A stretch of DNA of 64,000 nucleotides from positions 124,001 through 188,000 of the forward strand of contig NZ_JAHIAB010000002.1 in assembly GCF_018760365.1 (NCBI RefSeq), read 5' to 3'. Origin of the DNA: Pseudooceanicola endophyticus. Its GTDB lineage: Bacteria; Pseudomonadota; Alphaproteobacteria; Rhodobacterales; Rhodobacteraceae. The notes below the pieces were generated by a model. That model had not been told where the DNA came from and ran no database searches. It saw nothing but the letters and a program-made list of their open reading frames with translations. The position numbers were made by a program, and so were the translations under genes. Numbering within the stretch: position 1 is the first letter of the stretch; every line of letters begins with the position of its first letter. This document shows, piece after piece, positions 1 to 64,000 of this stretch.

Positions 1-632
1 TCGGCGAAGGCGCCTTCCCCCTCGAAGATATAGGCAAAGGCGCGGCGGTAGGTGTCGACCTTGAAGGTCTTTGTCACCCCCGCCGGCACGGTGATGTCGA
101 GGAACTGCGGATCGGCGGCGATGCCGTCGACCGGGCCGGTGCGGCCCCAGAAACTGCCGATCACGATGCGCACCCGGGTGCCGTCATCGTCGATCACTTC
201 GGGAATTTCCTTGCCGGCGACATCCTGGTAGCGCGGCGCGGTCATCTTCAGCGCGCCCGGCAGGTTTGCCCAGAGCTGGAAACCGTGCATCTGCCCGTTG
301 AGGTTCCCCTTCGGCATCTCCTGATGCAGGATGCCCGACCCGGCGGTCATCCACTGCACGTCGCCGGCGCCCAGCAGCCCGGTGTTGCCCAGCGAATCCG
401 AATGTTCGACCGTCCCCGAAAGGACATAGGTGATCGTTTCGATGCCGCGATGGGGGTGCCAGGGAAAGCCCGCCTGGTACATCGCCGGATGATCGTTGCG
501 GAAATCGTCCAGCATCAGGAAGGGATCCAGCTCTTCGGGATCGGAGAAGCCGAAGGCGCGGTGCAGATGCACGCCGGCACCTTCCATCGTGGGCTGGGCG
601 CGGCGGGTCTCGAGGGTGGGGCGAAGGGACAT
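1..632 (-). CDS. Pirin family protein (C-terminus beyond window)
   Basis: This is a minus-strand gene whose start is at 632 and whose 3' end runs off the left edge, so about 210 residues are visible. The N-terminal cupin carries the pirin metal-binding pattern: HPHRGIETITYVLSG at about residues 60-74, EHSDS just after it, and SGILHQEMP at about residue 105. Pirins are cupin proteins that hold Fe(II); some act as quercetinases or as redox-sensing partners of other proteins. The true role here cannot be told. No co-oriented neighbour is visible upstream; the next gene is divergent. Assignment to the family is firm, function is not. Confidence 0.9.
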   Translation of the reverse strand, partial: MSLRPTLETRRAQPTMEGAGVHLHRAFGFSDPEELDPFLMLDDFRNDHPAMYQAGFPWHPHRGIETITYVLSGTVEHSDSLGNTGLLGAGDVQWMTAGSGILHQEMPKGNLNGQMHGFQLWANLPGALKMTAPRYQDVAGKEIPEVIDDDGTRVRIVIGSFWGRTGPVDGIAADPQFLDITVPAGVTKTFKVDTYRRAFAYIFEGEGAFA

Positions 633-790
633 GGCTACTCCTGTCGGGGCTGCCCTGAAGGTAGGCGGTCGCGGCGGTTTCGGGAAGGGTGTGCACGCCT
701 GCGCCGGGTCGGGAAGGCCTGCGCGCAAATGCACATCTCGCCTTCCCGCTGCCGCTGCGCTATGCGCGGGGAAGCAGAGGAGGGGAGCCC

Positions 791-1273
791 ATGGCAGAAC
801 AAGAGATCATCGCCCGGATCGGGGTCAGCGCCGGACGCCGCGTCTTCGGCATTGCCGTGCTGGCGGTGCTGGCGGTGGCGATGCTGTGGCTGGGGCTGCG
901 CCCCGAGGCCACGGTCTTCACGCTGCGACTGCTGATGATCGTGCTGGGGGTCCTGGTGGGGCTGGCGGCCTGGGCGATGGCGCGGGCAACCGGTCGGGCG
1001 CTGGAGCTGACGCCGGAGGTGCTGCGCGACAGCAGCGGCCACGTGCTGGCCCATGTGGCCGAGATCGAATCCGTCGATCGCGGCGCCTTCGCCTTCAAGC
1101 CCTCGAACGGTTTCCTGCTGAAGCTGGCGCGTCCGGGCGGGCGGCGCTTCCTGCCAGGGCTTTACTGGCAGGTCGGGCGCCGGGTCGGGGTGGGCGGCGT
1201 GCTGCGCGCCTCCGAGACCAAGCTGGTGGCGGACCGCCTGTCGATCCTTCTGGCGGAACGCGGCGCGAAGTGA
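791..1273 (+). CDS. Small two-helix inner-membrane protein of unknown function
   Basis: The product is 160 residues. The ATG at 791 is preceded by a strong GAGGGGAG ribosome site. Two hydrophobic segments (about residues 19-35 and 44-63) are followed by a roughly 95-residue soluble domain with alternating beta-like stretches (residues 70-155) rich in Arg/Gly. I do not recognise a named family. The arrangement, two helices then a PH-like domain, is common in alphaproteobacterial hypothetical proteins. It lies 71 bases before gdhA on the same strand, so it could be co-transcribed, but nothing links the functions. Confidence 0.75.
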   Translation: MAEQEIIARIGVSAGRRVFGIAVLAVLAVAMLWLGLRPEATVFTLRLLMIVLGVLVGLAAWAMARATGRALELTPEVLRDSSGHVLAHVAEIESVDRGAFAFKPSNGFLLKLARPGGRRFLPGLYWQVGRRVGVGGVLRASETKLVADRLSILLAERGAK

Positions 1274-1275
1274 TG

Positions 1276-1290
1276 CACGATTAAGTTGTT
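1276..1290 (+). promoter_or_regulatory. Possible OhrR-type box upstream of glutamate dehydrogenase
   Basis: CACGATTAAGTTGTT matches the dyad CACGATTAAGTCGTG found in the ohr/ohrR intergenic region (8979-8993) at 13 of 15 positions. It sits about 55 bases before the gdhA start and overlaps the end of the upstream small gene. The right arm is degraded, so it may be a weak site or chance. Confidence 0.25.
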
Positions 1291-1344
1291 TTTTCCTCTT
1301 TTTGCGCCATCCTGAGAGGTGGAGGAAATCGAGGGAGGAACCCC

Positions 1345-2775
1345 ATGCAACCCGTGGGAAAAGCTGGCTTTCGCCAGAACGTCGACCTGATGTTCAACCG
1401 GGCCGTGGCGCTGATGGATCTGCCCCCCGGCCTGGAGGAGAAGATCCGCGTCTGCAACGCCACCTACACCGTGCGCTTCGGCGTGCGGCTGCGCGGCCAG
1501 ATGCACACCTTTACCGGCTACCGGTCGGTCCATTCCGAACATATGGAGCCGGTGAAGGGCGGCATCCGCTACGCGCTTTCGGTCAACCAGGACGAGGTCG
1601 AGGCGCTGGCGGCGCTGATGACCTACAAATGCGCGCTGGTGGAGGCGCCCTTCGGCGGCTCCAAGGGCGGGCTCTGCATCGATCCGCGCGACTGGGAGGA
1701 GGAGGAGCTGGAGCGCATCACCCGCCGCTTCGCCTACGAGCTGATCAAGCGCGACATGATCCATCCGGCGCAGAACGTGCCCGCCCCCGACATGGGCACC
1801 GGAGAGCGCGAGATGGCCTGGATCGCCGACCAGTATGCGCGGATGAACACCACCGACATCAATGCCCGCGCCTGCGTCACCGGCAAGCCGCCCAATGCCG
1901 GGGGTATCGCCGGTCGGGTCGAGGCGACCGGGCGCGGTGTGCAATACGCCCTGAGGGAATTCTTCCGCGGCCCCGAGGACGTGAAGAAGGCCGGTCTGGA
2001 GGGCGCTCTGGAGGGCAAGCGGGTGATCGTGCAGGGCCTCGGCAACGTCGGCTTCCACGCCGCCGCCTTCCTGTCGGAGGAGGACGGTGTGCGGATCACC
2101 GGCATCGCCGAGCGCGACGGCGGCCTCTATCATGCCGAGGGGCTGAATGTGCGCGCGGTGCGCGACTGGATCACCCATCACGGCGGGGTGACGGGCTATC
2201 CCGATGCGCAATATGTCGAGAACCCGGCGCTGCTGCTGGAAGAGCCCTGCGACATCCTGATCCCGGCGGCGATGGAAGGCGTGATCAGCCGCGACAATGC
2301 CGAGCGGGTGAAGGCGAAGCTGATCATCGAGGCCGCCAACGGCCCGATCACCGCCGGCGGTGACGAGATCCTGCGCCATCGCGGCGTGGTGGTCATTCCC
2401 GATCTCTACGCCAATGCCGGCGGGGTCACGGTGTCCTATTTCGAATGGGTGAAGAACCTCAGCCATATCCGCTTTGGCCGGATGCAGCGCCGCCAGGAGG
2501 AATACCGCCACCAGATCCTGATCGACGAGCTGGACCGGCTGTCGAAGGACACCGGCATCGGCTGGCAGCTGACGCCCGGCTTCAAGACGCGCTACCTGCG
2601 CGGTGCGGATGAGCTGGAGCTGGTGCGCTCGGGTCTGGATGACACCATGCGCACGGCGTTCCAGTCGATGCGCAGCCTCTGGCACGAACGCGCGGATGTC
2701 GAGGATCTGCGGACAGCCGGGTTCCTGGTGGCCATTGGCCGCGTTGCGGACAGCTACCGCGCCAAGGGGCTGTAG
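1345..2775 (+). CDS. gdhA: Glu/Leu/Phe/Val dehydrogenase (glutamate dehydrogenase type)
   Basis: The product is 476 residues and starts at an ATG preceded by GAGGGAGGA. It carries the catalytic region of the family: PVKGGIRY with the glycine-rich substrate loop (about residues 69-76), KCALVEAPFGGSKGG (about residues 93-107, with the substrate lysine) and PAPDMGTGEREMAWI. The Rossmann domain has VIVQGLGNVGFHAA at about residue 230. These enzymes interconvert glutamate and 2-oxoglutarate plus ammonium with NAD or NADP in the cytoplasm. The length fits the alphaproteobacterial class of NAD-linked enzymes. Substrate preference (glutamate versus branched-chain amino acids) is inferred from the family. 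The gene stands alone, followed by a convergent flavodoxin-like gene. Confidence 0.88.
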   Translation: MQPVGKAGFRQNVDLMFNRAVALMDLPPGLEEKIRVCNATYTVRFGVRLRGQMHTFTGYRSVHSEHMEPVKGGIRYALSVNQDEVEALAALMTYKCALVEAPFGGSKGGLCIDPRDWEEEELERITRRFAYELIKRDMIHPAQNVPAPDMGTGEREMAWIADQYARMNTTDINARACVTGKPPNAGGIAGRVEATGRGVQYALREFFRGPEDVKKAGLEGALEGKRVIVQGLGNVGFHAAAFLSEEDGVRITGIAERDGGLYHAEGLNVRAVRDWITHHGGVTGYPDAQYVENPALLLEEPCDILIPAAMEGVISRDNAERVKAKLIIEAANGPITAGGDEILRHRGVVVIPDLYANAGGVTVSYFEWVKNLSHIRFGRMQRRQEEYRHQILIDELDRLSKDTGIGWQLTPGFKTRYLRGADELELVRSGLDDTMRTAFQSMRSLWHERADVEDLRTAGFLVAIGRVADSYRAKGL

Positions 2776-2790
2776 CCGGACGGTCGCAGA

Positions 2791-3285
2791 TCAGGCGGTC
2801 TTGCGGTAGCGCACGACACAGGCTTCGAGGAAACGGGTCATCTCGTCGGACCAGTCATCCCGGGCCATCATGCTGTCGGTGACATGCAGGACCGCTACCG
2901 GTTCATGACCGGTCAGGCGGCTCATTTCACGCAGCGCGGCCTCGGGCAGGGCGCCGTCGGGGCTGGTGACGAAGAAGGCGACGCGGCCGGGCAGGGGCGG
3001 TCGCGTCTCCAGCCATTGCCGCAGCGGCCGGGCCAGGTGGCCATCGGCAACCGAACCGCCCAGAATCAGCAGGTCGGAATGTTCCCAGGGCTGGTCTGGC
3101 ACGTCGATCTCGGCTGCGGATTTCGACAACAGGGAGCCCACCCCCTGGCGCAGCATCGACCACAGGCCGGGTTCCGGCGGTGCGGTTGCGATCTCGTGCA
3201 ATTGCGCGCCCAGCTCCCAGGCCAGCGCTTCCCCTACTTTCAGCGTGTTGCCGTGCAGGGAGTAAATCAGGATGCGACAGGTCAT
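2791..3285 (-). CDS. Flavodoxin-domain protein
   Basis: The product is 164 residues. The start MTCRILIYSLHGNTLKVGEAL resembles the phosphate-binding loop of flavodoxins (strand 1 followed by an S/T-rich loop and helix). LLILGGSVADGHLARPL at about residue 72 resembles the second flavin-binding segment, and a third strand RVAFFVTSPDG follows at about residue 101. This suggests FMN binding and a role in electron transfer or oxidoreduction, similar to HemG-like flavodoxins. It is convergent with gdhA with only 15 bases between the stops. The partner enzyme is unknown. Confidence 0.75.
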   Translation of the reverse strand: MTCRILIYSLHGNTLKVGEALAWELGAQLHEIATAPPEPGLWSMLRQGVGSLLSKSAAEIDVPDQPWEHSDLLILGGSVADGHLARPLRQWLETRPPLPGRVAFFVTSPDGALPEAALREMSRLTGHEPVAVLHVTDSMMARDDWSDEMTRFLEACVVRYRKTA

Positions 3286-3650
3286 AGTGTCCCCCCGGAC
3301 TCTTGGATGTCCCGTTGCGCTGCAGCATGCCGAAGCTTCATTGTCTTGTCATGTTGCAGCGGGGAAAAACTTTCGCGATCCTGCGAATAATGCAGCATTC
3401 ACGGAAAATTTGGTCAAAAAATATGCAAAAACGAGGAGGTTATTGCTTTTGACCTCCCGGAACGGGAACCCTTCCCGTCCGGATGGCTCCTTCGAACCTG
3501 CGGCAGACTCACTGACCGACCCGTCCGGATGCCGCTCTGCGGCGCGGCGCGAAAATAATCTTGATGCACGAAAGGCTCTTGCTGCCGGCGGCCCCCGGGG
3601 GCTATTCGCGCCATCTGGACTTCGACACGGCAGAGAGGGATATTCGCAGG
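3286..3650. promoter_or_regulatory. Intergenic region upstream of dnaG with a Shine-Dalgarno-containing hairpin
   Basis: This is 365 bases between the divergent flavodoxin gene and dnaG. The centre (3380-3450) is AT-rich for this genome and probably holds the promoters. A short inverted repeat, GGAGGT (3435-3440) and ACCTCC (3452-3457) around an 11-base loop, would sequester a strong Shine-Dalgarno-like sequence that is not placed before any long reading frame. I see no convincing small gene here. Confidence 0.4.
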
Positions 3651-5618
3651 ATGAAGCTAGATCCCTCCTTCATGGACGAACTGCATAACCGCATCTCGCT
3701 GTCGCAGGTCGCGGGGCGCAAGCTGACGTGGGACAACCGCAAGTCCCAGCCCAGCAAGGGGGACTACTGGGCGCCTTGCCCGTTCCACCAGGAAAAGACC
3801 GCTTCGTTCCACATCGACGACCGGAAGGGCTTCTACTACTGCTTCGGTTGCCACGAGAAGGGCGACGCGATCTCTTTCGTGCGCAAGACCGAGAACGTGG
3901 AGTTCATGGAGGCGGTGGAGATCCTGGCGCGCGAGGCGGGGATGCAGATGCCGGCGCGCGATCCCCGCGCGCGGGAGAAGGCCGAGAAGCGCGCCTCGCT
4001 CACCGATCTGATGGCCGAGGCCGAGAAATTCTTCCGCATGTGCCTGCGCGGCGGGCAGGGGCGTGCGGCGCGCGAATATCTTGACCGGCGCGGCCTGGAC
4101 GAGGGCGCGCGCGACCGCTGGGGCCTGGGCTATGCGCCCGATGCCTGGCAGGCGCTCTGGGATCATCTGACCGGCAAGGGCGCCCGCCCCGAAGAGCTGA
4201 TGGCCTGCGGGCTGGCGAAACCCTCGACCCGGCAGGGCGGCAAGCCCTATGACGTGTTCCGCAACCGCATCATGTTCCCGATTCGCGATCCGCGCGGCCG
4301 GGTCATCGCCTTCGGTGGCCGGGCGATGGACCCGAACGACAATGCGAAATACCTGAACTCTCCGGAAACGCAGCTGTTCGACAAGAGCCGCACGCTGTTC
4401 AACTTCGGCCCGGCGCGCGAGGCGGTGGGCAAGGGCCAGCCGCTGATCGTGGCCGAGGGCTACATGGATGCGATCGCTCTGGCCGAGGCGGGGTTCACGG
4501 GCGCGGTGGCGAACCTCGGCACCGCCGTCACGGAGCATCACCTGGAGATGCTCTGGCGGATCACGCCCGAGCCCGTGCTGGCGCAGGATGGCGACAAGGC
4601 GGGGCTGCGCTCGGCCTACAAGGTGATCGATCTGGTGCTGCCGAAGCTGGCGGTGGGCCGGTCCATCCGCTTCGCGCTGCTGCCCGATGGCCAGGACCCG
4701 GACGAGCTGATCAAGGCCAAGGGTGCCCAGGCGATGCGCCAGGTGGTCGATCATGCCCTGCCGCTGGTCGATCTGCTTTGGCAGCGCGAGACCGAGGGAC
4801 GCAGTTTCGACAGCCCCGACCGGCGCGCGGCGCTGGACCGGGCGCTGAAGCAGGCGACGGCGCAGATCCCCGACCAGGGGCTGCGCTACCACTATGATCA
4901 GGCGCTGCGGGACAAGACGCGCGAACTGTTCCGCCCCGCACGCGGTGGCCGGACGCCGCAGAAGCGCGGCTTCGGCGACAAGCGCGGCCCCTGGAAGGGC
5001 GCCCCGCCGGTGCCGATGCCCTCGACCCGCGCCTCGTTGCTGGTCTCGGAGGACGAGGCGGCAATGGAATACCTGCGCGAGGGGGTGATCCTGGCCTCGC
5101 TCTACGCCACGCCCGCCGTGGCCGAAACCTTCGAGGTGCAGCTGGAGCGGATGGACTGCCGCGACCCCCGCCATGCCCAGCTGCGCGACCTGCTTCTGCG
5201 CCATGCGGCGCGCGGCGCCGAGGCGTTGCATGCGGCGGTGATACGCGACATCGGGCCCGATGCCCTTGACGAATTGATGACACGGACCCATGTGGCCCTC
5301 TGTCCCCCGGTGCGCCACCCCGGGGACGTGGAGCGGGCGCAGATGACCGTGGCCGAGGAGCTTGCCAAGCTGCAGGCCGCCCGGGCCCTGAGGGCCGAGA
5401 TCGCCGAGGCCGAGGAGGACATCCTTGCCGCCGAGGACGAGGCGATGACATGGCGGCTGGGGCAGGCGGCCCAGGCGCAGAGTGCGGCGACCCGCAGCCA
5501 GCAGGAGGACCGGGCGGAATATGACCTGGGAGAGAACGGTGCCCGAATCAACCGGGATGAACGGAGCGCATTGGATGCCCTGATGCAGTCGATTCGCTTT
5601 TCCAAGCCGCGCAAGTAG
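3651..5618 (+). CDS. dnaG: DNA primase
   Basis: The product is 655 residues and makes RNA primers at the replication fork. The N-terminal zinc-binding domain has CPFHQE (about residue 43) and YYCFGCHEKGD (about residue 63), giving the CHC2 zinc ligands. The TOPRIM domain has VAEGYMDAIALAEAGF (about residue 268) and AQDGDKAGLRSA (about residue 312). The C-terminal part (from about residue 480) is the helicase-interaction domain. Start choice: the ATG at 3651 (MKLDPSFMDEL) matches the usual N-terminus of Rhodobacterales primases, which begin a few residues before a DEL motif. An upstream in-frame ATG would add 30 unconserved residues. It is followed 122 bases later by rpoD, as in the macromolecular synthesis operon. 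Confidence 0.97.
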   Translation: MKLDPSFMDELHNRISLSQVAGRKLTWDNRKSQPSKGDYWAPCPFHQEKTASFHIDDRKGFYYCFGCHEKGDAISFVRKTENVEFMEAVEILAREAGMQMPARDPRAREKAEKRASLTDLMAEAEKFFRMCLRGGQGRAAREYLDRRGLDEGARDRWGLGYAPDAWQALWDHLTGKGARPEELMACGLAKPSTRQGGKPYDVFRNRIMFPIRDPRGRVIAFGGRAMDPNDNAKYLNSPETQLFDKSRTLFNFGPAREAVGKGQPLIVAEGYMDAIALAEAGFTGAVANLGTAVTEHHLEMLWRITPEPVLAQDGDKAGLRSAYKVIDLVLPKLAVGRSIRFALLPDGQDPDELIKAKGAQAMRQVVDHALPLVDLLWQRETEGRSFDSPDRRAALDRALKQATAQIPDQGLRYHYDQALRDKTRELFRPARGGRTPQKRGFGDKRGPWKGAPPVPMPSTRASLLVSEDEAAMEYLREGVILASLYATPAVAETFEVQLERMDCRDPRHAQLRDLLLRHAARGAEALHAAVIRDIGPDALDELMTRTHVALCPPVRHPGDVERAQMTVAEELAKLQAARALRAEIAEAEEDILAAEDEAMTWRLGQAAQAQSAATRSQQEDRAEYDLGENGARINRDERSALDALMQSIRFSKPRK

Positions 5619-5740
5619 CCTGATATCCTCAGGGAAGCGCAAGAAATTCAGGGTAAACAGGTGTGCGAATCGCGCAAAGCCCGCTATTGATTCGCGTTAC
5701 GAATCATACGCAGCCTGATCCATTGCCAAGGAGTATCGCC

Positions 5741-7723
5741 ATGGCCGCCAAGGACAACGACGAAACCCAGATGGAAGAGCAGGAGGCGGAAGTCTCCCTC
5801 GACATGAGCCAGGCCCAGGTGAAGCGCATGATCGCCGAGGCCCGGGAAAAGGGTTTCATCACCTACGAACAGCTCAACCAGGTGCTGCCGCCGGACCAGG
5901 TGTCCTCCGAGCAGATCGAGGACGTGATGTCGATGCTCTCCGAGATGGGCATCAACATCATCGAGGACGAGGAAGCCGAGGAAGAAGAGCAGAAGACCAC
6001 CGCCGTCGCCACGACCAACACCAGCAACCGCGAGGTTGCGCTTGGCGGTCAGGCGGCCGAGAAGCTTGACCGCACGGATGACCCGGTGCGCATGTACCTG
6101 CGCGAGATGGGCAGCGTCGAACTGCTGAGCCGCGAGGGCGAAATCGCCATCGCCAAGCGGATCGAGGCCGGTCGCAACACGATGATCCTCGGGCTTTGCG
6201 AAAGCCCGCTGACCTTCCAGGCCATCACCATCTGGCGCGACGAACTTCTCTCCGAAGACATCCTGCTGCGCGACGTGATCGATCTGGAGACCACCTTCGG
6301 CAACCAGATGGGCGAAGAGGACGATGACGAGGAGCCGGTGGTCGACACCGCCTCGGTCTCGTCCCAGCCCAAGCGCGAAAGCGGTCCCGAGCTGGACGCG
6401 GACGGCAATCCGCTGGCGCGCGACGACGACGAGGAGGACGACGACCAGTCCAACATGTCGCTGGCCGCGATGGAAGCGGCGCTGAAGCCGCGCGTGCTGG
6501 AAACCCTCGACCGGATCGCCGACGATTACGAGACCCTGTCGGAGATGCAGGACCTCCGCATCAGCGCCACGCTGAACGAGGACGGTTCCTTCTCCGCCGC
6601 GGACGAGCAGATGTACCAGACCCTGCGCTCCGAGATCGTCGAGCTGGTGAACGGCCTGCATCTGCACAACAACCGGATCGAGGCGCTGATCGACCAGCTC
6701 TACGGCATCAACCGCCGGATCATGCAGATCGACAGTGCCATGGTGAAACTGGCCGACCAGGCCCGGATCAACCGCAAGGAATTCGTCGACGAATACCGCG
6801 GCCACGAACTGGATCCGAACTGGATGGACCGGATGAGCCAGAAGCCCGGGCGCGGCTGGCAGATGTTCTTCGAACGCTCCGCCGACAAGGTGGAGGAGCT
6901 GCGCAACGACATGGCGCAGGTCGGCCAGTACGTCGGCCTCGACATCTCCGAGTTCCGCCGCATCGTCCAGCAGGTCCAGAAGGGCGAGAAGGAAGCCCGC
7001 CAGGCCAAGAAGGAAATGGTGGAAGCCAACCTGCGCCTGGTGATCTCGATTGCCAAGAAGTACACGAACCGCGGCCTGCAATTCCTCGACCTGATCCAGG
7101 AAGGCAACATCGGCCTGATGAAGGCGGTCGACAAGTTCGAATACCGCCGCGGCTACAAGTTCTCGACCTATGCGACCTGGTGGATCCGTCAGGCCATCAC
7201 CCGGTCCATCGCCGACCAGGCCCGTACGATCCGGATCCCGGTCCACATGATCGAGACGATCAACAAGCTGGTCCGCACCGGGCGCCAGATGCTGCACGAG
7301 ATCGGTCGCGAACCGACCCCGGAAGAGCTGGCCGAAAAGCTGCAGATGCCGCTGGAGAAGGTCCGCAAGGTGATGAAGATCGCCAAGGAGCCGATCTCCC
7401 TCGAAACCCCGATCGGGGACGAGGAAGACAGCCAGCTGGGCGATTTCATCGAGGACAAGAATGCGATCCTGCCGCTGGATTCCGCCATTCAGGAAAACCT
7501 GAAGGAAACCACGACCCGGGTCCTGGCCTCCCTCACCCCGCGCGAGGAACGCGTCCTGCGGATGCGTTTCGGCATCGGCATGAACACCGACCACACGCTG
7601 GAAGAGGTCGGCCAGCAGTTCTCCGTGACCCGCGAACGGATCCGCCAGATCGAGGCCAAGGCCCTGCGCAAGCTCAAGCACCCCTCGCGGAGCCGCAAGC
7701 TGCGCAGCTTCCTCGACCAGTAA
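5741..7723 (+). CDS. rpoD: RNA polymerase primary sigma factor (sigma-70, RpoD)
   Basis: The product is 660 residues and starts at an ATG with an AAGGAG site 7 bases upstream. The sequence shows region 1.1 (residues 10-90), an acidic spacer with runs of D/E (about residues 95-115 and 205-240), and regions 1.2-2.4, with the core-binding [16 protein letters not shown] and the -10 recognition segment [14 protein letters not shown]. Region 3 follows, and region 4.2 carries the helix-turn-helix [17 protein letters not shown] near the C-terminus. It directs housekeeping transcription. It lies downstream of dnaG and is closed by a strong terminator. Confidence 0.98.
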
Positions 7724-7743
7724 GACGCGCATCCCCCTTTGCG

Positions 7744-7778
7744 AAAGGCGCCCCGGCCATCGGCCCGGGCGCCTTTTT
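7744..7778 (+). terminator. Rho-independent terminator of the dnaG-rpoD unit
   Basis: A 9-bp stem AAGGCGCCC/GGGCGCCTT is topped by a further GGCC/GGCC pairing around an ATC loop, with a T-tract on the right side. It lies 21 bases after the rpoD stop. Confidence 0.9.
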
Positions 7779-7809
7779 CATGCCCGGCACGCATCCGGTG
7801 CCCCGCTGC

Positions 7810-7867
7810 ATTTTCTTGTTCCAAATTCCTCGGGGGGATCGCCGCAGGCGATGGGGGCAGGGCCCCC
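7810..7867 (-). repeat. Modular palindromic repeat, copy 1 (TTTTCTTG subfamily)
   Basis: Reading on the plus strand: a TTTTCTTGTTCCAAATTCC tail, CGGGGGG, a GATCGCC-GCA-GGCGATG hairpin, then GGGGGCAGGGCCCCC. It is the same three-part layout as the copies at 39026 and 41293, inverted relative to the latter. It lies between the rpoD terminator and the tRNA array and contains no gene. Confidence 0.85.
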
Positions 7868-7899
7868 GTGCCCGCTGCGTCGCCCGCGAAACGCGGAAA

Positions 7900-7926
7900 G
7901 GGCCGCGTTGCTTGCGCAACCGGCCC
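7900..7926 (-). terminator. Terminator-like hairpin after the tRNA-Gly array
   Basis: On the minus strand, GGGCC and GTTGC pair with GCAAC and GGCCC around a GCAA tetraloop, followed by TTTCC. It lies 20 bases downstream of the last tRNA gene. The T-tract is short, so termination is inferred. Confidence 0.5.
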
Positions 7927-7946
7927 ATCAACATGTCTAGAAATTT

Positions 7947-8021
7947 TGGAGCGGGCGAGGCGATTCGAACGCCCGACCCTTACCTTGGCAAGGTAATGCT
8001 CTACCCCTGAGCTACGCCCGC
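7947..8021 (-). tRNA. tRNA-Gly (GCC), copy 4 in transcription order
   Basis: The 75-base gene reads from the minus strand as GCGGGCG acceptor arm, AGCTC...GAGC D-arm, TTGCCAA anticodon loop (anticodon GCC), a GTTCGAATC T-arm loop and CGCCCGC, ending in an encoded CCA. The acceptor stem pairs 7/7. It is identical to the next three copies. Confidence 0.97.
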
Positions 8022-8067
8022 TTCCATGAGACCTGACGCGTCTCTATTTCGCTCCCGAAGGAGAATT

Positions 8068-8142
8068 TGGAGCGGGCGAGGCGATTCGAACGCCCGACCC
8101 TTACCTTGGCAAGGTAATGCTCTACCCCTGAGCTACGCCCGC
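8068..8142 (-). tRNA. tRNA-Gly (GCC), copy 3 in transcription order
   Basis: Same 75-base sequence as the neighbouring copies, with anticodon GCC and encoded CCA. It is separated from copy 4 by 46 bases that contain a CTCC-TTCG-GGAG mini-hairpin on the minus strand, probably a processing spacer. Confidence 0.97.
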
Positions 8143-8188
8143 TTCCGTGAGACCTGACGCGTCTCTATTTCGCTCCCGAAGGAGAATT

Positions 8189-8263
8189 TGGAGCGGGCGA
8201 GGCGATTCGAACGCCCGACCCTTACCTTGGCAAGGTAATGCTCTACCCCTGAGCTACGCCCGC
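8189..8263 (-). tRNA. tRNA-Gly (GCC), copy 2 in transcription order
   Basis: Identical to copies 3 and 4. The 121-base unit (gene plus spacer) is repeated almost exactly, pointing to tandem duplication. Confidence 0.97.
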
Positions 8264-8315
8264 TTCCCTAAGACCTGACGCGTCTTTATCTCGCCTCCCG
8301 GGGTGGGAGGAAACC

Positions 8316-8390
8316 TGGAGCGGGCGAGGCGATTCGAACGCCCGACCCTTACCTTGGCAAGGTAATGCTCTACCCCTGAGCTACGCCCGC
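8316..8390 (-). tRNA. tRNA-Gly (GCC), first copy in transcription order
   Basis: Identical gene body to the other three. Its downstream spacer differs: it is 52 bases and has a CCTCCC/GGGAGG hairpin in place of the CTCC-TTCG-GGAG one, so this copy is the oldest or was separately edited. A promoter lies just upstream (8391-8445), with TATACA as the probable -10 on the minus strand and TTGC about 17 bases before it. Confidence 0.97.
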
Positions 8391-8471
8391 TTCCTTGGTG
8401 TGGCACCATGTATAAAGATCCCATCCCCCCCGCAAGAGGAAATTTGTCCTTTCCCCCAGATTGTTCGCCCT

Positions 8472-8506
8472 GTCTTTGCGGCACCCTTTGGCGGGGCCGC
8501 AAAGAC
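8472..8506 (-). terminator. Hairpin downstream of ohr
   Basis: A perfect 11-bp inverted repeat, GTCTTTGCGGC and GCCGCAAAGAC, sits around a 13-base loop, 24 bases after the ohr stop. There is no T-tract, so it may be a transcript-stabilising or Rho-assisted end separating ohr from the tRNA promoter. Confidence 0.5.
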
Positions 8507-8529
8507 GCTGCGGAAGGGGGCGGGGCGGG

Positions 8530-8958
8530 TCAGGCGCGGCTCAGCGCGACCTCAACATTGCCTTTGATGGCGGCGCTGTAGGGGCAGGCGGCATGGGCCT
8601 TGGCCATCAGCGCATCGGCCTGATCCGCGTCCAGGCCCGGCAGGTGACCTTCCAGCGCAACGCTCAGGCCGAAGCCGCCGTCGGGGCGCGGGCCGATGCC
8701 GACCTGGGTGGTGATCCGGGTGCCCTCCGGCAGTTTCACCTTGTCCTGACCCGCGATCATCTTCAGCGCCGAGAGGAAGCAGGCGGCATAGCCGGCGGCA
8801 AAGAGCTGCTCGGGGTTGGTGCCCTCGGTGCCGCCCGGTCCGCCCAGCTCCTTGGGCATCACCAGGTTCACGGACAGGGCGCCATCCTCGGTGGCGGCGC
8901 GGCCGTTGCGGCCGCCCTCTGCGGTGGCGCGGGTGCTGTAGAGCGTCTTGGTGATCAT
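8530..8958 (-). CDS. ohr: Organic hydroperoxide resistance protein (Ohr/OsmC family)
   Basis: The product is 142 residues, the usual Ohr length. The two redox cysteines are present: Cys60 in GYAACFLSAL and Cys125 in AHAACPYSAA, with Glu51 and Arg20 in the expected places. Ohr reduces organic and fatty-acid hydroperoxides in the cytoplasm using lipoyl-protein thiols. The start at 8958 (MITKTLYST) has AAAGGA upstream and fits the family N-terminus. The gene is divergent from the MarR-type ohrR, and operator dyads lie between them, the standard arrangement for peroxide-inducible control. Confidence 0.95.
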   Translation of the reverse strand: MITKTLYSTRATAEGGRNGRAATEDGALSVNLVMPKELGGPGGTEGTNPEQLFAAGYAACFLSALKMIAGQDKVKLPEGTRITTQVGIGPRPDGGFGLSVALEGHLPGLDADQADALMAKAHAACPYSAAIKGNVEVALSRA

Positions 8959-8978
8959 GACCGATCCTTTCAGTATCT

Positions 8979-9045
8979 CACGATTAAGTCGTGCACGATA
9001 CATATACCCGCCCCGGATTCTGTCAACCCTTGCGACTAGATCGTG
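8979..9045. promoter_or_regulatory. Probable OhrR operators between ohr and ohrR
   Basis: Two dyads lie in inverted orientation: CACGATTAAGTCGTG at 8979-8993 (perfect CACGA/TCGTG arms) and TGCGACTAGATCGTG at 9031-9045. Each is flanked by a TCGTGCACGA-type palindrome (8989-8998, and 9041-9050 with one mismatch). Being placed over both divergent promoters, they are likely the binding sites for OhrR. Binding itself is inferred. Confidence 0.75.
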
Positions 9046-9064
9046 CGCGACTTATTTTACCCCC

Positions 9065-9562
9065 ATGTCCCAGCCCGATGCCCCCTCCGCCCGTGATCCG
9101 CTCAGCCCCGTGCCCACCGAGGCGCTGGTCTGCTTCAACCTCTATGCCGCCAGCCATGCCTTCATCCGGCTCTACGCGCCCTATCTCGAACGGCTCGGGC
9201 TGACCTATCCGCAGTTCCTGGTGCTGCTGCGCCTGCAGGAACGCGACGGCCAGGGGGTCGGAGAGCTGGGCGCGGCGCTTGGCATGGAGACCAGCACGCT
9301 CTCGCCGCTGCTCAAGCGGCTGACCACGGCGGGGCTGGTGCAGCGGACCCGTTCGCAACGCGATGAGCGACGCGTGCAGGTGCAGCTGACGGAGAAGGGG
9401 CAGGGGGTGGCCGCAGAGGCCGCCCGGGTGCCCGCCTGCATCGCCCGCGACGGCGCCATGCGTCCGGAAGATTACGAGGGCATCCTGGCGATGCTGAAGG
9501 ATCTGCGCGGCCAGATCGCCCGCGCCGCCGGGGCGCAGGCAAAAACCCCGCCGCAAGACTAG
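9065..9562 (+). CDS. ohrR: MarR-family organic peroxide sensor OhrR
   Basis: The product is 165 residues. The N-terminal LVCFNLYAASHAFIRLY contains Cys23, at the position of the peroxide-sensing cysteine of OhrR. The winged helix-turn-helix follows (GVGELGAALGMETSTLSPLLKRL, about residues 63-85), then the wing RSQRDERRVQVQLTEKG. OhrR represses ohr until its cysteine is oxidised by organic hydroperoxides. A second cysteine near residue 122 (ACIARDG) could serve as the resolving partner of a two-cysteine OhrR. It is divergent from ohr, with operator dyads just before its start. Confidence 0.93.
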   Translation: MSQPDAPSARDPLSPVPTEALVCFNLYAASHAFIRLYAPYLERLGLTYPQFLVLLRLQERDGQGVGELGAALGMETSTLSPLLKRLTTAGLVQRTRSQRDERRVQVQLTEKGQGVAAEAARVPACIARDGAMRPEDYEGILAMLKDLRGQIARAAGAQAKTPPQD

Positions 9563-9574
9563 CTTGCGACGGGG
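9541..9574 (-). terminator. Rho-independent terminator of pyruvate carboxylase, overlapping the ohrR stop codon
   Basis: On the minus strand CCCCG(T)CGCAAG pairs with CTTGCG(G)CGGGG around a short loop and is followed by TTTTT. It lies about 140 bases after the pyc stop and covers the last codons of ohrR (which encode PPQD), so one sequence serves as coding end and as opposite-strand terminator. Confidence 0.8.
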
Positions 9575-9713
9575 CGGTAGGGTGCGGCGGGCTGAGAAAC
9601 CGAAAAACGGACCCGCCGACCTGCTGTCTATCTAGGTGAGGCGCGCAGGCGGAAAGTAAAGCCCGAGCGCCCCTCACGGGCCTTCGCAATTTCGAGAGCG
9701 CCCCGGTAGGGCC

Positions 9714-12700
9714 TCACTCGTATTCGATCAGCAGGTCCTTGGCGTCGATCTGGGCGGCGGGGGTCACATGCACCGCCTTCACCTTGCCGGCGCGGTCGGC
9801 ATGGATGCCGGTCTCCATCTTCATGGCCTCGATGGTCAGCAGCAGGTCGCCCTCCTTGACCTCCTGGCCCGCCGCAACCCCGATCGAGGCAACGACGCCG
9901 GGCATCGGGGCGGCGACGTGGCTGGGGTTCGTCGGATCGGCCTTGGCGCGCGCCGCCGTCGCCCCGGTGGCCGAGCGGTCGGGGACGCGGATCACCCGCG
10001 GCTGGCCGTTCAGCTCGAAGAAGACCCGCACATCGCCATCCTCGCGGGAATCACCCACCGCCTGCAGCCGGATCTCCAGCGTGATGCCGCGATCCAGCTC
10101 GACCGAGATCTCGTCTCCGGGGGTCATCCCGTAGAAGAAGGTCGCGGTCGGCAGGGTGCGCACCGGGCCGTAGATTTCGTGCCGGGTCAGATAATCGGTG
10201 AAGACCTTCGGATACATCAGGTAGGAGTTCAGATCCTCGTCATCGAAGTCGCGACCGCCGAAGCTGTCGGACAGCTCCTTGCGGGTGGCTTCCAGATCGA
10301 CGGGGGGCAGGCTGGCGCCGGGACGTTCGGTATTGGGGGCCTCGCCCTTGAGGATCTTCTTCACCAGCAGCGGCGGGAAGCCCCCCGGGGGCTGGCCCAG
10401 GTTGCCGCGCATCATGTCGATGACCGAATCCGGGAAGGAGATGTCGCGGGCGGGGTCTTCGACCTCGGCCCGGGTGATGCCCTGGCTGACCATCATCAGC
10501 GCCATGTCGCCCACCACCTTGGAGGAGGGGGTGACCTTCACGATGTCGCCGAACATCTGGTTCACCTGCGCATAGGTATGCGCGACCTCGTGCCAGCGTT
10601 CCTCCAGCCCCATGGAGCGCGCCTGCGCCTTGAGGTTGGTGAACTGGCCGCCCGGCATTTCGTGCAGGTAGACCTCGGACGCGGGGGCCTGCATGCCGCT
10701 TTCGAAGGCAACATACTGGCCGCGCACGGCTTCCCAGTAATCCGACATCCGGCGGATTTCCTCGATGTCGAGGCCGGTGTCGCGCTCGGTATGCATCAGC
10801 GCCTCGACGATCGAGCCCAGCGTCGGCTGCGAGGTATTGCCCGAGAGCGCATCCATCGCCGCATCCGCCGCATCGACGCCCGCCTCGGCGGCGGCGAGGA
10901 TCGTGGCGCCGCCGATGCCGGAGGTGTCGTGGGTGTGGAAGTGGATCGGGATGGAAATCTCGTCCTTCAGGGCCTTGATCAGGACCCGCGCGGCGGAGGG
11001 TTTCAGCAGCCCGGCCATGTCCTTCAGGCCCAGCACATGGGCGCCGGCGGCCTCAAGCTCCTTCGCCATGGCGACGTAGTACTTCAGGTCGTATTTCGCG
11101 CGCGCGGGGTTCAGGATGTCGCCGGTGTAGCAGACGGTGCCTTCGCAGATCTTGCCGGTCTCGATCACGGCGTCCATGGCGACGCGCATGTTCTCGACCC
11201 AGTTCAGGCTGTCGAAGACGCGGAACACGTCCATGCCGGTATCGGCGGCCTGTTTCACGAAGGCCTGCACCACGTTGTCGGGATAGTTGGTATAGCCCAC
11301 CCCGTTCGAGCCGCGCAGCAGCATCTGGGTCAGGATGTTGGGCACCCGGGCGCGGATGTCGCGCAGCCGCTGCCAGGGGTCCTCCTGAAGGAAGCGGAAG
11401 GCGACGTCGAAGGTCGCACCGCCCCAGCATTCCAGGCTGAACAGCTGCGGCAGGTTGGCGGCATAGCTGGGCGCGGCCTTGATCATGTCGATCGAGCGCA
11501 TCCGGGTCGCCAGCAGCGACTGGTGCCCGTCGCGCATCGTGGTGTCGGTGATCAGCAGCTGTTTCTGCGCCAGCATCCAGTCGGCGACGGCCTTGGGGCC
11601 CTTTTCATCCAGCAGCGTCTTGGTGCCGGTCGGCACCTCGCCCAGCGGCAGCGGCGCCTTCGGCAGCTTGAAGCCCTCGGGCAGGGCGGCGCGGCCCTTG
11701 GTTTCCGGGTGGCCGTTGACGGTGATGTCGGCGATATAGGTCAGCACCTTCGAGCCACGGTCCTGCGGCGTCGAGAAGTCGAACAGGTCCGGCGTCGTGT
11801 CGATGAACTTGGTCGTATATTCGTTCGACAGGAAGACCGGATGCTTCAGCAGGTTCTGCACGAAGGCGATGTTGGTCGATACGCCCCGGATGCGGAATTC
11901 GCGCAGCGCACGGTCCATGCGGCGGATGGCGGCTTCGGGCGTCTGGGCGCGGGCCGTGACCTTCACCAGAAGCGAGTCGTAGTAGCGGGTGATCACGCCG
12001 CCCGCATAGGCCGTGCCGCCGTCGAGGCGGATGCCCGCGCCGGTGGCGGTGCGATAGGCGGTGATGCGGCCGTAATCGGGGATGAAGTTGTTCTGCGGAT
12101 CTTCCGTGGTGATCCGGGTCTGAAGCGCATGACCCATCAGGTGGATGTCGGATTGCGAAGCCTTGCCGGTGGCCTCGGCCAGGGTTTTTCCTTCCGCGAT
12201 CAGGATCTGCGCCTGCACGATGTCGATGCCGGTGACCTCTTCGGTCACGGTGTGTTCCACCTGCACGCGGGGGTTGACCTCGATGAAGTAGAAGGCGCCG
12301 CTGTCCATATCCATCAGGAATTCGACGGTGCCGGCACATTCATAGTTCACATGGGCGCAGATCTTGCGGCCCAGTTCGCAGATCTCGGCGCGCTGTTCCT
12401 CGGACAGGTAGGGGGCGGGGGCGCGTTCCACGACCTTCTGGTTGCGCCGCTGGACCGAGCAGTCCCGTTCGTAAAGGTGATAGATCTGGCCGTGCTTGTC
12501 GCCCAGGATCTGCACCTCGACATGGCGGGCGCGCAGGATCATCTTTTCCAGATAGCCCTCGCCATTGCCGAAGGCGGCCTCGGCCTCGCGACGGCCTTCC
12601 AGCACCTTCTCCTTCAGCTCCTTCGGGCCATTGATCGGGCGCATCCCACGCCCGCCGCCGCCCCAGCTGGCCTTCAGCATCAGCGGATAGCCGATCTCTT

Positions 12701-13154
12701 CGGCCTCGGTCGCGATGGCATCGAAATCATCGCCCAGCACTTCGGTTGCCGGGATGACCGGCACGCCGGCGGCGATGGCCACCTTGCGGGCGCTGGCCTT
12801 GTCGCCAAGGGCGCGCATCGTCTCGGCCCTGGGGCCGATGAAGGTGATGCCGGCGGCGTCGCAGGCATCGACGAAATCGGGGTTTTCCGACAGCAGGCCG
12901 TAGCCCGGGTGGATGGCGTCGGCGCCGCTCATCTTGGCGACGCGGATGATTTCGGGGATCGAGAGATAGGCGGCGACCGGCCCCAGCCCTTCGCCGATGC
13001 GATAGGCTTCGTCGGCCTTGAAGCGGTGCAGGCCCAGCTTGTCCTCTTCCGCATAGACCGCGACGGTCTTCTTGCCCATCTCGTTGGCCGCCCGCATGAT
13101 GCGGATCGCGATCTCGCCGCGGTTCGCGATGAGGATCTTCTGAAACTCTGCCAT
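9714..13154 (-). CDS. pyc: Pyruvate carboxylase
   Basis: The product is 1146 residues, the full length of the single-chain enzyme. It carboxylates pyruvate to oxaloacetate with ATP, bicarbonate and biotin in the cytoplasm. Domain order: biotin carboxylase (residues 1-460, ATP-grasp with GGGGRGMR and EVNPRVQVEHTVTEE), carboxyltransferase (about residues 540-820, TTMRDGHQSLLATRMR and the metal site HFHTHDTSG), the conserved carboxylase domain, and a C-terminal biotinyl domain with EAMKMETG. The start at 13154 (MAEFQKILIANRGEI) has GGGAG upstream and is the family N-terminus. The gene is divergent from the helicase gene with a 355-base spacer. Confidence 0.98.
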   Translation of the reverse strand: MAEFQKILIANRGEIAIRIMRAANEMGKKTVAVYAEEDKLGLHRFKADEAYRIGEGLGPVAAYLSIPEIIRVAKMSGADAIHPGYGLLSENPDFVDACDAAGITFIGPRAETMRALGDKASARKVAIAAGVPVIPATEVLGDDFDAIATEAEEIGYPLMLKASWGGGGRGMRPINGPKELKEKVLEGRREAEAAFGNGEGYLEKMILRARHVEVQILGDKHGQIYHLYERDCSVQRRNQKVVERAPAPYLSEEQRAEICELGRKICAHVNYECAGTVEFLMDMDSGAFYFIEVNPRVQVEHTVTEEVTGIDIVQAQILIAEGKTLAEATGKASQSDIHLMGHALQTRITTEDPQNNFIPDYGRITAYRTATGAGIRLDGGTAYAGGVITRYYDSLLVKVTARAQTPEAAIRRMDRALREFRIRGVSTNIAFVQNLLKHPVFLSNEYTTKFIDTTPDLFDFSTPQDRGSKVLTYIADITVNGHPETKGRAALPEGFKLPKAPLPLGEVPTGTKTLLDEKGPKAVADWMLAQKQLLITDTTMRDGHQSLLATRMRSIDMIKAAPSYAANLPQLFSLECWGGATFDVAFRFLQEDPWQRLRDIRARVPNILTQMLLRGSNGVGYTNYPDNVVQAFVKQAADTGMDVFRVFDSLNWVENMRVAMDAVIETGKICEGTVCYTGDILNPARAKYDLKYYVAMAKELEAAGAHVLGLKDMAGLLKPSAARVLIKALKDEISIPIHFHTHDTSGIGGATILAAAEAGVDAADAAMDALSGNTSQPTLGSIVEALMHTERDTGLDIEEIRRMSDYWEAVRGQYVAFESGMQAPASEVYLHEMPGGQFTNLKAQARSMGLEERWHEVAHTYAQVNQMFGDIVKVTPSSKVVGDMALMMVSQGITRAEVEDPARDISFPDSVIDMMRGNLGQPPGGFPPLLVKKILKGEAPNTERPGASLPPVDLEATRKELSDSFGGRDFDDEDLNSYLMYPKVFTDYLTRHEIYGPVRTLPTATFFYGMTPGDEISVELDRGITLEIRLQAVGDSREDGDVRVFFELNGQPRVIRVPDRSATGATAARAKADPTNPSHVAAPMPGVVASIGVAAGQEVKEGDLLLTIEAMKMETGIHADRAGKVKAVHVTPAAQIDAKDLLIEYE

Positions 13155-13509
13155 GACATCTCCCTTGTGCACTGGCGCGGCGGCAGGCCACCGTCCGGAT
13201 CTTAACGCCAAGGAAACGCGACGCCGCGATGCAGCGCAAGTTGGATTGTTGCAAAACGCGAATTGCCGGGTTTTCCACCTTGGCTTTGCTGAAATGCCAA
13301 TCCGACCGCTCATGTGTGGGATGTTAGCGGTAAATGTCAGCGCTTTCATTTTGCAATTTTGCAGGACGGGCGTGGAATTCCGCGACCGGGGCAGGGGGAT
13401 TTTCCGCCCGACCGGGGCTGCGGCGCGGATCGGCATTCCGCCGCGAAGTCTGGTGAACAAACAAAGAACCTGCCTTCCCCCGGCGCCCGCGACGCGCTAT
13501 CATCGCGCC
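13155..13509. promoter_or_regulatory. Divergent pyc / uvrD intergenic region
   Basis: This is 355 bases without a gene. AT-rich promoter-like stretches occur at 13240-13275 and 13340-13365. The segment TTTGCAATTTTGCA (13350-13363) is a direct repeat of TTTGCA-like words, resembling the TTTGCAAA-type sites of the RamB/PccR short-chain acyl-CoA regulator family. A second TTGCAAAACGCGAATTGC sits near 13250. Regulator identity is inferred only. Confidence 0.35.
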
Positions 13510-15927
13510 ATGAGCAGTTTTTCCGAAGATGACGCCTTCGAGGCCGCGGCCTCGGTTCCCCTTTCGCAGCGTGCCATGGCGGCGCGGCCCGCGCCCTATC
13601 TGGACGATCTGAACCCGGCACAGCGCGCCGCGGTCGAGGCGCTGGATGGCCCGGTGCTGATGCTGGCGGGCGCGGGCACCGGCAAGACCAAGGCGCTGAC
13701 GGCGCGGATCGTGCACCTGATGACGACGGGCCGTGCCCGCCCGAACGAGGTGCTGGCGGTGACCTTCACCAACAAGGCCGCGCGCGAGATGAAGCTGCGC
13801 ATTGGCCGGATGCTGGGCGAGGCGGTGGAGGGGATGCCCTGGCTGGGCACCTTCCACGCGATCTGCGTGAAGCTGCTGCGCCGCCATGCCGAACTGGTGG
13901 GGCTGAAGTCGAACTTCACCATCCTCGACACCGACGACCAGCTGCGCCTGCTCAAGCAGTTGGTCCAGGCCGCGAATATCGACGACAAGCGCTGGCCGGC
14001 GCGCCAGCTGGCCGGGGTGATCGACCACTGGAAGAACCGCGCCTGGACGCCGGACAAGGTTCCGGTGGCCGAGGCCTCGGCCTACAACAACCGTGGCACG
14101 GAGCTGTATGACCAGTACCAGCGCCGCCTGCGGGAATTGAACGCGGTCGATTTCGGCGACCTGCTGCTGCACATGGTGACGATCTTCCAGACCCACCAGG
14201 ACGTGCTGGAACAGTACCAGCGCTGGTTCAAATACATCCTCGTGGACGAATACCAAGATACCAACGTCGCCCAGTACCTCTGGCTGCGGCTGCTGGCGGG
14301 CGGGCACAAGAACATCTGCTGTGTCGGCGACGACGACCAGTCGATCTATGGCTGGCGCGGCGCCGAGGTGGGCAACATCCTGCGCTTCGAAAAGGATTTC
14401 CCCGGCGCCAAGGTGGTCCGGCTGGAACAGAACTACCGCTCCACCCCGCATATCCTGGCCGCGGCCTCGGGCGTCATTCGCGGCAATGAGGGACGCCTTG
14501 GCAAGGAGCTCTGGACCGAGGCCGAGGAGGGCGAGAAGGTCCGCCTGATCGGCCACTGGGACGGCGACGAGGAAGCCCGCTGGGTCGGCGAGGAGATCGA
14601 GGCCCTGCAGCGCGGCACCCGGGGGCTGGAGCGCTTCAGCCTTGACGACATGGCGATCCTCGTGCGCGCCTCGCACCAGATGCGCGCCTTCGAGGACCGC
14701 TTCCTGACCATCGGTCTGCCCTATCGCGTCATCGGTGGCCCGCGCTTCTACGAGCGGCTCGAGATCCGCGATGCCATGGCCTATTTCCGCCTGGCCTGCT
14801 CGCCCTCCGACGACCTCGCCTTCGAGCGGATCGTGAACACGCCCAAGCGGGGCCTGGGCGACAAGGCGCAGCAGAAGATCCAGATGGCGGCGCGGGCCCA
14901 TGGTGTTTCGCTGCTGGAGGGCGCGCGCATCCTGCTGCAGGAGCAGGGGCTGGGCGGCAAGGGCGCGGCGCAGCTGCGCCGCTTCATCGAGCAGATGGAT
15001 CGCTGGTCCGCGATCGCCGGGCTGCAGGCCTCCAATCCCCTCGTGCTGGACGAGGATGCGGTGCTGGTCGACGACAGCCGCCCCGAGGCGCCGATCTCCC
15101 ATGTCGAACTGGCCGAGGTCATGCTGGACGAAAGCGGCTACACCGAGATGTGGCAGAACGACAAGACGCCCGAGGCGCCGGGGCGGCTGGAAAACCTCAA
15201 GGAACTGGTGAAGGCGCTGGAAAATTTCGAGAACCTTCAGGGCTTCCTCGAACATGTCAGCCTGATCATGGACAACGAGAGCGATGAGGTCGAGGCCAAG
15301 GTCTCGGTGATGACACTGCACGCCGCCAAGGGGCTGGAATTCCCGGTAGTCTTCCTGCCCGGCTGGGAAGACGGGCTGTTCCCCTCGCAGCGCTCGATGG
15401 ATGAATCCGGCCTCAAGGGCCTGGAGGAAGAGCGCCGCCTGGCCTATGTCGGCATCACCCGGGCCGAGAAGCTCTGCACGATCTCCTTTGCCGGCAACCG
15501 GCGGGTCTTCGGCCAGTGGCAGAGCCAGCTGCCCTCGCGCTTCATCGATGAACTGCCCGAGGCCCATGTCGACGTGCTGACGCCGCCGGGTCTGTATGGC
15601 GGCGGCTACGGCGCGGCGGGTTCGGTGCAGAGCGGGCTGGAAAGCCGCGCGGCCGAGGCGAATGTCTACAACTCTCCCGGGTGGAAGCGGATGCAGACGC
15701 GGACGGCGCAGCGCCCGGTCTCCCAGCCGCGCGAGAGCCGCGCGATGACGATCGACGTGACCGCCACGGCATCCCATGTGATCGGGGAGCGGGTGTTCCA
15801 CCAGAAGTTCGGCTATGGCGAGGTCATCGGCGTGGAGGGCGACAAGCTTGAGATCGCCTTCGAGAAGTCCGGTGTGAAGAAGGTCGTGGCGAAATTCGTC
15901 ACCAGCCCGGACGACGTGCCCTTCTGA
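13510..15927 (+). CDS. uvrD: UvrD/PcrA-type ATP-dependent DNA helicase
   Basis: The product is 805 residues. Superfamily 1 helicase motifs appear in order: the Q-motif LNPAQRAAVEA (about residue 36), Walker A AGAGTGKTKAL (about residue 55), Ia AVTFTNKAAREM, II VDEYQDTN (about residue 250), III GDDDQSIYGWRGA, IV LEQNYRS, V TLHAAKGLEFPVVF and VI AYVGITRAE. The C-terminal 50 residues form the Tudor-like RNA-polymerase-binding domain (GERVFHQKFGYGEV). It unwinds DNA 3'-5' in nucleotide-excision and mismatch repair and in transcription-coupled repair. The start at 13510 (MSSFSEDD) gives the family length. Whether uvrD or pcrA is the better name is a matter of convention. Confidence 0.93.
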   Translation: MSSFSEDDAFEAAASVPLSQRAMAARPAPYLDDLNPAQRAAVEALDGPVLMLAGAGTGKTKALTARIVHLMTTGRARPNEVLAVTFTNKAAREMKLRIGRMLGEAVEGMPWLGTFHAICVKLLRRHAELVGLKSNFTILDTDDQLRLLKQLVQAANIDDKRWPARQLAGVIDHWKNRAWTPDKVPVAEASAYNNRGTELYDQYQRRLRELNAVDFGDLLLHMVTIFQTHQDVLEQYQRWFKYILVDEYQDTNVAQYLWLRLLAGGHKNICCVGDDDQSIYGWRGAEVGNILRFEKDFPGAKVVRLEQNYRSTPHILAAASGVIRGNEGRLGKELWTEAEEGEKVRLIGHWDGDEEARWVGEEIEALQRGTRGLERFSLDDMAILVRASHQMRAFEDRFLTIGLPYRVIGGPRFYERLEIRDAMAYFRLACSPSDDLAFERIVNTPKRGLGDKAQQKIQMAARAHGVSLLEGARILLQEQGLGGKGAAQLRRFIEQMDRWSAIAGLQASNPLVLDEDAVLVDDSRPEAPISHVELAEVMLDESGYTEMWQNDKTPEAPGRLENLKELVKALENFENLQGFLEHVSLIMDNESDEVEAKVSVMTLHAAKGLEFPVVFLPGWEDGLFPSQRSMDESGLKGLEEERRLAYVGITRAEKLCTISFAGNRRVFGQWQSQLPSRFIDELPEAHVDVLTPPGLYGGGYGAAGSVQSGLESRAAEANVYNSPGWKRMQTRTAQRPVSQPRESRAMTIDVTATASHVIGERVFHQKFGYGEVIGVEGDKLEIAFEKSGVKKVVAKFVTSPDDVPF

Positions 15928-15935
15928 GCGGTGGA

Positions 15936-16079
15936 GGGGGCGCCGCCCCCGTCTCCTGCGGAGACTCCCCCGGGATATTTCCGGCCAGATGACGGGGAGC
16001 GCGGCCTTGCCGCTTTCATCTTTCCACAAATATGGCGGGGGTGAATGGAGCCGCAGGCTCCAGAGGGGGCAGAGCCCCC
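15936..16079. repeat. Modular palindromic repeat, copies 2 and 3 (head-to-head pair)
   Basis: The forward copy at 15936-15992 has GGGGGCGCCGCCCCC, then a GTCTCC-TGC-GGAGAC hairpin, then CCCCCGGGATATTTCCGGC ending in CAGATGA. The inverted copy at 16013-16079 reads TTTCATCTTTCCACAAATATG, then GGGGG, then a TGGAGCC-GCA-GGCTCCA hairpin, then GGGGGCAGAGCCCCC. The pair fills the space between the helicase gene and the sRNA array. Confidence 0.9.
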
Positions 16080-16095
16080 TTCCTGCTGCGCAAAT

Positions 16096-16132
16096 GAAAA
16101 CGGCGACGCCCGGGAGGAGGTGGGCGCCGCCG
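16096..16132 (-). terminator. Terminator of the ccaF1-CcsR transcript, itself carrying a CCTCCTCCC loop
   Basis: On the minus strand CGGCGGCGCCC pairs with GGGCGTCGCCG (10 of 11 positions, with one G-T) around the loop ACCTCCTCCC, followed by TTTTC. It is both the sixth motif hairpin of the array and an intrinsic terminator. Confidence 0.8.
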
Positions 16133-16362
16133 TCAATGCGCGACTGCCAGGGAGGAGGAGAGGCAGCCACTCAGGGGGCCGGTCGGGGTTGGCAGGGAGG
16201 AGGAGAGCCTTGCCCGGTCCGGTCATGCTCGCCCAGGGAGGAGGAGAGGGCGATCATTCTTTCGAAGCTTGCGCTTCCTTGTCAGGGGAGCGGCGACACC
16301 GGGAGGAGGAGAGGTGCCGCCGCAGGTTTCAGTGGCCCGGGGAGGAGGAGAGGGCCACTGGA
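16096..16362 (-). ncRNA. CcsR-like sRNA array: six hairpins exposing CUCCUCCUCCC
   Basis: Downstream of the DUF1127 gene, the minus strand has six hairpins with the anti-Shine-Dalgarno motif in the loop (motif centres near 16345, 16306, 16241, 16200, 16156 and 16115). Five contain CTCCTCCTCCC and the last CCTCCTCCC. Stems differ in sequence but pair, for example CAGTGGCC/GGCCACTG for the first. Motif spacing pairs them (39, 41 and 41 bases within pairs, 65 and 44 between), suggesting three sRNAs of two hairpins each. In Rhodobacter sphaeroides the CcsR sRNAs (conserved CCUCCUCCC motif stress-induced RNAs) are processed from the 3' end of a DUF1127 gene, are stress-induced and affect C1 metabolism and pyruvate dehydrogenase. 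That this array behaves likewise is inference. Confidence 0.88.
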
Positions 16363-16375
16363 ACCGATTATGTCG

Positions 16376-16588
16376 TCAGGCTGCGGCGCCGTAGGCTTCC
16401 TGGCGGGCGATGCTGTGGATCATCGCGCGGCTCAGGCCCAGGTCGGCCAGTTCGCGGGCATCGAGGCTGCTCAGTTCTTCCAGGGCCCGGCGGTAGGCGG
16501 TGTAGCGGGCGTAGCGGGCGTGCAGGTTGTCCAGCACTGCGTCGAACAGGCTGATCTTTGCGGGGCGGGTTTCGGTTGCCATTGCCAT
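16376..16588 (-). CDS. ccaF1: Small DUF1127 protein (CcaF1-like), host gene of the sRNA array
   Basis: The product is 70 residues, basic at the N-terminus. The DUF1127 core is in the C-terminal half: ALEELSSLDARELADLGLSR (about residues 37-56). In R. sphaeroides the equivalent gene (CcaF1) encodes an RNA-binding protein that influences CcsR maturation and RNA turnover. Gene order and size here match. AAGGA lies 8 bases before the ATG at 16588; a second in-frame ATG at 16582 is possible. The mRNA continues directly into the hairpin array. It is divergent from mrp across a 271-base spacer that should hold its stress promoter, but I could not identify the sigma factor with confidence. Confidence 0.9.
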   Translation of the reverse strand: MAMATETRPAKISLFDAVLDNLHARYARYTAYRRALEELSSLDARELADLGLSRAMIHSIARQEAYGAAA

Positions 16589-16859
16589 CTTGCGGATCCT
16601 TCGTCTCGGGCGCGGCGGGCCGGTGTGGTGTTCCGGGGGTCGGTGTCCGTCGCTGTTGACACTCAACTTAGAGATTTGCTGCACCTGCACAACGGACGCT
16701 TCCTCATTGCCGCCATGCAGAATGTGCATAAGGATTATTGCCCCTGGGTCACCTTCCTTGCCGGGCGACCCGGGGGCAGGCGCGGCGGCATTTGCCCCGC
16801 GCCCCTTGCTGTCGTGGCGAAAATGCGCACCTATGCGGCAAGACCGGAAGGAGAACGAC
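16589..16859. promoter_or_regulatory. Divergent promoter region between ccaF1 and mrp
   Basis: This is 271 bases. The part near 16650-16730 is less GC-rich and should hold the promoters for both genes. In R. sphaeroides the homologous ccaF1-CcsR promoter is driven by the RpoH-type heat-shock sigma factors. I see no match strong enough to assign -35 and -10 boxes. No small gene is evident. Confidence 0.4.
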
Positions 16860-17942
16860 GTGGCCCTCACCCGTGAGCAAGTACTGAGTGAACTGAAACG
16901 CATTGCCCTGCCGACCGGAGGGGACCTGGTCTCGTCCGACATGGTCCGGGCGCTCACGGTCGAGGAGGGGGCCGTGCGCTTCGTCATCGAGGCCCCCGAT
17001 GCCGGGACCGCCCGCAAGATGGAGAACATCCGCGCCGCCGCCGAGGGACTGGTGCGCGAGATCCCCGGCGTGACCCGGGTCAGCGCCATCCTGACGGCGC
17101 ATGAGGGCGGTGCCCCGGCGCGGCCCGCGCCGAAGGCGCCCAGCCTGAAGATCGGCGGCCACCCCACCGGCGGCAACGCGCCGCTGAAGCCGGCCTCGGT
17201 CAAGCGGATCCTGGCGATCGGCTCGGGCAAGGGGGGCGTGGGCAAGTCCACCGTCTCCTCCAACCTTGCGGTGGCGCTGGCGAAGCAGGGCAAGAAGGTC
17301 GGCCTGCTCGATGCCGATGTCTACGGCCCCTCTCAGCCGCGGATGATGGGGGTGAACCGCCGCCCGGCCTCTCCGGATGGGCAGAGCATCGAGCCGTTGA
17401 AGGCCCATGGCGTGACGCTGATGTCCATCGGGCTGATGGTGGACGAGGACAAGGCCGTGGTCTGGCGCGGACCGATGCTGATGGGGGCGCTGCAGCAGCT
17501 GCTGACCCAGGTGCAGTGGGGCGAGCTGGACGTGCTGCTGGTCGATCTGCCGCCCGGCACCGGCGACGTGCAGCTGACGCTGTGCCAGCGCGCCGCGCCC
17601 TCGGGGGCGATCATCGTGTCCACTCCGCAGGACGTGGCGCTGCTGGATGCGCGCAAGGCCATCGACATGTTCAACACGCTGAAGACCCCGGTGCTGGGCC
17701 TGATCGAGAACATGGCGGCCTTTGTCTGCCCGCATTGCGGCGAGACCTCTCATCCCTTCGGTCATGGCGGTGTTGCCCGCGAGGCCGAGAGGCTGGGCGT
17801 GCCGCTGCTGGGCACCCTGCCGCTGGATCTGGAGACCCGGCTGGCCGGCGATGCCGGTGCGCCGGTGGCGCTTCAGGAGGGGCCGCAGGCCGAGGCCTAT
17901 GCCCGGCTGGCCCGCGGCCTGATCGAAAGCGGCATGGTCTGA
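16860..17942 (+). CDS. apbC: Mrp/ApbC/NBP35-type iron-sulfur cluster carrier ATPase
   Basis: The product is 360 residues. An N-terminal MIP18-like (DUF59) domain (residues 1-80) is followed by a deviant Walker A, SGKGGVGKST (about residue 122), and the P-loop ATPase core with LLVDLPPGTGDVQ (about residue 228). A CPHC pair at about residue 290 is the [4Fe-4S]-binding site of the dimer. ApbC proteins load and transfer Fe-S clusters to apo-enzymes in the cytoplasm. Start: GTG at 16860, 6 bases after AAGGAG. An in-frame ATG 27 bases earlier lacks a good ribosome site. Confidence 0.93.
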   Translation: MALTREQVLSELKRIALPTGGDLVSSDMVRALTVEEGAVRFVIEAPDAGTARKMENIRAAAEGLVREIPGVTRVSAILTAHEGGAPARPAPKAPSLKIGGHPTGGNAPLKPASVKRILAIGSGKGGVGKSTVSSNLAVALAKQGKKVGLLDADVYGPSQPRMMGVNRRPASPDGQSIEPLKAHGVTLMSIGLMVDEDKAVVWRGPMLMGALQQLLTQVQWGELDVLLVDLPPGTGDVQLTLCQRAAPSGAIIVSTPQDVALLDARKAIDMFNTLKTPVLGLIENMAAFVCPHCGETSHPFGHGGVAREAERLGVPLLGTLPLDLETRLAGDAGAPVALQEGPQAEAYARLARGLIESGMV

Positions 17943-17971
17943 TCGCCTTCGGCGTGAGCCGGGATGGCAGG

Positions 17972-18007
17972 GGCGCGCGGCGGTTGCTGCGCGCCTTTCG
18001 TGTTTTT
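17972..18007 (+). terminator. Rho-independent terminator of apbC/mrp
   Basis: GGCGCGC (17972-17978) pairs with GCGCGCC (17989-17995) around a 10-base loop and is followed by TTTCGTGTTTTT. It lies 29 bases after the stop. Confidence 0.85.
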
Positions 18008-18420
18008 CCGCCACAGGTTACGCGCGATGACCCGATTGACGTTGGGGGAGGTGCGGCGTCCGGCCCTCAAAAGCGAATCACTCTGCCGTGTGGGCGGGAA
18101 CCGGCTGGCCGGACTTTCGGCGCTTTTGCCTGAAATCGGGCCCGCAGCGGGCCCTCGGCGGGGATTGGATGGGCTGCCGGTGGGATGGCATGGGAAACCC
18201 CATGGGATCCCATGGGCCGGGCGAGTTCACACAATATATTGGGAATTGTTCGATGGTGCGCGCAAATTGAGCCATTCAGCGCCCCGATTGGCCCGAGAAT
18301 CGTGGGTCTCGGAATCGGCATATCTTGTACAGGAGGGGGGCTGTGTACAAGATATTCCCATCCTGTCCCTCAGAAACCATTTGCCAACCATGATTTCCCA
18401 TGTCATTCATGATGTACGGA
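18008..18420. other. Structured non-coding stretch between mrp and the mraZ leader
   Basis: About 410 bases without a credible gene. Contents: the palindrome GGGCCCGC-A-GCGGGCCC near 18138-18154; a run of five TGGG words spaced 10-12 bases (about 18168-18215), resembling spaced MraZ boxes; an AT-rich palindrome CAATATATTG near 18232; a bulged hairpin (CCGATT..CCGAGA with TCTCGG..AATCGG, 18284-18318); and a perfect 12-bp inverted repeat ATATCTTGTACA / TGTACAAGATAT (18320-18331, 18344-18355) with a purine-rich loop containing GGAGG. Function unknown; probably regulatory for the dcw cluster or a separate RNA. Confidence 0.5.
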
Positions 18421-18439
18421 TAAGGCGAGCAAGAGGATA

Positions 18440-18640
18440 CGGGGCGCCAAAAGACCCCGGGCTCTATAAGCACAGGCAGTGATCATACAGGCACTCGCTT
18501 TCATCCGACGAAGAGATCCGGCGCGCGGGGCAAGCAGACATCCCCCCAGGTGGCCGCGCGAAGCTGGACACCCCGGAGACGGGACGAGGGCGGCGGATAG
18601 GGCAGTGGCAGCAGCACCTATCCGCCGTTTCCGTTTCTGA
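18440..18640 (+). ncRNA. UpsM-like sRNA / terminated 5' leader of the dcw cluster
   Basis: A perfect 10-bp stem GGCGGATAGG (18592-18601) and CCTATCCGCC (18617-18626), followed by GTTTCCGTTTCT, forms an intrinsic terminator only 58 bases before the mraZ start. Upstream lie another hairpin (CGCGCGG 18522-18528 with CCGCGCG 18554-18560) and promoter-like boxes (TATAAG at 18465-18470, TTGCCA at 18381). In R. sphaeroides the abundant sRNA UpsM (about 200 nt) arises by premature termination in the mraZ leader. Position and architecture match, but the 5' end given here is approximate. Confidence 0.7.
18592..18638 (+). terminator. Internal terminator in the mraZ leader
   Basis: This is the 10-bp perfect stem with a 15-base loop and a T-rich tail described for the leader RNA. 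Because mraZ has no other evident promoter after it, read-through must be partial, making this a point of control over the division/cell-wall cluster. Confidence 0.8.
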
Positions 18641-18695
18641 GGGTCACTTAAGTGGTATTTATCGTCAACTCGGGGGACGGGGAGCCGGCGGGACC

Positions 18696-19247
18696 TTGCG
18701 GGCAAAGCGGTTCAGAGGCGAAGAGGAGCTCAAGGTTGACTCCAAGGCGCGGGTGTCCATCCCGGCCAAGTTTCGCTCCGTTCTCGAACAGAATGACCCG
18801 GACTGGGAAAAAGGCGAAAGCGTCGTCATGGTGGCGGTCTTCGGCGATCACCTGAGCGACCACGTTGAATGCTACACCGTGGCCGCCATGACCGAGATCG
18901 AGGACATGATCGAGGACATGCCGCAGGGCGATGCCGAGACCGAGGCCCTGATCGACTGCTTCCTGACGCAATCCATGGAATTCTCCATCGACGACACGGG
19001 CCGGATCGTCCTGCCCGCCCGGCTGCGCGCCAAGATCGGCATCGAGCCGGGGGAGGCGATCAGCTTCGTCGGTCGGGGCAAGACCTTCGAGATCTGGAAT
19101 CCCGACACCTTCTCTGCCGCCCGCGCCGCCAAGCGCGAGAGCTGGCAGGAGGAGAGGGGGCTCGACCTCAAGACTTTCAATCCGCAGGCGATCTTCGACA
19201 AGTATCGCAAGCCGCGCACGACCGCTTCGGCGGAAGAGGAGAACTGA
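18696..19247 (+). CDS. mraZ: Division/cell-wall cluster transcriptional repressor MraZ
   Basis: The product is 183 residues with two SpoVT/AbrB-like halves. The first has KVDSKARVSIPAKFRSVL (about residues 14-31), the second SIDDTGRIVLPARLRAKIGI (about residues 96-115). MraZ binds spaced TGGG-type boxes upstream of its own operon and restrains dcw expression. The only start that covers the conserved MRAKRFRGE N-terminus is TTG at 18696, with GGGGAG upstream. An unusual start codon after a terminated leader suggests low translation. The acidic tail (residues 165-183) is longer than usual. It is the first gene of the cluster, 3 bases before rsmH. Confidence 0.9.
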   Translation: MRAKRFRGEEELKVDSKARVSIPAKFRSVLEQNDPDWEKGESVVMVAVFGDHLSDHVECYTVAAMTEIEDMIEDMPQGDAETEALIDCFLTQSMEFSIDDTGRIVLPARLRAKIGIEPGEAISFVGRGKTFEIWNPDTFSAARAAKRESWQEERGLDLKTFNPQAIFDKYRKPRTTASAEEEN

Positions 19248-19250
19248 GAC

Positions 19251-20261
19251 ATGGTCTCCGATCCCGTCCAGCAGCCGCATGTTCCCGTGCTGCTGCGCCC
19301 CATCCTTGCAAACGTGGCCCCGGTAACGGGCACCTGGATCGACGGCACCTTCGGGGCCGGCGGCTACACCCGTGGCCTGCTGGACGCCGGGGCGACCCGC
19401 GTCGTGGGCATCGACCAGGATCCGCTGGCCATCGAAATGGCGCAGCCCTGGGCCGGCCAGTACGGCGACCGGCTGACCATCGTGCAGGACAACTTCGCCA
19501 ATCTGGACACGGTGGCCGGGGAAAACTGCCCCGAGGGCGTGGATGGCATCGTCCTCGACCTCGGCGTGTCCTCCATGCAGCTGGACCTGGCCGAACGCGG
19601 CTTCTCCTTCCTGCGCGACGGGCCGCTCGACATGCGGATGAGCCAGTCCGGCCCCTCTGCCGCCGATCTGGTGAACACGCTGGAGGAGGGCCCGCTGGCC
19701 GACATCCTCTATCTTTACGGCGAAGAGCGCGCCTCGCGCCGGATCGCACGGGCGATCGCGCGCGAACGCGCGGTGGAACCGATCACCACCACGCTGCGCC
19801 TGGCCAAGATCATCGAGGGCTGCCTGCCGCGCGCGAAGCCGGGGCAAAGCCACCCGGCGACCCGCAGCTTCCAGGCGCTGCGCATCGCGGTGAACGATGA
19901 ATACGGCGCCCTGGCCGAGGGGCTGATGGCCGCCGAGCGGGCGCTGAAGCCCGGCGGCATCCTGGCCGTCGTCAGCTTCCATTCCATCGAGGACCGGATG
20001 GTCAAGCGCTTCTTCCAGCTGCGCGCCGGCGGCACTGGCAATGCCAACCGCTATGCGCCACAACTTGAGGAAGAGTCGCCGGCCTTCACCCAGAAGACCC
20101 GCAAGGGCATCGGTCCGGACGACGAGGAACTCGAGATCAACCCGCGGTCGCGTTCGGCGCGGCTGCGCATCGGATACCGCACGGATGCTCCGGCGGACGA
20201 CATCGACCGCGCCGCGCTCGGAATGCCGGGGGCAGGGGACAGGAAGGGACGCAAGGGATGA
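19251..20261 (+). CDS. rsmH: 16S rRNA (cytosine-1402-N4)-methyltransferase
   Basis: The product is 336 residues. The N-terminal [10 protein letters not shown] and SAM-binding [16 protein letters not shown] (about residues 30-45) are followed by [19 protein letters not shown], the RsmH signature (about residue 100). [13 protein letters not shown] at about residue 244 completes the Rossmann fold. The enzyme methylates C1402 in the decoding centre of 16S rRNA using S-adenosylmethionine. It follows mraZ by 3 bases and overlaps ftsL by 4 (ATGA), so translation is coupled. Confidence 0.97.
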
Positions 20262-20614
20262 GAACACTGCTCTATCTGCTCAGCGCCATGGCCGTCATCG
20301 GCCTTGCCTTCTGGGCCTATCAGGAAAACTACCAGACCAAGGCCGCCATCGAGACCTCGGACCATCTGCAACGCAAGATCGCAGATGCCCGCTCCAAGCT
20401 GGCGATGATGAAGGCGGAATGGGCCTACCAGAACCGTCCCGACCGTCTGCGCGCCCTGGCCGAGATGAACTACAAGGACCTGCAGTTGCAGCCGATCGAC
20501 CCCTCGCAATTCGGCTCGGTGGACCAGGTGCCCTACCCAAAGCCTTCCGCGGACCCAAAGCCGCCCCAGGAGGTCGAGATGTCCTCCCTTCTGGACAGCG
20601 ACCTGAAGCCGTGA
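20258..20614 (+). CDS. ftsL: Cell division protein FtsL
   Basis: The product is 118 residues: a short cytoplasmic start, one transmembrane helix (residues 3-20) and a periplasmic coiled-coil-like helix (about residues 25-75) ending in a proline-rich tail. FtsL forms the FtsQLB complex that activates septal peptidoglycan synthesis by FtsWI. Sequence conservation in this family is low, and the call rests on size, topology and position between rsmH and ftsI. It overlaps rsmH by 4 bases. Confidence 0.85.
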
Positions 20615-20627
20615 AGGGGAGCGCCCC

Positions 20628-22406
20628 ATGACCCGCACGCCGCTGCGCCCGCTGGCCGCGATCCTCAACGCCCGCGCCAAGGGCGAGAACCCCGACGTGA
20701 TCGAGCGCGAGAACCTGCGCCAGAGACATGAGCAGATGCGCGACCGCTCCCGCCTGCGGGCCGAGGGGCGGTTGCTGATTCTGGGCCTGGCCTTCCTTTG
20801 CGCCTTCGGCACCATCGGCTTCCGCATGGGGGCCATGGCCAGTTCGACGCCGAGCGAACCGCGCACCTCCTCGGGCGGAGTCGGGCTGGTGGCCAGCCGC
20901 GCCGATATCGTTGATCGCAACGGCCGGGTGCTGGCGACCAACATGGAGACCTATTCGCTTTATGCGCATCCCCAGCAGATGGTGCATCCGCTGCAGACCG
21001 CGAAGGCGCTGGCGAAGATCTTTCCGGACCTGAACGAAGAGCGCCTGATCAAGGATTTCACCGGTTCGCGCAAGTTCGTCTGGCTGCGCCGCACCATGTC
21101 GCCCGAGCAGCGCCAGGCGACGCATGACATCGGCGAGCCGGGGCTGCTGTTCGGCCCGCGCGAGATGCGGCTTTACCCGAACGGCCCCGTTGCCTCTCAC
21201 ATCCTGGGCGGCACCAAGTTCGAGAAGGAAGATGTCGACTGGGCCGAGATGACCGGTTCGGCCGGGATCGAGCACCGTTTCGACAGCATGCTGAACGATC
21301 CCAACAACGGCGGGCGTCCGCTGCAGCTCTCCATCGACCTGACCGTGCAGGCGGCGCTGGAACAGGTGCTTTCGGGCGGCATGAAGCTGATGAACTCCAA
21401 GGGCGCCGCCGCCGTGCTGATGAAGGTCAAGACCGGCGAGATCGTCGCCATGGCCTCTCTGCCCGATTACGATCCGAACGATCCGCCGCCGCCGCCCACC
21501 AAGGGCACGCCCGACGACAGCCCGCTGTTCGACCGCGCGGTGCAGGGCCTGTACGAGCTGGGTTCGGTCTTCAAGGTCTTCGACATTTCGCAGGCCATCG
21601 ACCTGGGGCTGGTGAAGCCGACCACGGTGATCGACATCACCGGGCCGATCCGCTGGGGGCGCTTCCGGATCAGCGATGACCACTACATCGGGCGTTCCGC
21701 CGACGTGAACACGATCCTCGAGGAAAGCTCCAACATCGGGGCGGCGCGGATTGCCCAGATGATCGGCGCGCAGCGTCAGGAGGCCTTCCTGCGCAAGCTG
21801 GGGCTGATGGATCCCTCGCCGATCGAGATGTCGGAGGCCGAGGTCACCAAGCCCGCCCACCAGACCAACTGGTCCGAGCTGACCACCATGACGGTTTCCT
21901 ACGGGCATGGCATCACCGTGTCCCCGGTCATGCTGGCCGCAGCCTATGCGACCATCGCCAATGACGGGCGCAAGGTCACGCCGACGCTGCTGCGCCATCC
22001 CCAGCCCAGCGTCGGGCCGCAGATCATCAAGCCCGAAACCGCCGAGATCATGCACAAGATGCTGCGCAGCGTCGTCACTGACGGCACCGCCTCCCTCGGC
22101 GACGTGCCGGGCTACGAGATCGGCGGCAAGACCGGGACGGCGGACAAGGTGAAACCCACGGGCGGCTACTACAAGGACCGCACCATCGCCACCTTCGCCT
22201 CGATGTTCCCGACCTCGGATCCGCAATACGTGCTGATCACCATGCTCGACGAACCCGAGACCTCGATCGCCAGCATCAAGCACCCGCTGCGCACCGCCGG
22301 CTGGACCTCGGTTCCCGTCGCGAAGGAGATCATCCGGCGCATCGGTCCGCTGCTCGGGCTGCGGCCCCGCGTTGAACCCACCCCCGTGGCTGCTATAACC
22401 CAGTAG
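20628..22406 (+). CDS. ftsI: Septal peptidoglycan transpeptidase FtsI (PBP3)
   Basis: The product is 592 residues. A cytoplasmic N-terminus and one membrane helix (about residues 45-65) are followed by the pedestal domain (ASRADIVDRNGRVLATN at about residue 88) and the transpeptidase. Catalytic motifs: SVFK (about residue 312, nucleophile serine), SSN (about residue 368) and KTGTAD (about residue 502). It cross-links peptidoglycan at the division septum in the periplasm, partnered by FtsW. It carries an APSN-like extended C-terminus that ends soon after the transpeptidase domain. The gap to ftsL is 13 bases. Confidence 0.97.
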   Translation: MTRTPLRPLAAILNARAKGENPDVIERENLRQRHEQMRDRSRLRAEGRLLILGLAFLCAFGTIGFRMGAMASSTPSEPRTSSGGVGLVASRADIVDRNGRVLATNMETYSLYAHPQQMVHPLQTAKALAKIFPDLNEERLIKDFTGSRKFVWLRRTMSPEQRQATHDIGEPGLLFGPREMRLYPNGPVASHILGGTKFEKEDVDWAEMTGSAGIEHRFDSMLNDPNNGGRPLQLSIDLTVQAALEQVLSGGMKLMNSKGAAAVLMKVKTGEIVAMASLPDYDPNDPPPPPTKGTPDDSPLFDRAVQGLYELGSVFKVFDISQAIDLGLVKPTTVIDITGPIRWGRFRISDDHYIGRSADVNTILEESSNIGAARIAQMIGAQRQEAFLRKLGLMDPSPIEMSEAEVTKPAHQTNWSELTTMTVSYGHGITVSPVMLAAAYATIANDGRKVTPTLLRHPQPSVGPQIIKPETAEIMHKMLRSVVTDGTASLGDVPGYEIGGKTGTADKVKPTGGYYKDRTIATFASMFPTSDPQYVLITMLDEPETSIASIKHPLRTAGWTSVPVAKEIIRRIGPLLGLRPRVEPTPVAAITQ

Positions 22407-22474
22407 GGGCCGGACCGCTTGCGCGAGTCCCGGCGGACGTGACAGGGGCGGTGCCCCGGAAAGGCAGCAGCGAC

Positions 22475-24007
22475 ATGGTCAGCAGGAACGGCTCGGATGG
22501 CCACAAGGGCAGTGGCAGGCCGGAATTCCAGCCCGTTCGGACCCTGTCGGAACTGGGCCTGACCGCCCGCGGAGGCCGTGAGGCCGAGATCACCGGACTG
22601 GCCGTCGACAGCCGCGAGGTGCGCGCCGGCTACCTGTTCGCCGCGCTGCCGGGCACCAAGGTCCATGGCGCCGATTTCATCCAGTACGCGCTGCAGATGG
22701 GGGCGGGTGCGATCCTGACCGATCCCGCCGGTGCGCGCCTTGCCGCCGAGGCGCTGAAGGGATCCGACGCCGCCGTCATCATCGCCGAGGATCCCCGCCA
22801 GGTGCTGGCGGCCACTGCCGCGCTGTGGTTCGGGGGCCAGCCCCGGGTGATGTGCGCGGTGACGGGCACCAATGGCAAGACCTCGGTTGCGACCTTCCTG
22901 CGCCAGATCTGGCAGGGGCTGGGCTACCGGGCCTGCAACCTTGGCACCACCGGGGTCGAGGGCGACTATACCCATCCGCTGTCCCATACCACGCCCGAAC
23001 CGATCACCCTGCATCGCCTGCTGGCCGAGGCCGCTTCCGAAGGCGTGACCCATTGCGCCATGGAGGCCTCTTCGCACGGGCTGGCGCAGCGGCGGCTGGA
23101 CGGGGTGATGCTGCAGGCGGCGGGCTTTACCAACCTGACCCAGGACCACCTGGACTACCACGCCTCCTTCAAGGAATACTTCGAGGCCAAGGCCGGCCTT
23201 TTCACCCGCGTCCTGCCCCCCGAGGGCCACGCGGTGATCAACATCGACGGTGCCCGCGGCGCCGACATGGTGGCCGAAGCCGAGGCGCGCGGCCTCGACG
23301 TGCTGACCGTGGGCATGAACCCCGACGCCGAGATGCGCCTGGTCGCCCGCCGCTTTGAGCCCGAGGGCCAGGTGCTGCGCATTGCCTTTGCCGATACCGA
23401 ACACCAGATCCGCCTGAACCTGATCGGCGGCTTCCAGGCCGAGAACGTGCTGGTCGCTGCTGGCCTTGCGATGATGTGCGGCGCCTCCCCGCAGGAGGTC
23501 TTCCCGGTGCTGCCGCGCCTTGTCGGGGTGCGGGGCCGGATGCAGCTGGCCGCGACGCGGGCCAACGGCGCCTCGGTCTTCGTGGATTACGCCCATACCC
23601 CCGACGCGGTGTCGACCGCGCTGAAGGCGCTGCGCCCGCATGTGATGGGCCGCATTGTCGCCATTATCGGCGCGGGCGGCGACCGGGACCGCACCAAGCG
23701 CCCGCTGATGGGCCAGGCGGCGGCGGAAAATGCCGACGCGGTCTTCGTGACCGATGACAACCCGCGTTCGGAAGATCCCGGCGCGATCCGCCAGGCGGTG
23801 CTGCTGGGCTGCCCCGAAGCCTTCGAGGTGCCCGACCGCGCCGAGGCGATCCTGCGCGCGGTGGACACGCTGGGACCGGGCGACGCGCTGCTGATCGCCG
23901 GCAAGGGCCATGAAACGGGCCAGATCGTCGGCGACACGATCTATCCCTTCGACGATGTGGAACAGGCCTCGGTCGCGGTCGCGGCCCTGGACGGGAGACT
24001 GGCATGA
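22475..24007 (+). CDS. murE: UDP-MurNAc-L-Ala-D-Glu: meso-diaminopimelate ligase
   Basis: The product is 510 residues. The Mur ligase signature has the ATP loop TGTNGKTSVATFLRQ (about residue 129), the central domain with EASSHGLAQRRLDG, and DNPRSEDP (about residue 428), the motif that selects meso-diaminopimelate over lysine. It adds the third residue of the peptidoglycan stem peptide in the cytoplasm. The start at 22475 is chosen over an upstream GTG because GGAAAGG lies at proper distance; the first 25 residues are poorly conserved. It overlaps murF by 4 bases. Confidence 0.96.
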   Translation: MVSRNGSDGHKGSGRPEFQPVRTLSELGLTARGGREAEITGLAVDSREVRAGYLFAALPGTKVHGADFIQYALQMGAGAILTDPAGARLAAEALKGSDAAVIIAEDPRQVLAATAALWFGGQPRVMCAVTGTNGKTSVATFLRQIWQGLGYRACNLGTTGVEGDYTHPLSHTTPEPITLHRLLAEAASEGVTHCAMEASSHGLAQRRLDGVMLQAAGFTNLTQDHLDYHASFKEYFEAKAGLFTRVLPPEGHAVINIDGARGADMVAEAEARGLDVLTVGMNPDAEMRLVARRFEPEGQVLRIAFADTEHQIRLNLIGGFQAENVLVAAGLAMMCGASPQEVFPVLPRLVGVRGRMQLAATRANGASVFVDYAHTPDAVSTALKALRPHVMGRIVAIIGAGGDRDRTKRPLMGQAAAENADAVFVTDDNPRSEDPGAIRQAVLLGCPEAFEVPDRAEAILRAVDTLGPGDALLIAGKGHETGQIVGDTIYPFDDVEQASVAVAALDGRLA

Positions 24008-25431
24008 GCCTCTGGACGGCTGCGGAAGCGGCGGCGGCAACGGGCGGTGAGGTCCGGGGCGCATGGGAGGTGCAGGGCGTCTCCATCGACACCCGCACGA
24101 TCGCGAAGGGCGACCTGTTCGTCGCCCTGAAGGCGGCGCGCGATGCCCATGACTTCGTGGCCCAGGCGCTTCAAAAGGGGGCAGGTGCCGCCCTTGTCAC
24201 CCATGTTCCCGAGGGCGTGGCCGAGGATGCGCCGCTGCTGATCGTGCCCGACGTGCTGGACGCGCTTGAGGGGCTGGCCCGCGCCGCCCGGGCGCGCATG
24301 AGCGGCAAGGTGGTGGCGGTGACCGGCTCGGCCGGCAAGACCTCGACCAAGGAGATGCTGCGCGACGTGCTGGGCGACCAGCGCCGCACCCATTGCGCCG
24401 AGGCCTCCTACAACAATCACTGGGGCGTGCCGCTGACGCTGGCGCGGATGCCGCGCGATGCCCAGGCCGCGGTGATCGAGATCGGCATGAACCACCCCGG
24501 AGAGATCGCGCCGCTGGCGCGCCTTGCCCGGCCCGATGTCGCGATCATCACCACCATCGCCCCGGCGCATCTTGAGGCCTTCGAGTCGATCGAGGGCATC
24601 GCGCAGGAAAAGGCCAGCATCTTCGAGGGGCTGGAACCCGGCGGCGTGGCGATCATCAACGGCGACCTGCCGACGACGCCGCTGATGGTGGCCCGCGCCG
24701 AAGAGCTGGGCGCCCGGGTGTTGCGCTTCGGCGAAAGCGCCGGCTGCCACCACCGGCTGACCCGGGTGCAGTTCAGCGACGACTGCCTGGTCTGCCATGC
24801 CCGTGCCTGGCGCACGCCGGTCACCTACAAGGTGCGCGCGGCGGGGCGCCATTTCGCGCTGAACGCGCTGGCGGCGCTGGCGACGGCCCATGTGCTGGGG
24901 CTGGACCGGGCGCTGGCGCTGGCCTCCATCGGGCGCTGGACGCCGCCGGCGGGGCGCGGCCTGCGCCAGTGGCGCGTGCTGGATCCGCTGGAGCGCGCGC
25001 TCTCGTTCGAGCTGATCGACGATGCCTTCAATGCCAACCCGGCCTCGATGGCTGCCGCGCTCGATGTACTGGCGGCCTCGCATCCGCGCGACAACCTCGG
25101 GCGCCATGCCCAGGGCCGCCGTATCGCCATCCTGGGCGAGATGCTGGAACTGGGCACCGGAGAGCAGGCGCTGCACCGCGACATCGCCACCCTGCCGGCG
25201 ATGAAGGATGTCGACCTGGTGCATTGCGTGGGCCCCCGGATGCGAGTCCTCTACGAGGCGCTGCCCGATCACAAGCGCGGACAATGCGTCGAGAAGGTCG
25301 AGAAACTGGCGGAAGATCCCCTGCGCCTGGTCGATGCCGGCGATGTCGTGCTGATCAAGGGCTCCAAGGGGTCGCGCGTGTCGGTGCTGGTTGACGCGCT
25401 TCGGAAATTGAGCCATCCCGCCGACGATTAA
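24004..25431 (+). CDS. murF: UDP-MurNAc-tripeptide: D-Ala-D-Ala ligase
   Basis: The product is 475 residues. The ATP loop TGSAGKTSTKEM is at about residue 108, the catalytic segment EIGMNHPGEIAPLA at about residue 160, and DDAFNANPASM at about residue 340, the substrate-binding pattern of MurF. It completes the UDP-MurNAc-pentapeptide before transfer to lipid by MraY. The product is slightly longer than the common 450 residues because of loops in the C-terminal domain. It sits between murE (overlap of 4 bases) and mraY (45 bases). Confidence 0.96.
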   Translation: MSLWTAAEAAAATGGEVRGAWEVQGVSIDTRTIAKGDLFVALKAARDAHDFVAQALQKGAGAALVTHVPEGVAEDAPLLIVPDVLDALEGLARAARARMSGKVVAVTGSAGKTSTKEMLRDVLGDQRRTHCAEASYNNHWGVPLTLARMPRDAQAAVIEIGMNHPGEIAPLARLARPDVAIITTIAPAHLEAFESIEGIAQEKASIFEGLEPGGVAIINGDLPTTPLMVARAEELGARVLRFGESAGCHHRLTRVQFSDDCLVCHARAWRTPVTYKVRAAGRHFALNALAALATAHVLGLDRALALASIGRWTPPAGRGLRQWRVLDPLERALSFELIDDAFNANPASMAAALDVLAASHPRDNLGRHAQGRRIAILGEMLELGTGEQALHRDIATLPAMKDVDLVHCVGPRMRVLYEALPDHKRGQCVEKVEKLAEDPLRLVDAGDVVLIKGSKGSRVSVLVDALRKLSHPADD

Positions 25432-25476
25432 ACAGTACACCCGGCAGCCTGACGGGTACGAGGAAGGATCCCCGAA

Positions 25477-26559
25477 ATGTTGTATTGGCTGACCGCCCTC
25501 AGCGATGGCGGCGACGTCTTCAACCTTTTCAGATACATCACGTTTCGAGCGGGCGGGGCCTTCCTGACCGCGCTGATCTTCGGCTTCCTCTTCGGCCGGC
25601 CCCTGATCAACGTGCTGCGCAAGACGCAGGGCAAGGGCCAGCCGATCCGCACCGACGGCCCCGAGGGGCATTTCGTCAAGGCGGGCACGCCGACCATGGG
25701 CGGTCTGCTGATCGTTGGCGCGCTGACGGTGGCGACGCTGCTCTGGGCGCGGCTCGACAATGGCTTCGTCTGGCTGGTGATGTTCGTGACGCTGTCCTTC
25801 GGGGCCATCGGCTTTGCCGATGACTGGGCCAAGGTGTCGAAGCAGAACACCAAGGGCGTCTCGGCGCGGATGCGGCTTCTGCTGGGCTTTGGCGTGGCGC
25901 TGATCGCCAGCCTCTGGGCCACCTGGCTGCACCCGGCGGACCTGCGCTTTGACCTGGCGGTGCCGGTGTTCAAGAACCTGCTGATCCATCTCAGCGTCTT
26001 CTTCATCCCCTTCGCGATGTTCGTCATCGTGGGGTCCGCCAATGCGGTGAACCTGACCGACGGCCTGGATGGCCTGGCCATCGTGCCGGTCATGGTGGCC
26101 TCGGGCACGCTGGGGATCATCGCCTACATGGTCGGCAACCTGACCTTCACCGACTACCTCGGGCTGCATTACGTTCCCGGCACCGGAGAGATCATCATCT
26201 TCGTCGCGGGGCTGATCGGTGGCGGCCTGGGCTTTCTTTGGTACAACGCCCCGCCCGCGGCGGTGTTCATGGGCGACACCGGGTCGCTGGCGCTTGGCGG
26301 CGCCCTTGGCGCCATCGCGGTGGCCACCAAGCACGAGGTCGTGCTGGCCATCGTCGGCGGCCTCTTCGTGGTCGAGGCGCTCTCGGTGATCATCCAGGTC
26401 CTCTACTTCAAGCGCACCGGCAAGCGGGTCTTCCTGATGGCGCCGATCCACCACCATTACGAGAAGAAGGGCTGGGCGGAGCCGACCATCGTGATCCGCT
26501 TCTGGATCATCTCGCTGATCCTGGCGATGATCGGCCTGGCGACGCTGAAACTGCGCTGA
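25477..26559 (+). CDS. mraY: Phospho-MurNAc-pentapeptide translocase (lipid I synthesis)
   Basis: The product is 360 residues with about ten membrane helices. Family motifs: [10 protein letters not shown] (about residue 70), IGFADDWAK (about residue 110, metal-binding aspartates), [13 protein letters not shown] (about residue 188) and the cytoplasmic loop [12 protein letters not shown] (about residue 322). MraY transfers phospho-MurNAc-pentapeptide from UDP to undecaprenyl phosphate at the inner membrane. It is the last dcw gene here: murD, ftsW and murG do not follow; instead a convergent acyl-CoA dehydrogenase gene ends 28 bases later. Confidence 0.97.
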
Positions 26560-26587
26560 GATCCCGCGCAGGGACCCTTCGAGGCGA

Positions 26588-28207
26588 CTATTCGACGGGC
26601 GCGATCCTTGCCAGGATCGCGCCCGTATCGCATCCCGAGATCGCCCCGGCGATCCGCCCAGAACCACGCGCCAGGCGGGTGGCGACAAAGGCATCGGCCA
26701 CCGCGTCGCTGGAATGGCGGATCAGCAGCGCGCCCTGCAGCAGCAGCGCCAGGCTTTCGGCAAACCAGCGGGCCTCTGCCTCGGGCGGCAGGCCCGGCCA
26801 GCGGGTGCGGTGCGCCTTCAGCGCCGCGTCAAAGCGCCGGTCGGTGCCGGTGACGGATTGCAGTTCCGCATTCAGCATCTCTCCGGCCAGGGGTTCCTTG
26901 GCGAGGGTGCGCAGGATGTCGAGGCAGATCACGTTGCCCGACCCCTCCCAGATGCCGTTCAGCGGCGCCTCGCGGTAGAGCATCGGCAGGGGCGTGTCCT
27001 CCACATAGCCCATGCCGCCAAGCGCCTCCATGGCCTCGTAGATCACCAGCGGGGCGCGCTTGTTGTTGTGGTACTTGGCCAACGCCACGGCGATGCGGGC
27101 GAAGGTGCGGTGTTCGTCCGCCGTGCCGTCGAAATTGCGCGCGACCTTCAGCCCCAGTTTCAGCGCCGCCTCCCAGTCGAGCGCGAGGTCGGCCAGAACG
27201 GCGCGCATCAGCGGCTGGTCGATCAGCTGCTTCTGGAAGGCGCTGCGGTGGCTGGCCCAGTGATGCGCCTCGCTCAGGGCGGCGCGCATCAGGCCGGCGG
27301 GGGCCAGCGCGGTGTCGAGCCGGGTGTGATGGACCATCGACAGGATGGTGCGCACCCCGGCGCCCTCGTCCCCGACCCGGTAGGCCAGGGTATTGTCATA
27401 TTCGATCTCGGCCGAGGCATTGGAGCGGTTGCCGAGCTTGTCCTTCAGCCGCTGGATCAGGATCGGGTTGCGCCCGTGATCAAGCCAGCGCGGCACCAGG
27501 AAGCAGGTCAGCCCCTCGGGCGCCTGGGCCAGGGTCAGGAAACCGTCCGACATCGGCGCCGAGCAGAACCACTTGTGGCCCCTCAGGCGGTAGGCGTCGC
27601 CGTCGCGGGTGGCGGTGGTGGCATTGGCGCGCAGGTCCGATCCACCCTGCTTCTCGGTCATGGCCATTCCAAGGGTGATGGCGCGCTTGCCGGTCATTGG
27701 GGCGATGGCGGGATCCCAGGCGCGCACCTGCAGCTTTTCCAGCCAGGGGGCGAGGGCCGGGGTGGTGCGCAGGGCCGGGGTGGCGGCGTAGCTCATGGTC
27801 AGGGGGCAGCAATGGCCCGGCTCGACCTGGGAGGCGAGGTAGACCATGGCGGCATGGGTCACATGGCCGCCCGGGGCCTCTTCCCAGGGCAGGGCGGCGT
27901 AGCCGGCCTCGGCGCTGAGCTGCATGAAGCCGTGCCAGGCGGGGTGGAAGCGCACCTCGTCAAGACGCCGCCCGGCCCGGTCGAACAGGTGCAGTTCCGG
28001 CGGATGGCGGTTGGCGTCGCGGGCGGCTTCCTGCATCGCGGCGGTGCCGAGGGCGCGGGCATAGGGCTCGAGTGCCCCGGGCTGGCCACCATGGCGGGCG
28101 ATGGCCTGTCGCAGCACGATGTCCCCGGCCCAGAGATCGCGGTCCCCGGGGGCGGGGGGCTGGTTCGTCACCTCATGGGTGGCAAGATGGCTGAGCGGGC
28201 TGGTCAT
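26588..28207 (-). CDS. AidB-like acyl-CoA dehydrogenase family protein
   Basis: The product is 539 residues, longer than ordinary acyl-CoA dehydrogenases (about 380). It has the AidB-type N-terminus (THEVTNQPPAPGDRDLW, about residues 9-25), GMAMTEKQGGSDLRAN for FAD/substrate binding (about residue 180) and GGMGYVEDTPLPMLYREAPL with IWEGSGNV near residue 400, typical of this clade. AidB is a flavoprotein of the alkylation response that binds DNA through a C-terminal domain. Whether this homologue protects DNA or oxidises an acyl-CoA is unknown. The start at 28207 has GGAGGA upstream. It is flanked by a modular repeat on its 5' side. Confidence 0.85.
   Translation of the reverse strand: MTSPLSHLATHEVTNQPPAPGDRDLWAGDIVLRQAIARHGGQPGALEPYARALGTAAMQEAARDANRHPPELHLFDRAGRRLDEVRFHPAWHGFMQLSAEAGYAALPWEEAPGGHVTHAAMVYLASQVEPGHCCPLTMSYAATPALRTTPALAPWLEKLQVRAWDPAIAPMTGKRAITLGMAMTEKQGGSDLRANATTATRDGDAYRLRGHKWFCSAPMSDGFLTLAQAPEGLTCFLVPRWLDHGRNPILIQRLKDKLGNRSNASAEIEYDNTLAYRVGDEGAGVRTILSMVHHTRLDTALAPAGLMRAALSEAHHWASHRSAFQKQLIDQPLMRAVLADLALDWEAALKLGLKVARNFDGTADEHRTFARIAVALAKYHNNKRAPLVIYEAMEALGGMGYVEDTPLPMLYREAPLNGIWEGSGNVICLDILRTLAKEPLAGEMLNAELQSVTGTDRRFDAALKAHRTRWPGLPPEAEARWFAESLALLLQGALLIRHSSDAVADAFVATRLARGSGRIAGAISGCDTGAILARIAPVE
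26598..26625. terminator. Perfect 12-bp inverted repeat between convergent mraY and aidB-like genes
   Basis: GGGCGCGATCCT and AGGATCGCGCCC surround a TGCC loop. It overlaps the last codons of the minus-strand gene. It has no T-tract on either side, so it may act as a bidirectional transcript-end structure rather than a classic terminator. Confidence 0.45.
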
Positions 28208-28256
28208 GGCGGGTCCTCCCGTTACGTAAGCTACGCGCGGGAGGGCTGTCGGGGAA

Positions 28257-28320
28257 GGGGGCTCTGCCCCCTCCGGGGCCTCTGGCCCCGTCACCCCCGC
28301 CATATTTGGGGAAAGATGAA
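28257..28320 (+). repeat. Modular palindromic repeat, copy 4
   Basis: GGGGGGCTCTGCCCCC, then a CGGGGCC-TCT-GGCCCCG hairpin, then CACCCCCGCCATATTTGGGG ending in AAAGATGAA. It abuts the 3' end of the PHP gene (stop at 28323). Confidence 0.9.
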
Positions 28321-28322
28321 CC

Positions 28323-29249
28323 TCAGGCCGGGCGGTGGATCGGGTTCGACCAGGCGCGCCGGCTCGCGGCGTCGATCACCGTGACCCGCAGCCAGGGCGA
28401 ATTGGCAAAGCGGGTCAGGGGGATTTCGGCGCGCGTCAGGCTGTGGCCGTGATGGGCCACGGCGGCCGTGCCCCGGCCCTGGAGGATCACCGTGGCAACG
28501 GCCGAGCAGGCGACTTCGACATGGGTGTCGTGCAGGCGGACATCGCGCAGCTCGGGGCCCTGGCTGCTGTAGAAGGCGCCGTCCTTCAGCGCCGCCAGAA
28601 GCGCCTCGGGGGTGTTTTCGGGGGCCTTGACCATGACCCAGCCGCCGAAATGGTCGGGCTCGGAGAAATGCGCATCATCGGTGGCAATCAGGCTGAGGGC
28701 GCGCCCCTCGCCGAGCAGGAGGTCGGCAATCGCCGTGCCGTCGGGGCGGTCGCAGCCGGTGGCGCAGCCGTGGTTGTAGATCTCGACCGCATGGGCGGCC
28801 TCGATGCTGCGGGCGTCTTCCAGGGTCAGGCCGGACCATTGCGGATGGGCGATCGCCACGAAGGCCCCGGCGGCGCGGGCGCGCGCGGCGATCTGCGCGC
28901 CGCTTTCCTGGTCGGGAACGGGCGCGAAATCGGGGCTGTTGGAGGGGGCGAAACCGGGCGGCAGGCCGACGGCGAGGATGTGCCAGAGCTCTCCGTTCGC
29001 CATGGCGCCGGAATGCAGCTCGGCGCCGAGGAGGGTGGTGAAGCCGGGCGCGCGCAGTGCGGTGGTGTCGGTGATCGGGTATCCGAAGCGGCCGACGAAG
29101 TGATCGGTGAGGGCGAGGAAATCGTAGCCCTCGGCGCGGTAGCGGCGGCAGACCTCCTCCGGGGGCAGCACGCCGTCGGAGCGGGTCGAATGGGTGTGGA
29201 GATTGCCGCGCCAGAAGCGGCCGGGGCGGGAGAAGGCGGAAAGCTGCAT
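28323..29249 (-). CDS. PHP-domain metal-dependent phosphoesterase
   Basis: The product is 308 residues. The PHP metal site is clear: NLHTHSTRSDG (about residue 15), ALTDHFVG (about residue 42), AIAHPQWSG (about residue 124) and ATDDAHF (about residue 187). PHP proteins are trinuclear-metal phosphoesterases acting on small phosphorylated compounds or nucleic acids; TrpH/RNase AM-type enzymes share this core. The C-terminal 90 residues form a beta-rich add-on. The substrate cannot be predicted. The start at 29249 (MQLSAFSRPGRFWRGNLH) follows GAGGA; longer frames upstream are proline/arginine-rich and unconvincing. Confidence 0.85.
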   Translation of the reverse strand: MQLSAFSRPGRFWRGNLHTHSTRSDGVLPPEEVCRRYRAEGYDFLALTDHFVGRFGYPITDTTALRAPGFTTLLGAELHSGAMANGELWHILAVGLPPGFAPSNSPDFAPVPDQESGAQIAARARAAGAFVAIAHPQWSGLTLEDARSIEAAHAVEIYNHGCATGCDRPDGTAIADLLLGEGRALSLIATDDAHFSEPDHFGGWVMVKAPENTPEALLAALKDGAFYSSQGPELRDVRLHDTHVEVACSAVATVILQGRGTAAVAHHGHSLTRAEIPLTRFANSPWLRVTVIDAASRRAWSNPIHRPA

Positions 29250-29344
29250 CGGATCCTCGGGCTTTTGCGGGGCCTTGCTAGGCGCCCGGGGCGACAGTTT
29301 CATGACGGGCTTGCCTTTCGCAAGGGGGCGGCGGACAACGGGGC

Positions 29345-29905
29345 ATGAGATCCGTGGACCCGCTTGCACAGGCGCTGGCCGAGGGGCGCTGGAAGGCTGC
29401 CGAACAGATCCTGATGCGCGCCGCGAAGGCCCGTCGGGGCGGGGTGGGCGTGCTTTACAACCTGGGCAAGGTGATGATGGAGCAGGGCAAGTGGGCGCCG
29501 GCGCGGCTGTGGCTGCGCCGGGCACTCGCGGCAGAGCCCGGCCATGCCCATGCCTGGTTCGAACTGGGCCGGGTGGAGTTGCAGCTGAGCGATGCGCCGG
29601 CGGCGCGGCAGGCCTTTGCCCGGGTTGTGGCGCTGGATCCCGGGGATGGCGATGCGCGGCTGAACCTGGCGCGGCTGGCGCTGCGGGCGGGCGATTACGC
29701 GCAGGTGAGCGACGTGCTGGCGCCGCTGGCCGGGTCTTCGTCGGAGGTCGATGCCATGCGGGTGCGCGCGGCGGCCGAGCGGCGTACGCCCGAGGCCGGG
29801 GCGCTGGCGCAGGCGCTGTGGAACGGGGCGCGGCCCGGGGACCGGGCGGTGGCGATGCAGGCGATCACCCGGGCCTCCAAGGGGCGGCTGCCGCTCGATC
29901 TCTAG
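29345..29905 (+). CDS. TPR-repeat protein
   Basis: The product is 186 residues with three to four tetratricopeptide repeats (about residues 37-140; for example VLYNLGKVMMEQGKWAPARL and AWFELGRVELQLSDAPAARQ). There is no signal peptide, so it is probably cytoplasmic and a protein-protein adaptor. Its TAG stop overlaps the TAG stop of the opposite-strand gene through a shared CTAG (29902-29905). Function unknown. Confidence 0.8.
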   Translation: MRSVDPLAQALAEGRWKAAEQILMRAAKARRGGVGVLYNLGKVMMEQGKWAPARLWLRRALAAEPGHAHAWFELGRVELQLSDAPAARQAFARVVALDPGDGDARLNLARLALRAGDYAQVSDVLAPLAGSSSEVDAMRVRAAAERRTPEAGALAQALWNGARPGDRAVAMQAITRASKGRLPLDL

Positions 29906-30594
29906 TGGCGGTGGTGGCGCCGGTAGGTGCCGGGGGTTTCCGAAAGGGCCTCTTGCAGGGACGTGCTGGCCTGCACCTGCGCGCCGTTCATCGGCGCCAG
30001 GGTCAGGGCATCGGCGCCGCGCGGCACGGCGATGACCTGGGCCACCGGGGTGCCGGCGGGCAGCGTGCCGGCAAAGTCGCGGTCCTGCCAGAGCGCGGGG
30101 AAATGCACGTAGCCATCGCCGAAAAGATCGCAGTCGACCACGCCCGAGAGGGTGCGGAAGGGCAGGTCCTCGCGGTTCAGCGGATGGGTGAACAGCAGGG
30201 AGGTGCCGGGCGGCGTTTCCAGCGTCCAGAAGTTCATGAATTTCAGCACGCTGTTCACCGCCAGCTTCCAGGGCACGCCCTGCGCCTGTTCCGGCAGGTG
30301 CATCCCCACCGGCGCGCGCGAGATCCGGCTGTCGGGCAACACCGGCGGATCCCAGTCCCAGCTGACATGGCCGTCGGCAAAGTGCAGGTCGCAGGCCAGC
30401 GGCATCAGCACCCCCAGCGACAGCGCATCAAGGATCGGCGGGCAGTGTTTCAGCGTGCGCACGGCGGCGCCGCCAAGCGCCGGGGCGGCGACCTCTGAGG
30501 GCATCTCGCGCAGCCAGCCGGGCAGGGCGCGGGCGGCGGGCACGGGTTTGGGCAGCAGGGCTTCCAGGGCGGGGTGGCAGCGGGCGGTGATCAT
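29902..30594 (-). CDS. Conserved protein of unknown function at the end of an ABC transporter operon
   Basis: The product is 230 residues, with no membrane helix or signal. WLREMPSEV (about residue 26), KFMNFWTLETPPGTSLLFTH (about residues 118-137) and FPALWQDRDFAGTLPAGTPV stand out as conserved-looking blocks, similar in style to the DUF6065 family, though I am not certain of that name. It follows the PotC-type permease gene by 7 bases on the same strand, so it is probably co-transcribed with the transporter. A beta-sandwich or cupin-like fold is possible but not shown. Confidence 0.7.
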   Translation of the reverse strand: MITARCHPALEALLPKPVPAARALPGWLREMPSEVAAPALGGAAVRTLKHCPPILDALSLGVLMPLACDLHFADGHVSWDWDPPVLPDSRISRAPVGMHLPEQAQGVPWKLAVNSVLKFMNFWTLETPPGTSLLFTHPLNREDLPFRTLSGVVDCDLFGDGYVHFPALWQDRDFAGTLPAGTPVAQVIAVPRGADALTLAPMNGAQVQASTSLQEALSETPGTYRRHHRH

Positions 30595-30601
30595 GGCGCG
30601 A

Positions 30602-31435
30602 TCATGGCCGCCGTTTCTCCCGTTGCAAGAGGAAGGTATGGGCCAGCGCCGCCGCGATGGTGATCACGATGATGGCACTGCCGACGGCGTTGATCACCGG
30701 GGGGTGGCCGTTGGGGTTGCGCCCCATGGCGCCGATCTCCGTTGCCAGCGTGCAGGAGCCGCCCTTGGCGAACATCGTGGTGTTGTAATTCTCCAGCGAG
30801 GCCATCAGCGCGATCACCGCCGCCGAGATCAGCGCGGGCGCGAGATAGGGCAGGGTCAGGCGGCGGAACACCCGCGCGGGGCTGGCGCCCAGGTCCAGCG
30901 CGGCTTCCTCCAGTTCGATCGGCTGGCGTTGCAGGCGCGCCATCAGGATCAGCATCGGGTAGCCGGCGATGAAGGTGGTCTGCGCCATGATGATGGTGAA
31001 AAGCCCGGCGTTGATGCCCAGCCGCCCCCAGAACACCAGCGCCGAGAGGCCCAGCACCACCCCCGGCGCCAGCATCGGCGACAGCAGCACCCACCACAGC
31101 ACGCCGTTGGCCCGCGACTTCCAGCGTGTCAGCAGCACCGCACCCGCCAGTCCCAGCAGCAGCGACAGCGGCACCACGGCGCCCGCCACCTTCAGCGAAT
31201 TGCCGAAGCAGCCGACAAAGCGGTCCCGGTCGAGGCTGCGCAGCACGCTGTCGGCGCGCAGCTGGTCCTCGGGCATCCAGAAGAACTCGTACCACTTGAA
31301 GGTCAGCCCGTGCCATTCGGTGACCGAGGGCGGCGAGGTGTCGTTGAACGAACTGACGATCATCAGCAGCAGGGGGCCGAACATGAAGACCAGGAAGGCC
31401 CAGGTGTAAAGGCTCAGCAGCCGGTTCGCGCTCAT
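30602..31435 (-). CDS. ABC transporter permease, spermidine/putrescine type (PotC-like)
   Basis: The product is 277 residues with six predicted helices. The EAA loop that contacts the ATPase is ELEEAALDLGASPARVFRRL (about residues 172-191). It belongs to the PotC/PotI group of binding-protein-dependent permeases in the inner membrane. A 50-residue periplasmic stretch after helix 1 contains two Cys-free aromatic segments (WHGLTFKWYEFFW). It pairs with the larger permease encoded just upstream. The substrate is presumably a polyamine or related compound. Confidence 0.88.
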   Translation of the reverse strand: MSANRLLSLYTWAFLVFMFGPLLLMIVSSFNDTSPPSVTEWHGLTFKWYEFFWMPEDQLRADSVLRSLDRDRFVGCFGNSLKVAGAVVPLSLLLGLAGAVLLTRWKSRANGVLWWVLLSPMLAPGVVLGLSALVFWGRLGINAGLFTIIMAQTTFIAGYPMLILMARLQRQPIELEEAALDLGASPARVFRRLTLPYLAPALISAAVIALMASLENYNTTMFAKGGSCTLATEIGAMGRNPNGHPPVINAVGSAIIVITIAAALAHTFLLQREKRRP

Positions 31436-31529
31436 CTGGCGGCTCCCTTGGGACGGGGGGCAGGGACGGCGCAGCCGTCCCCGGACGCGGCCGAGCGGCC
31501 CGCGGGGCCCGAGGGCGCGGCCCGCCCCC

Positions 31530-32951
31530 TCATTGCACCCTCGCGAAATCTTTCAGGCGGGTGCGCATCAGCCACATGAACAGCGCCACCAGCGCAAAGC
31601 ACAGCGCCGTGTAGCCGAAACTGTAGGCCGCCCCGACATTGGAATTCTCGCTTTCGAAGAACTTGTTGTAGATCGTCTGGCTGAACCATTCCGCCTGCAG
31701 CCCCCGGCTGATGATCCGGGGCACCGAAAACGCCCCCGCGCTCAGCATGAAGGTGGCGATGCAGCCGACCGCGATGCCGGGCTTGGCATGGGGGATGATC
31801 ACCCGCCAGTGCACCCGCCAGGGCCGCGCGCCCAGGTCGCGTGCCGCCTCGATCTGGTTGCGGTCCAGCGTCGCCATGACATTGTAGATCGGGAAGACCA
31901 TGAACAGCACGTAGGTATAGACGATGACCACGAAGATCGTCGCCGGGAAACGCTTGAAGGGGATCGGATCGCGGATCAGCCCGGCCCATTCCAGGACCGA
32001 GTTGATCAGCCCCTGGGTGTCGATGATCGTGGTCCAGGCATAGACCCGCATCAGCTCGACGATGGCATAGGGGATGATCAGCCCGACGAACAGCCAGACC
32101 GCCTGGCGCGGCGGGCTCGCCAGGGCGACCTTGTAGGCAATGGGATAGCACAGCACCAGCGCCAGCGCCGTGGCACAGAGCGCGAAGAAGATCGTGCGCA
32201 CCAGCGTCACCAGCCCCAGCCGCTCGTAGGTCTGCCCGTCCAGTTCAAAGCGCAGCCCGGCCAGGTCCAGCAGCCGGTTGCCGATGGCCCGGTCCTCGAC
32301 GGCCTTCTGCGCGGCATTCATCGGGATCAGCCGGGGCGCGGCCAGGGTCTCGAAATTCGACAGCGTGTAGGGAAAGGCCTCGGCCTCCCGGCGGCGCAGC
32401 TCTGCCGTCAGGGCCTCGGCCGCCACCTGCACCGCCTGCGCAGAGGCGATCTGCGCCGGGACCGGGGCGGCGGGATCGACCGACAACGCCTCGATCCCAT
32501 AGAGCGTATCAAGGAATTCCGGCGGCGCACCGCTGTCGCGCACCAGCTGGCGATGGGTGGTCGCGCGGGCGCATTGCAGTACCTGGGGGGCTGCATTGCG
32601 TGCCGCCGCAGGCCCGCCCATCGAGGGGATCGCCATGCCCCCCGCCGTCGGCCCCCCCAGGGAGGGCACGGCCATGCCGCCCGCCGACGGACTCGACATC
32701 GAGGGCACCGCCAGCCCCCCCGAGGGCGCCGGCGCGGGGGCCGCCTGCGCCTTCAGCACCGAGATGCAGGTCTGCGCGTCGCGCCCGACCTGCAGCGCGA
32801 TGGAACTGTCCAGCTGCCGCTTCGGCGGCGTTACTGCGCGCTCCAGCATGGTCAGCTGCGGCAGCAGGATCAGCACCAGACCCCAGGCCAGGGCGGCGGC
32901 GAAGAACAGCGCGGTCAGCCCGGCGCCATAGCCCCTCAGCAGCCCCCTCAT
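31530..32951 (-). CDS. ABC transporter permease with large periplasmic insertion (PotB-like)
   Basis: The product is 473 residues, about 180 more than usual PotB. Helix 1 (residues 13-32) is followed by a roughly 210-residue periplasmic region, then five more helices with the EAA loop EAARDLGARPWRVHWRVIIP (about residue 366). The insertion carries three 13-residue tandem repeats of GG-aliphatic-A-aliphatic-PS-aliphatic at residues 78-116 (GGLAVPSMSSPSA and two variants), then a helical domain. The function of the insertion is unknown; it could contact the binding protein or the cell wall. It overlaps the ATPase gene by 4 bases and is followed 94 bases later by the second permease. Confidence 0.88.
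   Translation of the reverse strand: MRGLLRGYGAGLTALFFAAALAWGLVLILLPQLTMLERAVTPPKRQLDSSIALQVGRDAQTCISVLKAQAAPAPAPSGGLAVPSMSSPSAGGMAVPSLGGPTAGGMAIPSMGGPAAARNAAPQVLQCARATTHRQLVRDSGAPPEFLDTLYGIEALSVDPAAPVPAQIASAQAVQVAAEALTAELRRREAEAFPYTLSNFETLAAPRLIPMNAAQKAVEDRAIGNRLLDLAGLRFELDGQTYERLGLVTLVRTIFFALCATALALVLCYPIAYKVALASPPRQAVWLFVGLIIPYAIVELMRVYAWTTIIDTQGLINSVLEWAGLIRDPIPFKRFPATIFVVIVYTYVLFMVFPIYNVMATLDRNQIEAARDLGARPWRVHWRVIIPHAKPGIAVGCIATFMLSAGAFSVPRIISRGLQAEWFSQTIYNKFFESENSNVGAAYSFGYTALCFALVALFMWLMRTRLKDFARVQ
32604..32720 (-). repeat. Three 39-bp in-frame tandem repeats in the permease gene
   Basis: Residues 78-90, 91-103 and 104-116 of the permease are copies of a 13-residue unit ending in P-x-A. 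The DNA copies are diverged, indicating an old duplication maintained at protein level. Confidence 0.85.
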
Positions 32952-34063
32952 GGCGCGGCCATCTCGGGGCCGGTGCGCGCCATCGCCCCCTCGGGCAGGA
33001 TGACCGCGGCCTCGGGGGCAAAGCCCACCTGGGCCTCGGTGATCGCGGCGGGCGGCCCGCCGGCATTGACCTGCTGCACCACCAGCGCCTGTCCGGTCTC
33101 GGTGCGGAAGCCGTAGCTGATGTAGGGCCCCTCCAGGTCGCGCCGCTCCAGCCGGGCGCGGAAGGCATTGGCCAGCGGGCCGAAGCCCATCTGCTCGGGG
33201 CGCACGAACAGGATCGCCGGCGCGCCCATCGGCAGGCCCCGGGGGTTGCGCCCCAGAAGTTGCCCGGCGGCGGTCTCGATCCGGGCAAAGGGCCCGTCCA
33301 GCCCGGCGATCCGGCCCGGCAGGGCGTTGACCTCGCCCACGAAGCTGGCCACGAAGGCCGAGGTGGGATCGGAATAGATCTCGTCCCCGGTGCCGACCTG
33401 CTCGACCACCCCGGCATTCATCACCGCGATCCGGTCCGACATGGTCAGCGCCTCGCCCTGATCATGGGTGATGTAGAGGAAGGTCACCCCGGTCTTCTGC
33501 TGGATCGCGCGCAGTTCCGCGCGCATGTGCTGGCGCAGCTTCAGATCCAGCGCCGAAAGCGGCTCGTCCAGCAGCAGCACCGCAGGTTCCACCGCCAGCG
33601 CCCGGGCGATCGCCACCCGCTGGCGCTGCCCGCCCGACAGTTCCGAAGGCAGCTTGCCGCCCTGATCCCCAAGCGCCACCAGCGCCAGCAGTTCCTCGGC
33701 CCGCGCCCGGCGCCTGCGCTTCGACCAGCCGCGCGCCTCCAGCCCGAAGGCGACGTTTTCCCAGACCGGCATCAGCGGGAACAGCGCGAGGTTCTGGAAG
33801 ATCAGCGCCGTGGGTCGCCCGTTGGGCCCGATGCCGCGCTGGTCCGCCCCCCCGATCAGCACCCGCCCGGCGGTGGGCTCCACAAAGCCCGAAACGGTGC
33901 GCAGGATCGTCGTCTTGCCACAGCCCGAGGGCCCGAGGATCGAAAAGAACTCGCCCGCGCGGATCTCCAGGTCGGTGGGCTGCACGGCGGTGAACCCGTT
34001 GGGATAGGTCACCCCCATCCCCTCCAGCCGCACATCCTGCCCGCGCATTTCCAGCTTGCTCAT
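32948..34063 (-). CDS. ABC transporter ATP-binding protein, PotA type
   Basis: The product is 371 residues. Walker A GPSGCGKTTILR (about residue 46), signature LSGGQRQRVAIARAL (about residue 146), Walker B VLLLDEPLSALD (about residue 168) and the H-loop YITHDQGEA are all intact. A TOBE-type regulatory domain fills residues 250-371. It powers uptake through the two permeases. The start at 34063 (MSKLEMRGQD) follows GGGGAG; an upstream in-frame extension would run through a dispersed repeat and is rejected. It overlaps the next gene by 4 bases. Confidence 0.93.
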   Translation of the reverse strand: MSKLEMRGQDVRLEGMGVTYPNGFTAVQPTDLEIRAGEFFSILGPSGCGKTTILRTVSGFVEPTAGRVLIGGADQRGIGPNGRPTALIFQNLALFPLMPVWENVAFGLEARGWSKRRRRARAEELLALVALGDQGGKLPSELSGGQRQRVAIARALAVEPAVLLLDEPLSALDLKLRQHMRAELRAIQQKTGVTFLYITHDQGEALTMSDRIAVMNAGVVEQVGTGDEIYSDPTSAFVASFVGEVNALPGRIAGLDGPFARIETAAGQLLGRNPRGLPMGAPAILFVRPEQMGFGPLANAFRARLERRDLEGPYISYGFRTETGQALVVQQVNAGGPPAAITEAQVGFAPEAAVILPEGAMARTGPEMAAP

Positions 34064-34089
34064 GCTCCCCGCCCGCAGGGCTCCGCCTG

Positions 34090-34112
34090 CTTTCATCTTT
34101 CCAAAAATATGC
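34090..34112 (-). repeat. Modular palindromic repeat, partial copy 5
   Basis: Only the tail module is present (CTTTCATCTTTCCAAAAATATGC), 27 bases upstream of the ATPase start. The GC palindrome and variable hairpin modules are missing or degraded. Confidence 0.75.
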
Positions 34113-34147
34113 AAACGCGACGCCGCCACCGGCGCCACGCCGGGGAA

Positions 34148-34172
34148 GGGGCCGGCCATCGCCGCCGGCCCC
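34148..34172 (-). terminator. Hairpin after the binding-protein gene, probable attenuator
   Basis: GGGGCCGGC and GCCGGCCCC pair over 9 bp around a 7-base loop, 20 bases after the stop of the substrate-binding gene and before the ATPase gene, with only TTCCCC following. In such operons this kind of hairpin often raises the level of the binding protein over the membrane parts. Confidence 0.55.
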
Positions 34173-34192
34173 GCCCGTGATCCCGCGCAAGC

Positions 34193-35314
34193 TCAGGCGT
34201 TGGTGATGATCTCGACCATCTCGTTGACCACCGGCGCGTAGAAGGGCGTGTCGGACTGCCACCACCACATGTTGTTCAGCACATCGGGGCGGTAGACCTC
34301 GTTGAACTGCTTCTTGAACTCGTCGCTGGCGAAATCCGCCGCCCCCGTCACGGCCGAGTTGTAGCCGGTGTTGTTGGCGAACATGCCGCCGATCTCGGGT
34401 TTCAGCATGAAGTTGATGAAGGCGACGCCCTGTTCGACATTCTCGGCGCCGCGCAGCATCCCGAAACTGTCCATCCAGGTGATGATGCCCTCTTTCGGCG
34501 CGCGGTAGACGTAATCGGCACTCTCGCGGTTCAGCAGCAGCCCGGTGGTGTCCCAGGTCTGGCCGATCACGCAGCCCGCGTCCTTGAAGGCCGCCGTCGC
34601 CTCGGTCGCATTGTTCCAGAAGGCGCCGAAATGCTGCTTGCGGGCGACCATCCACTTGACCACCTCGCCGAAGATGCGCCGCGCGTCGGCCTCGGACTTG
34701 TAGACATCGTACATCCGGTTCGAGGGCACCTCGCCGGTGGCATCCAGATAGAGGCCGACGCCGATCAGCGCCGATTTCTGCCGGAAGGCGGCCTTGCCCG
34801 TGGTCGTCTCGCCGAACATGTCGCCATAGGACAGGTCCGCATCCGAGATCGGCAGCGCGGCCCGGTTCAGCGTGACCCCCTCGGTGCCCCAGTCGAAGGG
34901 CAGGGCGACCTGCTTGCCCGCCTGCATCCCGCCAAGCGCCGCGCTGTCGCGCAGGAAGGAGGGGATGATCGCATCGACATTCACCTCCTTCGGCACTTCC
35001 ATGAAGAAATGCTCTCCGGCATCGTCGAAGTAGTTCGCCACGTTGGTGATCGAGGGGAAGACCACGTCGAAGCCCTTGCCGCCATTGGCGCGCACGGTGC
35101 TCTCGGCCTCGTCGTTGGAGCCGAAGGTGGTCAGGTCCAGGGTGATGCCGGTCTCGGCCTCGAACTTCTCGGCGATATTGGGCTGGACGTAGTCCTGCCA
35201 GGCAAAGACCTTGACCGTGCCGGACGAGGCCAGCGCGTCGGAGGCATGCAGGACGGCAGGTGCCGCAACGGCACCGGCAGTGAACTTCAGGGCAGTACGG
35301 CGGTTCATGGTCAT
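34193..35314 (-). CDS. Periplasmic substrate-binding protein, spermidine/putrescine (PotD/PotF) type
   Basis: The product is 373 residues. The twin-arginine-like start MTMNRRTALKFTAGAVAAP and a cleavage site near ALASS (about residue 40) indicate export. The mature part starts VKVFAWQDYVQPNIAEKFE, as in PotD/PotF-class proteins, and holds several Trp/Asp residues of the ligand cleft (ITWMDSFGML, NNMWWWQSDTPFY). It is first in the operon: binding protein, ATPase, two permeases, unknown protein. The ligand is probably a polyamine, but betaine-like or opine ligands are possible in this family. Confidence 0.9.
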   Translation of the reverse strand: MTMNRRTALKFTAGAVAAPAVLHASDALASSGTVKVFAWQDYVQPNIAEKFEAETGITLDLTTFGSNDEAESTVRANGGKGFDVVFPSITNVANYFDDAGEHFFMEVPKEVNVDAIIPSFLRDSAALGGMQAGKQVALPFDWGTEGVTLNRAALPISDADLSYGDMFGETTTGKAAFRQKSALIGVGLYLDATGEVPSNRMYDVYKSEADARRIFGEVVKWMVARKQHFGAFWNNATEATAAFKDAGCVIGQTWDTTGLLLNRESADYVYRAPKEGIITWMDSFGMLRGAENVEQGVAFINFMLKPEIGGMFANNTGYNSAVTGAADFASDEFKKQFNEVYRPDVLNNMWWWQSDTPFYAPVVNEMVEIITNA

Positions 35315-35934
35315 GTTGGTGGTCTCCCCAATGGTCATGTGTCGGGCCCCGGAAGACACCCCCCGAAGCCGGGTGCCGTCCGCTTAGGCCCGCAATGACT
35401 CTGTATGTTGTCAAACGTGTAACGGGCCCATGAAACCCGGAAGCTGACGGACCAATCAATAAAAAATTGTGCGCCCGGGGCAAAACATCGCCTTCAGGCA
35501 GAAAATCGGCGCGGTTGCGGGCAAAGGAAAAAATCTGTTGCAAAACGGAGGCGGCGGGCCCGACACTGCGCGCAGAAGAGGCGCCCGTCTTTTGGGGTGT
35601 CCAGGATTCCTGCCTGTTTCAAGGGCATTAGGCGGGCCACCTGCCGGAAAATACCGGAAAAATCGCCGCGTCAGGCTTAATTGACTATTTTAGTCGGATT
35701 GACAATCCCGACAGCTTAAGTCAACTATTCGATATCCAGCCACTTCGCGCCTCGCGCGGGGAAGCCCGATTCCACGAGCAACGGAAGTGCCGACGAACCG
35801 TGCAGCCCCGACCCGAGCGTTTCCTTCCCGAAAGGCGCGTTGCGGATCTGCGGCCAGACGGGCGGCGGTGCCCCGGACGGGTGGGCCCCTGGCCCGATGC
35901 AGCATTCGGAACGGCTGGAATGGAAGGAAGAGAC
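35315..35934. promoter_or_regulatory. Divergent region between the ABC operon and hemP
   Basis: This is 620 bases without a gene. On the minus side TTGACA (rc of 35409-35414) is a candidate -35 for the ABC operon. The middle (35440-35700) includes an AT-rich patch near 35450-35470. On the plus side lies TTGACA (35699-35704) with AACTAT 18 bases later, preceded by the dyad GACTA-TTT-TAGTC (35683-35695). This leaves a leader of about 200 bases before hemP. Confidence 0.5.
35681..35728 (+). promoter_or_regulatory. Putative iron-responsive promoter of hemP
   Basis: TTGACTATTTTAGTCGG contains GACTA/TAGTC arms and fits TGA-N9-TC(G), one base off the TGA-N9-TCA pattern reported for RirA-type iron boxes. 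It directly abuts TTGACA-N18-AACTAT. Iron control of hemP is usual; the regulator here is not proven. Confidence 0.45.
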
Positions 35935-36099
35935 ATGATGATGCCTGAGAAGATCGACCGGGAAAGCGCGATTCCCGCAGTGCCGCAGCACAGTGCCGTG
36001 AAACTGACCGAAGGGGGGCAGACCGCCCAGATCGTGCTGAACGACCAGGTCTACACACTGCGGATCACCCGCGCCGGCAAGCTCATCCTGACCAAGTAA
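35935..36099 (+). CDS. hemP: Hemin uptake protein HemP
   Basis: The product is 54 residues. The C-terminal VLNDQVYTLRITRAGKLILTK is the HemP family hallmark; the N-terminal 30 residues are variable. HemP/HmuP proteins are small cytoplasmic factors needed for expression of haem uptake genes under low iron. The start is ATG at 35935 after AAGGAAG; ATGs at 35938 and 35941 are equally in frame. No haem receptor or hmu genes lie next to it in this window, so it stands as a single-gene unit closed by a terminator. Confidence 0.9.
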   Translation: MMMPEKIDRESAIPAVPQHSAVKLTEGGQTAQIVLNDQVYTLRITRAGKLILTK

Positions 36100-36210
36100 C
36101 GGATCGGTCCGGCCCGCGACCCCGGGAGGGTTGCCCGGGCCTTGCCGCGACCGGGACCCCGGCAGGGGCCCGGGCGAACGGGGCGGAGTCACCGTCCCCG
36201 CGACACGCAC

Positions 36211-36260
36211 CAAGACGGGCCGGAGCCGGGCAATGCCCCGGGTCCGGCCCGTCTTGTTTC
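36211..36260 (+). terminator. Rho-independent terminator of hemP
   Basis: CAAGACGGGCCGGA (36211-36224) pairs perfectly with TCCGGCCCGTCTTG (36243-36256), giving a 14-bp stem, followed by TTTCC. Confidence 0.85.
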
Positions 36261-36307
36261 CGGCTTCAGCCGGATCCGGCCTGAACGGCCCCGGATCAAG
36301 CCCCGGA

Positions 36308-37507
36308 TCAAGCTGTGGCCCCAGATGCGGCCCCGGATCCGGCCAGCGCGCTGGCGGCACGGGCGATCACCAGCTCCTCGTTGGTGGGGATGACCATGAC
36401 ATGCACGCGGCTCAGCGGCGTGCTGATCACCAGTTCTCCGGCGGCATTGGCAGCGGCGTCGATCTCGATCCCCAGCCAGTGCATTCCGGCGCAGACCTTC
36501 TCGCGGATCGGGGCGGCGTTCTCGCCGATGCCGCCGGTGAAGATCACCGCATCCAGCCCCTCCAGCGCGGCGGCCAGGCCGCCCATCTCGCGGCGGATGC
36601 GGAAGGTGAAATAGTCGATCGCCTCGCGCGCGCCGGGAGTGTCCGAGCCCAGCAGCGTGCGCATGTCCGCCGAAAGCCCCGACAGCCCAAGCAGCCCCGA
36701 CTTGGTATAGAGCAGCTCGGCAATGGCGCCGGGGCTCATGCCTTCCTGGTCCATCAGATAGAGCAGCACGCCCGGGTCGATCTGCCCCGAGCGCGTGCCC
36801 ATCGGCAGCCCGTCCAGCGCCGAGAACCCCATGGAGGAGGCAACCGAACGCCCGGCCACCATGCCGCACATCGAGGCGCCGTTGCCCAGATGCGCGACGA
36901 TGCAGCGCCCGTCATGCAGGGTGGGGGCCAGCTGCTTCAGCCGGCCCGCGATGTAGTCGTAGCTCAGGCCGTGGAAGCCGTAGCGCCGCACGCCCTTCTC
37001 GTAATAGCCGCGCGGCAGGGCGAAGGTGTCGTTGACGAAGGGGTGGTGGCGGTGGAAGGCGGTGTCGAAACAGGCGACCTGGGTGGCCCGGGGAAAGGCC
37101 TCCAGCGCGGCCTTCACGCCGGCGATGTTGTGGGGCTGGTGCAGCGGCGCGAAGGGCACCAGCGTCTCCAGCTGCATCAGCGCGGCATCGTCCAGCACCA
37201 GGGGGGCGGCGAAATTGCGCCCGCCATGGACGACGCGGTGCCCGACGGCGTCGATCCGGGCATCGGGATAATGGTGGCGCAGCTGCGCCAGCGCCGCCTT
37301 CAGCGCCCCGGCATGGTCGCGCCCGCCGGGCAGCTCCAGCCGGGCCTGGGCCAGCACGCCGCCGGTCGCGGACTTCAGCTTCAGCTGCGGCGTGGTGCCG
37401 ATGCGCTCCACCAGCCCGGTGGCCAGGGCGCGCGGCTCCGCCTCGGCGGTGAACAGCGCGAATTTCAACGAGGAAGAGCCCGCGTTCAGCGTCAGCACAT
37501 GGCTCAT
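36308..37507 (-). CDS. ackA: Acetate kinase
   Basis: The product is 399 residues. The start VLTLNAGSSSLKFALF binds nucleotide phosphate; the substrate histidine is in GHRVVHGG (about residue 90); AHLGNGASMCG (about residue 198) and FTGGIGENAAPIRE (about residue 317) are the second family signatures. It interconverts acetyl phosphate and acetate with ADP/ATP. It overlaps the upstream phosphotransacetylase fusion gene by 4 bases, so the pair forms an acetyl-CoA/acetate conversion unit. Confidence 0.96.
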   Translation of the reverse strand: MSHVLTLNAGSSSLKFALFTAEAEPRALATGLVERIGTTPQLKLKSATGGVLAQARLELPGGRDHAGALKAALAQLRHHYPDARIDAVGHRVVHGGRNFAAPLVLDDAALMQLETLVPFAPLHQPHNIAGVKAALEAFPRATQVACFDTAFHRHHPFVNDTFALPRGYYEKGVRRYGFHGLSYDYIAGRLKQLAPTLHDGRCIVAHLGNGASMCGMVAGRSVASSMGFSALDGLPMGTRSGQIDPGVLLYLMDQEGMSPGAIAELLYTKSGLLGLSGLSADMRTLLGSDTPGAREAIDYFTFRIRREMGGLAAALEGLDAVIFTGGIGENAAPIREKVCAGMHWLGIEIDAAANAAGELVISTPLSRVHVMVIPTNEELVIARAASALAGSGAASGATA

Positions 37508-38895
37508 GCCGCGCCCCCCGAGATCCGCGCGTGATGCAGCGCCGCCACCGCGCAGGAGGCAAGCCGCGCCATGTCGTTGTCGGCCCGGGAATTGAGGATG
37601 ATCGGCACCTTCGCCCCCAGCACCAGCCCGGCGCCCTCGGCGTGCGAGATGAAGGTCAGCTGCTTGGCGATCATGTTGCCGGCATCAAGGTTGGGGGCCA
37701 CCAGCACCTCGGCGCGGCCCGCCACCGCAGAGGTGATGCCCTTGGTCTTCGCGGCGCCCAGGTCGATGGCATTGTCCATCGCCAGCGGCCCGTCCACCAG
37801 CCCGCCGGTGATCTGCCCGCGATCGGCCATCTTCGAGAGCAGCGCCGCATCCAGCGAAGAGGGGATGTCGGGGTTCACCACCTCGACCGCCGACAGCACG
37901 CCGACCTTGGGCAGCTCGATCCCGAGCGAGCGCGCCAGGTCGATGCCGTTCTGCACGATGTCCATCTTGGTCTTAAGGTCGGGGGCGATGTTGATCGCCG
38001 CATCGGTGATCAGCAGCGGATGCGCCAGGCCGGGCACATCCATCACGAAGACATGGGTGAAGCGGCGCCCCATCCGCAGCCCCGTCGCCTTGTCGAGCGC
38101 CGGGCGCAGCAGGTCGTCGGTATGCAGATGCCCCTTCATCAGGGCGCGCGCGCGGCCCTCGGCCACCAGCGCCACCGCCCGCACCGCCGCCAGGCGGGCG
38201 ACCGGCTCGTCCAGGATCTCGATGCCGTCCAGATCGGCGCCCAGGGCCTCGGCGGTGCTGCGGATCTTTGCGGCATCGCCCACCAGGATCGGCTCGATCA
38301 GCCGGTGGCGCCGCGCCAGCAGGGCGCCGCCCAGGGATTTCTCCTCTTCCGGGCAGACCACCGCCGTGGGCAGGGAAGGCAGCGCCTCGGCCTTCTCCAG
38401 CAGCTTCTCGAAATGGCGATGGCGCTGCACGATCAGCCCGGGCAGGTCATGGGTGTTCAGCCGGATCTTGTGGCGCGGCGCCTCGACCTCGGCCACCCCC
38501 GACAGGATCAGCACGTCGCCCTCGATCCGGCGCACCTCGGTGGCCAGCGTCACCCGGCTGGTTTCGGGGTGCAGGGCCGTCACCGTCACCCGGCTGATCA
38601 GCTCCTCTCCGGCATGGGCGCGGGCATGGAAGACAAAGTTCTGTTCCCGGTAGAGCGTGCCGGCCCCCGGCAGCAAGTTGCCCAGCACCGCCGAGATCAG
38701 CGAGCCGACGAACATCGAGGGCGCGATGGCCTCGGCGCGCCCGTCGCCGTCGCCGTCCAGATCGGCGATATGCATCGGGTTGTGGTTTCCCGACATGTTG
38801 GCAAAGACGATCAGGTCGTCCTGGGTGCACAGGCGTTTCAGCTCGGCGGTATCGCCGACGGACAGCTCGTCGAAGGTCCGGTTCTCGATCAGCAT
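37504..38895 (-). CDS. MaoC-like hydratase / phosphate acetyl(butyryl)transferase fusion
   Basis: The product is 463 residues. Residues 1-140 form a MaoC hot-dog domain (GDTAELKRLCTQDDLIVFANMSG, NPMHIADL). Residues 150-463 form a phosphotransacetylase of the PTA/PTB class (ALMKGHLHTDDLLR, DAAINIAPDLKTK, RADNDMARLASC). Such fusions occur in alphaproteobacteria, usually beside ackA. They probably convert acetyl-CoA or a short acyl-CoA to acyl phosphate; the hydratase half suggests a crotonyl/hydroxyacyl-CoA substrate. Which acyl group is used is not known. Start 38895, with GGAG 9 bases before. Confidence 0.9.
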   Translation of the reverse strand: MLIENRTFDELSVGDTAELKRLCTQDDLIVFANMSGNHNPMHIADLDGDGDGRAEAIAPSMFVGSLISAVLGNLLPGAGTLYREQNFVFHARAHAGEELISRVTVTALHPETSRVTLATEVRRIEGDVLILSGVAEVEAPRHKIRLNTHDLPGLIVQRHRHFEKLLEKAEALPSLPTAVVCPEEEKSLGGALLARRHRLIEPILVGDAAKIRSTAEALGADLDGIEILDEPVARLAAVRAVALVAEGRARALMKGHLHTDDLLRPALDKATGLRMGRRFTHVFVMDVPGLAHPLLITDAAINIAPDLKTKMDIVQNGIDLARSLGIELPKVGVLSAVEVVNPDIPSSLDAALLSKMADRGQITGGLVDGPLAMDNAIDLGAAKTKGITSAVAGRAEVLVAPNLDAGNMIAKQLTFISHAEGAGLVLGAKVPIILNSRADNDMARLASCAVAALHHARISGGAA

Positions 38896-39025
38896 GGGGC
38901 GGCTCCGGTTGTTTGCAGGTGCAGCATCGTTTTCAACACAGTCTTTCCCTACGTCCGGCGCAAGGCGACCAAACGGCACGCCGGCGCAGTCACGCGGATT
39001 TGCGCGAAGCGGGACCGCCCTGCGC

Positions 39026-39086
39026 CCATTTTCTTGGTCCAAATACCTCGGGGGGATCGCCGCAGGCGATGGGGGCAGAGCCCCCC
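39026..39086 (-). repeat. Modular palindromic repeat, copy 6 (TTTTCTTG subfamily)
   Basis: CCATTTTCTTGGTCCAAATAC, then CTCGGGGGG, then the GATCGCC-GCA-GGCGAT hairpin, then GGGGGCAGAGCCCCCC. It is nearly identical to the copy at 7810. Confidence 0.9.
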
Positions 39087-39256
39087 GGATCCGGCGCAGC
39101 TGCCGATCAGCCGTGCCGGTCATCCATCCTCATCCGCTTGGCGCTGCGGGTTTGGTGGAACATCCCTTGGTATGATAGACTTGTCACGGCATTTGACGGA
39201 TTGCCGAAATGGATTTCACATCGATCCGGCAGCGCCGTCATGGCCGCAAGCGAGGG
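39087..39256 (+). promoter_or_regulatory. Upstream region of the formate dehydrogenase operon
   Basis: About 170 bases between the modular repeat and the fdsG ribosome-site repeat. Candidate promoter parts are TATGAT (39171-39176) and TTGACG (39193-39198); neither has an ideal partner. No coding sequence is credible. Confidence 0.35.
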
Positions 39257-39298
39257 GGAGATCGCATGGAGGAGATCGCATGGAGGAGATCGCATGGA
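39257..39298 (+). repeat. Threefold 14-bp tandem repeat of Shine-Dalgarno plus ATG at the fdsG start
   Basis: GGAGATCGCATGGA occurs three times in direct succession (39257-39270, 39271-39284, 39285-39298). Each unit holds GGAG, a 5-base spacer and ATG. Because 14 is not a multiple of 3, the three ATGs (39266, 39280, 39294) open three different frames. Only the third reads fdsG; the second stops after 17 codons; the first opens an unrelated alternative frame. Confidence 0.95.
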
Positions 39299-39761
39299 GC
39301 CGCAGCCAGCCCAGTCCGAGATTGCCGCGCTGATCGCGCGCCACCTGACGCGGGAGGGGCCGATGCTGCCGATCCTGCATGCCCTGCGGGAGGCCTACGG
39401 GCAGATCCCCGGGGCCGCTCCGGCGCTGATCGCCGAGGCGCTGAACCTGTCGCGCGCCGAGGTCCATGGCGTGATCTCGTTCTATCATGATTTCGCCCGC
39501 GCGCCGCAGGGGCGCCACTTGCTGCAGATCTGCCGCGCCGAGGCCTGCCAGGCCATGGGGGCGGCGGAGATGGCGGAGCGGCTGCTGACGGCGCTGGGGC
39601 TCGACTGGCACGGCACCACCCCGGACGGCGCGCTGACGGTGGCGCCGGTCTATTGCCTAGGGCTCTGCGCCTGCGGTCCGGCGGCGCTTTACGACGGCGC
39701 GCCGCTCGCCCGGCTGAACGCGGCCCGCCTGGCGCAGCTGGCGGGGGAGGCGCGGGCATGA
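39294..39761 (+). CDS. fdsG: NAD-dependent formate dehydrogenase, gamma subunit
   Basis: The product is 155 residues, NuoE-like. The [2Fe-2S] ligands are Cys80, Cys85, Cys121 and Cys125 (CRAEAC and CLGLC). It passes electrons between the FMN site of FdsB and other clusters in the soluble FdsABG complex that oxidises formate to CO2 with NAD. The start is the third ATG of the triple repeat, MEPQPAQSEI, which has its own GGAG at 39285. It overlaps fdsB by 4 bases. Confidence 0.95.
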   Translation: MEPQPAQSEIAALIARHLTREGPMLPILHALREAYGQIPGAAPALIAEALNLSRAEVHGVISFYHDFARAPQGRHLLQICRAEACQAMGAAEMAERLLTALGLDWHGTTPDGALTVAPVYCLGLCACGPAALYDGAPLARLNAARLAQLAGEARA

Positions 39762-41275
39762 GGATCCACGTCTCGATGGACAGTGCCGCGATCGCGCTGG
39801 GGGCCGAGGCGGTGCTGGCGGCGCTGCGCAGCGGCCTCGAAGAACGCGGCCTCGAGGCCGAGGTGATCCGGGTCGGCTCGCGCGGGATGGTCTGGCTGGA
39901 ACCGCTGGTCGAGCTGGACCGAGGCGGCGGGCGCATCGCCTACGGGGGCGTCACCCCCGGGGATGTGCCGGCGCTGCTGGAGGGGCGGCTGGACAGCCTC
40001 GGGCCCACCGAGGCGATCCCCTTTTTCGCCCGCCAGACCCGGCTCACCTTCGCGCGCTGCGGCGTCATCGATCCGCTGAGCCTGTCCGACTACGCGGCCC
40101 AGGGCGGGCTTGCGGGGCTGCGCCGCGCCCTGGGGATGACGGCGGAGGCCATCGTCGACGAGGTGAAGCTTTCGGGGTTGCGCGGTCGTGGCGGCGCAGG
40201 CTTCCCGACCGGGATCAAGTGGGACACCGTGCGGCTGGCGCAGGGCGCGCGCAAGTACATCGTCTGCAACGCCGACGAGGGCGACAGCGGCACCTTCGCC
40301 GACCGGATGCTGATGGAGGGCGATCCCTTCACCCTGATCGAGGGCATGGTGATCGCGGGCCTCGGGACCGGGGCGGCACAGGGCTATGTCTACATCCGCT
40401 CGGAATATCCCCGCGCCATCGCGGTGATGGAGCAGGCGGTGGACCTGGCCCGCGCAGGGGGGCTGCTGGGGCCGGATGTGCTGGGATCGGGCCGGGGTTT
40501 CGAGCTGGAGATCCGGGTCGGGGCCGGCGCCTATGTCTGCGGCGAGGAGACCGCGCTGCTGAATTCGCTGGAAGGCAGGCGCGGGGTGGTGCGCGCCAAG
40601 CCGCCGCTGCCGGCGCTCGAGGGGTTCCTGGGCTGTCCGACGGTGGTCAACAACGTGCTGTCGCTGGCCACCGTGCCGGTGATCTTCGCGCGGGGTGCGG
40701 CGTTCTATGCCGATTTCGGGCTGGGCCGGTCGCGCGGCACGATCCCGCTGCAGATCTCTGGCAACGTGAAGCACGGCGGGCTGTTCGAGACCGCCTTCGG
40801 GATGCCGCTGGGCACGATCATCGAGGACATCGGCGGCGGCACCGCCTCGGGGCGCCCGGTCCGCGCGGTGCAGATCGGCGGGCCGCTGGGGGCCTATTTC
40901 GGGCCCGACAAGTTCGCCACGCCCTTTGGCTACGAGGAGTTCGACGGCGCGGGCGGGCTGATCGGCCATGCCGGTCTGGTGGTCTTCGACGACAGCGTCG
41001 ACATGGCCGCGATGGCGCGCTTTGCCATGGCGTTCTGCGCGCTGGAAAGCTGCGGCAAGTGCACCCCCTGCCGGATCGGCGCGGTGCGGGGCGTCGAGAC
41101 GCTGGACCGGATCCTTGCCGGGGAACGCGCGGCGGTCGCGCTGCTGGAGGATCTGTGCGAGACGATGCGGCTTGGATCGCTCTGCGCGCTGGGGGGCTTC
41201 ACGCCCTATCCGGTGCTTTCGGCACTGGAGGGATTCCCGGAGGATTTCGGGATCCTGCCGGAGGTGGCGGAATGA
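39758..41275 (+). CDS. fdsB: NAD-dependent formate dehydrogenase, beta subunit
   Basis: The product is 505 residues, NuoF-like, with an N-terminal thioredoxin-like extension (residues 1-125). The FMN/NAD site is GLRGRGGAGFPTG (about residue 141) with NADEGDSGTFADR (about residue 170) and GAYVCGEETALLNSLEG. The [4Fe-4S] ligands lie in ESCGKCTPCR (about residues 430-439), with a later Cys near residue 479. It hands electrons from formate oxidation to NAD. GGGGGAGG precedes the ATG; the stop is followed by a modular repeat before fdsA. Confidence 0.96.
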   Translation: MRIHVSMDSAAIALGAEAVLAALRSGLEERGLEAEVIRVGSRGMVWLEPLVELDRGGGRIAYGGVTPGDVPALLEGRLDSLGPTEAIPFFARQTRLTFARCGVIDPLSLSDYAAQGGLAGLRRALGMTAEAIVDEVKLSGLRGRGGAGFPTGIKWDTVRLAQGARKYIVCNADEGDSGTFADRMLMEGDPFTLIEGMVIAGLGTGAAQGYVYIRSEYPRAIAVMEQAVDLARAGGLLGPDVLGSGRGFELEIRVGAGAYVCGEETALLNSLEGRRGVVRAKPPLPALEGFLGCPTVVNNVLSLATVPVIFARGAAFYADFGLGRSRGTIPLQISGNVKHGGLFETAFGMPLGTIIEDIGGGTASGRPVRAVQIGGPLGAYFGPDKFATPFGYEEFDGAGGLIGHAGLVVFDDSVDMAAMARFAMAFCALESCGKCTPCRIGAVRGVETLDRILAGERAAVALLEDLCETMRLGSLCALGGFTPYPVLSALEGFPEDFGILPEVAE

Positions 41276-41292
41276 GGGGCGGCGGCGTGGCA

Positions 41293-41356
41293 GGGGGCGC
41301 TGCCCCCATCGCGCATTCCGCGCGATTCCCCCGAGGTACTTGGAACAAGAAAATGG
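41293..41356 (+). repeat. Modular palindromic repeat, copy 7, between fdsB and fdsA
   Basis: GGGGGCGCTGCCCCC, then an ATCGCGC-ATTCC-GCGCGAT hairpin, then TCCCCCGAGGTACTTGGAAC ending in AAGAAAATGG. It lies inside an operon, so it is transcribed and may shape the fdsB/fdsA mRNA segment. Confidence 0.9.
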
Positions 41357-41372
41357 GATGGAGGGTGGAGCC

Positions 41373-44249
41373 ATGACGGCATTCGTCATGCCGGGGGAGA
41401 CGCGGGACCTGGGCACGCCGGCGCGGGAGGGACGCCCCGTGCATCTGACCATCGACGGGGTGGCGGTGACGGTGCCCGAGGGCACCTCGGTGATGCGGGC
41501 GGCGGCGGAGGCGGGGCTGGCGATCCCGAAGCTCTGTGCCTCCGACAGCCTGGAGGCCTTCGGCTCCTGCCGGCTCTGCGTGGTCGAGATCGAGGGGCGG
41601 CGGGGCCTGCCGGCCGCCTGCACCACGCCGGTGCATCCGGGCATGGTGGTGCACACCCAGTCCGAGAAGCTGCGCAGGGTGCGGCTGGGGGTGATGGAGC
41701 TTTACATCTCGGATCATCCGCTCGACTGCCTGACCTGCGCGGCGAACGGCGATTGCGAGCTTCAGGACATGGCCGGGGCCGTCGGGCTGCGGGAGGTGCG
41801 CTATGTAACGGGGGCAAACCATTTCGAGGTGCGCGACACCTCCGGGCAGCGGAACCCCGAGTGGCGACCGGTGGACGAGAGCAATCCCTATTTCGCCTTT
41901 GATCCGTCGAAATGCATCGTCTGCAATCGCTGCGTGCGGGCCTGCGAGGAGGTGCAGGGGACCTTTGCGCTGACCCTTGAGGGGCGGGGCTTCGAAAGCC
42001 GCGTCGCGACCGGGGGGGCGGATTTCATGGCCTCGGACTGCGTAAGCTGCGGCGCCTGCGTGCAGGCCTGTCCGACCGCCACCCTGCAGGAGAAGAGCGT
42101 GATCGCGCAGGGCCTGCCGACCCGCTCGGTGCTGACCACCTGCGCCTATTGCGGGGTGGGCTGTTCCTTCCGGGCCGAGCTGCAGGGCGACCGGCTGGTG
42201 CGCATGGTGCCTTCGAAGGAAGGCCGGGCGAACCATGGCCATTCCTGCGTGAAGGGGCGCTTTGCCTATGGTTATGCCAGCCATCCCGACCGCATCACCC
42301 GGCCGATGATCCGCGACAGCATCGAGGATCCCTGGCGCGAGGTCGGCTGGGCCGAGGCGCTGGCCTTTGCCGCCGGGCGGCTGCGCGCGATCCAGCAGGC
42401 GCACGGGCGGCGCAGCATCGGGGTGATCACCTCAAGCCGCTGCACCAACGAGGAAACCTTCCTGGTGCAGAAGCTGGCGCGGGCGGTCTTTCGCAACAAC
42501 AACACCGACACCTGCGCGCGGGTCTGCCATTCGCCAACCGGCTACGGGCTGGGCCAGGCCTTCGGCACCTCGGCGGGGACGCAGGATTTCGACAGTGTCG
42601 AGGCCAGCGACGTGATCCTGGTGATCGGCGCCAACCCGACCGATGCCCATCCGGTCTTTGCCAGCCGGATGAAGAAGCGGCTGCGGGCGGGGGCGCGGCT
42701 GATCGTCATCGATCCGCGCCGCATCGACCTGGTGCGTTCGCCCCATGTGGCGGCTGCCCATCACCTGGCGCTGCGGCCCGGCACCAACGTGGCGGTGGTC
42801 AGCGCCATGGCCCATGTCATCGTCACCGAGGGGCTGATCGACGAGGCCTATATCCGGACGCGCTGCGACTGGGACGAATACCTGGCCTATGCGGCCTTCA
42901 TTGCCGATCCGCGCCATGGCCCCGAGGCCACGGAGCTGCTGAGCGGCGTGCCTGCTGCGGAGCTGCGCGCCGCCGCGCGGCTTTACGCGACGGGGGGCAA
43001 TGGCGCGATCTATTACGGGCTGGGGGTGACAGAGCATTCCCAGGGCTCCACCGCCGTGATGGGGATCGCCAACCTGGCCATGCTGACCGGCAACATGGGG
43101 CGCAAGGGGGTGGGGGTGAACCCGCTCAGGGGGCAGAACAACGTGCAGGGGGCCTGCGACATGGGTTCCTTCCCGCATGAGCTGCCGGGCTACCGCCATG
43201 TGAAGAACGCCGATGTGCGCGCGATCTACGAGGCCGCCTGGGGCGTGCCGATCGACCCGGAACCGGGGCTGCGCATTCCCAACATGCTGGATGCGGCGCT
43301 GGAGGGGCGCTTCCGAGGGCTTTATTGCCAGGGCGAGGACATCCTGCAATCGGACCCGGATACGATGCATGTGGCCGCCGGTCTGAAGGCGATGGACTGC
43401 GTCATCGTCCAGGACCTGTTCCTGAACGAGACGGCGCAATATGCCCATGTCTTCCTGCCCGGCTCCAGCTTCCTTGAGAAGGACGGCACCTTCACCAATG
43501 CCGAGCGCCGGATCAACCGGGTGCGCGCGGTGATGCGGCCCCGGAACGGCCATGCCGACTGGGAGGTGACGCAGATGCTGGCCAATGCCATGGGGGCGGA
43601 TTGGCGCTATGGCCACCCCTCGCAGATCATGGAGGAGATCGCGCGCACCACCCCCTCCTTCGCCGCCGTGAGCTACGATCTGCTGGATCAGGAGGGCAGC
43701 GTGCAGTGGCCCTGCAATGCCGAACACCCCGAGGGCACGCCGCTGATGCATGTCGACGGCTTCGTGCGGGGGCGGGGGCGCTTCATCGTGACGGAATACC
43801 TGCCGACGGATGAGAAGACCGGGCCGCGCTTTCCGCTGCTGCTGACCACCGGGCGGATCCTGTCGCAGTACAATGTCGGCGCCCAGACCCGGCGGACCCC
43901 GAATGCGCAATGGCATGGTGAGGACCGGCTGGAGATCCACCCCCATGATGCCGAGCTGCGCGGCGTGCAGGAGGGCGACTGGGTGCGGCTTGCCTCGCGC
44001 TCCGGAGAGACCAGCCTGCGGGCGACGCTGACGGATCGGGTCAGTCCCGGGGTGGTCTATACAACCTTCCATCATCCCGATACGCAGGCCAACGTGATCA
44101 CGACGGATGTCTCGGACTGGGCGACGAACTGCCCGGAATACAAGGTGACGGCGGTGCAGGTAAGCCTGTCGAACGGCCCCACGGACGGGCAGCGCGCCCG
44201 GGCCGCCCGGGCCGGGCGGTCGCGGCGCATCCTGCCGGCAGCGGAGTAG
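41373..44249 (+). CDS. fdsA: NAD-dependent formate dehydrogenase, catalytic alpha subunit (molybdenum)
   Basis: The product is 958 residues. The N-terminal [2Fe-2S] site uses Cys55, Cys66, Cys69 and Cys83; the His-Cys3 cluster lies at HPLDCLTCAANGDC (from residue 115); two [4Fe-4S] sites are at Cys181/184/187/191 and Cys223/226/229/233; the Mo-domain cluster begins CAYCGVGC (Cys257). The active-site cysteine that binds Mo is Cys385 in ARVCHSPTG, so this is a Cys rather than selenocysteine enzyme. The bis-MGD domains follow (TEHSQGSTAVMGIANL, MDCVIVQDLFLNETA). It oxidises formate to CO2 in the cytoplasm. The start at 41373 follows GGTGGAG. Confidence 0.97.
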   Translation: MTAFVMPGETRDLGTPAREGRPVHLTIDGVAVTVPEGTSVMRAAAEAGLAIPKLCASDSLEAFGSCRLCVVEIEGRRGLPAACTTPVHPGMVVHTQSEKLRRVRLGVMELYISDHPLDCLTCAANGDCELQDMAGAVGLREVRYVTGANHFEVRDTSGQRNPEWRPVDESNPYFAFDPSKCIVCNRCVRACEEVQGTFALTLEGRGFESRVATGGADFMASDCVSCGACVQACPTATLQEKSVIAQGLPTRSVLTTCAYCGVGCSFRAELQGDRLVRMVPSKEGRANHGHSCVKGRFAYGYASHPDRITRPMIRDSIEDPWREVGWAEALAFAAGRLRAIQQAHGRRSIGVITSSRCTNEETFLVQKLARAVFRNNNTDTCARVCHSPTGYGLGQAFGTSAGTQDFDSVEASDVILVIGANPTDAHPVFASRMKKRLRAGARLIVIDPRRIDLVRSPHVAAAHHLALRPGTNVAVVSAMAHVIVTEGLIDEAYIRTRCDWDEYLAYAAFIADPRHGPEATELLSGVPAAELRAAARLYATGGNGAIYYGLGVTEHSQGSTAVMGIANLAMLTGNMGRKGVGVNPLRGQNNVQGACDMGSFPHELPGYRHVKNADVRAIYEAAWGVPIDPEPGLRIPNMLDAALEGRFRGLYCQGEDILQSDPDTMHVAAGLKAMDCVIVQDLFLNETAQYAHVFLPGSSFLEKDGTFTNAERRINRVRAVMRPRNGHADWEVTQMLANAMGADWRYGHPSQIMEEIARTTPSFAAVSYDLLDQEGSVQWPCNAEHPEGTPLMHVDGFVRGRGRFIVTEYLPTDEKTGPRFPLLLTTGRILSQYNVGAQTRRTPNAQWHGEDRLEIHPHDAELRGVQEGDWVRLASRSGETSLRATLTDRVSPGVVYTTFHHPDTQANVITTDVSDWATNCPEYKVTAVQVSLSNGPTDGQRARAARAGRSRRILPAAE

Positions 44250-44252
44250 AAG

Positions 44253-45065
44253 ATGGTGAAAGCGGTTCAGAGCCTTTCGGGATGGGCGGTGCGCGATGCG
44301 CTGCACGAGGTCACCCGGAGCCTTCCGGAGGAATGGCCGGTGGCGCTGGTCTATGACGGCGCGACCCAGGCGGTGATGATGTGCTCTCCGCAGGACCTGG
44401 AGGATTTCGCGCTGGGCTTCTCGCTCAGCGAGGGGATCATCGCGGGGCCGCAGGATGTGCGCGACCTCGAGATCGTCGAGCATGAGGCGGGTTCGGAAGC
44501 GCGGTTCTGGCTGGAGGCGGGGCGCGGCAATGCGCTGAAGACCCGGCGGCGGGCGATGGCGGGGCCGGTGGGCTGCGGCCTGTGTGGCATCGACAGCCTG
44601 ACAGAGGCCAGCCGGGCGCTGCCGGTGCTGAGCGGCGGTCCGGTCTTTGACGCCGGGGAGATCGCGGCGGGGGCGGCGGCGCTGCGCGGCTGCCAGCCGC
44701 TGCATGACCAGACCCGGGCCGTCCATGCGGCGGGCTTCCTGGTGCCGGGCGACGGGCTGGTGATGGCGCGCGAGGACGTGGGGCGGCACAATGCGCTCGA
44801 CAAGCTGATCGGGGCGCTGGCGCGGGCGGGGACAGACCCGGCCTCGGGGGCCTTCGTGATGACCAGCCGGCTTTCGGTCGAGCTGGTGCAGAAGGCGGCC
44901 TTCGCGGGCTGCCGGATGATCGTCGCGGTCTCGGCGCCGACGGCCCATGCGGTGCGCCAGGGCCAGGCGGCGGGGATCACCCTGGCGGGTTTCGCCCGCG
45001 ATGGCGGCTTCGATCTCTACACCCATCCCGAACGGGTCCGCAGCGGAGGCGCCGATGTCGCCTGA
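44253..45065 (+). CDS. fdhD: Sulfurtransferase FdhD (FdsC) for formate dehydrogenase
   Basis: The product is 270 residues. The CGLCG loop (Cys108, Cys111), used to carry sulfur from a cysteine desulfurase to the molybdenum cofactor, is present, with the FALGFSLSEGII helix (about residue 52) and REDVGRHNALDKLIG (about residue 172), a family signature. It is required for active formate dehydrogenase. It starts 3 bases after the fdsA stop and overlaps fdsD by 11 bases. Confidence 0.95.
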   Translation: MVKAVQSLSGWAVRDALHEVTRSLPEEWPVALVYDGATQAVMMCSPQDLEDFALGFSLSEGIIAGPQDVRDLEIVEHEAGSEARFWLEAGRGNALKTRRRAMAGPVGCGLCGIDSLTEASRALPVLSGGPVFDAGEIAAGAAALRGCQPLHDQTRAVHAAGFLVPGDGLVMAREDVGRHNALDKLIGALARAGTDPASGAFVMTSRLSVELVQKAAFAGCRMIVAVSAPTAHAVRQGQAAGITLAGFARDGGFDLYTHPERVRSGGADVA

Positions 45066-45285
45066 CACCCGGTCCAGCGAGAAGCTCGTGATCATGGCGA
45101 ACCAGATCGCCGGCTTCTTTCGCGCCCAGCCCGGGACGGACCAGGCGGAGCGCGTCGCCGCGCATCTGAACGATTTCTGGGATCCCGGGATGCGGGCGCA
45201 GTTCCTGGCTCTGGCCGAGGCGGGGGCGGCCTTCGATCCGCTGGTACGCGCGGCCGTGCCCTTCGTGCGGCGCCCGCTGGACTGA
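45055..45285 (+). CDS. fdsD: Formate dehydrogenase delta subunit
   Basis: The product is 76 residues. MANQIAGFFRAQPG (about residues 14-27) and HLNDFWDPGMRAQFL (about residues 37-51) are the family blocks. FdsD is a small accessory protein found with FdsGBA and thought to support cofactor insertion or assembly. It overlaps the end of fdhD and is the last gene of the operon. Confidence 0.92.
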   Translation: MSPDTRSSEKLVIMANQIAGFFRAQPGTDQAERVAAHLNDFWDPGMRAQFLALAEAGAAFDPLVRAAVPFVRRPLD

Positions 45286-45356
45286 GGGGGCGTGCCCCTG
45301 GACCGGGGGCGGTCCGGCTGCGGGCCGGGCAGGACCGTATTTGGGGAAAGATGAAA
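45286..45356 (+). repeat. Modular palindromic repeat, degenerate copy 8
   Basis: Starting directly after the fdsD stop: GGGGGCGTGCCCC, a GGACC..GGTCC hairpin, a CCGG-rich part, then CGTATTTGGGGAAAGATGAA. The modules are present but eroded. It sits between convergent genes. Confidence 0.7.
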
Positions 45357-45390
45357 GGGGCGCCGTCGGGGCTGCCCCTTTGCCGTTCGC

Positions 45391-47427
45391 TCAGGCCAGG
45401 CGGGTGAGGCGCAGGGCGTCGTAGATCGCCGCGTGGATGTTGCGCGAAGCCACCGCATCGCCGATCCGGGCCAGGTCGAAGCCGGCTTCGGGGCGATGGG
45501 CGGGGAAGGGTGCGCGCCCGTCGATCAGGGCCTGCTGGTCGATCTCTCCGCCGTTGCGCGACATCGGCTTCAGCTCGAAGTAAAGCTCGTCGAGCGGGCG
45601 GGTGCCGTTGTTGACCACCACGTGGTCGAAGCGGCGCTCTTCGGTCAGGGCCGAGTAATCGGTGCCGATCCGGGCGGTCAGCCCGTTGCCGGCGCGCACC
45701 AGCGCCAGCAGGCGGCGCGCGATGGTGAAGGTCACCCGGTGGCCCTGAAGGCTGCGCATGTAGGGCGTCAGGTTCATGCCCATCACCTCGGGGACGACGG
45801 TGCGGTCGGGGCTCATCAGCTCCACCTCGGCGCCGCGGGTGGCGAGGATCTCGGCGGTCTGGATGCCGGCATGATCGCCCGCCTCGTCATAGACCAGGAT
45901 GCGCCCCTCTGGGCGGGCCTCGCCCGAGAGCACGTCCCAGGGCGAGAGCGCCAGATGACCGCCGGGCCCGGCCAGATCGGTCGAGGGCAGCCCGCCGGTG
46001 GCGATGATCACCAGGTCGGGAGAGAGGGCGGTGATGTCCTCGGCCTCGGCCCAGGTGTTGAAGCGGAACTGCACGCCGGCCTCGGTGCAGCGCTCTGTGC
46101 GCCAGTCGATGATGCCCAGAAGTTCGCTCCGGCGCTTGTCCTGGGCGGCGAGGCGGACCTGGCCGCCGGGCTGGTCGGCGACCTCGAAGACGGTGACCGC
46201 ATGGCCGCGGGCGGCGGCGACGCGGGCGGCTTCGAGGCCCGCCGGGCCGGCGCCGACCACCACCACCTGTTTCGCGGTTTCGGCGGCGGCGATGGCATGG
46301 GGCTGCGAAAGCTCCCGGCCCGTGGAGGGGTTGTGAATGCACAGCGCCGCGCCGCCGGCATAGATCCGGTCGAGGCAGTAGGTGGCGCCGACGCAGGGGC
46401 GGATGCTGTGTTCCTGACCGCTGGCGATCTTATTGACGATATGGGGATCGGCCATGTGGGCGCGGGTCATGCCCACCATGTCCAGCAACCCCTCAGAGAC
46501 CGCGTGGCGGGCGGTGGCGACATCCTGGATCTTGGCGGCATGGAAGGTGGGCAGGCCGACCTCGGCGCGGATGCGGCCGGCGAAATCCAGATGCGGGGCC
46601 GAGCGCATGCCCTGCACCGGGATCACGTCGGTCAGCGCGGCATCGGTGTCGATGCGGCCGCGGATCACGTTCAGGAAATCCACGAGGCCCCGGTCGCGCA
46701 GGGTCTTCGCGATGGTCAGCCCGTCGTCTTCGCTGATGCCGCCGGGCTGTTGGTCATCGGCGGTGAAGCGGATGCCGACCAGAAAGTTGGGGCCGGTGCG
46801 ATCGCGGATCGCCTGAAGCACCTCGGCGGGAAAGCGCATCCGGGCGGCCAGGTCACCGCCATAGGGGGCGTCAAGATGGTTCAGGTGCCCCGACCAGAAG
46901 GCGTCCAGCAGATGGCCGTAGGCCTCAAGCTCGATCCCGTCGAGGCCGGCCTGCTGCATCCGCTCTGCCGCATCGGCATAGTCGCGGATCACCCGGGCAA
47001 AGTCGAAATCCTCCATCACCTTGGGGAAGGCGCGGTGGGCGGGTTCGCGGGCCGGGCCCGGCGCCAGGGTGGGCAGCCAGTCACCGGTGTCCCAGCGGGT
47101 GCGCCAGCCCAGGTGCGTGAGCTGGATCATCACCGCGCAGCCATGGTCGTGGCATGCGTCGCTCAGCGCCTTCATCCAGGGCACCACCTCGTCCTTCCAG
47201 GCGGTGACGTTGTTGAACGCCGCCGGGCTGTCGCGCGACACGATGGCCGATCCGGCGGTCATCGTCAGCGCCAGCCCGCCCTTTGCCCGTTCGACATGAT
47301 AGGCGCGGTAACGCTCTTTCGGCAGGCCGTCCTCGGGGTAGGCGGGTTCGTGGCTGGAGGTCATCAGCCGGTTCTTCAGCGTCAGGTGCTTCAGCTGGAA
47401 GGGTTGCAGGAGGGGATCGGCAGACAT
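45391..47427 (-). CDS. Trimethylamine dehydrogenase/DgcA-like flavin and iron-sulfur oxidoreductase
   Basis: The product is 678 residues. An N-terminal old-yellow-enzyme TIM barrel (residues 1-340; LTLKNRLMTSSHEPAYPEDG, IQLTHLGWRTRWD) is followed by a Cys cluster for one [4Fe-4S] (RPCVGATYC and ALCIHNP, about residues 340-370) and two Rossmann domains with VVVVGAGPAGLEAARVA (about residue 388). This is the architecture of trimethylamine/dimethylamine dehydrogenase, 2,4-dienoyl-CoA reductase, N-methylproline demethylase and DgcA (dimethylglycine). The opening SSHEPAY region looks most like the DgcA/N-methylproline group. The neighbourhood (formate dehydrogenase, creatinase) favours an N-demethylase, by inference. 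Confidence 0.82.
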   Translation of the reverse strand: MSADPLLQPFQLKHLTLKNRLMTSSHEPAYPEDGLPKERYRAYHVERAKGGLALTMTAGSAIVSRDSPAAFNNVTAWKDEVVPWMKALSDACHDHGCAVMIQLTHLGWRTRWDTGDWLPTLAPGPAREPAHRAFPKVMEDFDFARVIRDYADAAERMQQAGLDGIELEAYGHLLDAFWSGHLNHLDAPYGGDLAARMRFPAEVLQAIRDRTGPNFLVGIRFTADDQQPGGISEDDGLTIAKTLRDRGLVDFLNVIRGRIDTDAALTDVIPVQGMRSAPHLDFAGRIRAEVGLPTFHAAKIQDVATARHAVSEGLLDMVGMTRAHMADPHIVNKIASGQEHSIRPCVGATYCLDRIYAGGAALCIHNPSTGRELSQPHAIAAAETAKQVVVVGAGPAGLEAARVAAARGHAVTVFEVADQPGGQVRLAAQDKRRSELLGIIDWRTERCTEAGVQFRFNTWAEAEDITALSPDLVIIATGGLPSTDLAGPGGHLALSPWDVLSGEARPEGRILVYDEAGDHAGIQTAEILATRGAEVELMSPDRTVVPEVMGMNLTPYMRSLQGHRVTFTIARRLLALVRAGNGLTARIGTDYSALTEERRFDHVVVNNGTRPLDELYFELKPMSRNGGEIDQQALIDGRAPFPAHRPEAGFDLARIGDAVASRNIHAAIYDALRLTRLA

Positions 47428-47741
47428 GGCGTCCTCTTCGCGGTCGGGTCCTGGCGCGCAGCAGATACCGAGGCGGGGCAGCCTGCCAAGAGGCTGCGGT
47501 GACCCCACGTCGCTTCCCGCGCGCAGGATGTCGCAAAGCGGAAACGGCCCGGTTTCGCGGCTGCGGCAATTTGCCTGTGATTTGGGCAATGCACGCCTGG
47601 GGTGATCTGCAATGGATGAGAGAAACACTCGGGATTGACGTAACCGAGTAATTCAGTCAGAAATGCGGACAACCAGACCGGCACGGGGCGGAACAGGAGG
47701 CTCCCGCCGGTGTGCCCAGTTTCTCCGGGAGGACCGACCGC
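47428..47741. promoter_or_regulatory. Divergent region before the imelysin gene, with an operator-like dyad over the -35
   Basis: This is 314 bases. ACTCGG and CCGAGT (47627-47632 and 47644-47649) flank TTGACG (47635-47640), a candidate -35 for the imelysin gene. GGCAATTTGCC (47565-47575) is a second palindrome. Imelysin genes are usually induced by low iron, so an iron regulator is the likely occupant. No gene is seen. Confidence 0.4.
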
Positions 47742-49004
47742 ATGATCCGACGACTGACAGCCGCTGCCACGCTTGGCGCCCTGGCTGCCGTGCCCGCCCA
47801 GGCGCAGGACAAGACAGAGGTGCTTGGCACCTATGCCGATATCGCGCTGGCGGCCTATGGCGACAGCCTGAGCACCGCGACGCGGTTGCAGGACGCCGTG
47901 TCGGCGCTGATCGCGCAGCCCTCGGCCGAGACGCTGGAGGCCGCGAAGGCCGCCTGGCTGGCCGCCCGCGTGCCCTACCAGCAGACCGAGGCCTTCCGCT
48001 TCGGCAATCCGATCGTCGATGACTGGGAAGGCAAGGTGAATGCCTGGCCGCTGGACGAGGGGCTGATCGACTACGTGGATCCCTCCTACGGCGGGCAGAG
48101 CGACGAGAACCGCTATGCGGTGCTGAATGTCATCGCCACCCCCAGCTTCACCCTGTCGGGGCAGCAGGTGGATGCGGCGCAGATCACCCCGGCGCTGCTG
48201 TCGGACACGCTTCAGGAGGCCGACAGCGTCGAGGCCAATGTGGCGACCGGCTATCATGCCATCGAATTCCTGCTTTGGGGGCAGGACCTGAACGGCACCG
48301 CGCCCGGCGCCGGCAACCGCCCCTGGACGGATTACGCCGCCGGGGAGGCCTGCACCCATGGCAATTGCGACCGGCGCGGCGCCTACCTGGCAGCGGCGAG
48401 CGCGCTTCTGGTCTCGGATCTGGAGTGGATGACGGCGCAGTGGCAGGGCGATGGTGCGGCGCGCACGGCGCTGCTGGACAATCCCGATGCCGGGATCATC
48501 GCCATGCTGACCGGCATGGGCAGCCTTTCCTACGGGGAACAGGCGGGCGAGCGGATGAAGCTGGGCGTGCTGCTGAACGATCCCGAGGAAGAGCATGACT
48601 GCTTCTCGGACAACACCCACAACAGCCATTTCTACGACGGGCTGGGCATCCGCAACGTCTACCTCGGGCGTTATGTCGGCGTTGACGGCACGGTGACCAG
48701 CGGGCCCGCGCTGTCCGATCTGGTGGCCGCCGCCGATCCGCAGGTCGATGCGGCGCTGCGCGGCCAGCTGGATGCCACCATGGCCCGCCTGACCGAGCTC
48801 AAGGTCGCCGCCGAAGGGGGCCTGTCCTACGACATGATGCTGGCCCGCGGCAATGACCGGGGCGAAGCGCTGATCATGAACGCGGTCGATGCGCTGGTCA
48901 CTCAGACCCGGGGCATCGAACGCGCCGTCGCCGCCCTCAACCTTGAGCAGATCGGCTTCGAAGGATCCGACAGCCTCGACAACCCCAACGCCGTCTTCGA
49001 ATGA
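47742..49004 (+). CDS. Imelysin-family periplasmic protein (peptidase M75, IrpA-like)
   Basis: The product is 420 residues. The signal peptide ends near AQAQD (residue 22). The imelysin GxHxxE motif is intact at residues 170-175 (GYHAIE), and a second conserved block DCFSDNTHNSH lies near residue 286. Imelysins were named as insulin-cleaving metallopeptidases, but the family is now linked to iron uptake (EfeO/M75, IrpA). It is the first gene of an iron-handling group. GGGAGGA precedes the ATG. Any peptidase activity is unproven. Confidence 0.9.
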   Translation: MIRRLTAAATLGALAAVPAQAQDKTEVLGTYADIALAAYGDSLSTATRLQDAVSALIAQPSAETLEAAKAAWLAARVPYQQTEAFRFGNPIVDDWEGKVNAWPLDEGLIDYVDPSYGGQSDENRYAVLNVIATPSFTLSGQQVDAAQITPALLSDTLQEADSVEANVATGYHAIEFLLWGQDLNGTAPGAGNRPWTDYAAGEACTHGNCDRRGAYLAAASALLVSDLEWMTAQWQGDGAARTALLDNPDAGIIAMLTGMGSLSYGEQAGERMKLGVLLNDPEEEHDCFSDNTHNSHFYDGLGIRNVYLGRYVGVDGTVTSGPALSDLVAAADPQVDAALRGQLDATMARLTELKVAAEGGLSYDMMLARGNDRGEALIMNAVDALVTQTRGIERAVAALNLEQIGFEGSDSLDNPNAVFE

Positions 49005-49089
49005 CCTGACGGACGGGCCCTCCCACAGGGTGCGGGCGGGTCCGGCCCCCCGCAGCCCGGCTCTGAACGACCCGGAAAGGATGAACACC

Positions 49090-49365
49090 ATGATGGTCTG
49101 CCACTGCATGTCGATCACCGACCGCGACATTCATGCCGCGATCGACTGGATGCGCTCTGCCGACCCCGAGACGATCATCACCCCCGGCAAGATCTACCGC
49201 GCCCTGGGCAAGAAGGCCGACTGCGGCGGCTGCCTGCCGCTGTTCATGGATACCATGTGCAAGTCTTCGAACTTCGAAGTGCCCGATACCCTGCGCAACC
49301 TGCGCCGCCGCCGCGGTTTCGAGGCCGCCGACGGCACCTCCCAGCGGGTCGGCGCCCGCCTCTGA
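49090..49365 (+). CDS. bfd: Bacterioferritin-associated ferredoxin-like protein
   Basis: The product is about 91 residues. The [2Fe-2S] ligands of Bfd are visible: CHC at residues 4-6 and CGGC near residues 43-46, within the BFD/Fer2 fold ([11 protein letters not shown]). Bfd reduces the iron core of bacterioferritin so that stored iron is released. The gene lies 157 bases before bfr, fitting that role. The start is uncertain between ATGs at 49081, 49090 and 49093; 49090 has AAGGA at the best distance. The C-terminal 40 residues are basic and longer than in E. coli Bfd. Confidence 0.9.
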
Positions 49366-49522
49366 TCCCCCGGTCGGGTGTTACCCCGCCGCCGGGTCGC
49401 GACGATTTCGCGTCCCCTTCGGGTCCTTTTGTCTTGCGAACCCCTCTGCCTTTCGGGGTAGTCTCCCCGCACCGAAAGTCGCGCGGGGACGCCCCCCGCG
49501 CATCTCGACAAGGAGAGAACGG

Positions 49523-50008
49523 ATGAAAGGCGACGCGAAGGTCATCGAATACCTTAACGCAGCCCTGCGCAGCGAACTGACCGCGGTCAGCCAGTACTGG
49601 CTGCACTACCGGCTTCAGGAAGACTGGGGTTTTGGCAAGATCGCCAAGAAATCGCGCGAGGAAAGCATCGAGGAGATGCACCACGCCGACAAGCTGATCC
49701 AGCGGATCATCTTCCTGGAAGGCCATCCGAACCTGCAGAAGCTCGACGCGCTGCGCATCGGGGAAAACCTGAAGGAAACCCTGGAAGCCGACCTGGCCGC
49801 CGAAAAGGACGCCTGGGCGCTTTACAAGGAAGCCCGCGAATATTGCACCCAGATCGGCGACTATATCTCGAAGGACCTCTTCGATGAGCTGCTGGCCGAC
49901 GAGGAAGGCCATATCGACTTCCTCGAAACCCAGTTGGATCTGCACGACAACATCGGCGCGCAGAACTATGGCATGTTGAACGCTTCCTCCGCCGACGAGG
50001 CCGAGTAA
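49523..50008 (+). CDS. bfr: Bacterioferritin
   Basis: The product is 161 residues. The haem ligand Met52 is present (EEMHHADK), as are ferroxidase residues Glu18, Glu51, His54, Glu94 and the [12 protein letters not shown] block (Glu127, His130). The 24-mer stores iron as a ferric mineral in the cytoplasm. AAGGAGAG precedes the ATG. The C-terminus has an extra SSADEAE tail. A strong hairpin follows the stop. It pairs functionally with bfd. Confidence 0.97.
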
Positions 50009-50019
50009 GCCGCTCGCCT

Positions 50020-50045
50020 CCGCGTCCCGGTGCGCCGGGACGCGG
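50020..50045 (+). terminator. Hairpin after bacterioferritin
   Basis: CCGCGTCCCGG and CCGGGACGCGG form a perfect 11-bp stem with a TGCG loop, 11 bases after the stop. It has no T-tract. Confidence 0.55.
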
Positions 50046-50125
50046 ACACGCCGGACGTGTAAATTCCGATTGATTTGCTTGGGTATTTCGGGCACCTCCC
50101 TTGGGGGAAGGAGATCCCCCGACAG

Positions 50126-51691
50126 ATGCCCATGACGCCCCCCGCCAAGCCGATCCTGACCCTGCTGCGCCTGGGCGCCTGCGCCGTTGCGCTGGCCGGC
50201 CCCGCCGCGGCCACGGACCTGGCCGAGCCGCTCGACAACATCCTGCCCCGCGACAAGGACGAGGCCGCCCGGGTGGCCATGGTGACGCGACCGACGCAGG
50301 ATTTCTCGGCCCCCGAGAAATTCGAGCAGAACCCGGCGGGCGCCGCCACCACGCGGGCGCGCAGCGACGCCGATGCCTTCTCGCAAAGCTCGGGCAACAT
50401 GACCTTCGAGCGCGAGCTGGACTTCAAGGTCGGCAATGGCCTGTTCAAGAAGATCTGGGTTTCTGCGCCGTCCTCGACGCTGGCCAGCGACGGGCTGGGC
50501 CCGCTTTACAATGCCCGGGCCTGCCAGCGCTGCCACCTGAAGGACGGGCGCGGCCATCCGCCCGAACCGGGTGCCCCCGACAACGTGTCGATCTTCCTGC
50601 GCATCTCGGTGCCCGCCCATGGCGGCGCGCCGCTTTCCGATATCGAGGCCTTCCTGCAATCGCGCGGCGAGACGCCGGCGCGCACCCGGCCCGATCCGGT
50701 CTACGGCGGGCAGCTACAGGACTTTTCGCTGCCGGGGCTGCCGGCGGAATACCGTCTGGGTGTCACCTGGCAAGAGGTCGAGGTGCCGATGAACGGGGAA
50801 ACCGCCCATCTGCGCCGCCCCGACTGGGAGGCCCTGGAACTGGGCTATGGGCCGCTGGCCGATGGCGCGATGCTGAGCCCGCGCGTGGCGCCGCAGATGA
50901 TCGGCCTGGGCCTGCTGGAGGCGATCCCGACCGAGGACATCCTGGCCCATGCCGATCCCGAGGATCGCGACGGCGACGGCATCTCGGGGCGGGCGCAGAT
51001 CGTGTGGTCCTTCGAGAAGGGCGCGCCGATGCTGGGTCGTTTCGGCTGGAAGGCCGGCGCCCCTTCGGTGCGCGAGCAATCGGCGGCGGCCTTCGCGGGC
51101 GACATTGGCATTTCCACCCCGATCTTCCGCGCGCCCTCGGGCGATTGCACCACGGCGCAGGCGCTCTGCATTGCCGCGCCCGACGGCAGCGACCCCGACA
51201 CCGGCGCCGAGATCGACGCCACCGGCCTGGACCTGGTGACCTTCTACAGCCGCAACCTGGCGGTGCCGGAACGCCGCTACGTCGATGCCCAGGACGTGCT
51301 GCGCGGCAAGCGGATCTTCTCGGAGGCGAACTGCACCGGCTGCCACGTGCCGAAATTCGTCACCAACCGGCTGGATGGCCAGCCGGAACAAAGCTTTCAG
51401 CTGATCTGGCCCTATACCGACCTTCTGCTGCACGACATGGGCGAGGGGCTGGCCGACAACCGCCCCGAGGGGCGCGCCTCGGGCACTGAATGGAAGACCC
51501 CGCCGCTCTGGGGGATCGGGCTGACGCCGCAGGTCAACGGCCACAGCTACTACCTGCACGACGGGCGCGCGCGCTCGCTGCTGGAGGCGGTGCTCTGGCA
51601 TGGCGGAGAGGCGGCCGCCGCCCGGGATCATGTCGTGGCCCTTGAACCCGAAGACCGCGCCGCCCTGATTGCCTTCCTGGAGAGCCTCTGA
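50126..51691 (+). CDS. Di-haem oxidoreductase (thiol oxidoreductase-like, DUF1111)
   Basis: The product is 521 residues. The signal peptide (residues 1-30, ending GPAAAT) targets the periplasm. Two c-type haem sites are clear: CQRCH (Cys133-His137) and CTGCH (Cys403-His407). The DUF1111 core includes DPEDRDGDGISGR (about residue 275), likely binding calcium. Proteins of this family accompany imelysins in many proteobacteria and are thought to handle electrons during periplasmic iron oxidation or reduction. It overlaps the second imelysin gene by one base (TGATG). Confidence 0.9.
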   Translation: MPMTPPAKPILTLLRLGACAVALAGPAAATDLAEPLDNILPRDKDEAARVAMVTRPTQDFSAPEKFEQNPAGAATTRARSDADAFSQSSGNMTFERELDFKVGNGLFKKIWVSAPSSTLASDGLGPLYNARACQRCHLKDGRGHPPEPGAPDNVSIFLRISVPAHGGAPLSDIEAFLQSRGETPARTRPDPVYGGQLQDFSLPGLPAEYRLGVTWQEVEVPMNGETAHLRRPDWEALELGYGPLADGAMLSPRVAPQMIGLGLLEAIPTEDILAHADPEDRDGDGISGRAQIVWSFEKGAPMLGRFGWKAGAPSVREQSAAAFAGDIGISTPIFRAPSGDCTTAQALCIAAPDGSDPDTGAEIDATGLDLVTFYSRNLAVPERRYVDAQDVLRGKRIFSEANCTGCHVPKFVTNRLDGQPEQSFQLIWPYTDLLLHDMGEGLADNRPEGRASGTEWKTPPLWGIGLTPQVNGHSYYLHDGRARSLLEAVLWHGGEAAAARDHVVALEPEDRAALIAFLESL

Positions 51692-52680
51692 TGATCAAAG
51701 CCCTGCCCATCGCCGCCCTCTGCCTGTTGCCGCTGGGCGCCGCCGCCGGTGTCCCCGAGGTGATCGCGCGCGACATCCTGCCCGGCACCGCCGGCTTCGC
51801 CGAAGCCACGCAGGCGCTGTCCGAGGCCTCGGACCGGGACTGTACCATGCCCGCCATGGCCGCCCCCTACGGCGCCGCCTTCGATGCCTGGCTGGCCATT
51901 GCCCATCTGCGCTTTGGCCCGCTGGAAGAGGCCGGGCGCGACCGCGCCATCGCCTTCTGGCCCGATGCCAAGGGGTTCACGCCGCGGATGCTGACGGGGC
52001 TGATCGCCGATCAGGATCCTGTGGTCGCAACGCCCGAGGGCTTTGCCGAGGTCTCGGTCGCCGCGCGGGGCCTCTTCGCGCTGGAGCGGATGCTGTATGA
52101 TCCTCAGTTCGCCTATGGCCCCGACAGCTACGGCTGCGCGCTGACCCGGGCGATTTCCCACGATCTGGCCCGCATGGCCGGGGCCATCGATACGGAATGG
52201 CGCGACAGCCAGGCCGGGCTGATGCGCGACGCCGGCGCGCCCGGCAATACCGCCTACCTGTCGCCGGACGAGGCCGCCCGCCAGCTTTACACCGCGCTCC
52301 TCTCGGGGCTGGAATTCAATGCCGATGGTCGTCTGGGCCGCCCGCTGGGCAGTTTCGACGATCCCCGCCCCGAACGCGCCGAGGCCCGCCGATCCGAGCG
52401 GTCGCGCCGCAATCTGGTGCTGTCGCTGCAGGCGCTCCATGGGCTGGCGCGCGATCTGGCCGGGGCCGACATTCCGCTGACGGATGCGGCCTTCGAAAGT
52501 GCCATCGCCCGCGCCGAGGCCCTGGAGGATCCGTCCTTCGCGGATGCCGCCGATCCTTCCGGCCGCCTCAAGATCGAGATCGTGCAGCAGCGCGTTCAGG
52601 CCGTGCGCCGCGCCGTGGAGGGCGAGATCGGCCCGATCCTGGGCGTTGGTGCCGGGTTCAATTCCGCCGACGGAGACTGA
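51691..52680 (+). CDS. Second imelysin-family protein with altered active motif
   Basis: The product is 329 residues. The signal peptide ends near AAAG (residue 20). It has the imelysin helical pattern, but the GxHxxE site reads GLFALE (about residue 127), with Phe in place of His. Two Cys residues (about 51 and 150) may form a disulfide. It lies between the di-haem protein and the DUF1513 gene with a one-base overlap and 11-base gap, so the three form one operon. It probably binds rather than cleaves. Confidence 0.85.
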   Translation: MIKALPIAALCLLPLGAAAGVPEVIARDILPGTAGFAEATQALSEASDRDCTMPAMAAPYGAAFDAWLAIAHLRFGPLEEAGRDRAIAFWPDAKGFTPRMLTGLIADQDPVVATPEGFAEVSVAARGLFALERMLYDPQFAYGPDSYGCALTRAISHDLARMAGAIDTEWRDSQAGLMRDAGAPGNTAYLSPDEAARQLYTALLSGLEFNADGRLGRPLGSFDDPRPERAEARRSERSRRNLVLSLQALHGLARDLAGADIPLTDAAFESAIARAEALEDPSFADAADPSGRLKIEIVQQRVQAVRRAVEGEIGPILGVGAGFNSADGD

Positions 52681-52691
52681 GGAGACCGCCG

Positions 52692-53768
52692 ATGACCACC
52701 TCCCGCCGTGCCTTCATGGCCTCGCTTGCCGCCTCTCTGGCCGTGCCGCGCCTCAGCTGGGCCGATGCCGGCAGCCCCGCCTATCTGGCGGCGGCACGCG
52801 AACCGGATGGGGGCTATGCGCTGTTCGGGCTGAGTGCGACGGGGCAGGACCTGTTCCGCGTGCCGCTGCCCGGGCGCGGCCATGCCGGTGCCGCCCATCC
52901 CGATCGCCCCGAGGCCGTGGCCTTCGCCCGCCGTCCCGGCACCTTCGGGCTGGTGATCGACTGCGTCAGCGGACAGGTGGACAAGGTGCTGCAAAGCCCG
53001 CCGGGACGGCATTTCATGGGTCATGGCACCTTCCTTGCGGGCGGCGACATCCTGGTCACGCCCGAGAATGAATACGAGACCCCCTCGGGCGTGCTGGGCC
53101 TGTGGTCGCGCCGCCAGGGCTACCGCCGGATCGGAGAGATCCCGACCCACGGCATCGGCCCGCACGAGGTGCTGCAGATCTCCGAAAACGTTCTGGTGGT
53201 CGCCAATGGCGGCATCCGGACCCATCCGGCGCAGGGCCGCGACAAGCTGAACCTGCCGACCATGCGGCCCAGCCTTGCCTATGTCGATCTGGACGGGCGC
53301 CTGCTGGATCAGGTCGTTCTGGCGCCCGAGCTGCACCACAATTCGATCCGCCATCTTTCGCTGGGGCAGGGCGGCCAGGTCGCCTTCGCCATGCAATGGG
53401 AGGGCGACGTGATGGAGAGCGTGCCGCTTCTGGGGCTGCACCGGCTGGGTCAGGGCGCCCCGCTTCTGGCGCAGGCCGATCTGGCCGAACAGCTGGCAAT
53501 GAAGGGCTATGCCGGTTCCGTCGCCTTCTCGGGCGATGGCCGCCGCGTCGCCATCACCTCGCCCCGGGGTGGGCGGCTGCATGTCTTCGATGCCGCCGGA
53601 GGGTTCCTGGAAAGCCACCGGCGCGGCGATATCTGCGGTCTGGCGCGGGCGCCGGGCGGGTTCTTCGCCACCGACGGGCAGGGTGGTGTCTGGCAGGCGG
53701 GGCGGGGCGGTTTCGTGCCGCAGGCGGGGGCGGATCGCAACTGGGACAATCACGTCGTCGCCCTCTAG
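52692..53768 (+). CDS. DUF1513 periplasmic beta-propeller-like protein
   Basis: The product is 358 residues. The N-terminal SRRAFMASLAASLAVPRLSWADA looks like a Tat signal. The rest consists of repeated beta blades with G-rich turns (for example HFMGHGTFLAGGDILVTPEN, HGIGPHEVLQ, HNSIRHLSLGQGG), as in DUF1513 proteins. Several His residues in GHG, GPHEV and ELHHNSIRH could bind metal. The family is found with imelysin and DUF1111 genes in iron-repressed operons; its function is undetermined. GGAGA precedes the ATG. Confidence 0.85.
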   Translation: MTTSRRAFMASLAASLAVPRLSWADAGSPAYLAAAREPDGGYALFGLSATGQDLFRVPLPGRGHAGAAHPDRPEAVAFARRPGTFGLVIDCVSGQVDKVLQSPPGRHFMGHGTFLAGGDILVTPENEYETPSGVLGLWSRRQGYRRIGEIPTHGIGPHEVLQISENVLVVANGGIRTHPAQGRDKLNLPTMRPSLAYVDLDGRLLDQVVLAPELHHNSIRHLSLGQGGQVAFAMQWEGDVMESVPLLGLHRLGQGAPLLAQADLAEQLAMKGYAGSVAFSGDGRRVAITSPRGGRLHVFDAAGGFLESHRRGDICGLARAPGGFFATDGQGGVWQAGRGGFVPQAGADRNWDNHVVAL

Positions 53769-53952
53769 CGCGCGAATCCGTTGATCGTCCCGCCGCCCCG
53801 CGCTAACCGAAAGAGGAGGGCCGCGCGACGATGGCGTCGATCGCATGAACCGGCCCCCGCGCCCGCTGGGGCGCGCCTGCTGTCCTGCACGCCCGGACGT
53901 CATGCCGGGGGCTGACGTTCCGCTTCCCGGCTTCGGACGAGGAAGACCGATC

Positions 53953-55179
53953 ATGACGACACTGGACCCCGCACGGGCCGCCCGGCCCGAGACCTTCACC
54001 AGCCACAACGGCGCCAAGGCCCCGCTGCCCTTCAGCCCCGCCGAATATGCCCGCCGCCTTGCCGCCCTGCGCGCCCTGATGGCGGAACGCGACATTCCCG
54101 CGGTCCTGCTGACCTCGATGCACAACATCGCCTATTACAGCGGGTTTCTCTACTGTTCCTTCGGGCGCAGCTATGCCTGCGTGGTGACGCAGACGGCCTG
54201 CACCACGGTTTCGGCCAATATCGACGCCGGCCAGCCCTGGCGCCGCTCGCAGGGCGAAAACGTCATCTACACCGACTGGCGGCGCGACAACTTCTGGCGC
54301 GCGGTCGAAGGCCTGGTGGGCCGCCCGGGGCGGATCGGGGTCGAGGGTGATCACCTGACCCTGGCGCAGCGCGGCAAGCTGGCGGAGTTCCTGGGCGATC
54401 CCGAGATCCCCGACATCGCCCCCGCCGTCATGGCGCTGCGGATGCTGAAATCCCCCGAGGAGATCGCGCTGATCACCGAAGGGGCGCGCATCGCCGATCT
54501 GGGCGGCGCGGCGATCCGCGACGCCATCCGCCCCGCCACCCGAGAGATCGACGTCGCCATGGCAGGCCGCAACGCGATGGAGCTTGAGATCGCCCGCGCC
54601 CACCCCCAGAGCGAGCTGCGCGACACCTGGGTCTGGTTCCAGTCGGGGCTGAACACCGACGGGGCGCACAACCCCGTCACCACCCGCGCGCTGGCGCCGG
54701 GCGACATCCTGTCGCTGAACTGCTTTCCGATGATCTCGGGCTATTACACGGCGCTGGAGCGCACGCTGTTCCTGGGCGAACCCGATGCGGCATCGCTGCG
54801 GATCTGGCAGGCCAATGTCGCCACCCATGAGCTGGGCCTGTCGCTGATCCGCCCCGGCATCTCCTGCGCGCAGATCTGCGACGAGCTGAACCGCTTCCTG
54901 GCGCAGGAGGGGCTGCTGCAGTATCGCTCCTTCGGCTATGGCCACAGCTTCGGCATCCTCAGCCATTACTACGGGCGCGAGGCCGGGCTGGAGCTGCGCG
55001 AGGATATCGACACGGTGCTGGAACCGGGCATGGTCGTCTCGATGGAGCCGATGCTCTGGATCCCCGAGGGTCTTCCGGGCGCCGGTGGCTACCGCGAACA
55101 TGACATCCTCGTGGTGACGCCGGAGGGCGCCCGCAACATCACGGGCTTCCCCTTCGGTCCGCAGGCCAATATCCTCTGA
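53953..55179 (+). CDS. Creatinase (creatine amidinohydrolase)
   Basis: The product is 408 residues, matching the length of Pseudomonas creatinase, and the pita-bread fold blocks are near-identical: YYSGFLYCSFGRSYA (about residue 55), NTDGAHNPVTTRAL (about residue 234, with the catalytic histidine), GDILSLNCFPMISGYYTALERTLF, FGYGHSFGILSHYYGREAGLEL and DIDTVLEPGMVVSMEP. It hydrolyses creatine to sarcosine and urea without a metal. The start at 53953 follows GAGGA. It is convergent with a TetR gene and near hydantoinase genes, suggesting a creatine/creatinine catabolic region. Confidence 0.95.
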   Translation: MTTLDPARAARPETFTSHNGAKAPLPFSPAEYARRLAALRALMAERDIPAVLLTSMHNIAYYSGFLYCSFGRSYACVVTQTACTTVSANIDAGQPWRRSQGENVIYTDWRRDNFWRAVEGLVGRPGRIGVEGDHLTLAQRGKLAEFLGDPEIPDIAPAVMALRMLKSPEEIALITEGARIADLGGAAIRDAIRPATREIDVAMAGRNAMELEIARAHPQSELRDTWVWFQSGLNTDGAHNPVTTRALAPGDILSLNCFPMISGYYTALERTLFLGEPDAASLRIWQANVATHELGLSLIRPGISCAQICDELNRFLAQEGLLQYRSFGYGHSFGILSHYYGREAGLELREDIDTVLEPGMVVSMEPMLWIPEGLPGAGGYREHDILVVTPEGARNITGFPFGPQANIL

Positions 55180-55189
55180 AACGCCGGTC

Positions 55190-55819
55190 TCAGCCCGCCA
55201 TCTTGCCGGCGGCGGGCTGGGCCAGGCCGAACAGCACGGTCTCCATCAGGCTGCGTGCCACCACCGGGATCTCGGCCTCCGAGAATTCCTGGTCATAGGC
55301 AATCACCCAGTTGACCGCGCCGGTCAGGAACCAGGACAGCGCATGTGGGTCCATCCGGCGCAGGCTGCCCTCGTCCATGGCGCGCCCCAGCAGGGCGCCC
55401 AGGTACGCTTCCAGGGCCTGCTTGCGGGTCTCCAGCTGCTGCTGCATTCGTTGCGGCAGGGCGCGCAGGTTCTGGGGCGACAGGAAGCAGCCGGCCTCGG
55501 TGGCGGCGCATTCCATGAACTGCTCGAAGAAATGGCAGAAGCGTTCATAGGCGCTGCCGCCGCGTTTCTCCGCGCTTTGCCGGGCGGTCTCGCCGCAGGC
55601 CAGCGTCAGCGAAAGGCATTCGTAAAGCAGCTCTTCCTTGTTGCGGAAGTAGTAGTAAAGCGCGGTCTTGGTCACGCCGATCCGCTCGGCGATCTCGTCG
55701 AGCGAGGCGGCATGATAACCGCGTTCGTTGAACAGGCGGGCAGCGACACGCAGCGCGGCGCGGCGTTTCTGCTCCCGCATTTCCTCTCTCGAGGCGACGG
55801 CACCGTTCCAGTTGGCCAT
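55190..55819 (-). CDS. TetR/AcrR family transcriptional regulator
   Basis: The product is 209 residues. The helix-turn-helix is EIAERIGVTKTALYYYFRNKEEL (about residues 36-58). The C-terminal ligand domain resembles those of regulators of acyl-CoA or amine catabolism. It is convergent with creatinase (10 bases between the stops) and followed upstream by nitronate monooxygenase on the same strand; its target is unknown. The start at 55819 (MANWNGAVAS) has AGAGAGGA upstream. Confidence 0.88.
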   Translation of the reverse strand: MANWNGAVASREEMREQKRRAALRVAARLFNERGYHAASLDEIAERIGVTKTALYYYFRNKEELLYECLSLTLACGETARQSAEKRGGSAYERFCHFFEQFMECAATEAGCFLSPQNLRALPQRMQQQLETRKQALEAYLGALLGRAMDEGSLRRMDPHALSWFLTGAVNWVIAYDQEFSEAEIPVVARSLMETVLFGLAQPAAGKMAG

Positions 55820-55949
55820 GGCGTCCTCTCTTTCTGCAAGGGGGCAGACAGCCCCCGGTTGCAAATAGAACCCTGTCCCCGCGGCCAAGGTTCCGGACCC
55901 GCCGGACAGCAGGCGAAGCCACGCCGATGTGACTGCCGTTCCCGGGCGC

Positions 55950-56009
55950 TTCATCTTTCCGAAAATATGCCGGGGGAGGCGGCCGCAGGCCGACGGGGGC
56001 AGAGCCCCC
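55950..56009 (-). repeat. Modular palindromic repeat, copy 9
   Basis: TTCATCTTTCCGAAAATATG, then CCGGGGG, then the CGGCC-GCA-GGCCG hairpin, then GGGGGCAGAGCCCCC. It lies between the TetR start and the nitronate monooxygenase stop. Confidence 0.9.
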
Positions 56010-56017
56010 GCGCGCGC

Positions 56018-56992
56018 TCAGTCGGCGCTGACACCGGCCAGCGCCGCCAGCCGCGCCTGGGCGCCGCGGAACTCCGCTTCCAGCCGCGCGACCACCTCGG
56101 CGGCGGGCCGGATCTGCTTGACGGCGCCAATGCCCTGGCCCGAGCCCCAGATATCGGCCCAGGTCCGGGGCTTGTCGCTGCCGAAATCCATCGCGCCCCG
56201 GTCCAGCAGTGCCGGATCCAGGCCGGCCCGCAGCACCGAGGGACGCAGGTAATTGCCCATCACCCCGGTGAAGGCATCCGAGGACAGGATGTCCTCGGCG
56301 CCGCAGTCCAGGATCATCCGCTTGTAGCTCTCCTCGGCGCGGGCCTCCTCGGTGGCGATGAAGACCGAGCCGGCATAGCCCCCGTCCGCCCCGAGCGCGA
56401 GCGCCGCCAGCAGGCTTTCCCCGCGCGCAATGGCGCCCGACAGGAACAGCGGTCCGTCGAACCAGTCCCGGATCTCGCGGATCAGCGCGAAAGGGTTCTG
56501 GGCGCCGGCATGGCCGCCGGCTCCGGCCGCGACCGCGATCAGCCCGTCGGCGCCCTTGTCGATGGCCTTGTGCGCGAAGCGGTCGGTGGTCACGTCATGC
56601 AGCACGATGCCGCCCGCCGCATGGGCCGCCTCGTTGACCTCCGCCCGCGCCCCGAGCGAGGTGATCCAGACCGGCACCTCGTGACGGGCGCAGATCTCCA
56701 CGTCGCGCTCCAGCCGGGTGTTGGAACGATGGACGATTTGGTTCACCGCGAAGGGGGCGGCCGGATGGTCCGGGTTGGCCTGGTTGTGCCGGTCGAGCTC
56801 TTCGCGAATGCGGGTCAGCCAGCGGTCGAGCGCGACAGGCTCGCCCGGCGCCTCGCGGGCATTGAGAGCGGGGAAGGCTCCGACGATGCCGGCCTTGCAC
56901 TGGGCGATGACCAGCTCGGGGCCGGAGACGAGAAACAGCGGGCTGCCGATCAGCGGCAGTCGGAGATGGCTCAGGACGGCGGGCAGGGCCAT
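56018..56992 (-). CDS. Nitronate monooxygenase-family FMN protein
   Basis: The product is 324 residues. The TIM-barrel FMN protein has LRLPLIGSPLFLVSGPEL at the start, the GADGLIAVAAGAGGHAG phosphate/FMN loop (about residues 145-161), and GAIARGESLLAALALGADGGYAGSVF (about residues 180-205). The family oxidises nitronates such as propionate-3-nitronate; close relatives are 2-nitropropane dioxygenases and enoyl reductases. The actual substrate is unknown. The start at 56992 follows AAGGAG. Its upstream side carries a modular repeat. Confidence 0.88.
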   Translation of the reverse strand: MALPAVLSHLRLPLIGSPLFLVSGPELVIAQCKAGIVGAFPALNAREAPGEPVALDRWLTRIREELDRHNQANPDHPAAPFAVNQIVHRSNTRLERDVEICARHEVPVWITSLGARAEVNEAAHAAGGIVLHDVTTDRFAHKAIDKGADGLIAVAAGAGGHAGAQNPFALIREIRDWFDGPLFLSGAIARGESLLAALALGADGGYAGSVFIATEEARAEESYKRMILDCGAEDILSSDAFTGVMGNYLRPSVLRAGLDPALLDRGAMDFGSDKPRTWADIWGSGQGIGAVKQIRPAAEVVARLEAEFRGAQARLAALAGVSAD

Positions 56993-57074
56993 GGCGGTCT
57001 CCTTGCGTTGACGTCGGGGAGATGTGCCATTTTTGCGCGCCGAAGTCATCCGCTTCGTTGCGTCAGAGGGAGCT

Positions 57075-57175
57075 GGGGGCTCTGCCCCCGTCTCCTGCGG
57101 AGACTCCCCCGGGATATTTTCGGCCAGATGATGAAGAGCGCCTGCTCCCTGTCATCTGGCCATAAATATCCCCGC
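57075..57175. repeat. Modular palindromic repeat, copy 10 plus an inverted tail
   Basis: Forward copy: GGGGGCTCTGCCCCC, GTCTCC-TGC-GGAGAC, CCCCCGGGATATTTTCGGCC and AGATGA (57075-57132). Then an inverted tail GTCATCTGGCCATAAATATCC (57150-57175). It is nearly identical to the copy at 15936. Confidence 0.9.
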
Positions 57176-57197
57176 CGGAGGCACCTTTTCTGAGGGT

Positions 57198-58934
57198 TCA
57201 CCCTTGGCGGAGCTGCCGGGTCTTCGCGTCATCCGCTGTGCCGTCGGCAGCGAGGGCCACGCCGAAGAGATGGCGTGCCTCGTCGGTGGAGTAGCGTCCG
57301 AGGCGGACATCTTCGGCCACCGCTTCGGGTGGGCGCGCGAGGGGATCGCCGTAGCCACCGCCGCCGGGGGTGCGGACGTGGACGATGTCTCCGGGGGCCA
57401 GCGGGATGTCCTGCTCCTTCGAGAGATGGTCGGGGATGTGCACCGTGTCGCCGCGCCGGACGCGGACCTGGTTTGGCGCACCGTCGCGGCCGCCGAGGGC
57501 GCCGAGCGGGCCGTCACGGCCATGGTCCATCACGAAGCTGGCGCGTGCCGCGCCGCGCCGAAGCTGCAGCGCGTAGTCGAGGCCGAAGCCGCCGCGGTGG
57601 CGGCCGGCGCCGCCCGAGCCTTCGTGCAGCGCATAGTGCAGGTAGAGGACCGGGAAGCGGGCCTCCATGATCTCGACCGGGGGGGCCTTGGAGATGCCGA
57701 TGGTCGAGCAGCCGTTGGCCAGCCCGTCGTGATCGGCATTGCCGCCGTAGCCGCCGCCCGAGAGCTGGTACATCACGTAATCGGCGTCGGTTTCGGGATC
57801 ATGGCCGCCGAGGGCGAAGTTGCCCGAGGTGCCCGCCGGGGCCGCCGTGACGCGCGCGGGCAGGGCCGGGGCGAGGGCCGCGAAGACGGCTTCGGCGATG
57901 CGCTGGCTGACCTCGGCGGCGCAGCCCGAGACGGGGCGGGGGTAGTGCGCATCAAGGAAGGTGCCTTCGATCCCGGTGATGTCCAGCGGCTCGAAGGCGC
58001 CGGCGGAGATCGGCACCTCGGGGAAGATGTGGCGCATGGCGAGGTAGACCGACGACAGCGTCGTCGCGCGGACCGAGTTCATCGGGCCCGTGCAGGGCGC
58101 CGAGGAGCCGGTGAAATCGAAGCGGAGCCGGTCGCCGGTGCGGGTGACGGCCAGGCGGATTTCCAGCGGAGCATTGACCACGCCGTCGCTGTCGATCCAG
58201 GCGGAGGCGCCGTGGCGGCCTTCGGGGATTTCCGAGAGGAAGGCGCGCATCTGGGTGGCGGAGCGGGCGTGCAGTTCCGCGATGGCCTGTTCGACCGTAT
58301 CGTCTCCGTAGCGGTCGAGTAGCTGGTCGAGCCGCGCGGCGCCGGTCTTCAGCGCGGCAGACTGGGCCTGTACATCGCCGATGCGCTGATCGGCGACGCG
58401 GATGTTGGAGCAGATGATCTGCCAGATTTCCTGATCCAGCACGCCCTTCTTGAAGAGCTTCACCGGCGGCAGGCGCAGGCCCTCCTGTTCGACGGAGGTC
58501 GCGGAGGCCGAGAAGCCGCCGGGCACCGCGCCGCCGGTATCGGGCCAGTGCCCGGTGTTGGAGAGCCAGCAGAACAGCTTGTCGCCCCGGTAGTAGGGCC
58601 GCGCAAAGCGCACGTCCATCAGGTGGGTGCCGCCCAGGTAGGGATCGTTGACGATGTAGATGTCGTCGGGTTCCGGCGCGGCGGTGATCCCGGAGTTGAT
58701 CCGTTCGATCAGCTGGCGGGTGCTGTCCTGCATGGTGCCGACGAAGACCGGAAGACCTTGGGCGCCCTGTGCGATCAGCGCGCCGTCACTGGCCGCATAG
58801 ATGCCGTCGGAGCGGTCGTTGGCCTCGGCGATGACGGGCGAGAAGGCGGCGCGGGAAAAGGCCAGGTCCATCTCGTCGCAGACCTGCTGGAGACCGGCCT
58901 GGATGACCGAGAGGGTAATGGGATCAAGGCTCAT
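57198..58934 (-). CDS. Hydantoinase B / oxoprolinase-family subunit
   Basis: The product is 578 residues. Family blocks: EMDLAFSRAAFSPVIAEANDRSDGIY (about residues 20-45), NDPYLGGTHLMDVRFARP (about residue 92) and GSGGAGRHRGGFG near residue 425, with the glycine-rich TPGGGGYGDPLARP toward the end. It works with HyuA in ATP-dependent ring opening of hydantoin-type compounds (N-methylhydantoin, hydantoins, 5-oxoproline) or in acetone/acetophenone carboxylases. With creatinase nearby, N-methylhydantoin is an attractive but unproven substrate. It follows hyuA by 55 bases. Confidence 0.9.
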   Translation of the reverse strand: MSLDPITLSVIQAGLQQVCDEMDLAFSRAAFSPVIAEANDRSDGIYAASDGALIAQGAQGLPVFVGTMQDSTRQLIERINSGITAAPEPDDIYIVNDPYLGGTHLMDVRFARPYYRGDKLFCWLSNTGHWPDTGGAVPGGFSASATSVEQEGLRLPPVKLFKKGVLDQEIWQIICSNIRVADQRIGDVQAQSAALKTGAARLDQLLDRYGDDTVEQAIAELHARSATQMRAFLSEIPEGRHGASAWIDSDGVVNAPLEIRLAVTRTGDRLRFDFTGSSAPCTGPMNSVRATTLSSVYLAMRHIFPEVPISAGAFEPLDITGIEGTFLDAHYPRPVSGCAAEVSQRIAEAVFAALAPALPARVTAAPAGTSGNFALGGHDPETDADYVMYQLSGGGYGGNADHDGLANGCSTIGISKAPPVEIMEARFPVLYLHYALHEGSGGAGRHRGGFGLDYALQLRRGAARASFVMDHGRDGPLGALGGRDGAPNQVRVRRGDTVHIPDHLSKEQDIPLAPGDIVHVRTPGGGGYGDPLARPPEAVAEDVRLGRYSTDEARHLFGVALAADGTADDAKTRQLRQG

Positions 58935-58964
58935 GCGGGGGTCTCCCGGTGGAGGGGGTGGCAT

Positions 58965-58985
58965 GCATATTTGGGGAAAGATGAA
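58965..58985 (+). repeat. Modular palindromic repeat, partial copy 11
   Basis: Only the tail GCATATTTGGGGAAAGATGAA is kept, between the hyuA stop and the hyuB start. Being inside an operon it is transcribed as its complement. Confidence 0.75.
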
Positions 58986-58989
58986 CGGA

Positions 58990-61041
58990 TCATGCGGCAC
59001 CGCCGATCTCGATCAGGATGTTGCCGCAGGCGTCCTGGGTGACGCGGTCGCCCGGCGGCACGAGCGTCGTGGTGTCCATCTGTTCGAGGATCGCCGGGCC
59101 GTTGAAGGCGGCATCGGCCGGCAGGCGGTCGCGCTGGTAAAGCGGCGTGTCGTGCCATTGCCCGTCGAACAGGACGGGGCGGCTGCCCCGGCAGGCCTCG
59201 GCCAGGGTCGCGGCGCGGTTCTCGGGGGGAAGCAGGCGGGCCGGATCGAATGCCGCGCGCCGCCCGATGACGGCGGTGCTGGCCGTGGCGACGGCGGCGG
59301 AGATCTTCTCCAGCCGGACCTGGAAACGGTCCCAGTAGATCTGTTCGAATTTCGCCTGCAGGGCCTCGCGGGTGATGTCAGGGCTGTCGAGGGGGACGCG
59401 CAGCAGGTGGGTCTGGCCGATGAACTGCATCTCAAGCACATGGGTGATGCGGATCTCTTCGACGGAGACTTCCTCGCGCTCGATGAGGGCGCGACCCCGG
59501 GCGGCCTGACGGGTGAGGGTGTCCGCCAGTGCGGCCATGTCGAGCTGGTCGAGGGGCTGGCCGACGGCTTCGGTGAAATCGTGGCGCAGGTCGGCGACGA
59601 GGCAGCCGAGCGCATTGGTGATGCCGGGGCGGGCGGGGACCAGGACCCGGGGCACGCCCAGTTCGCGGGCCAGAGCCGCGGCGTGCAGGGGGCCGGCGCC
59701 GCCGAAGGCGAAGAGCGCGAAATCGCGGGGATCGGCGCCGAGCGAGACCGAGACCATGCGGATGGCGCCGGCCATCTTCACGTTGGCCATGCGGATGACG
59801 GCTTCGGCGGCTTCTTCGGGGGAAAGCCCGAGAGGGGCGCCGAGCTGGTCTGCGAAGGCGGCGCGGACCTGGTCCAGGGTCACACCGCCCTCGACCGATT
59901 TCAGCCGGGCGGGATCAAGGCGGCCCATCAGCAGGTTGGCATCAGAGATCGTCGGCCGGGTGCCGCCGCGCCCGTAGCAGATCGGACCGGGGGTGGCGCC
60001 GGCGCTTTCGGGGCCGACCTCCAGCAGGCCCGCCGCATTGACCTGCGCGATCGAGCCGCCCCCGGCGCCGACAGTGCGCACATCCACCATGGGGACATGG
60101 ATCGGCATGGCATATTCTACCTCGATCTCGTTCGAGACGGCGGGTTCGGCGCCGCGGATCAGGGCGACATCGGTGGAGGTGCCGCCCATGTCGTAGGTCA
60201 GCAGGTCGGGAATGCCGGCGGCGCGGCCGGTGAAGGCCGCCGCCATCACGCCCGAGGCCGGGCCCGACATCACCGTGCGGGCGGCTTCCTCGGCGACGCG
60301 GGTGGCCGAGACCATGCCGCCATTGCCGTTCATCACCAGCAGGTCGCCCGCATAGCCGCCCTGGGCGAGGCCGGCGGCGAGGTTCTGCACGTAGCGATCC
60401 AGGATCGGCTGCACCGAGGCATTGACCGCCGCCGTCACGCCACGCTCGTATTCGCGGGGTTCGGACAGCAGCGCATGGCCGAGGGTGATGTAGGGGGTGG
60501 GCCAGATCTCCTTCAGGATCTCTCCGGCGCGCAACTCGTGGGCGGGGTTGCGGTAGGCATGGAGGAAATGCACCACGACCGCCTGGCAGCCGCGCTCCAG
60601 CAGGGTGCGGGCGGCGGTGCGCAGGGCCTCTTCGTCCAGCGGCGTGACGACGCGGCCCTGGGCATCCATGCGTTCGGGAACGTCCAGGCGCAGGTCGCGC
60701 GGGATCAGCGGGCGGAAGTCGCCCTTCATGCCATAGGCCTGGGGACGGGTGCGTCGCCCCAGTTCCAGCACGTCGCGGAAGCCTGCGGTGGTCAGGATGC
60801 CGGTGCGCGCGAGCTTGCGTTCCAGCACCGCGTTGGTGGTCGTCGTCGTGCCATGCACCACGAGGGCCGTTTCGGGAAGGGAGGCCTGGGCCTCGGTCAC
60901 CGCGTTCAGCACGCCCCGCGACTGGTCGTCGAGGGTGGAGGGGACCTTGGCCAGGCGGACTTCGCCGCTGGCGGGATCCATGAGGATGAGATCGGTGAAG
61001 GTGCCGCCCACGTCGACACCGATGACCTGTCGCCTGCCCAT
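58990..61041 (-). CDS. Hydantoinase A / oxoprolinase-family ATPase subunit
   Basis: The product is 683 residues. IGVDVGGTFTDLILMDP (about residues 7-23) and TYDMGGTSTDVALI (about residue 285) are the actin-like ATP-binding motifs of HyuA. VHGTTTTTNAVLERK (about residue 63) and GAGGGSIAQVNAAG (about residue 325) complete the family pattern. It energises amide-bond hydrolysis by the HyuB partner. It is the first gene of the hyuAB pair, with a probable promoter TTGACA-N17-AAATCA about 70 bases before its start and a TTTG-TGTG-CAAA dyad between. Confidence 0.92.
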   Translation of the reverse strand: MGRRQVIGVDVGGTFTDLILMDPASGEVRLAKVPSTLDDQSRGVLNAVTEAQASLPETALVVHGTTTTTNAVLERKLARTGILTTAGFRDVLELGRRTRPQAYGMKGDFRPLIPRDLRLDVPERMDAQGRVVTPLDEEALRTAARTLLERGCQAVVVHFLHAYRNPAHELRAGEILKEIWPTPYITLGHALLSEPREYERGVTAAVNASVQPILDRYVQNLAAGLAQGGYAGDLLVMNGNGGMVSATRVAEEAARTVMSGPASGVMAAAFTGRAAGIPDLLTYDMGGTSTDVALIRGAEPAVSNEIEVEYAMPIHVPMVDVRTVGAGGGSIAQVNAAGLLEVGPESAGATPGPICYGRGGTRPTISDANLLMGRLDPARLKSVEGGVTLDQVRAAFADQLGAPLGLSPEEAAEAVIRMANVKMAGAIRMVSVSLGADPRDFALFAFGGAGPLHAAALARELGVPRVLVPARPGITNALGCLVADLRHDFTEAVGQPLDQLDMAALADTLTRQAARGRALIEREEVSVEEIRITHVLEMQFIGQTHLLRVPLDSPDITREALQAKFEQIYWDRFQVRLEKISAAVATASTAVIGRRAAFDPARLLPPENRAATLAEACRGSRPVLFDGQWHDTPLYQRDRLPADAAFNGPAILEQMDTTTLVPPGDRVTQDACGNILIEIGGAA

Positions 61042-61069
61042 GCGGCTGCTCCTGTCCGGGAATGCTCGA

Positions 61070-61125
61070 AAGTATGTTTGTGTGCAAATGATTTTCGATT
61101 GCCTGCCGTGCTGTCAATCGGTGGC
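61070..61125 (-). promoter_or_regulatory. Putative promoter and operator of hyuAB
   Basis: On the minus strand TTGACA and AAATCA are spaced 17 bases apart. TTTGTGTGCAAA (plus strand 61077-61088) forms a TTTG/CAAA dyad just downstream, possibly a repressor site. It could bind the TetR at 55190 or another regulator; this is inference. Confidence 0.4.
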
Positions 61126-61218
61126 GGGACGCTGCGGCAGGACCGGGGCGGGAAATCCGCAGGTTTGCCTTCGAAAGCAGCCGAGGCCATGATCGGGGCG
61201 GACAGGACGGGGGACGGG

Positions 61219-62652
61219 ATGAAGCGGGCATGGGCGGTTGTTTGGGCGGTTGTTTGGGCGGTGGCATTGGCGGGCGCAGGGCTCTGGCCGGGGCGGGCGC
61301 TGGCCCATGCCTCGGAGGGGGGCTTCGTGCTGCTGCTGCCGACGGGGCTTTACACGGCGGGCGGGGGGACGACGGTGCTGGTCACCGTGCTGCTGCTGTT
61401 CTGGCTGCCCGCACGCTGGGCGCGGGGGATGTTTCGCCCCTGGCGGGCCGGTGCGGGGGGCTCTGCCCCCGGCGCCACGGCGCCTCCCCCGGGATATTTC
61501 CGGCCAGATGACAGGGGAGCAGATGACAGGGGGGCAGATGACAGGGGAGCCTGGGTTTCCTGGGCGGTGCTGTGCGGGTTGGGCTGGGCGGTGTGGGCCG
61601 GGGTGCGGGGGCCGCAGGATCCGGTCGAGAACCCGCTGAGCCTGCTGGTCTGGACCGGAATCTGGATCTTCCTGGTGGCGCTGAGCGGGCTGCTGGGAGA
61701 CCCCTGGCGGCTGTCGCCGTTTCGCGGGCCGGTGGCGCTGCTGGGGCGGCGCGCGCTGCTGCGCTATCCGGAGAGACTGGGGGAGGGGCCGGGGCTGGTG
61801 GCCTTCCTGGCCTTTGCCGCCGTGCTGCTGGTGGATGTGGCGCCGGCGGATCCGGACCGGCTGGCGGGCATGGTGCTGGCCTACGGGGCCTGGGTGCTGG
61901 CGGGCGGGGTGCTGTTCGGGCCGGTCTGGATCACACGGGGGGCGGGGATCGGCATGTTGCTGGGGCTTTATGCGCGGCTTTCGCCGGTCTGGCGCGGCGG
62001 GCTGGGGCTGCCCGGCTGGGGCGTGCTGGCGATGGGGGTGCCGGGCTGGTCGGGGGCGCTGTTCTGCCTTGCGGCCCTGGGGGTCGGCAGTTTCGACGGG
62101 TTGAACGAGACCTTCCGCTGGCTGGGCTGGATCGGGATCAACCCTCTGGAGTTCTCCGGCCGCTCGGCGGTGGTGGGGCCCAATGCCCTGGGGCTGGCGG
62201 CCAGTTGCCTGCTGCTGCCGATGGTCTTCGGGGCCGCGATCCTGGTCGGGGACCGGCTGGCGGGGGCACGGGCGCCGGGCCTGGCGTTCCGCACGCTGGC
62301 GCCTGCCGTGCTGCCCATCGCCTTCGGCTATCACCTGGCCCATTACGCCACCGCCGCCCTGGTGCAGGGGCAATACGCGCTGCATGTGCTGAGCGATCTT
62401 TTCGGCGGGCCGGAGGTGGTGGTGACCACCGGCTACCTGCAAACCCGGGACAGCGTGCGGGTGATCTGGCTGGCGCAGGCGGCGGCGGTGGTCGGTGGCC
62501 ATGTCCTGGCGCTGCTGCTGAGCCATGCCCTGGCGCTGCGTCTGCATGGGGATCATCGCCGCGCGGTGCTGAGCCAGCTGCCGCTGGCACTGTTCATGGT
62601 GCTTTACACCCTCTTTGGCCTCTGGCTGCTGGCCTCGCCCCGCGGGAGCTGA
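61219..62652 (+). CDS. Polytopic membrane protein of unknown function containing an in-frame modular repeat
   Basis: The product is 477 residues with a signal-like first helix (cleavable after ALAHA, about residue 30) and about ten further hydrophobic segments. Right after it comes HASEGGFVLLLPTGLY. Residues 80-111, between two helices, are encoded by a full copy of the dispersed palindromic repeat (61456-61512) and then three exact five-residue repeats DDRGA. This loop should be cytoplasmic or periplasmic and disordered. I do not recognise the family with confidence. It lies between the divergent hyuAB pair and the binding-protein gene, so a transport-linked role is possible. An alternative start is at 61189. 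Confidence 0.75.
   Translation: MKRAWAVVWAVVWAVALAGAGLWPGRALAHASEGGFVLLLPTGLYTAGGGTTVLVTVLLLFWLPARWARGMFRPWRAGAGGSAPGATAPPPGYFRPDDRGADDRGADDRGAWVSWAVLCGLGWAVWAGVRGPQDPVENPLSLLVWTGIWIFLVALSGLLGDPWRLSPFRGPVALLGRRALLRYPERLGEGPGLVAFLAFAAVLLVDVAPADPDRLAGMVLAYGAWVLAGGVLFGPVWITRGAGIGMLLGLYARLSPVWRGGLGLPGWGVLAMGVPGWSGALFCLAALGVGSFDGLNETFRWLGWIGINPLEFSGRSAVVGPNALGLAASCLLLPMVFGAAILVGDRLAGARAPGLAFRTLAPAVLPIAFGYHLAHYATAALVQGQYALHVLSDLFGGPEVVVTTGYLQTRDSVRVIWLAQAAAVVGGHVLALLLSHALALRLHGDHRRAVLSQLPLALFMVLYTLFGLWLLASPRGS
61456..61550 (+). repeat. Modular palindromic repeat, copy 12, inside a coding sequence, plus 15-bp tandem repeats
   Basis: GGGGGCTCTGCCCCC (61456-61470), a GGCGCC-ACG-GCGCC hairpin, CCCCCGGGATATTTCCGGCC and AGATGA (to 61512): the same modules as the intergenic copies. 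It merges into three 15-bp units of AGATGACAGGGGAGC (61506-61520, 61521-61535 with one change, 61536-61550). The total insert keeps the reading frame. Confidence 0.92.
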
Positions 62653-62806
62653 GGCGCCCAAGCCTTGCGCAGCGGGAACCGCGGGGCCGCGATACGCCCT
62701 GTGCGGGTCCTGTGGCAGTGGACAGGTCGTTCGCGTGCCTACAGACTGGGGGCGAGGGTCAGCCTAATAAGACCCGGGAAAACTTCAGCAACAGGGATTC
62801 CAACAG

Positions 62807-64000
62807 ATGACCGAGACGTCGAAGAAGACCCCGGCGGGGACAGTGCGGGGGCCGTCGCGCCGGCAGGCGCTGAAGACGCTGGCGGTGGGGGGCACCGCTG
62901 CCGCCACGCTGCCGCTTTGGGCGCGTTACGCCGGCGCGCAGACCGGCGAACCGATCCGCATCGGCTTTGCCAAGCACGCCACCGGCATCGGGGCCTCCTA
63001 CGGGCGCTGGTACGACCGGGTCAGCCAGGCGGCGGTGAAGAAGATCAACGCCGAGGGCGGCGTCAATGGCCGTCCGCTGGAACTGGTGACCGAGGATGAC
63101 GGCACCGATCCCAAGCGCTGCGCCGAGCTGATGGAGAAATTCGCCAACCAGTCGAAGTGCGACCTGGCCTTTGGTACGCTGTTTTCCCACGTGGTAATCG
63201 GCGCCGCCCCCCGCGCGGCCGAGCTGAAGCTGCCCTATTTCGTCGTCTCGGAAGGGCATCACGTCGCCAGCGGCATGCTGAACCGCTGGACGCTGCAACC
63301 GGGCATCACCGACGTGAAGAGCCAGGTGAAGGCCATGGCGCCCTTCGTCCACGACACGCTGGGCAAGAAGGTCACGATGATCTTCCCCGACTATGCCTTC
63401 GGCTATGACCACCGCGACAACTTCACCGCCGCGATCAAAGCGCTTGGCGGCGATGTGGTGGCGCAGATCGCCATCCCGCCGACCGAGACCTCCTTCACCA
63501 AGTACTTCCCCAAGATCCCGCGCGAGACCGAGGTGATCTACCACGTCATGATCGGGCCGGGCGTGCTGACCTTCGTCAAGGAGATGGGAGAGTTCTTCGG
63601 CCCCTCCCGCCCCGAGATCTTCGGCTTCATCGACAGCCTGGAGGCGGTGAACCTGTCCTCTCCGGGGCTGGAGTTCCTGGAGGGCACCTATTTCTGGGAA
63701 GGCATGCCGCGCTACCTGCAACCCGATGCGCCCGGCTATGTGAAGGCGTACCGCGACGCGGTGGGGCTGGATGCGAACGGCGCCTCGGTGACCGATGCCA
63801 ACGATGTGTCCACCGCCGCGCACATGTTCGGCTGCTGGGAGACGCTGCATGTCATCAAGGCCGGTATGGAGGCCTGCAACTACAGCGGCATCGCCGACCG
63901 GCAGGCGCTGATCGAGGCGGTCGAGCAGATGTCGGACATGCCCGCCGGCCCCGACCATCCGCAGGGCGCCAAGCGCTTCAACGGCAAGACCCACCAGGTC
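62807..64000 (+). CDS. ABC transporter substrate-binding protein, branched-chain amino acid/urea type (C-terminus beyond window)
   Basis: At least 398 residues are visible; the gene is cut by the right edge. The N-terminus has a Tat-type signal (PSRRQALKTLAVGG, about residues 15-28) ending near AGAQT. The mature part begins PIRIGFAKHATGIGASYGRWY, as in periplasmic binding proteins of the LivJ/UrtA/AmiC class, with FPDYAFGYDHRDNF at about residue 194. The ligand may be urea, an amide or a hydantoin given the neighbouring creatinase and hydantoinase genes; this is inference. The rest of the transporter should lie to the right. Confidence 0.9.
   Translation, partial: MTETSKKTPAGTVRGPSRRQALKTLAVGGTAAATLPLWARYAGAQTGEPIRIGFAKHATGIGASYGRWYDRVSQAAVKKINAEGGVNGRPLELVTEDDGTDPKRCAELMEKFANQSKCDLAFGTLFSHVVIGAAPRAAELKLPYFVVSEGHHVASGMLNRWTLQPGITDVKSQVKAMAPFVHDTLGKKVTMIFPDYAFGYDHRDNFTAAIKALGGDVVAQIAIPPTETSFTKYFPKIPRETEVIYHVMIGPGVLTFVKEMGEFFGPSRPEIFGFIDSLEAVNLSSPGLEFLEGTYFWEGMPRYLQPDAPGYVKAYRDAVGLDANGASVTDANDVSTAAHMFGCWETLHVIKAGMEACNYSGIADRQALIEAVEQMSDMPAGPDHPQGAKRFNGKTHQV

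Follow-up and report, generated by a model that had tools for sequence, protein, structure and literature searches.

Why would a bacterium keep six hairpins with nearly the same loop in a row behind a short DUF1127 gene, and what turns them on? A reading of this Pseudooceanicola endophyticus locus from its letters had proposed a CcsR-like array behind a CcaF1-like DUF1127 gene, the layout of a stress-responsive Rhodobacter sphaeroides locus, and Rfam matches, stem covariation and synteny support that proposal. Judged by its sequence the array belongs to the cuckoo/CcsR-type (CIN1) loci and is nothing out of the ordinary for this known alphaproteobacterial kind of sRNA. Its identity is thus already known, and the unexpected part is the nearly dedicated promoter in front of it. 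By the window we mean the whole stretch of 64,000 nucleotides that was analysed.

Anatomy and family membership of the array

The gene and the hairpins behind it follow one another on the minus strand:

16376-16588, minus strand: DUF1127 gene, CcaF1-like, 70 aa (Pfam PF06568, E 8.3e-13)
16325-16365, minus strand: hairpin 1 (unit 1, A), motif 16348-16340 in the loop; folds, lies in the CcsR1 match 16365-16285 and covaries in orthologous first units
16290-16323, minus strand: hairpin 2 (unit 1, B), motif 16309-16301, 11-bp stem; folds, with 97.5% of cells paired among 37 distinct sequences
16264-16277, minus strand: spacer hairpin GAAGC-GCAA-GCTTC without motif, then A-rich GAAAGAAT; folds, with analogues in relatives
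16225-16257, minus strand: hairpin 3 (unit 2, A), motif 16244-16236; folds
16179-16222, minus strand: hairpin 4 (unit 2, B), motif 16203-16195, weak interrupted stem; folds
16137-16173, minus strand: hairpin 5 (unit 3, A), motif 16158-16150; folds, inside the ar14 match 16222-16096
16096-16134, minus strand: hairpin 6 (unit 3, B), motif 16120-16112, 13-bp stem followed by TTTTC; motif-bearing intrinsic terminator by sequence and fold

The core CCTCCTCCC occurs seven times on the minus strand of the window and not once on its plus strand; six copies, with 5' ends at 16348, 16309, 16244, 16203, 16158 and 16120, make up the array and the seventh lies at 1702. All six array motifs are placed within hairpin loops by folding, with a mean unpaired probability of at least 0.99, and none of 200 shuffles was as stable as the 280-nt array fold (z = -7.0), in agreement with the six minus-strand loop motifs of the sequence-only reading. 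The single variant that it had noted is there as well, five motifs being CTCCTCCTCCC and the last one ACCTCCTCCC, and so are the position directly after a gene of 70 codons (CDS 16588-16376) and the T-tailed terminator, a last hairpin at 16134-16099 that closes with TTTTC. From the DUF1127 stop to the first motif there are 27 nt, as compared to 20-27 nt across 17 rows of the genus. Of the claim that the stems differ but pair, the pairing stands except in hairpin 4, which is weak and interrupted, with 3 bp next to the loop and then internal loops. The spacing of 39/41/41 given for the pairs needs correction, since the motifs follow one another at 39, 65, 41, 45 and 38 nt, i.e. at 39/41/38 within pairs and at 65 and 45 between them. 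The spacer hairpin together with the A-rich GAAAGAAT is a candidate processing region that would separate units 1 and 2; by folding it has analogues before internal units in relatives and before stand-alone copies, and in several relatives (14 genomes, one of which was not folded) a small motif-less hairpin and then an A/U-rich stretch lie between units. The spacer hairpin, like the conserved promoter and five stand-alone copies outside the window, had gone unmentioned before.

At its gathering threshold Rfam reports four tRNAs in the whole window and nothing at the array. These tRNA genes stand in tandem at 7950-8390 on the minus strand and have identical scores. The matches at the array come from a laxer search with E-values and lie below the gathering cut-offs: CcsR1 (RF02791; cut-off 65.3) matches both hairpins of unit 1 (16365-16285, 43.6 bits, E 3.7e-9) and a second time at 16170-16095 (33.4 bits), and ar14 (RF02344; cut-off 58.8) matches hairpins 4-6 over its full model length (16222-16096, 46.3 bits, E 4e-7). 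The check with a CcsR covariance model, proposed earlier, gave a match by E-value but a score under the cut-off. Because the gathering scores for RF02791 and RF02344 are missed, we file the array not under Rfam CcsR1 or ar14 but under the broad cuckoo RNA family and under CIN1. The former is defined by at least two adjacent hairpins with CCUCCUCCC loops and variable stems (accessible text of PMC3927594), the latter is the term for the locus type in the accessible text of PMC10253847; the array shows both the hairpins and a short same-strand DUF1127 gene directly upstream. A 6C RNA match (33.5 of 47 bits, E 0.021) is weaker than those of CcsR1 and ar14 and was rejected. A CRISPR-like reading, prompted by one weak plus-strand DR30 match (22 of 50 bits), was discarded because only the loop core repeats.

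Among known systems the locus most resembles R. sphaeroides ccaF1 and CcsR1-4, where a DUF1127 gene (71 aa) also precedes tandem RNAs and a 3' Rho-independent terminator, and where the RNAs are processed out of the ccaF1 3' UTR with involvement of RNase E and CcaF1 (accessible parts of PMC10253847 and PMC8625941). Different from the four CcsR RNAs there, three two-hairpin units are found here and their CcsR1 score stays below gathering. With SmelA075 and SmelA099, which have three or four hairpins (PMC3927594, as far as accessible), the array shares CCUCCUCCC loops and variable stems, whereas it has six hairpins and lies behind a DUF1127 gene. The AbcR sRNAs under LsrB/VtlR belong to another RNA family, yet they are LysR-controlled and act on transporter mRNAs (accessible text of PMC7486931), both of which are predicted here. 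Finally, Sinorhizobium ar14/NfeR1 likewise has three anti-Shine-Dalgarno hairpins, with a motif-bearing last model hairpin and then U. As opposed to the array here, NfeR1 is a free-standing trans sRNA that is not known to have a DUF1127 gene.

Paired hairpins, copy number and relatives

The alignment used for covariation comprises 38 orthologous first units, those of the window and of 37 of the 54 eligible loci. Pairing holds in 92.6% of its cells, double changes are seen at 14 of the 18 pairs, and changes on both sides occur in 107 cells, as compared to 32.1 with shuffling and at most 33 with sliding. Stems of at least 7 bp are formed by 94% of 481 hairpins in 81 loci, whose 8-nt 5' arms comprise 216 distinct sequences, but by 35% when the arms are shuffled. 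Of 59 motifs outside the defined chains 69% have such stems too; as these may be array members missed by the gap rule, they provide no clean background.

Pairing of the hairpins themselves was judged in 54 arrays (window included) with at least 4 motifs and all gaps below 85. In 47 of them every within-pair gap is smaller than every between-pair gap (shuffled: mean 5.2, maximum 12), which supports a unit of two hairpins. The three sRNAs of two hairpins each that had been postulated therefore hold as an evolutionary unit, as judged by this phase and by even motif counts; less so between units 2 and 3, where the gap is a short 45 nt without an A/U-rich linker, the spacer hairpin and A-rich linker being found only before unit 2. 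In many arrays of the genus the gap before the last pair is 46-50 nt.

Searching 60 genomes for a two-motif pattern gave matches in 34 (reversed control, 8 matches in 5 genomes), namely in 22/22 of the genus including our own, in 9/14 others of the family and in 3/24 more distant ones. Of 36 genomes searched with the DUF1127 protein, 21 contain a match at E 1e-8: the protein's own, 20 of the 21 others of the genus (41-55% identical) and none of 14 distant ones. In G003, the sole genus genome without such a match, the array lies at a contig end. Within the named loci, which are the best 80 of 165 relatives, uvrD and/or mrp adjoin the DUF1127 gene in 77, and motif counts range from 0 to 14 with six being commonest (26/80). 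This contradicts the previous view of a lineage-specific copy number. Nor is the motif-bearing terminator lineage-specific, as had been supposed: a T-run follows the motif-bearing last hairpin in 58 of 59 loci with normal last-pair spacing (by a loose test, which L120 and L122 pass only through a more distant run), and the ar14 model ends in such a hairpin too. Counts are even in 19 of 22 genus arrays, and the three odd ones are that of G003, cut by the contig end, and those of G001 and G004, each with one degenerate motif by eye. Near-identical units are repeated in G005, G008 and G011, and by these sequences copy number is probably driven by tandem duplication of pairs. The largest array has 17 motifs (L353), with up to 16 elsewhere; in L353 and in L064 of G027 (15 motifs) the spacings are about 37-54, without a clear pair phase.

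The organism's own genome carries five stand-alone two-hairpin copies, L011-L015 (on C4, C7, C12 at 30 kb, C42 and C46), all outside the window. They score 48.9-60.5 bits each against CcsR1 (cut-off 65.3), two are near-identical, and they have an upstream motif-less hairpin and a LysR-like box. A model built from them scores the five copies at 85-122 bits and nothing else in the 22 genus genomes above 63, its other listed matches falling in DUF1127 arrays. With no off-array match in the 21 other genus genomes this looks like a lineage-specific dispersal, although stand-alone motif pairs of other sequence, one each in G002, G007, G009, G014, G018 and G019, speak against exclusivity. Nine single CTCCTCCTCCC matches (L016-L024, including the one at window position 1702) show neither a two-hairpin fold nor a CcsR1 or ar14 match and were set aside.

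The promoter and its distribution

Upstream of the DUF1127 gene, 17 sequences of the genus share an almost invariant block in their alignment, which in the window contains the following elements:

16715-16728, minus strand: LysR-type (LsrB-like) box TGCACATTCTGCAT, i.e. TGCA-N6-GCAT with T-N11-A; by sequence, conservation and the PnfeR1 motif
16687-16692, minus strand: predicted -35 TTGTGC, 22 nt after the box; invariant in 17 aligned genus sequences
16665-16670, minus strand: predicted -10 TAAGTT after a 16-nt spacer; by genus alignment

The promoter thus reads TTGTGC-N16-TAAGTT, and with an inferred start site at about 16658 the box would occupy about -72 to -59. It was the alignment that revealed the block, a pattern of TTG-N16-19-[CT]TA with a leading pyrimidine having found no match in 20 genomes. 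Among the best 80 of 165 relatives, an exact TGCA-N6-GCAT lies within 350 nt upstream in 65 loci (0.010 per 350 nt elsewhere in the same loci), TGC[AG]-N6-GCAT precedes TTG[TC]GC in 74, and the spacing from box to TTG is 22 or 23 in all 74; this promoter stands before 67 of the 67 loci with at least 3 motifs and 7 of the 13 with fewer.

Which regulator would bind such a box? According to the accessible text of PMC10746234, LsrB binds TGCA-N6-GCAT between -72 and -60 in the promoter of S. meliloti NfeR1, an ar14 cuckoo RNA, as established by EMSA and mutation, and the LsrB/VtlR-like box of the window has the same form near -72 of the inferred start site; activation by LsrB is experimental there and predicted here from the box. 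The LsrB of Brucella, called VtlR, acts positively on three DUF1127 genes (accessible part of PMC12595884). As LsrB is described as unique to Rhizobiales in what is accessible of PMC11975290, a LysR-type box at DUF1127-cuckoo units of Rhodobacterales is unexpected, and a literature search, mostly without subscription papers and based on accessible text, found no work tying a LysR box to such units in Rhodobacterales or CcsR to LysR in Rhodobacter sphaeroides. In our genome a trxB-lsrB neighbourhood was not recognised, the two best trxB neighbourhoods holding, by eye, an Lrp-like gene (C1) and another LysR-like gene (C15). NtrC was rejected, its spacing of TGC-N11-GCA differing from the TGC-N8-GCA found here, and so was PhaR, whose R. 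sphaeroides sequence CTGCN3GCAG (PMC12542648, accessible text) is absent from the window promoter. This sequence does occur upstream of some stand-alone copies (L011, L014, L015, L053, L057) and in some genus array promoters, and a link of the stand-alone copies to PHB storage is possible on these grounds.

How closely is this promoter tied to such loci? Its downstream part, GCATRGCNGMNWTG-N10-15-TTGTGC, has exactly one match in 21 of 22 genus genomes and none in G003 (reversed control 0). In 120 genomes of the family, each of another genus and our own included, the signature is present in 77 (73 once, 4 twice; control 0) and absent from 43. We read 40 of its 81 matches (36 genomes) in list order, adding genomes with two matches and leaving out those whose arrays were already in hand and one match at a contig end. 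The left half-site TGCR-N6, which is no part of the search pattern, precedes 39 of the 40. A DUF1127 match, called by an alignment-derived profile (a simple regular expression recognised 3/40), lies downstream of 34, of which 28 have at least one motif behind the gene, 27 at least two, and 6 none; the other 6 lack a DUF1127 match but are followed by 2 to 8 motifs on the same strand, the nearest of which lies 77-216 nt past TTGTGC. All 40 therefore lead into DUF1127 or motifs, the DUF1127 match of L335 being weak (E 1e-4), as compared to at least 2 motifs in 2 of 320 other 900-nt stretches. As the named and genus loci had served to design the pattern, and some of the genomes read likely belong to species already among the named ones, this is not a fully independent test. 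G093 and G139 (L337-L340) have the DUF1127 gene and the cuckoo motifs apart, in two loci that both bear this promoter.

The box alone is unspecific, ATGC-N7-GCATRGCNG having 2-6 matches in most genus genomes, mostly away from arrays; specificity comes from box and TTGTGC together. The related pattern ATGC-N7-GCAWRGCNG has 11 matches at 10 places in our genome, one palindromic (control 2): the array and the five stand-alone copies, which formed the design set, a DUF1127 gene on C23 outside that set, and three places where neither a cuckoo RNA nor a DUF1127 gene was recognised. The C23 gene (L226, C23:266028) is a second DUF1127 gene, and besides the box it has a -10 region resembling that of the stand-alone copies. 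Taken together, the sequences compared suggest that box and TTGTGC form a promoter that looks nearly dedicated to DUF1127/cuckoo units in many related bacteria.

Proposed mechanism, targets and rival explanations

To the anatomy, predicted folding, covariation, pair unit, orthology and promoter signature found directly here, our preferred explanation adds transcription, a regulator, processing and targets; it sees in the locus a CIN1-kind cuckoo-RNA transcription unit that blocks the Shine-Dalgarno sequences of uptake-protein mRNAs, and we put its probability at about 0.72. A LysR-type activator at TGCA-N6-GCAT, together with the TTGTGC promoter, would give rise to a single transcript, made up of the DUF1127 mRNA and three two-hairpin units and closed by the motif-bearing terminator. 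By homology to R. sphaeroides ccaF1-CcsR, cuts between the units would be made by RNase E with participation of the DUF1127 protein, and each unit would display two loop copies of UCUCCUCCUCCC (the last one being ACCUCCUCCC). These loops would pair with strong GGGAGGAG-type Shine-Dalgarno sequences and thereby prevent the translation of, chiefly, solute-uptake proteins that belong to TRAP, tripartite-tricarboxylate and ABC transporters. With one common loop seed and freely varying stems, copy number would set dose and not specificity.

The predicted targets come from our own genome, in which GGGAGGAG-N3-12-ATG has 57 matches (reversed control 8). Of these, 56 loci were read, the 57th overlapping one of them, and 10 were dropped as short or duplicate. 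Solute-binding proteins account for 14 of the remaining 46 (6 DctP, 3 TctC, 3 SBP_bac_1, 1 Peripla_BP_4, 1 Peripla_BP_6), with four further transporter parts (TctB, DctQ and 2 ABC_tran), whereas the control GAAAGGAG (30 of 51 matches read, one dropped) yields 0 solute-binding proteins and 2 transporter parts among 29 (14/46 versus 0/29, Fisher p 5e-4; for Pfam annotation all 29 controls and 20 of the 46 candidates were scanned singly). The duplex of the loop with a GGGAGGAG-type Shine-Dalgarno sequence is predicted at -17.9 kcal/mol and that with the DUF1127 gene's own at -4.2, a weak pairing by which the transcript would spare its own gene. The targets are thus predicted to be mRNAs of solute-uptake proteins, although abundant binding proteins may simply favour GGGAGGAG, with no sRNA involved.

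Several points count against the preferred explanation: the sub-gathering Rfam scores, the weak hairpin 4, the ar14 match across hairpins 4-6, the description of LsrB as confined to Rhizobiales, the RpoH promoter in R. sphaeroides, the 43 of 120 genera without the signature, and the 6 of 40 signature matches whose DUF1127 gene is followed by no motif. How else, then, could the hairpins be explained? That the plus-strand open frames at 15989-16876 and 16045-16554, which do exist, encode a repetitive protein with the motif as codons deserves practically no credence, as many spacings in relatives (40, 41, 65, 67, 70, 74 and others) are not multiples of three and stem covariation follows RNA pairing. 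It is also quite improbable that the hairpins are nothing but a 3' UTR that stabilizes or terminates the DUF1127 mRNA without targets in trans. They do lie behind the gene with the terminator at their end, and one transcript is likely, but a stabilizer needs no fixed loop sequence, whereas the loop motif here is kept while the stems covary; moreover, in 6 of 40 cases the promoter leads to motifs without DUF1127, and our genome has its five stand-alone copies. Closer to the preferred explanation is a different cutting pattern, in which a CcsR-like RNA is set free from unit 1, while hairpins 3-6 (or 4-6, ar14-like) stay together with the terminator in a single longer RNA. The full-length ar14 match, the 45-nt gap with its counterparts of 46-50 nt in the genus, and the restriction of spacer hairpin and A-rich linker to unit 2 all point that way, and without an A/U-rich linker in the gap units 2 and 3 might indeed stay one RNA. 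Given the pair phase across arrays and a final pair with its own A stem and terminator, we still regard this as unlikely.

It is possible, if doubtful, that the box is bound by some other dimeric regulator than a LysR-type one, or that the block is an alternative-sigma (RpoH) promoter, given that the R. sphaeroides ccaF1-CcsR promoter depends on RpoHI/RpoHII (PMC10253847, accessible text) and that no LsrB orthologue was identified in the two best trxB neighbourhoods. A box at about -72 would nevertheless be far upstream of sigma contacts; it has the T-N11-A of a LysR site, its spacing to TTG is fixed at 22/23, and in motif and position it equals the LsrB site of PnfeR1 in the accessible text of PMC10746234. 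We therefore continue to favour a LysR-type activator.

For the family, we tentatively suggest, at somewhat less than even odds, that a near-invariant promoter with an LsrB-type box at -72 is dedicated to DUF1127/cuckoo units across Rhodobacterales and follows the modules where they are split or dispersed, and that the cuckoo RNAs of Rhodobacterales and Rhizobiales share an ancestral LysR-controlled circuit that throttles solute uptake, with copy number as its dose dial. A 14-bp box within a signature that occurs about once per genome makes the regulator of cuckoo RNAs outside Rhizobiales directly testable, and box and signature point to a single circuit, dedicated to DUF1127 and anti-Shine-Dalgarno RNAs, by which some signal is coupled to them. 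Unit number varies widely whereas the seed stays constant, which offers a natural series in which to ask whether the copy number of an sRNA sets its dose.
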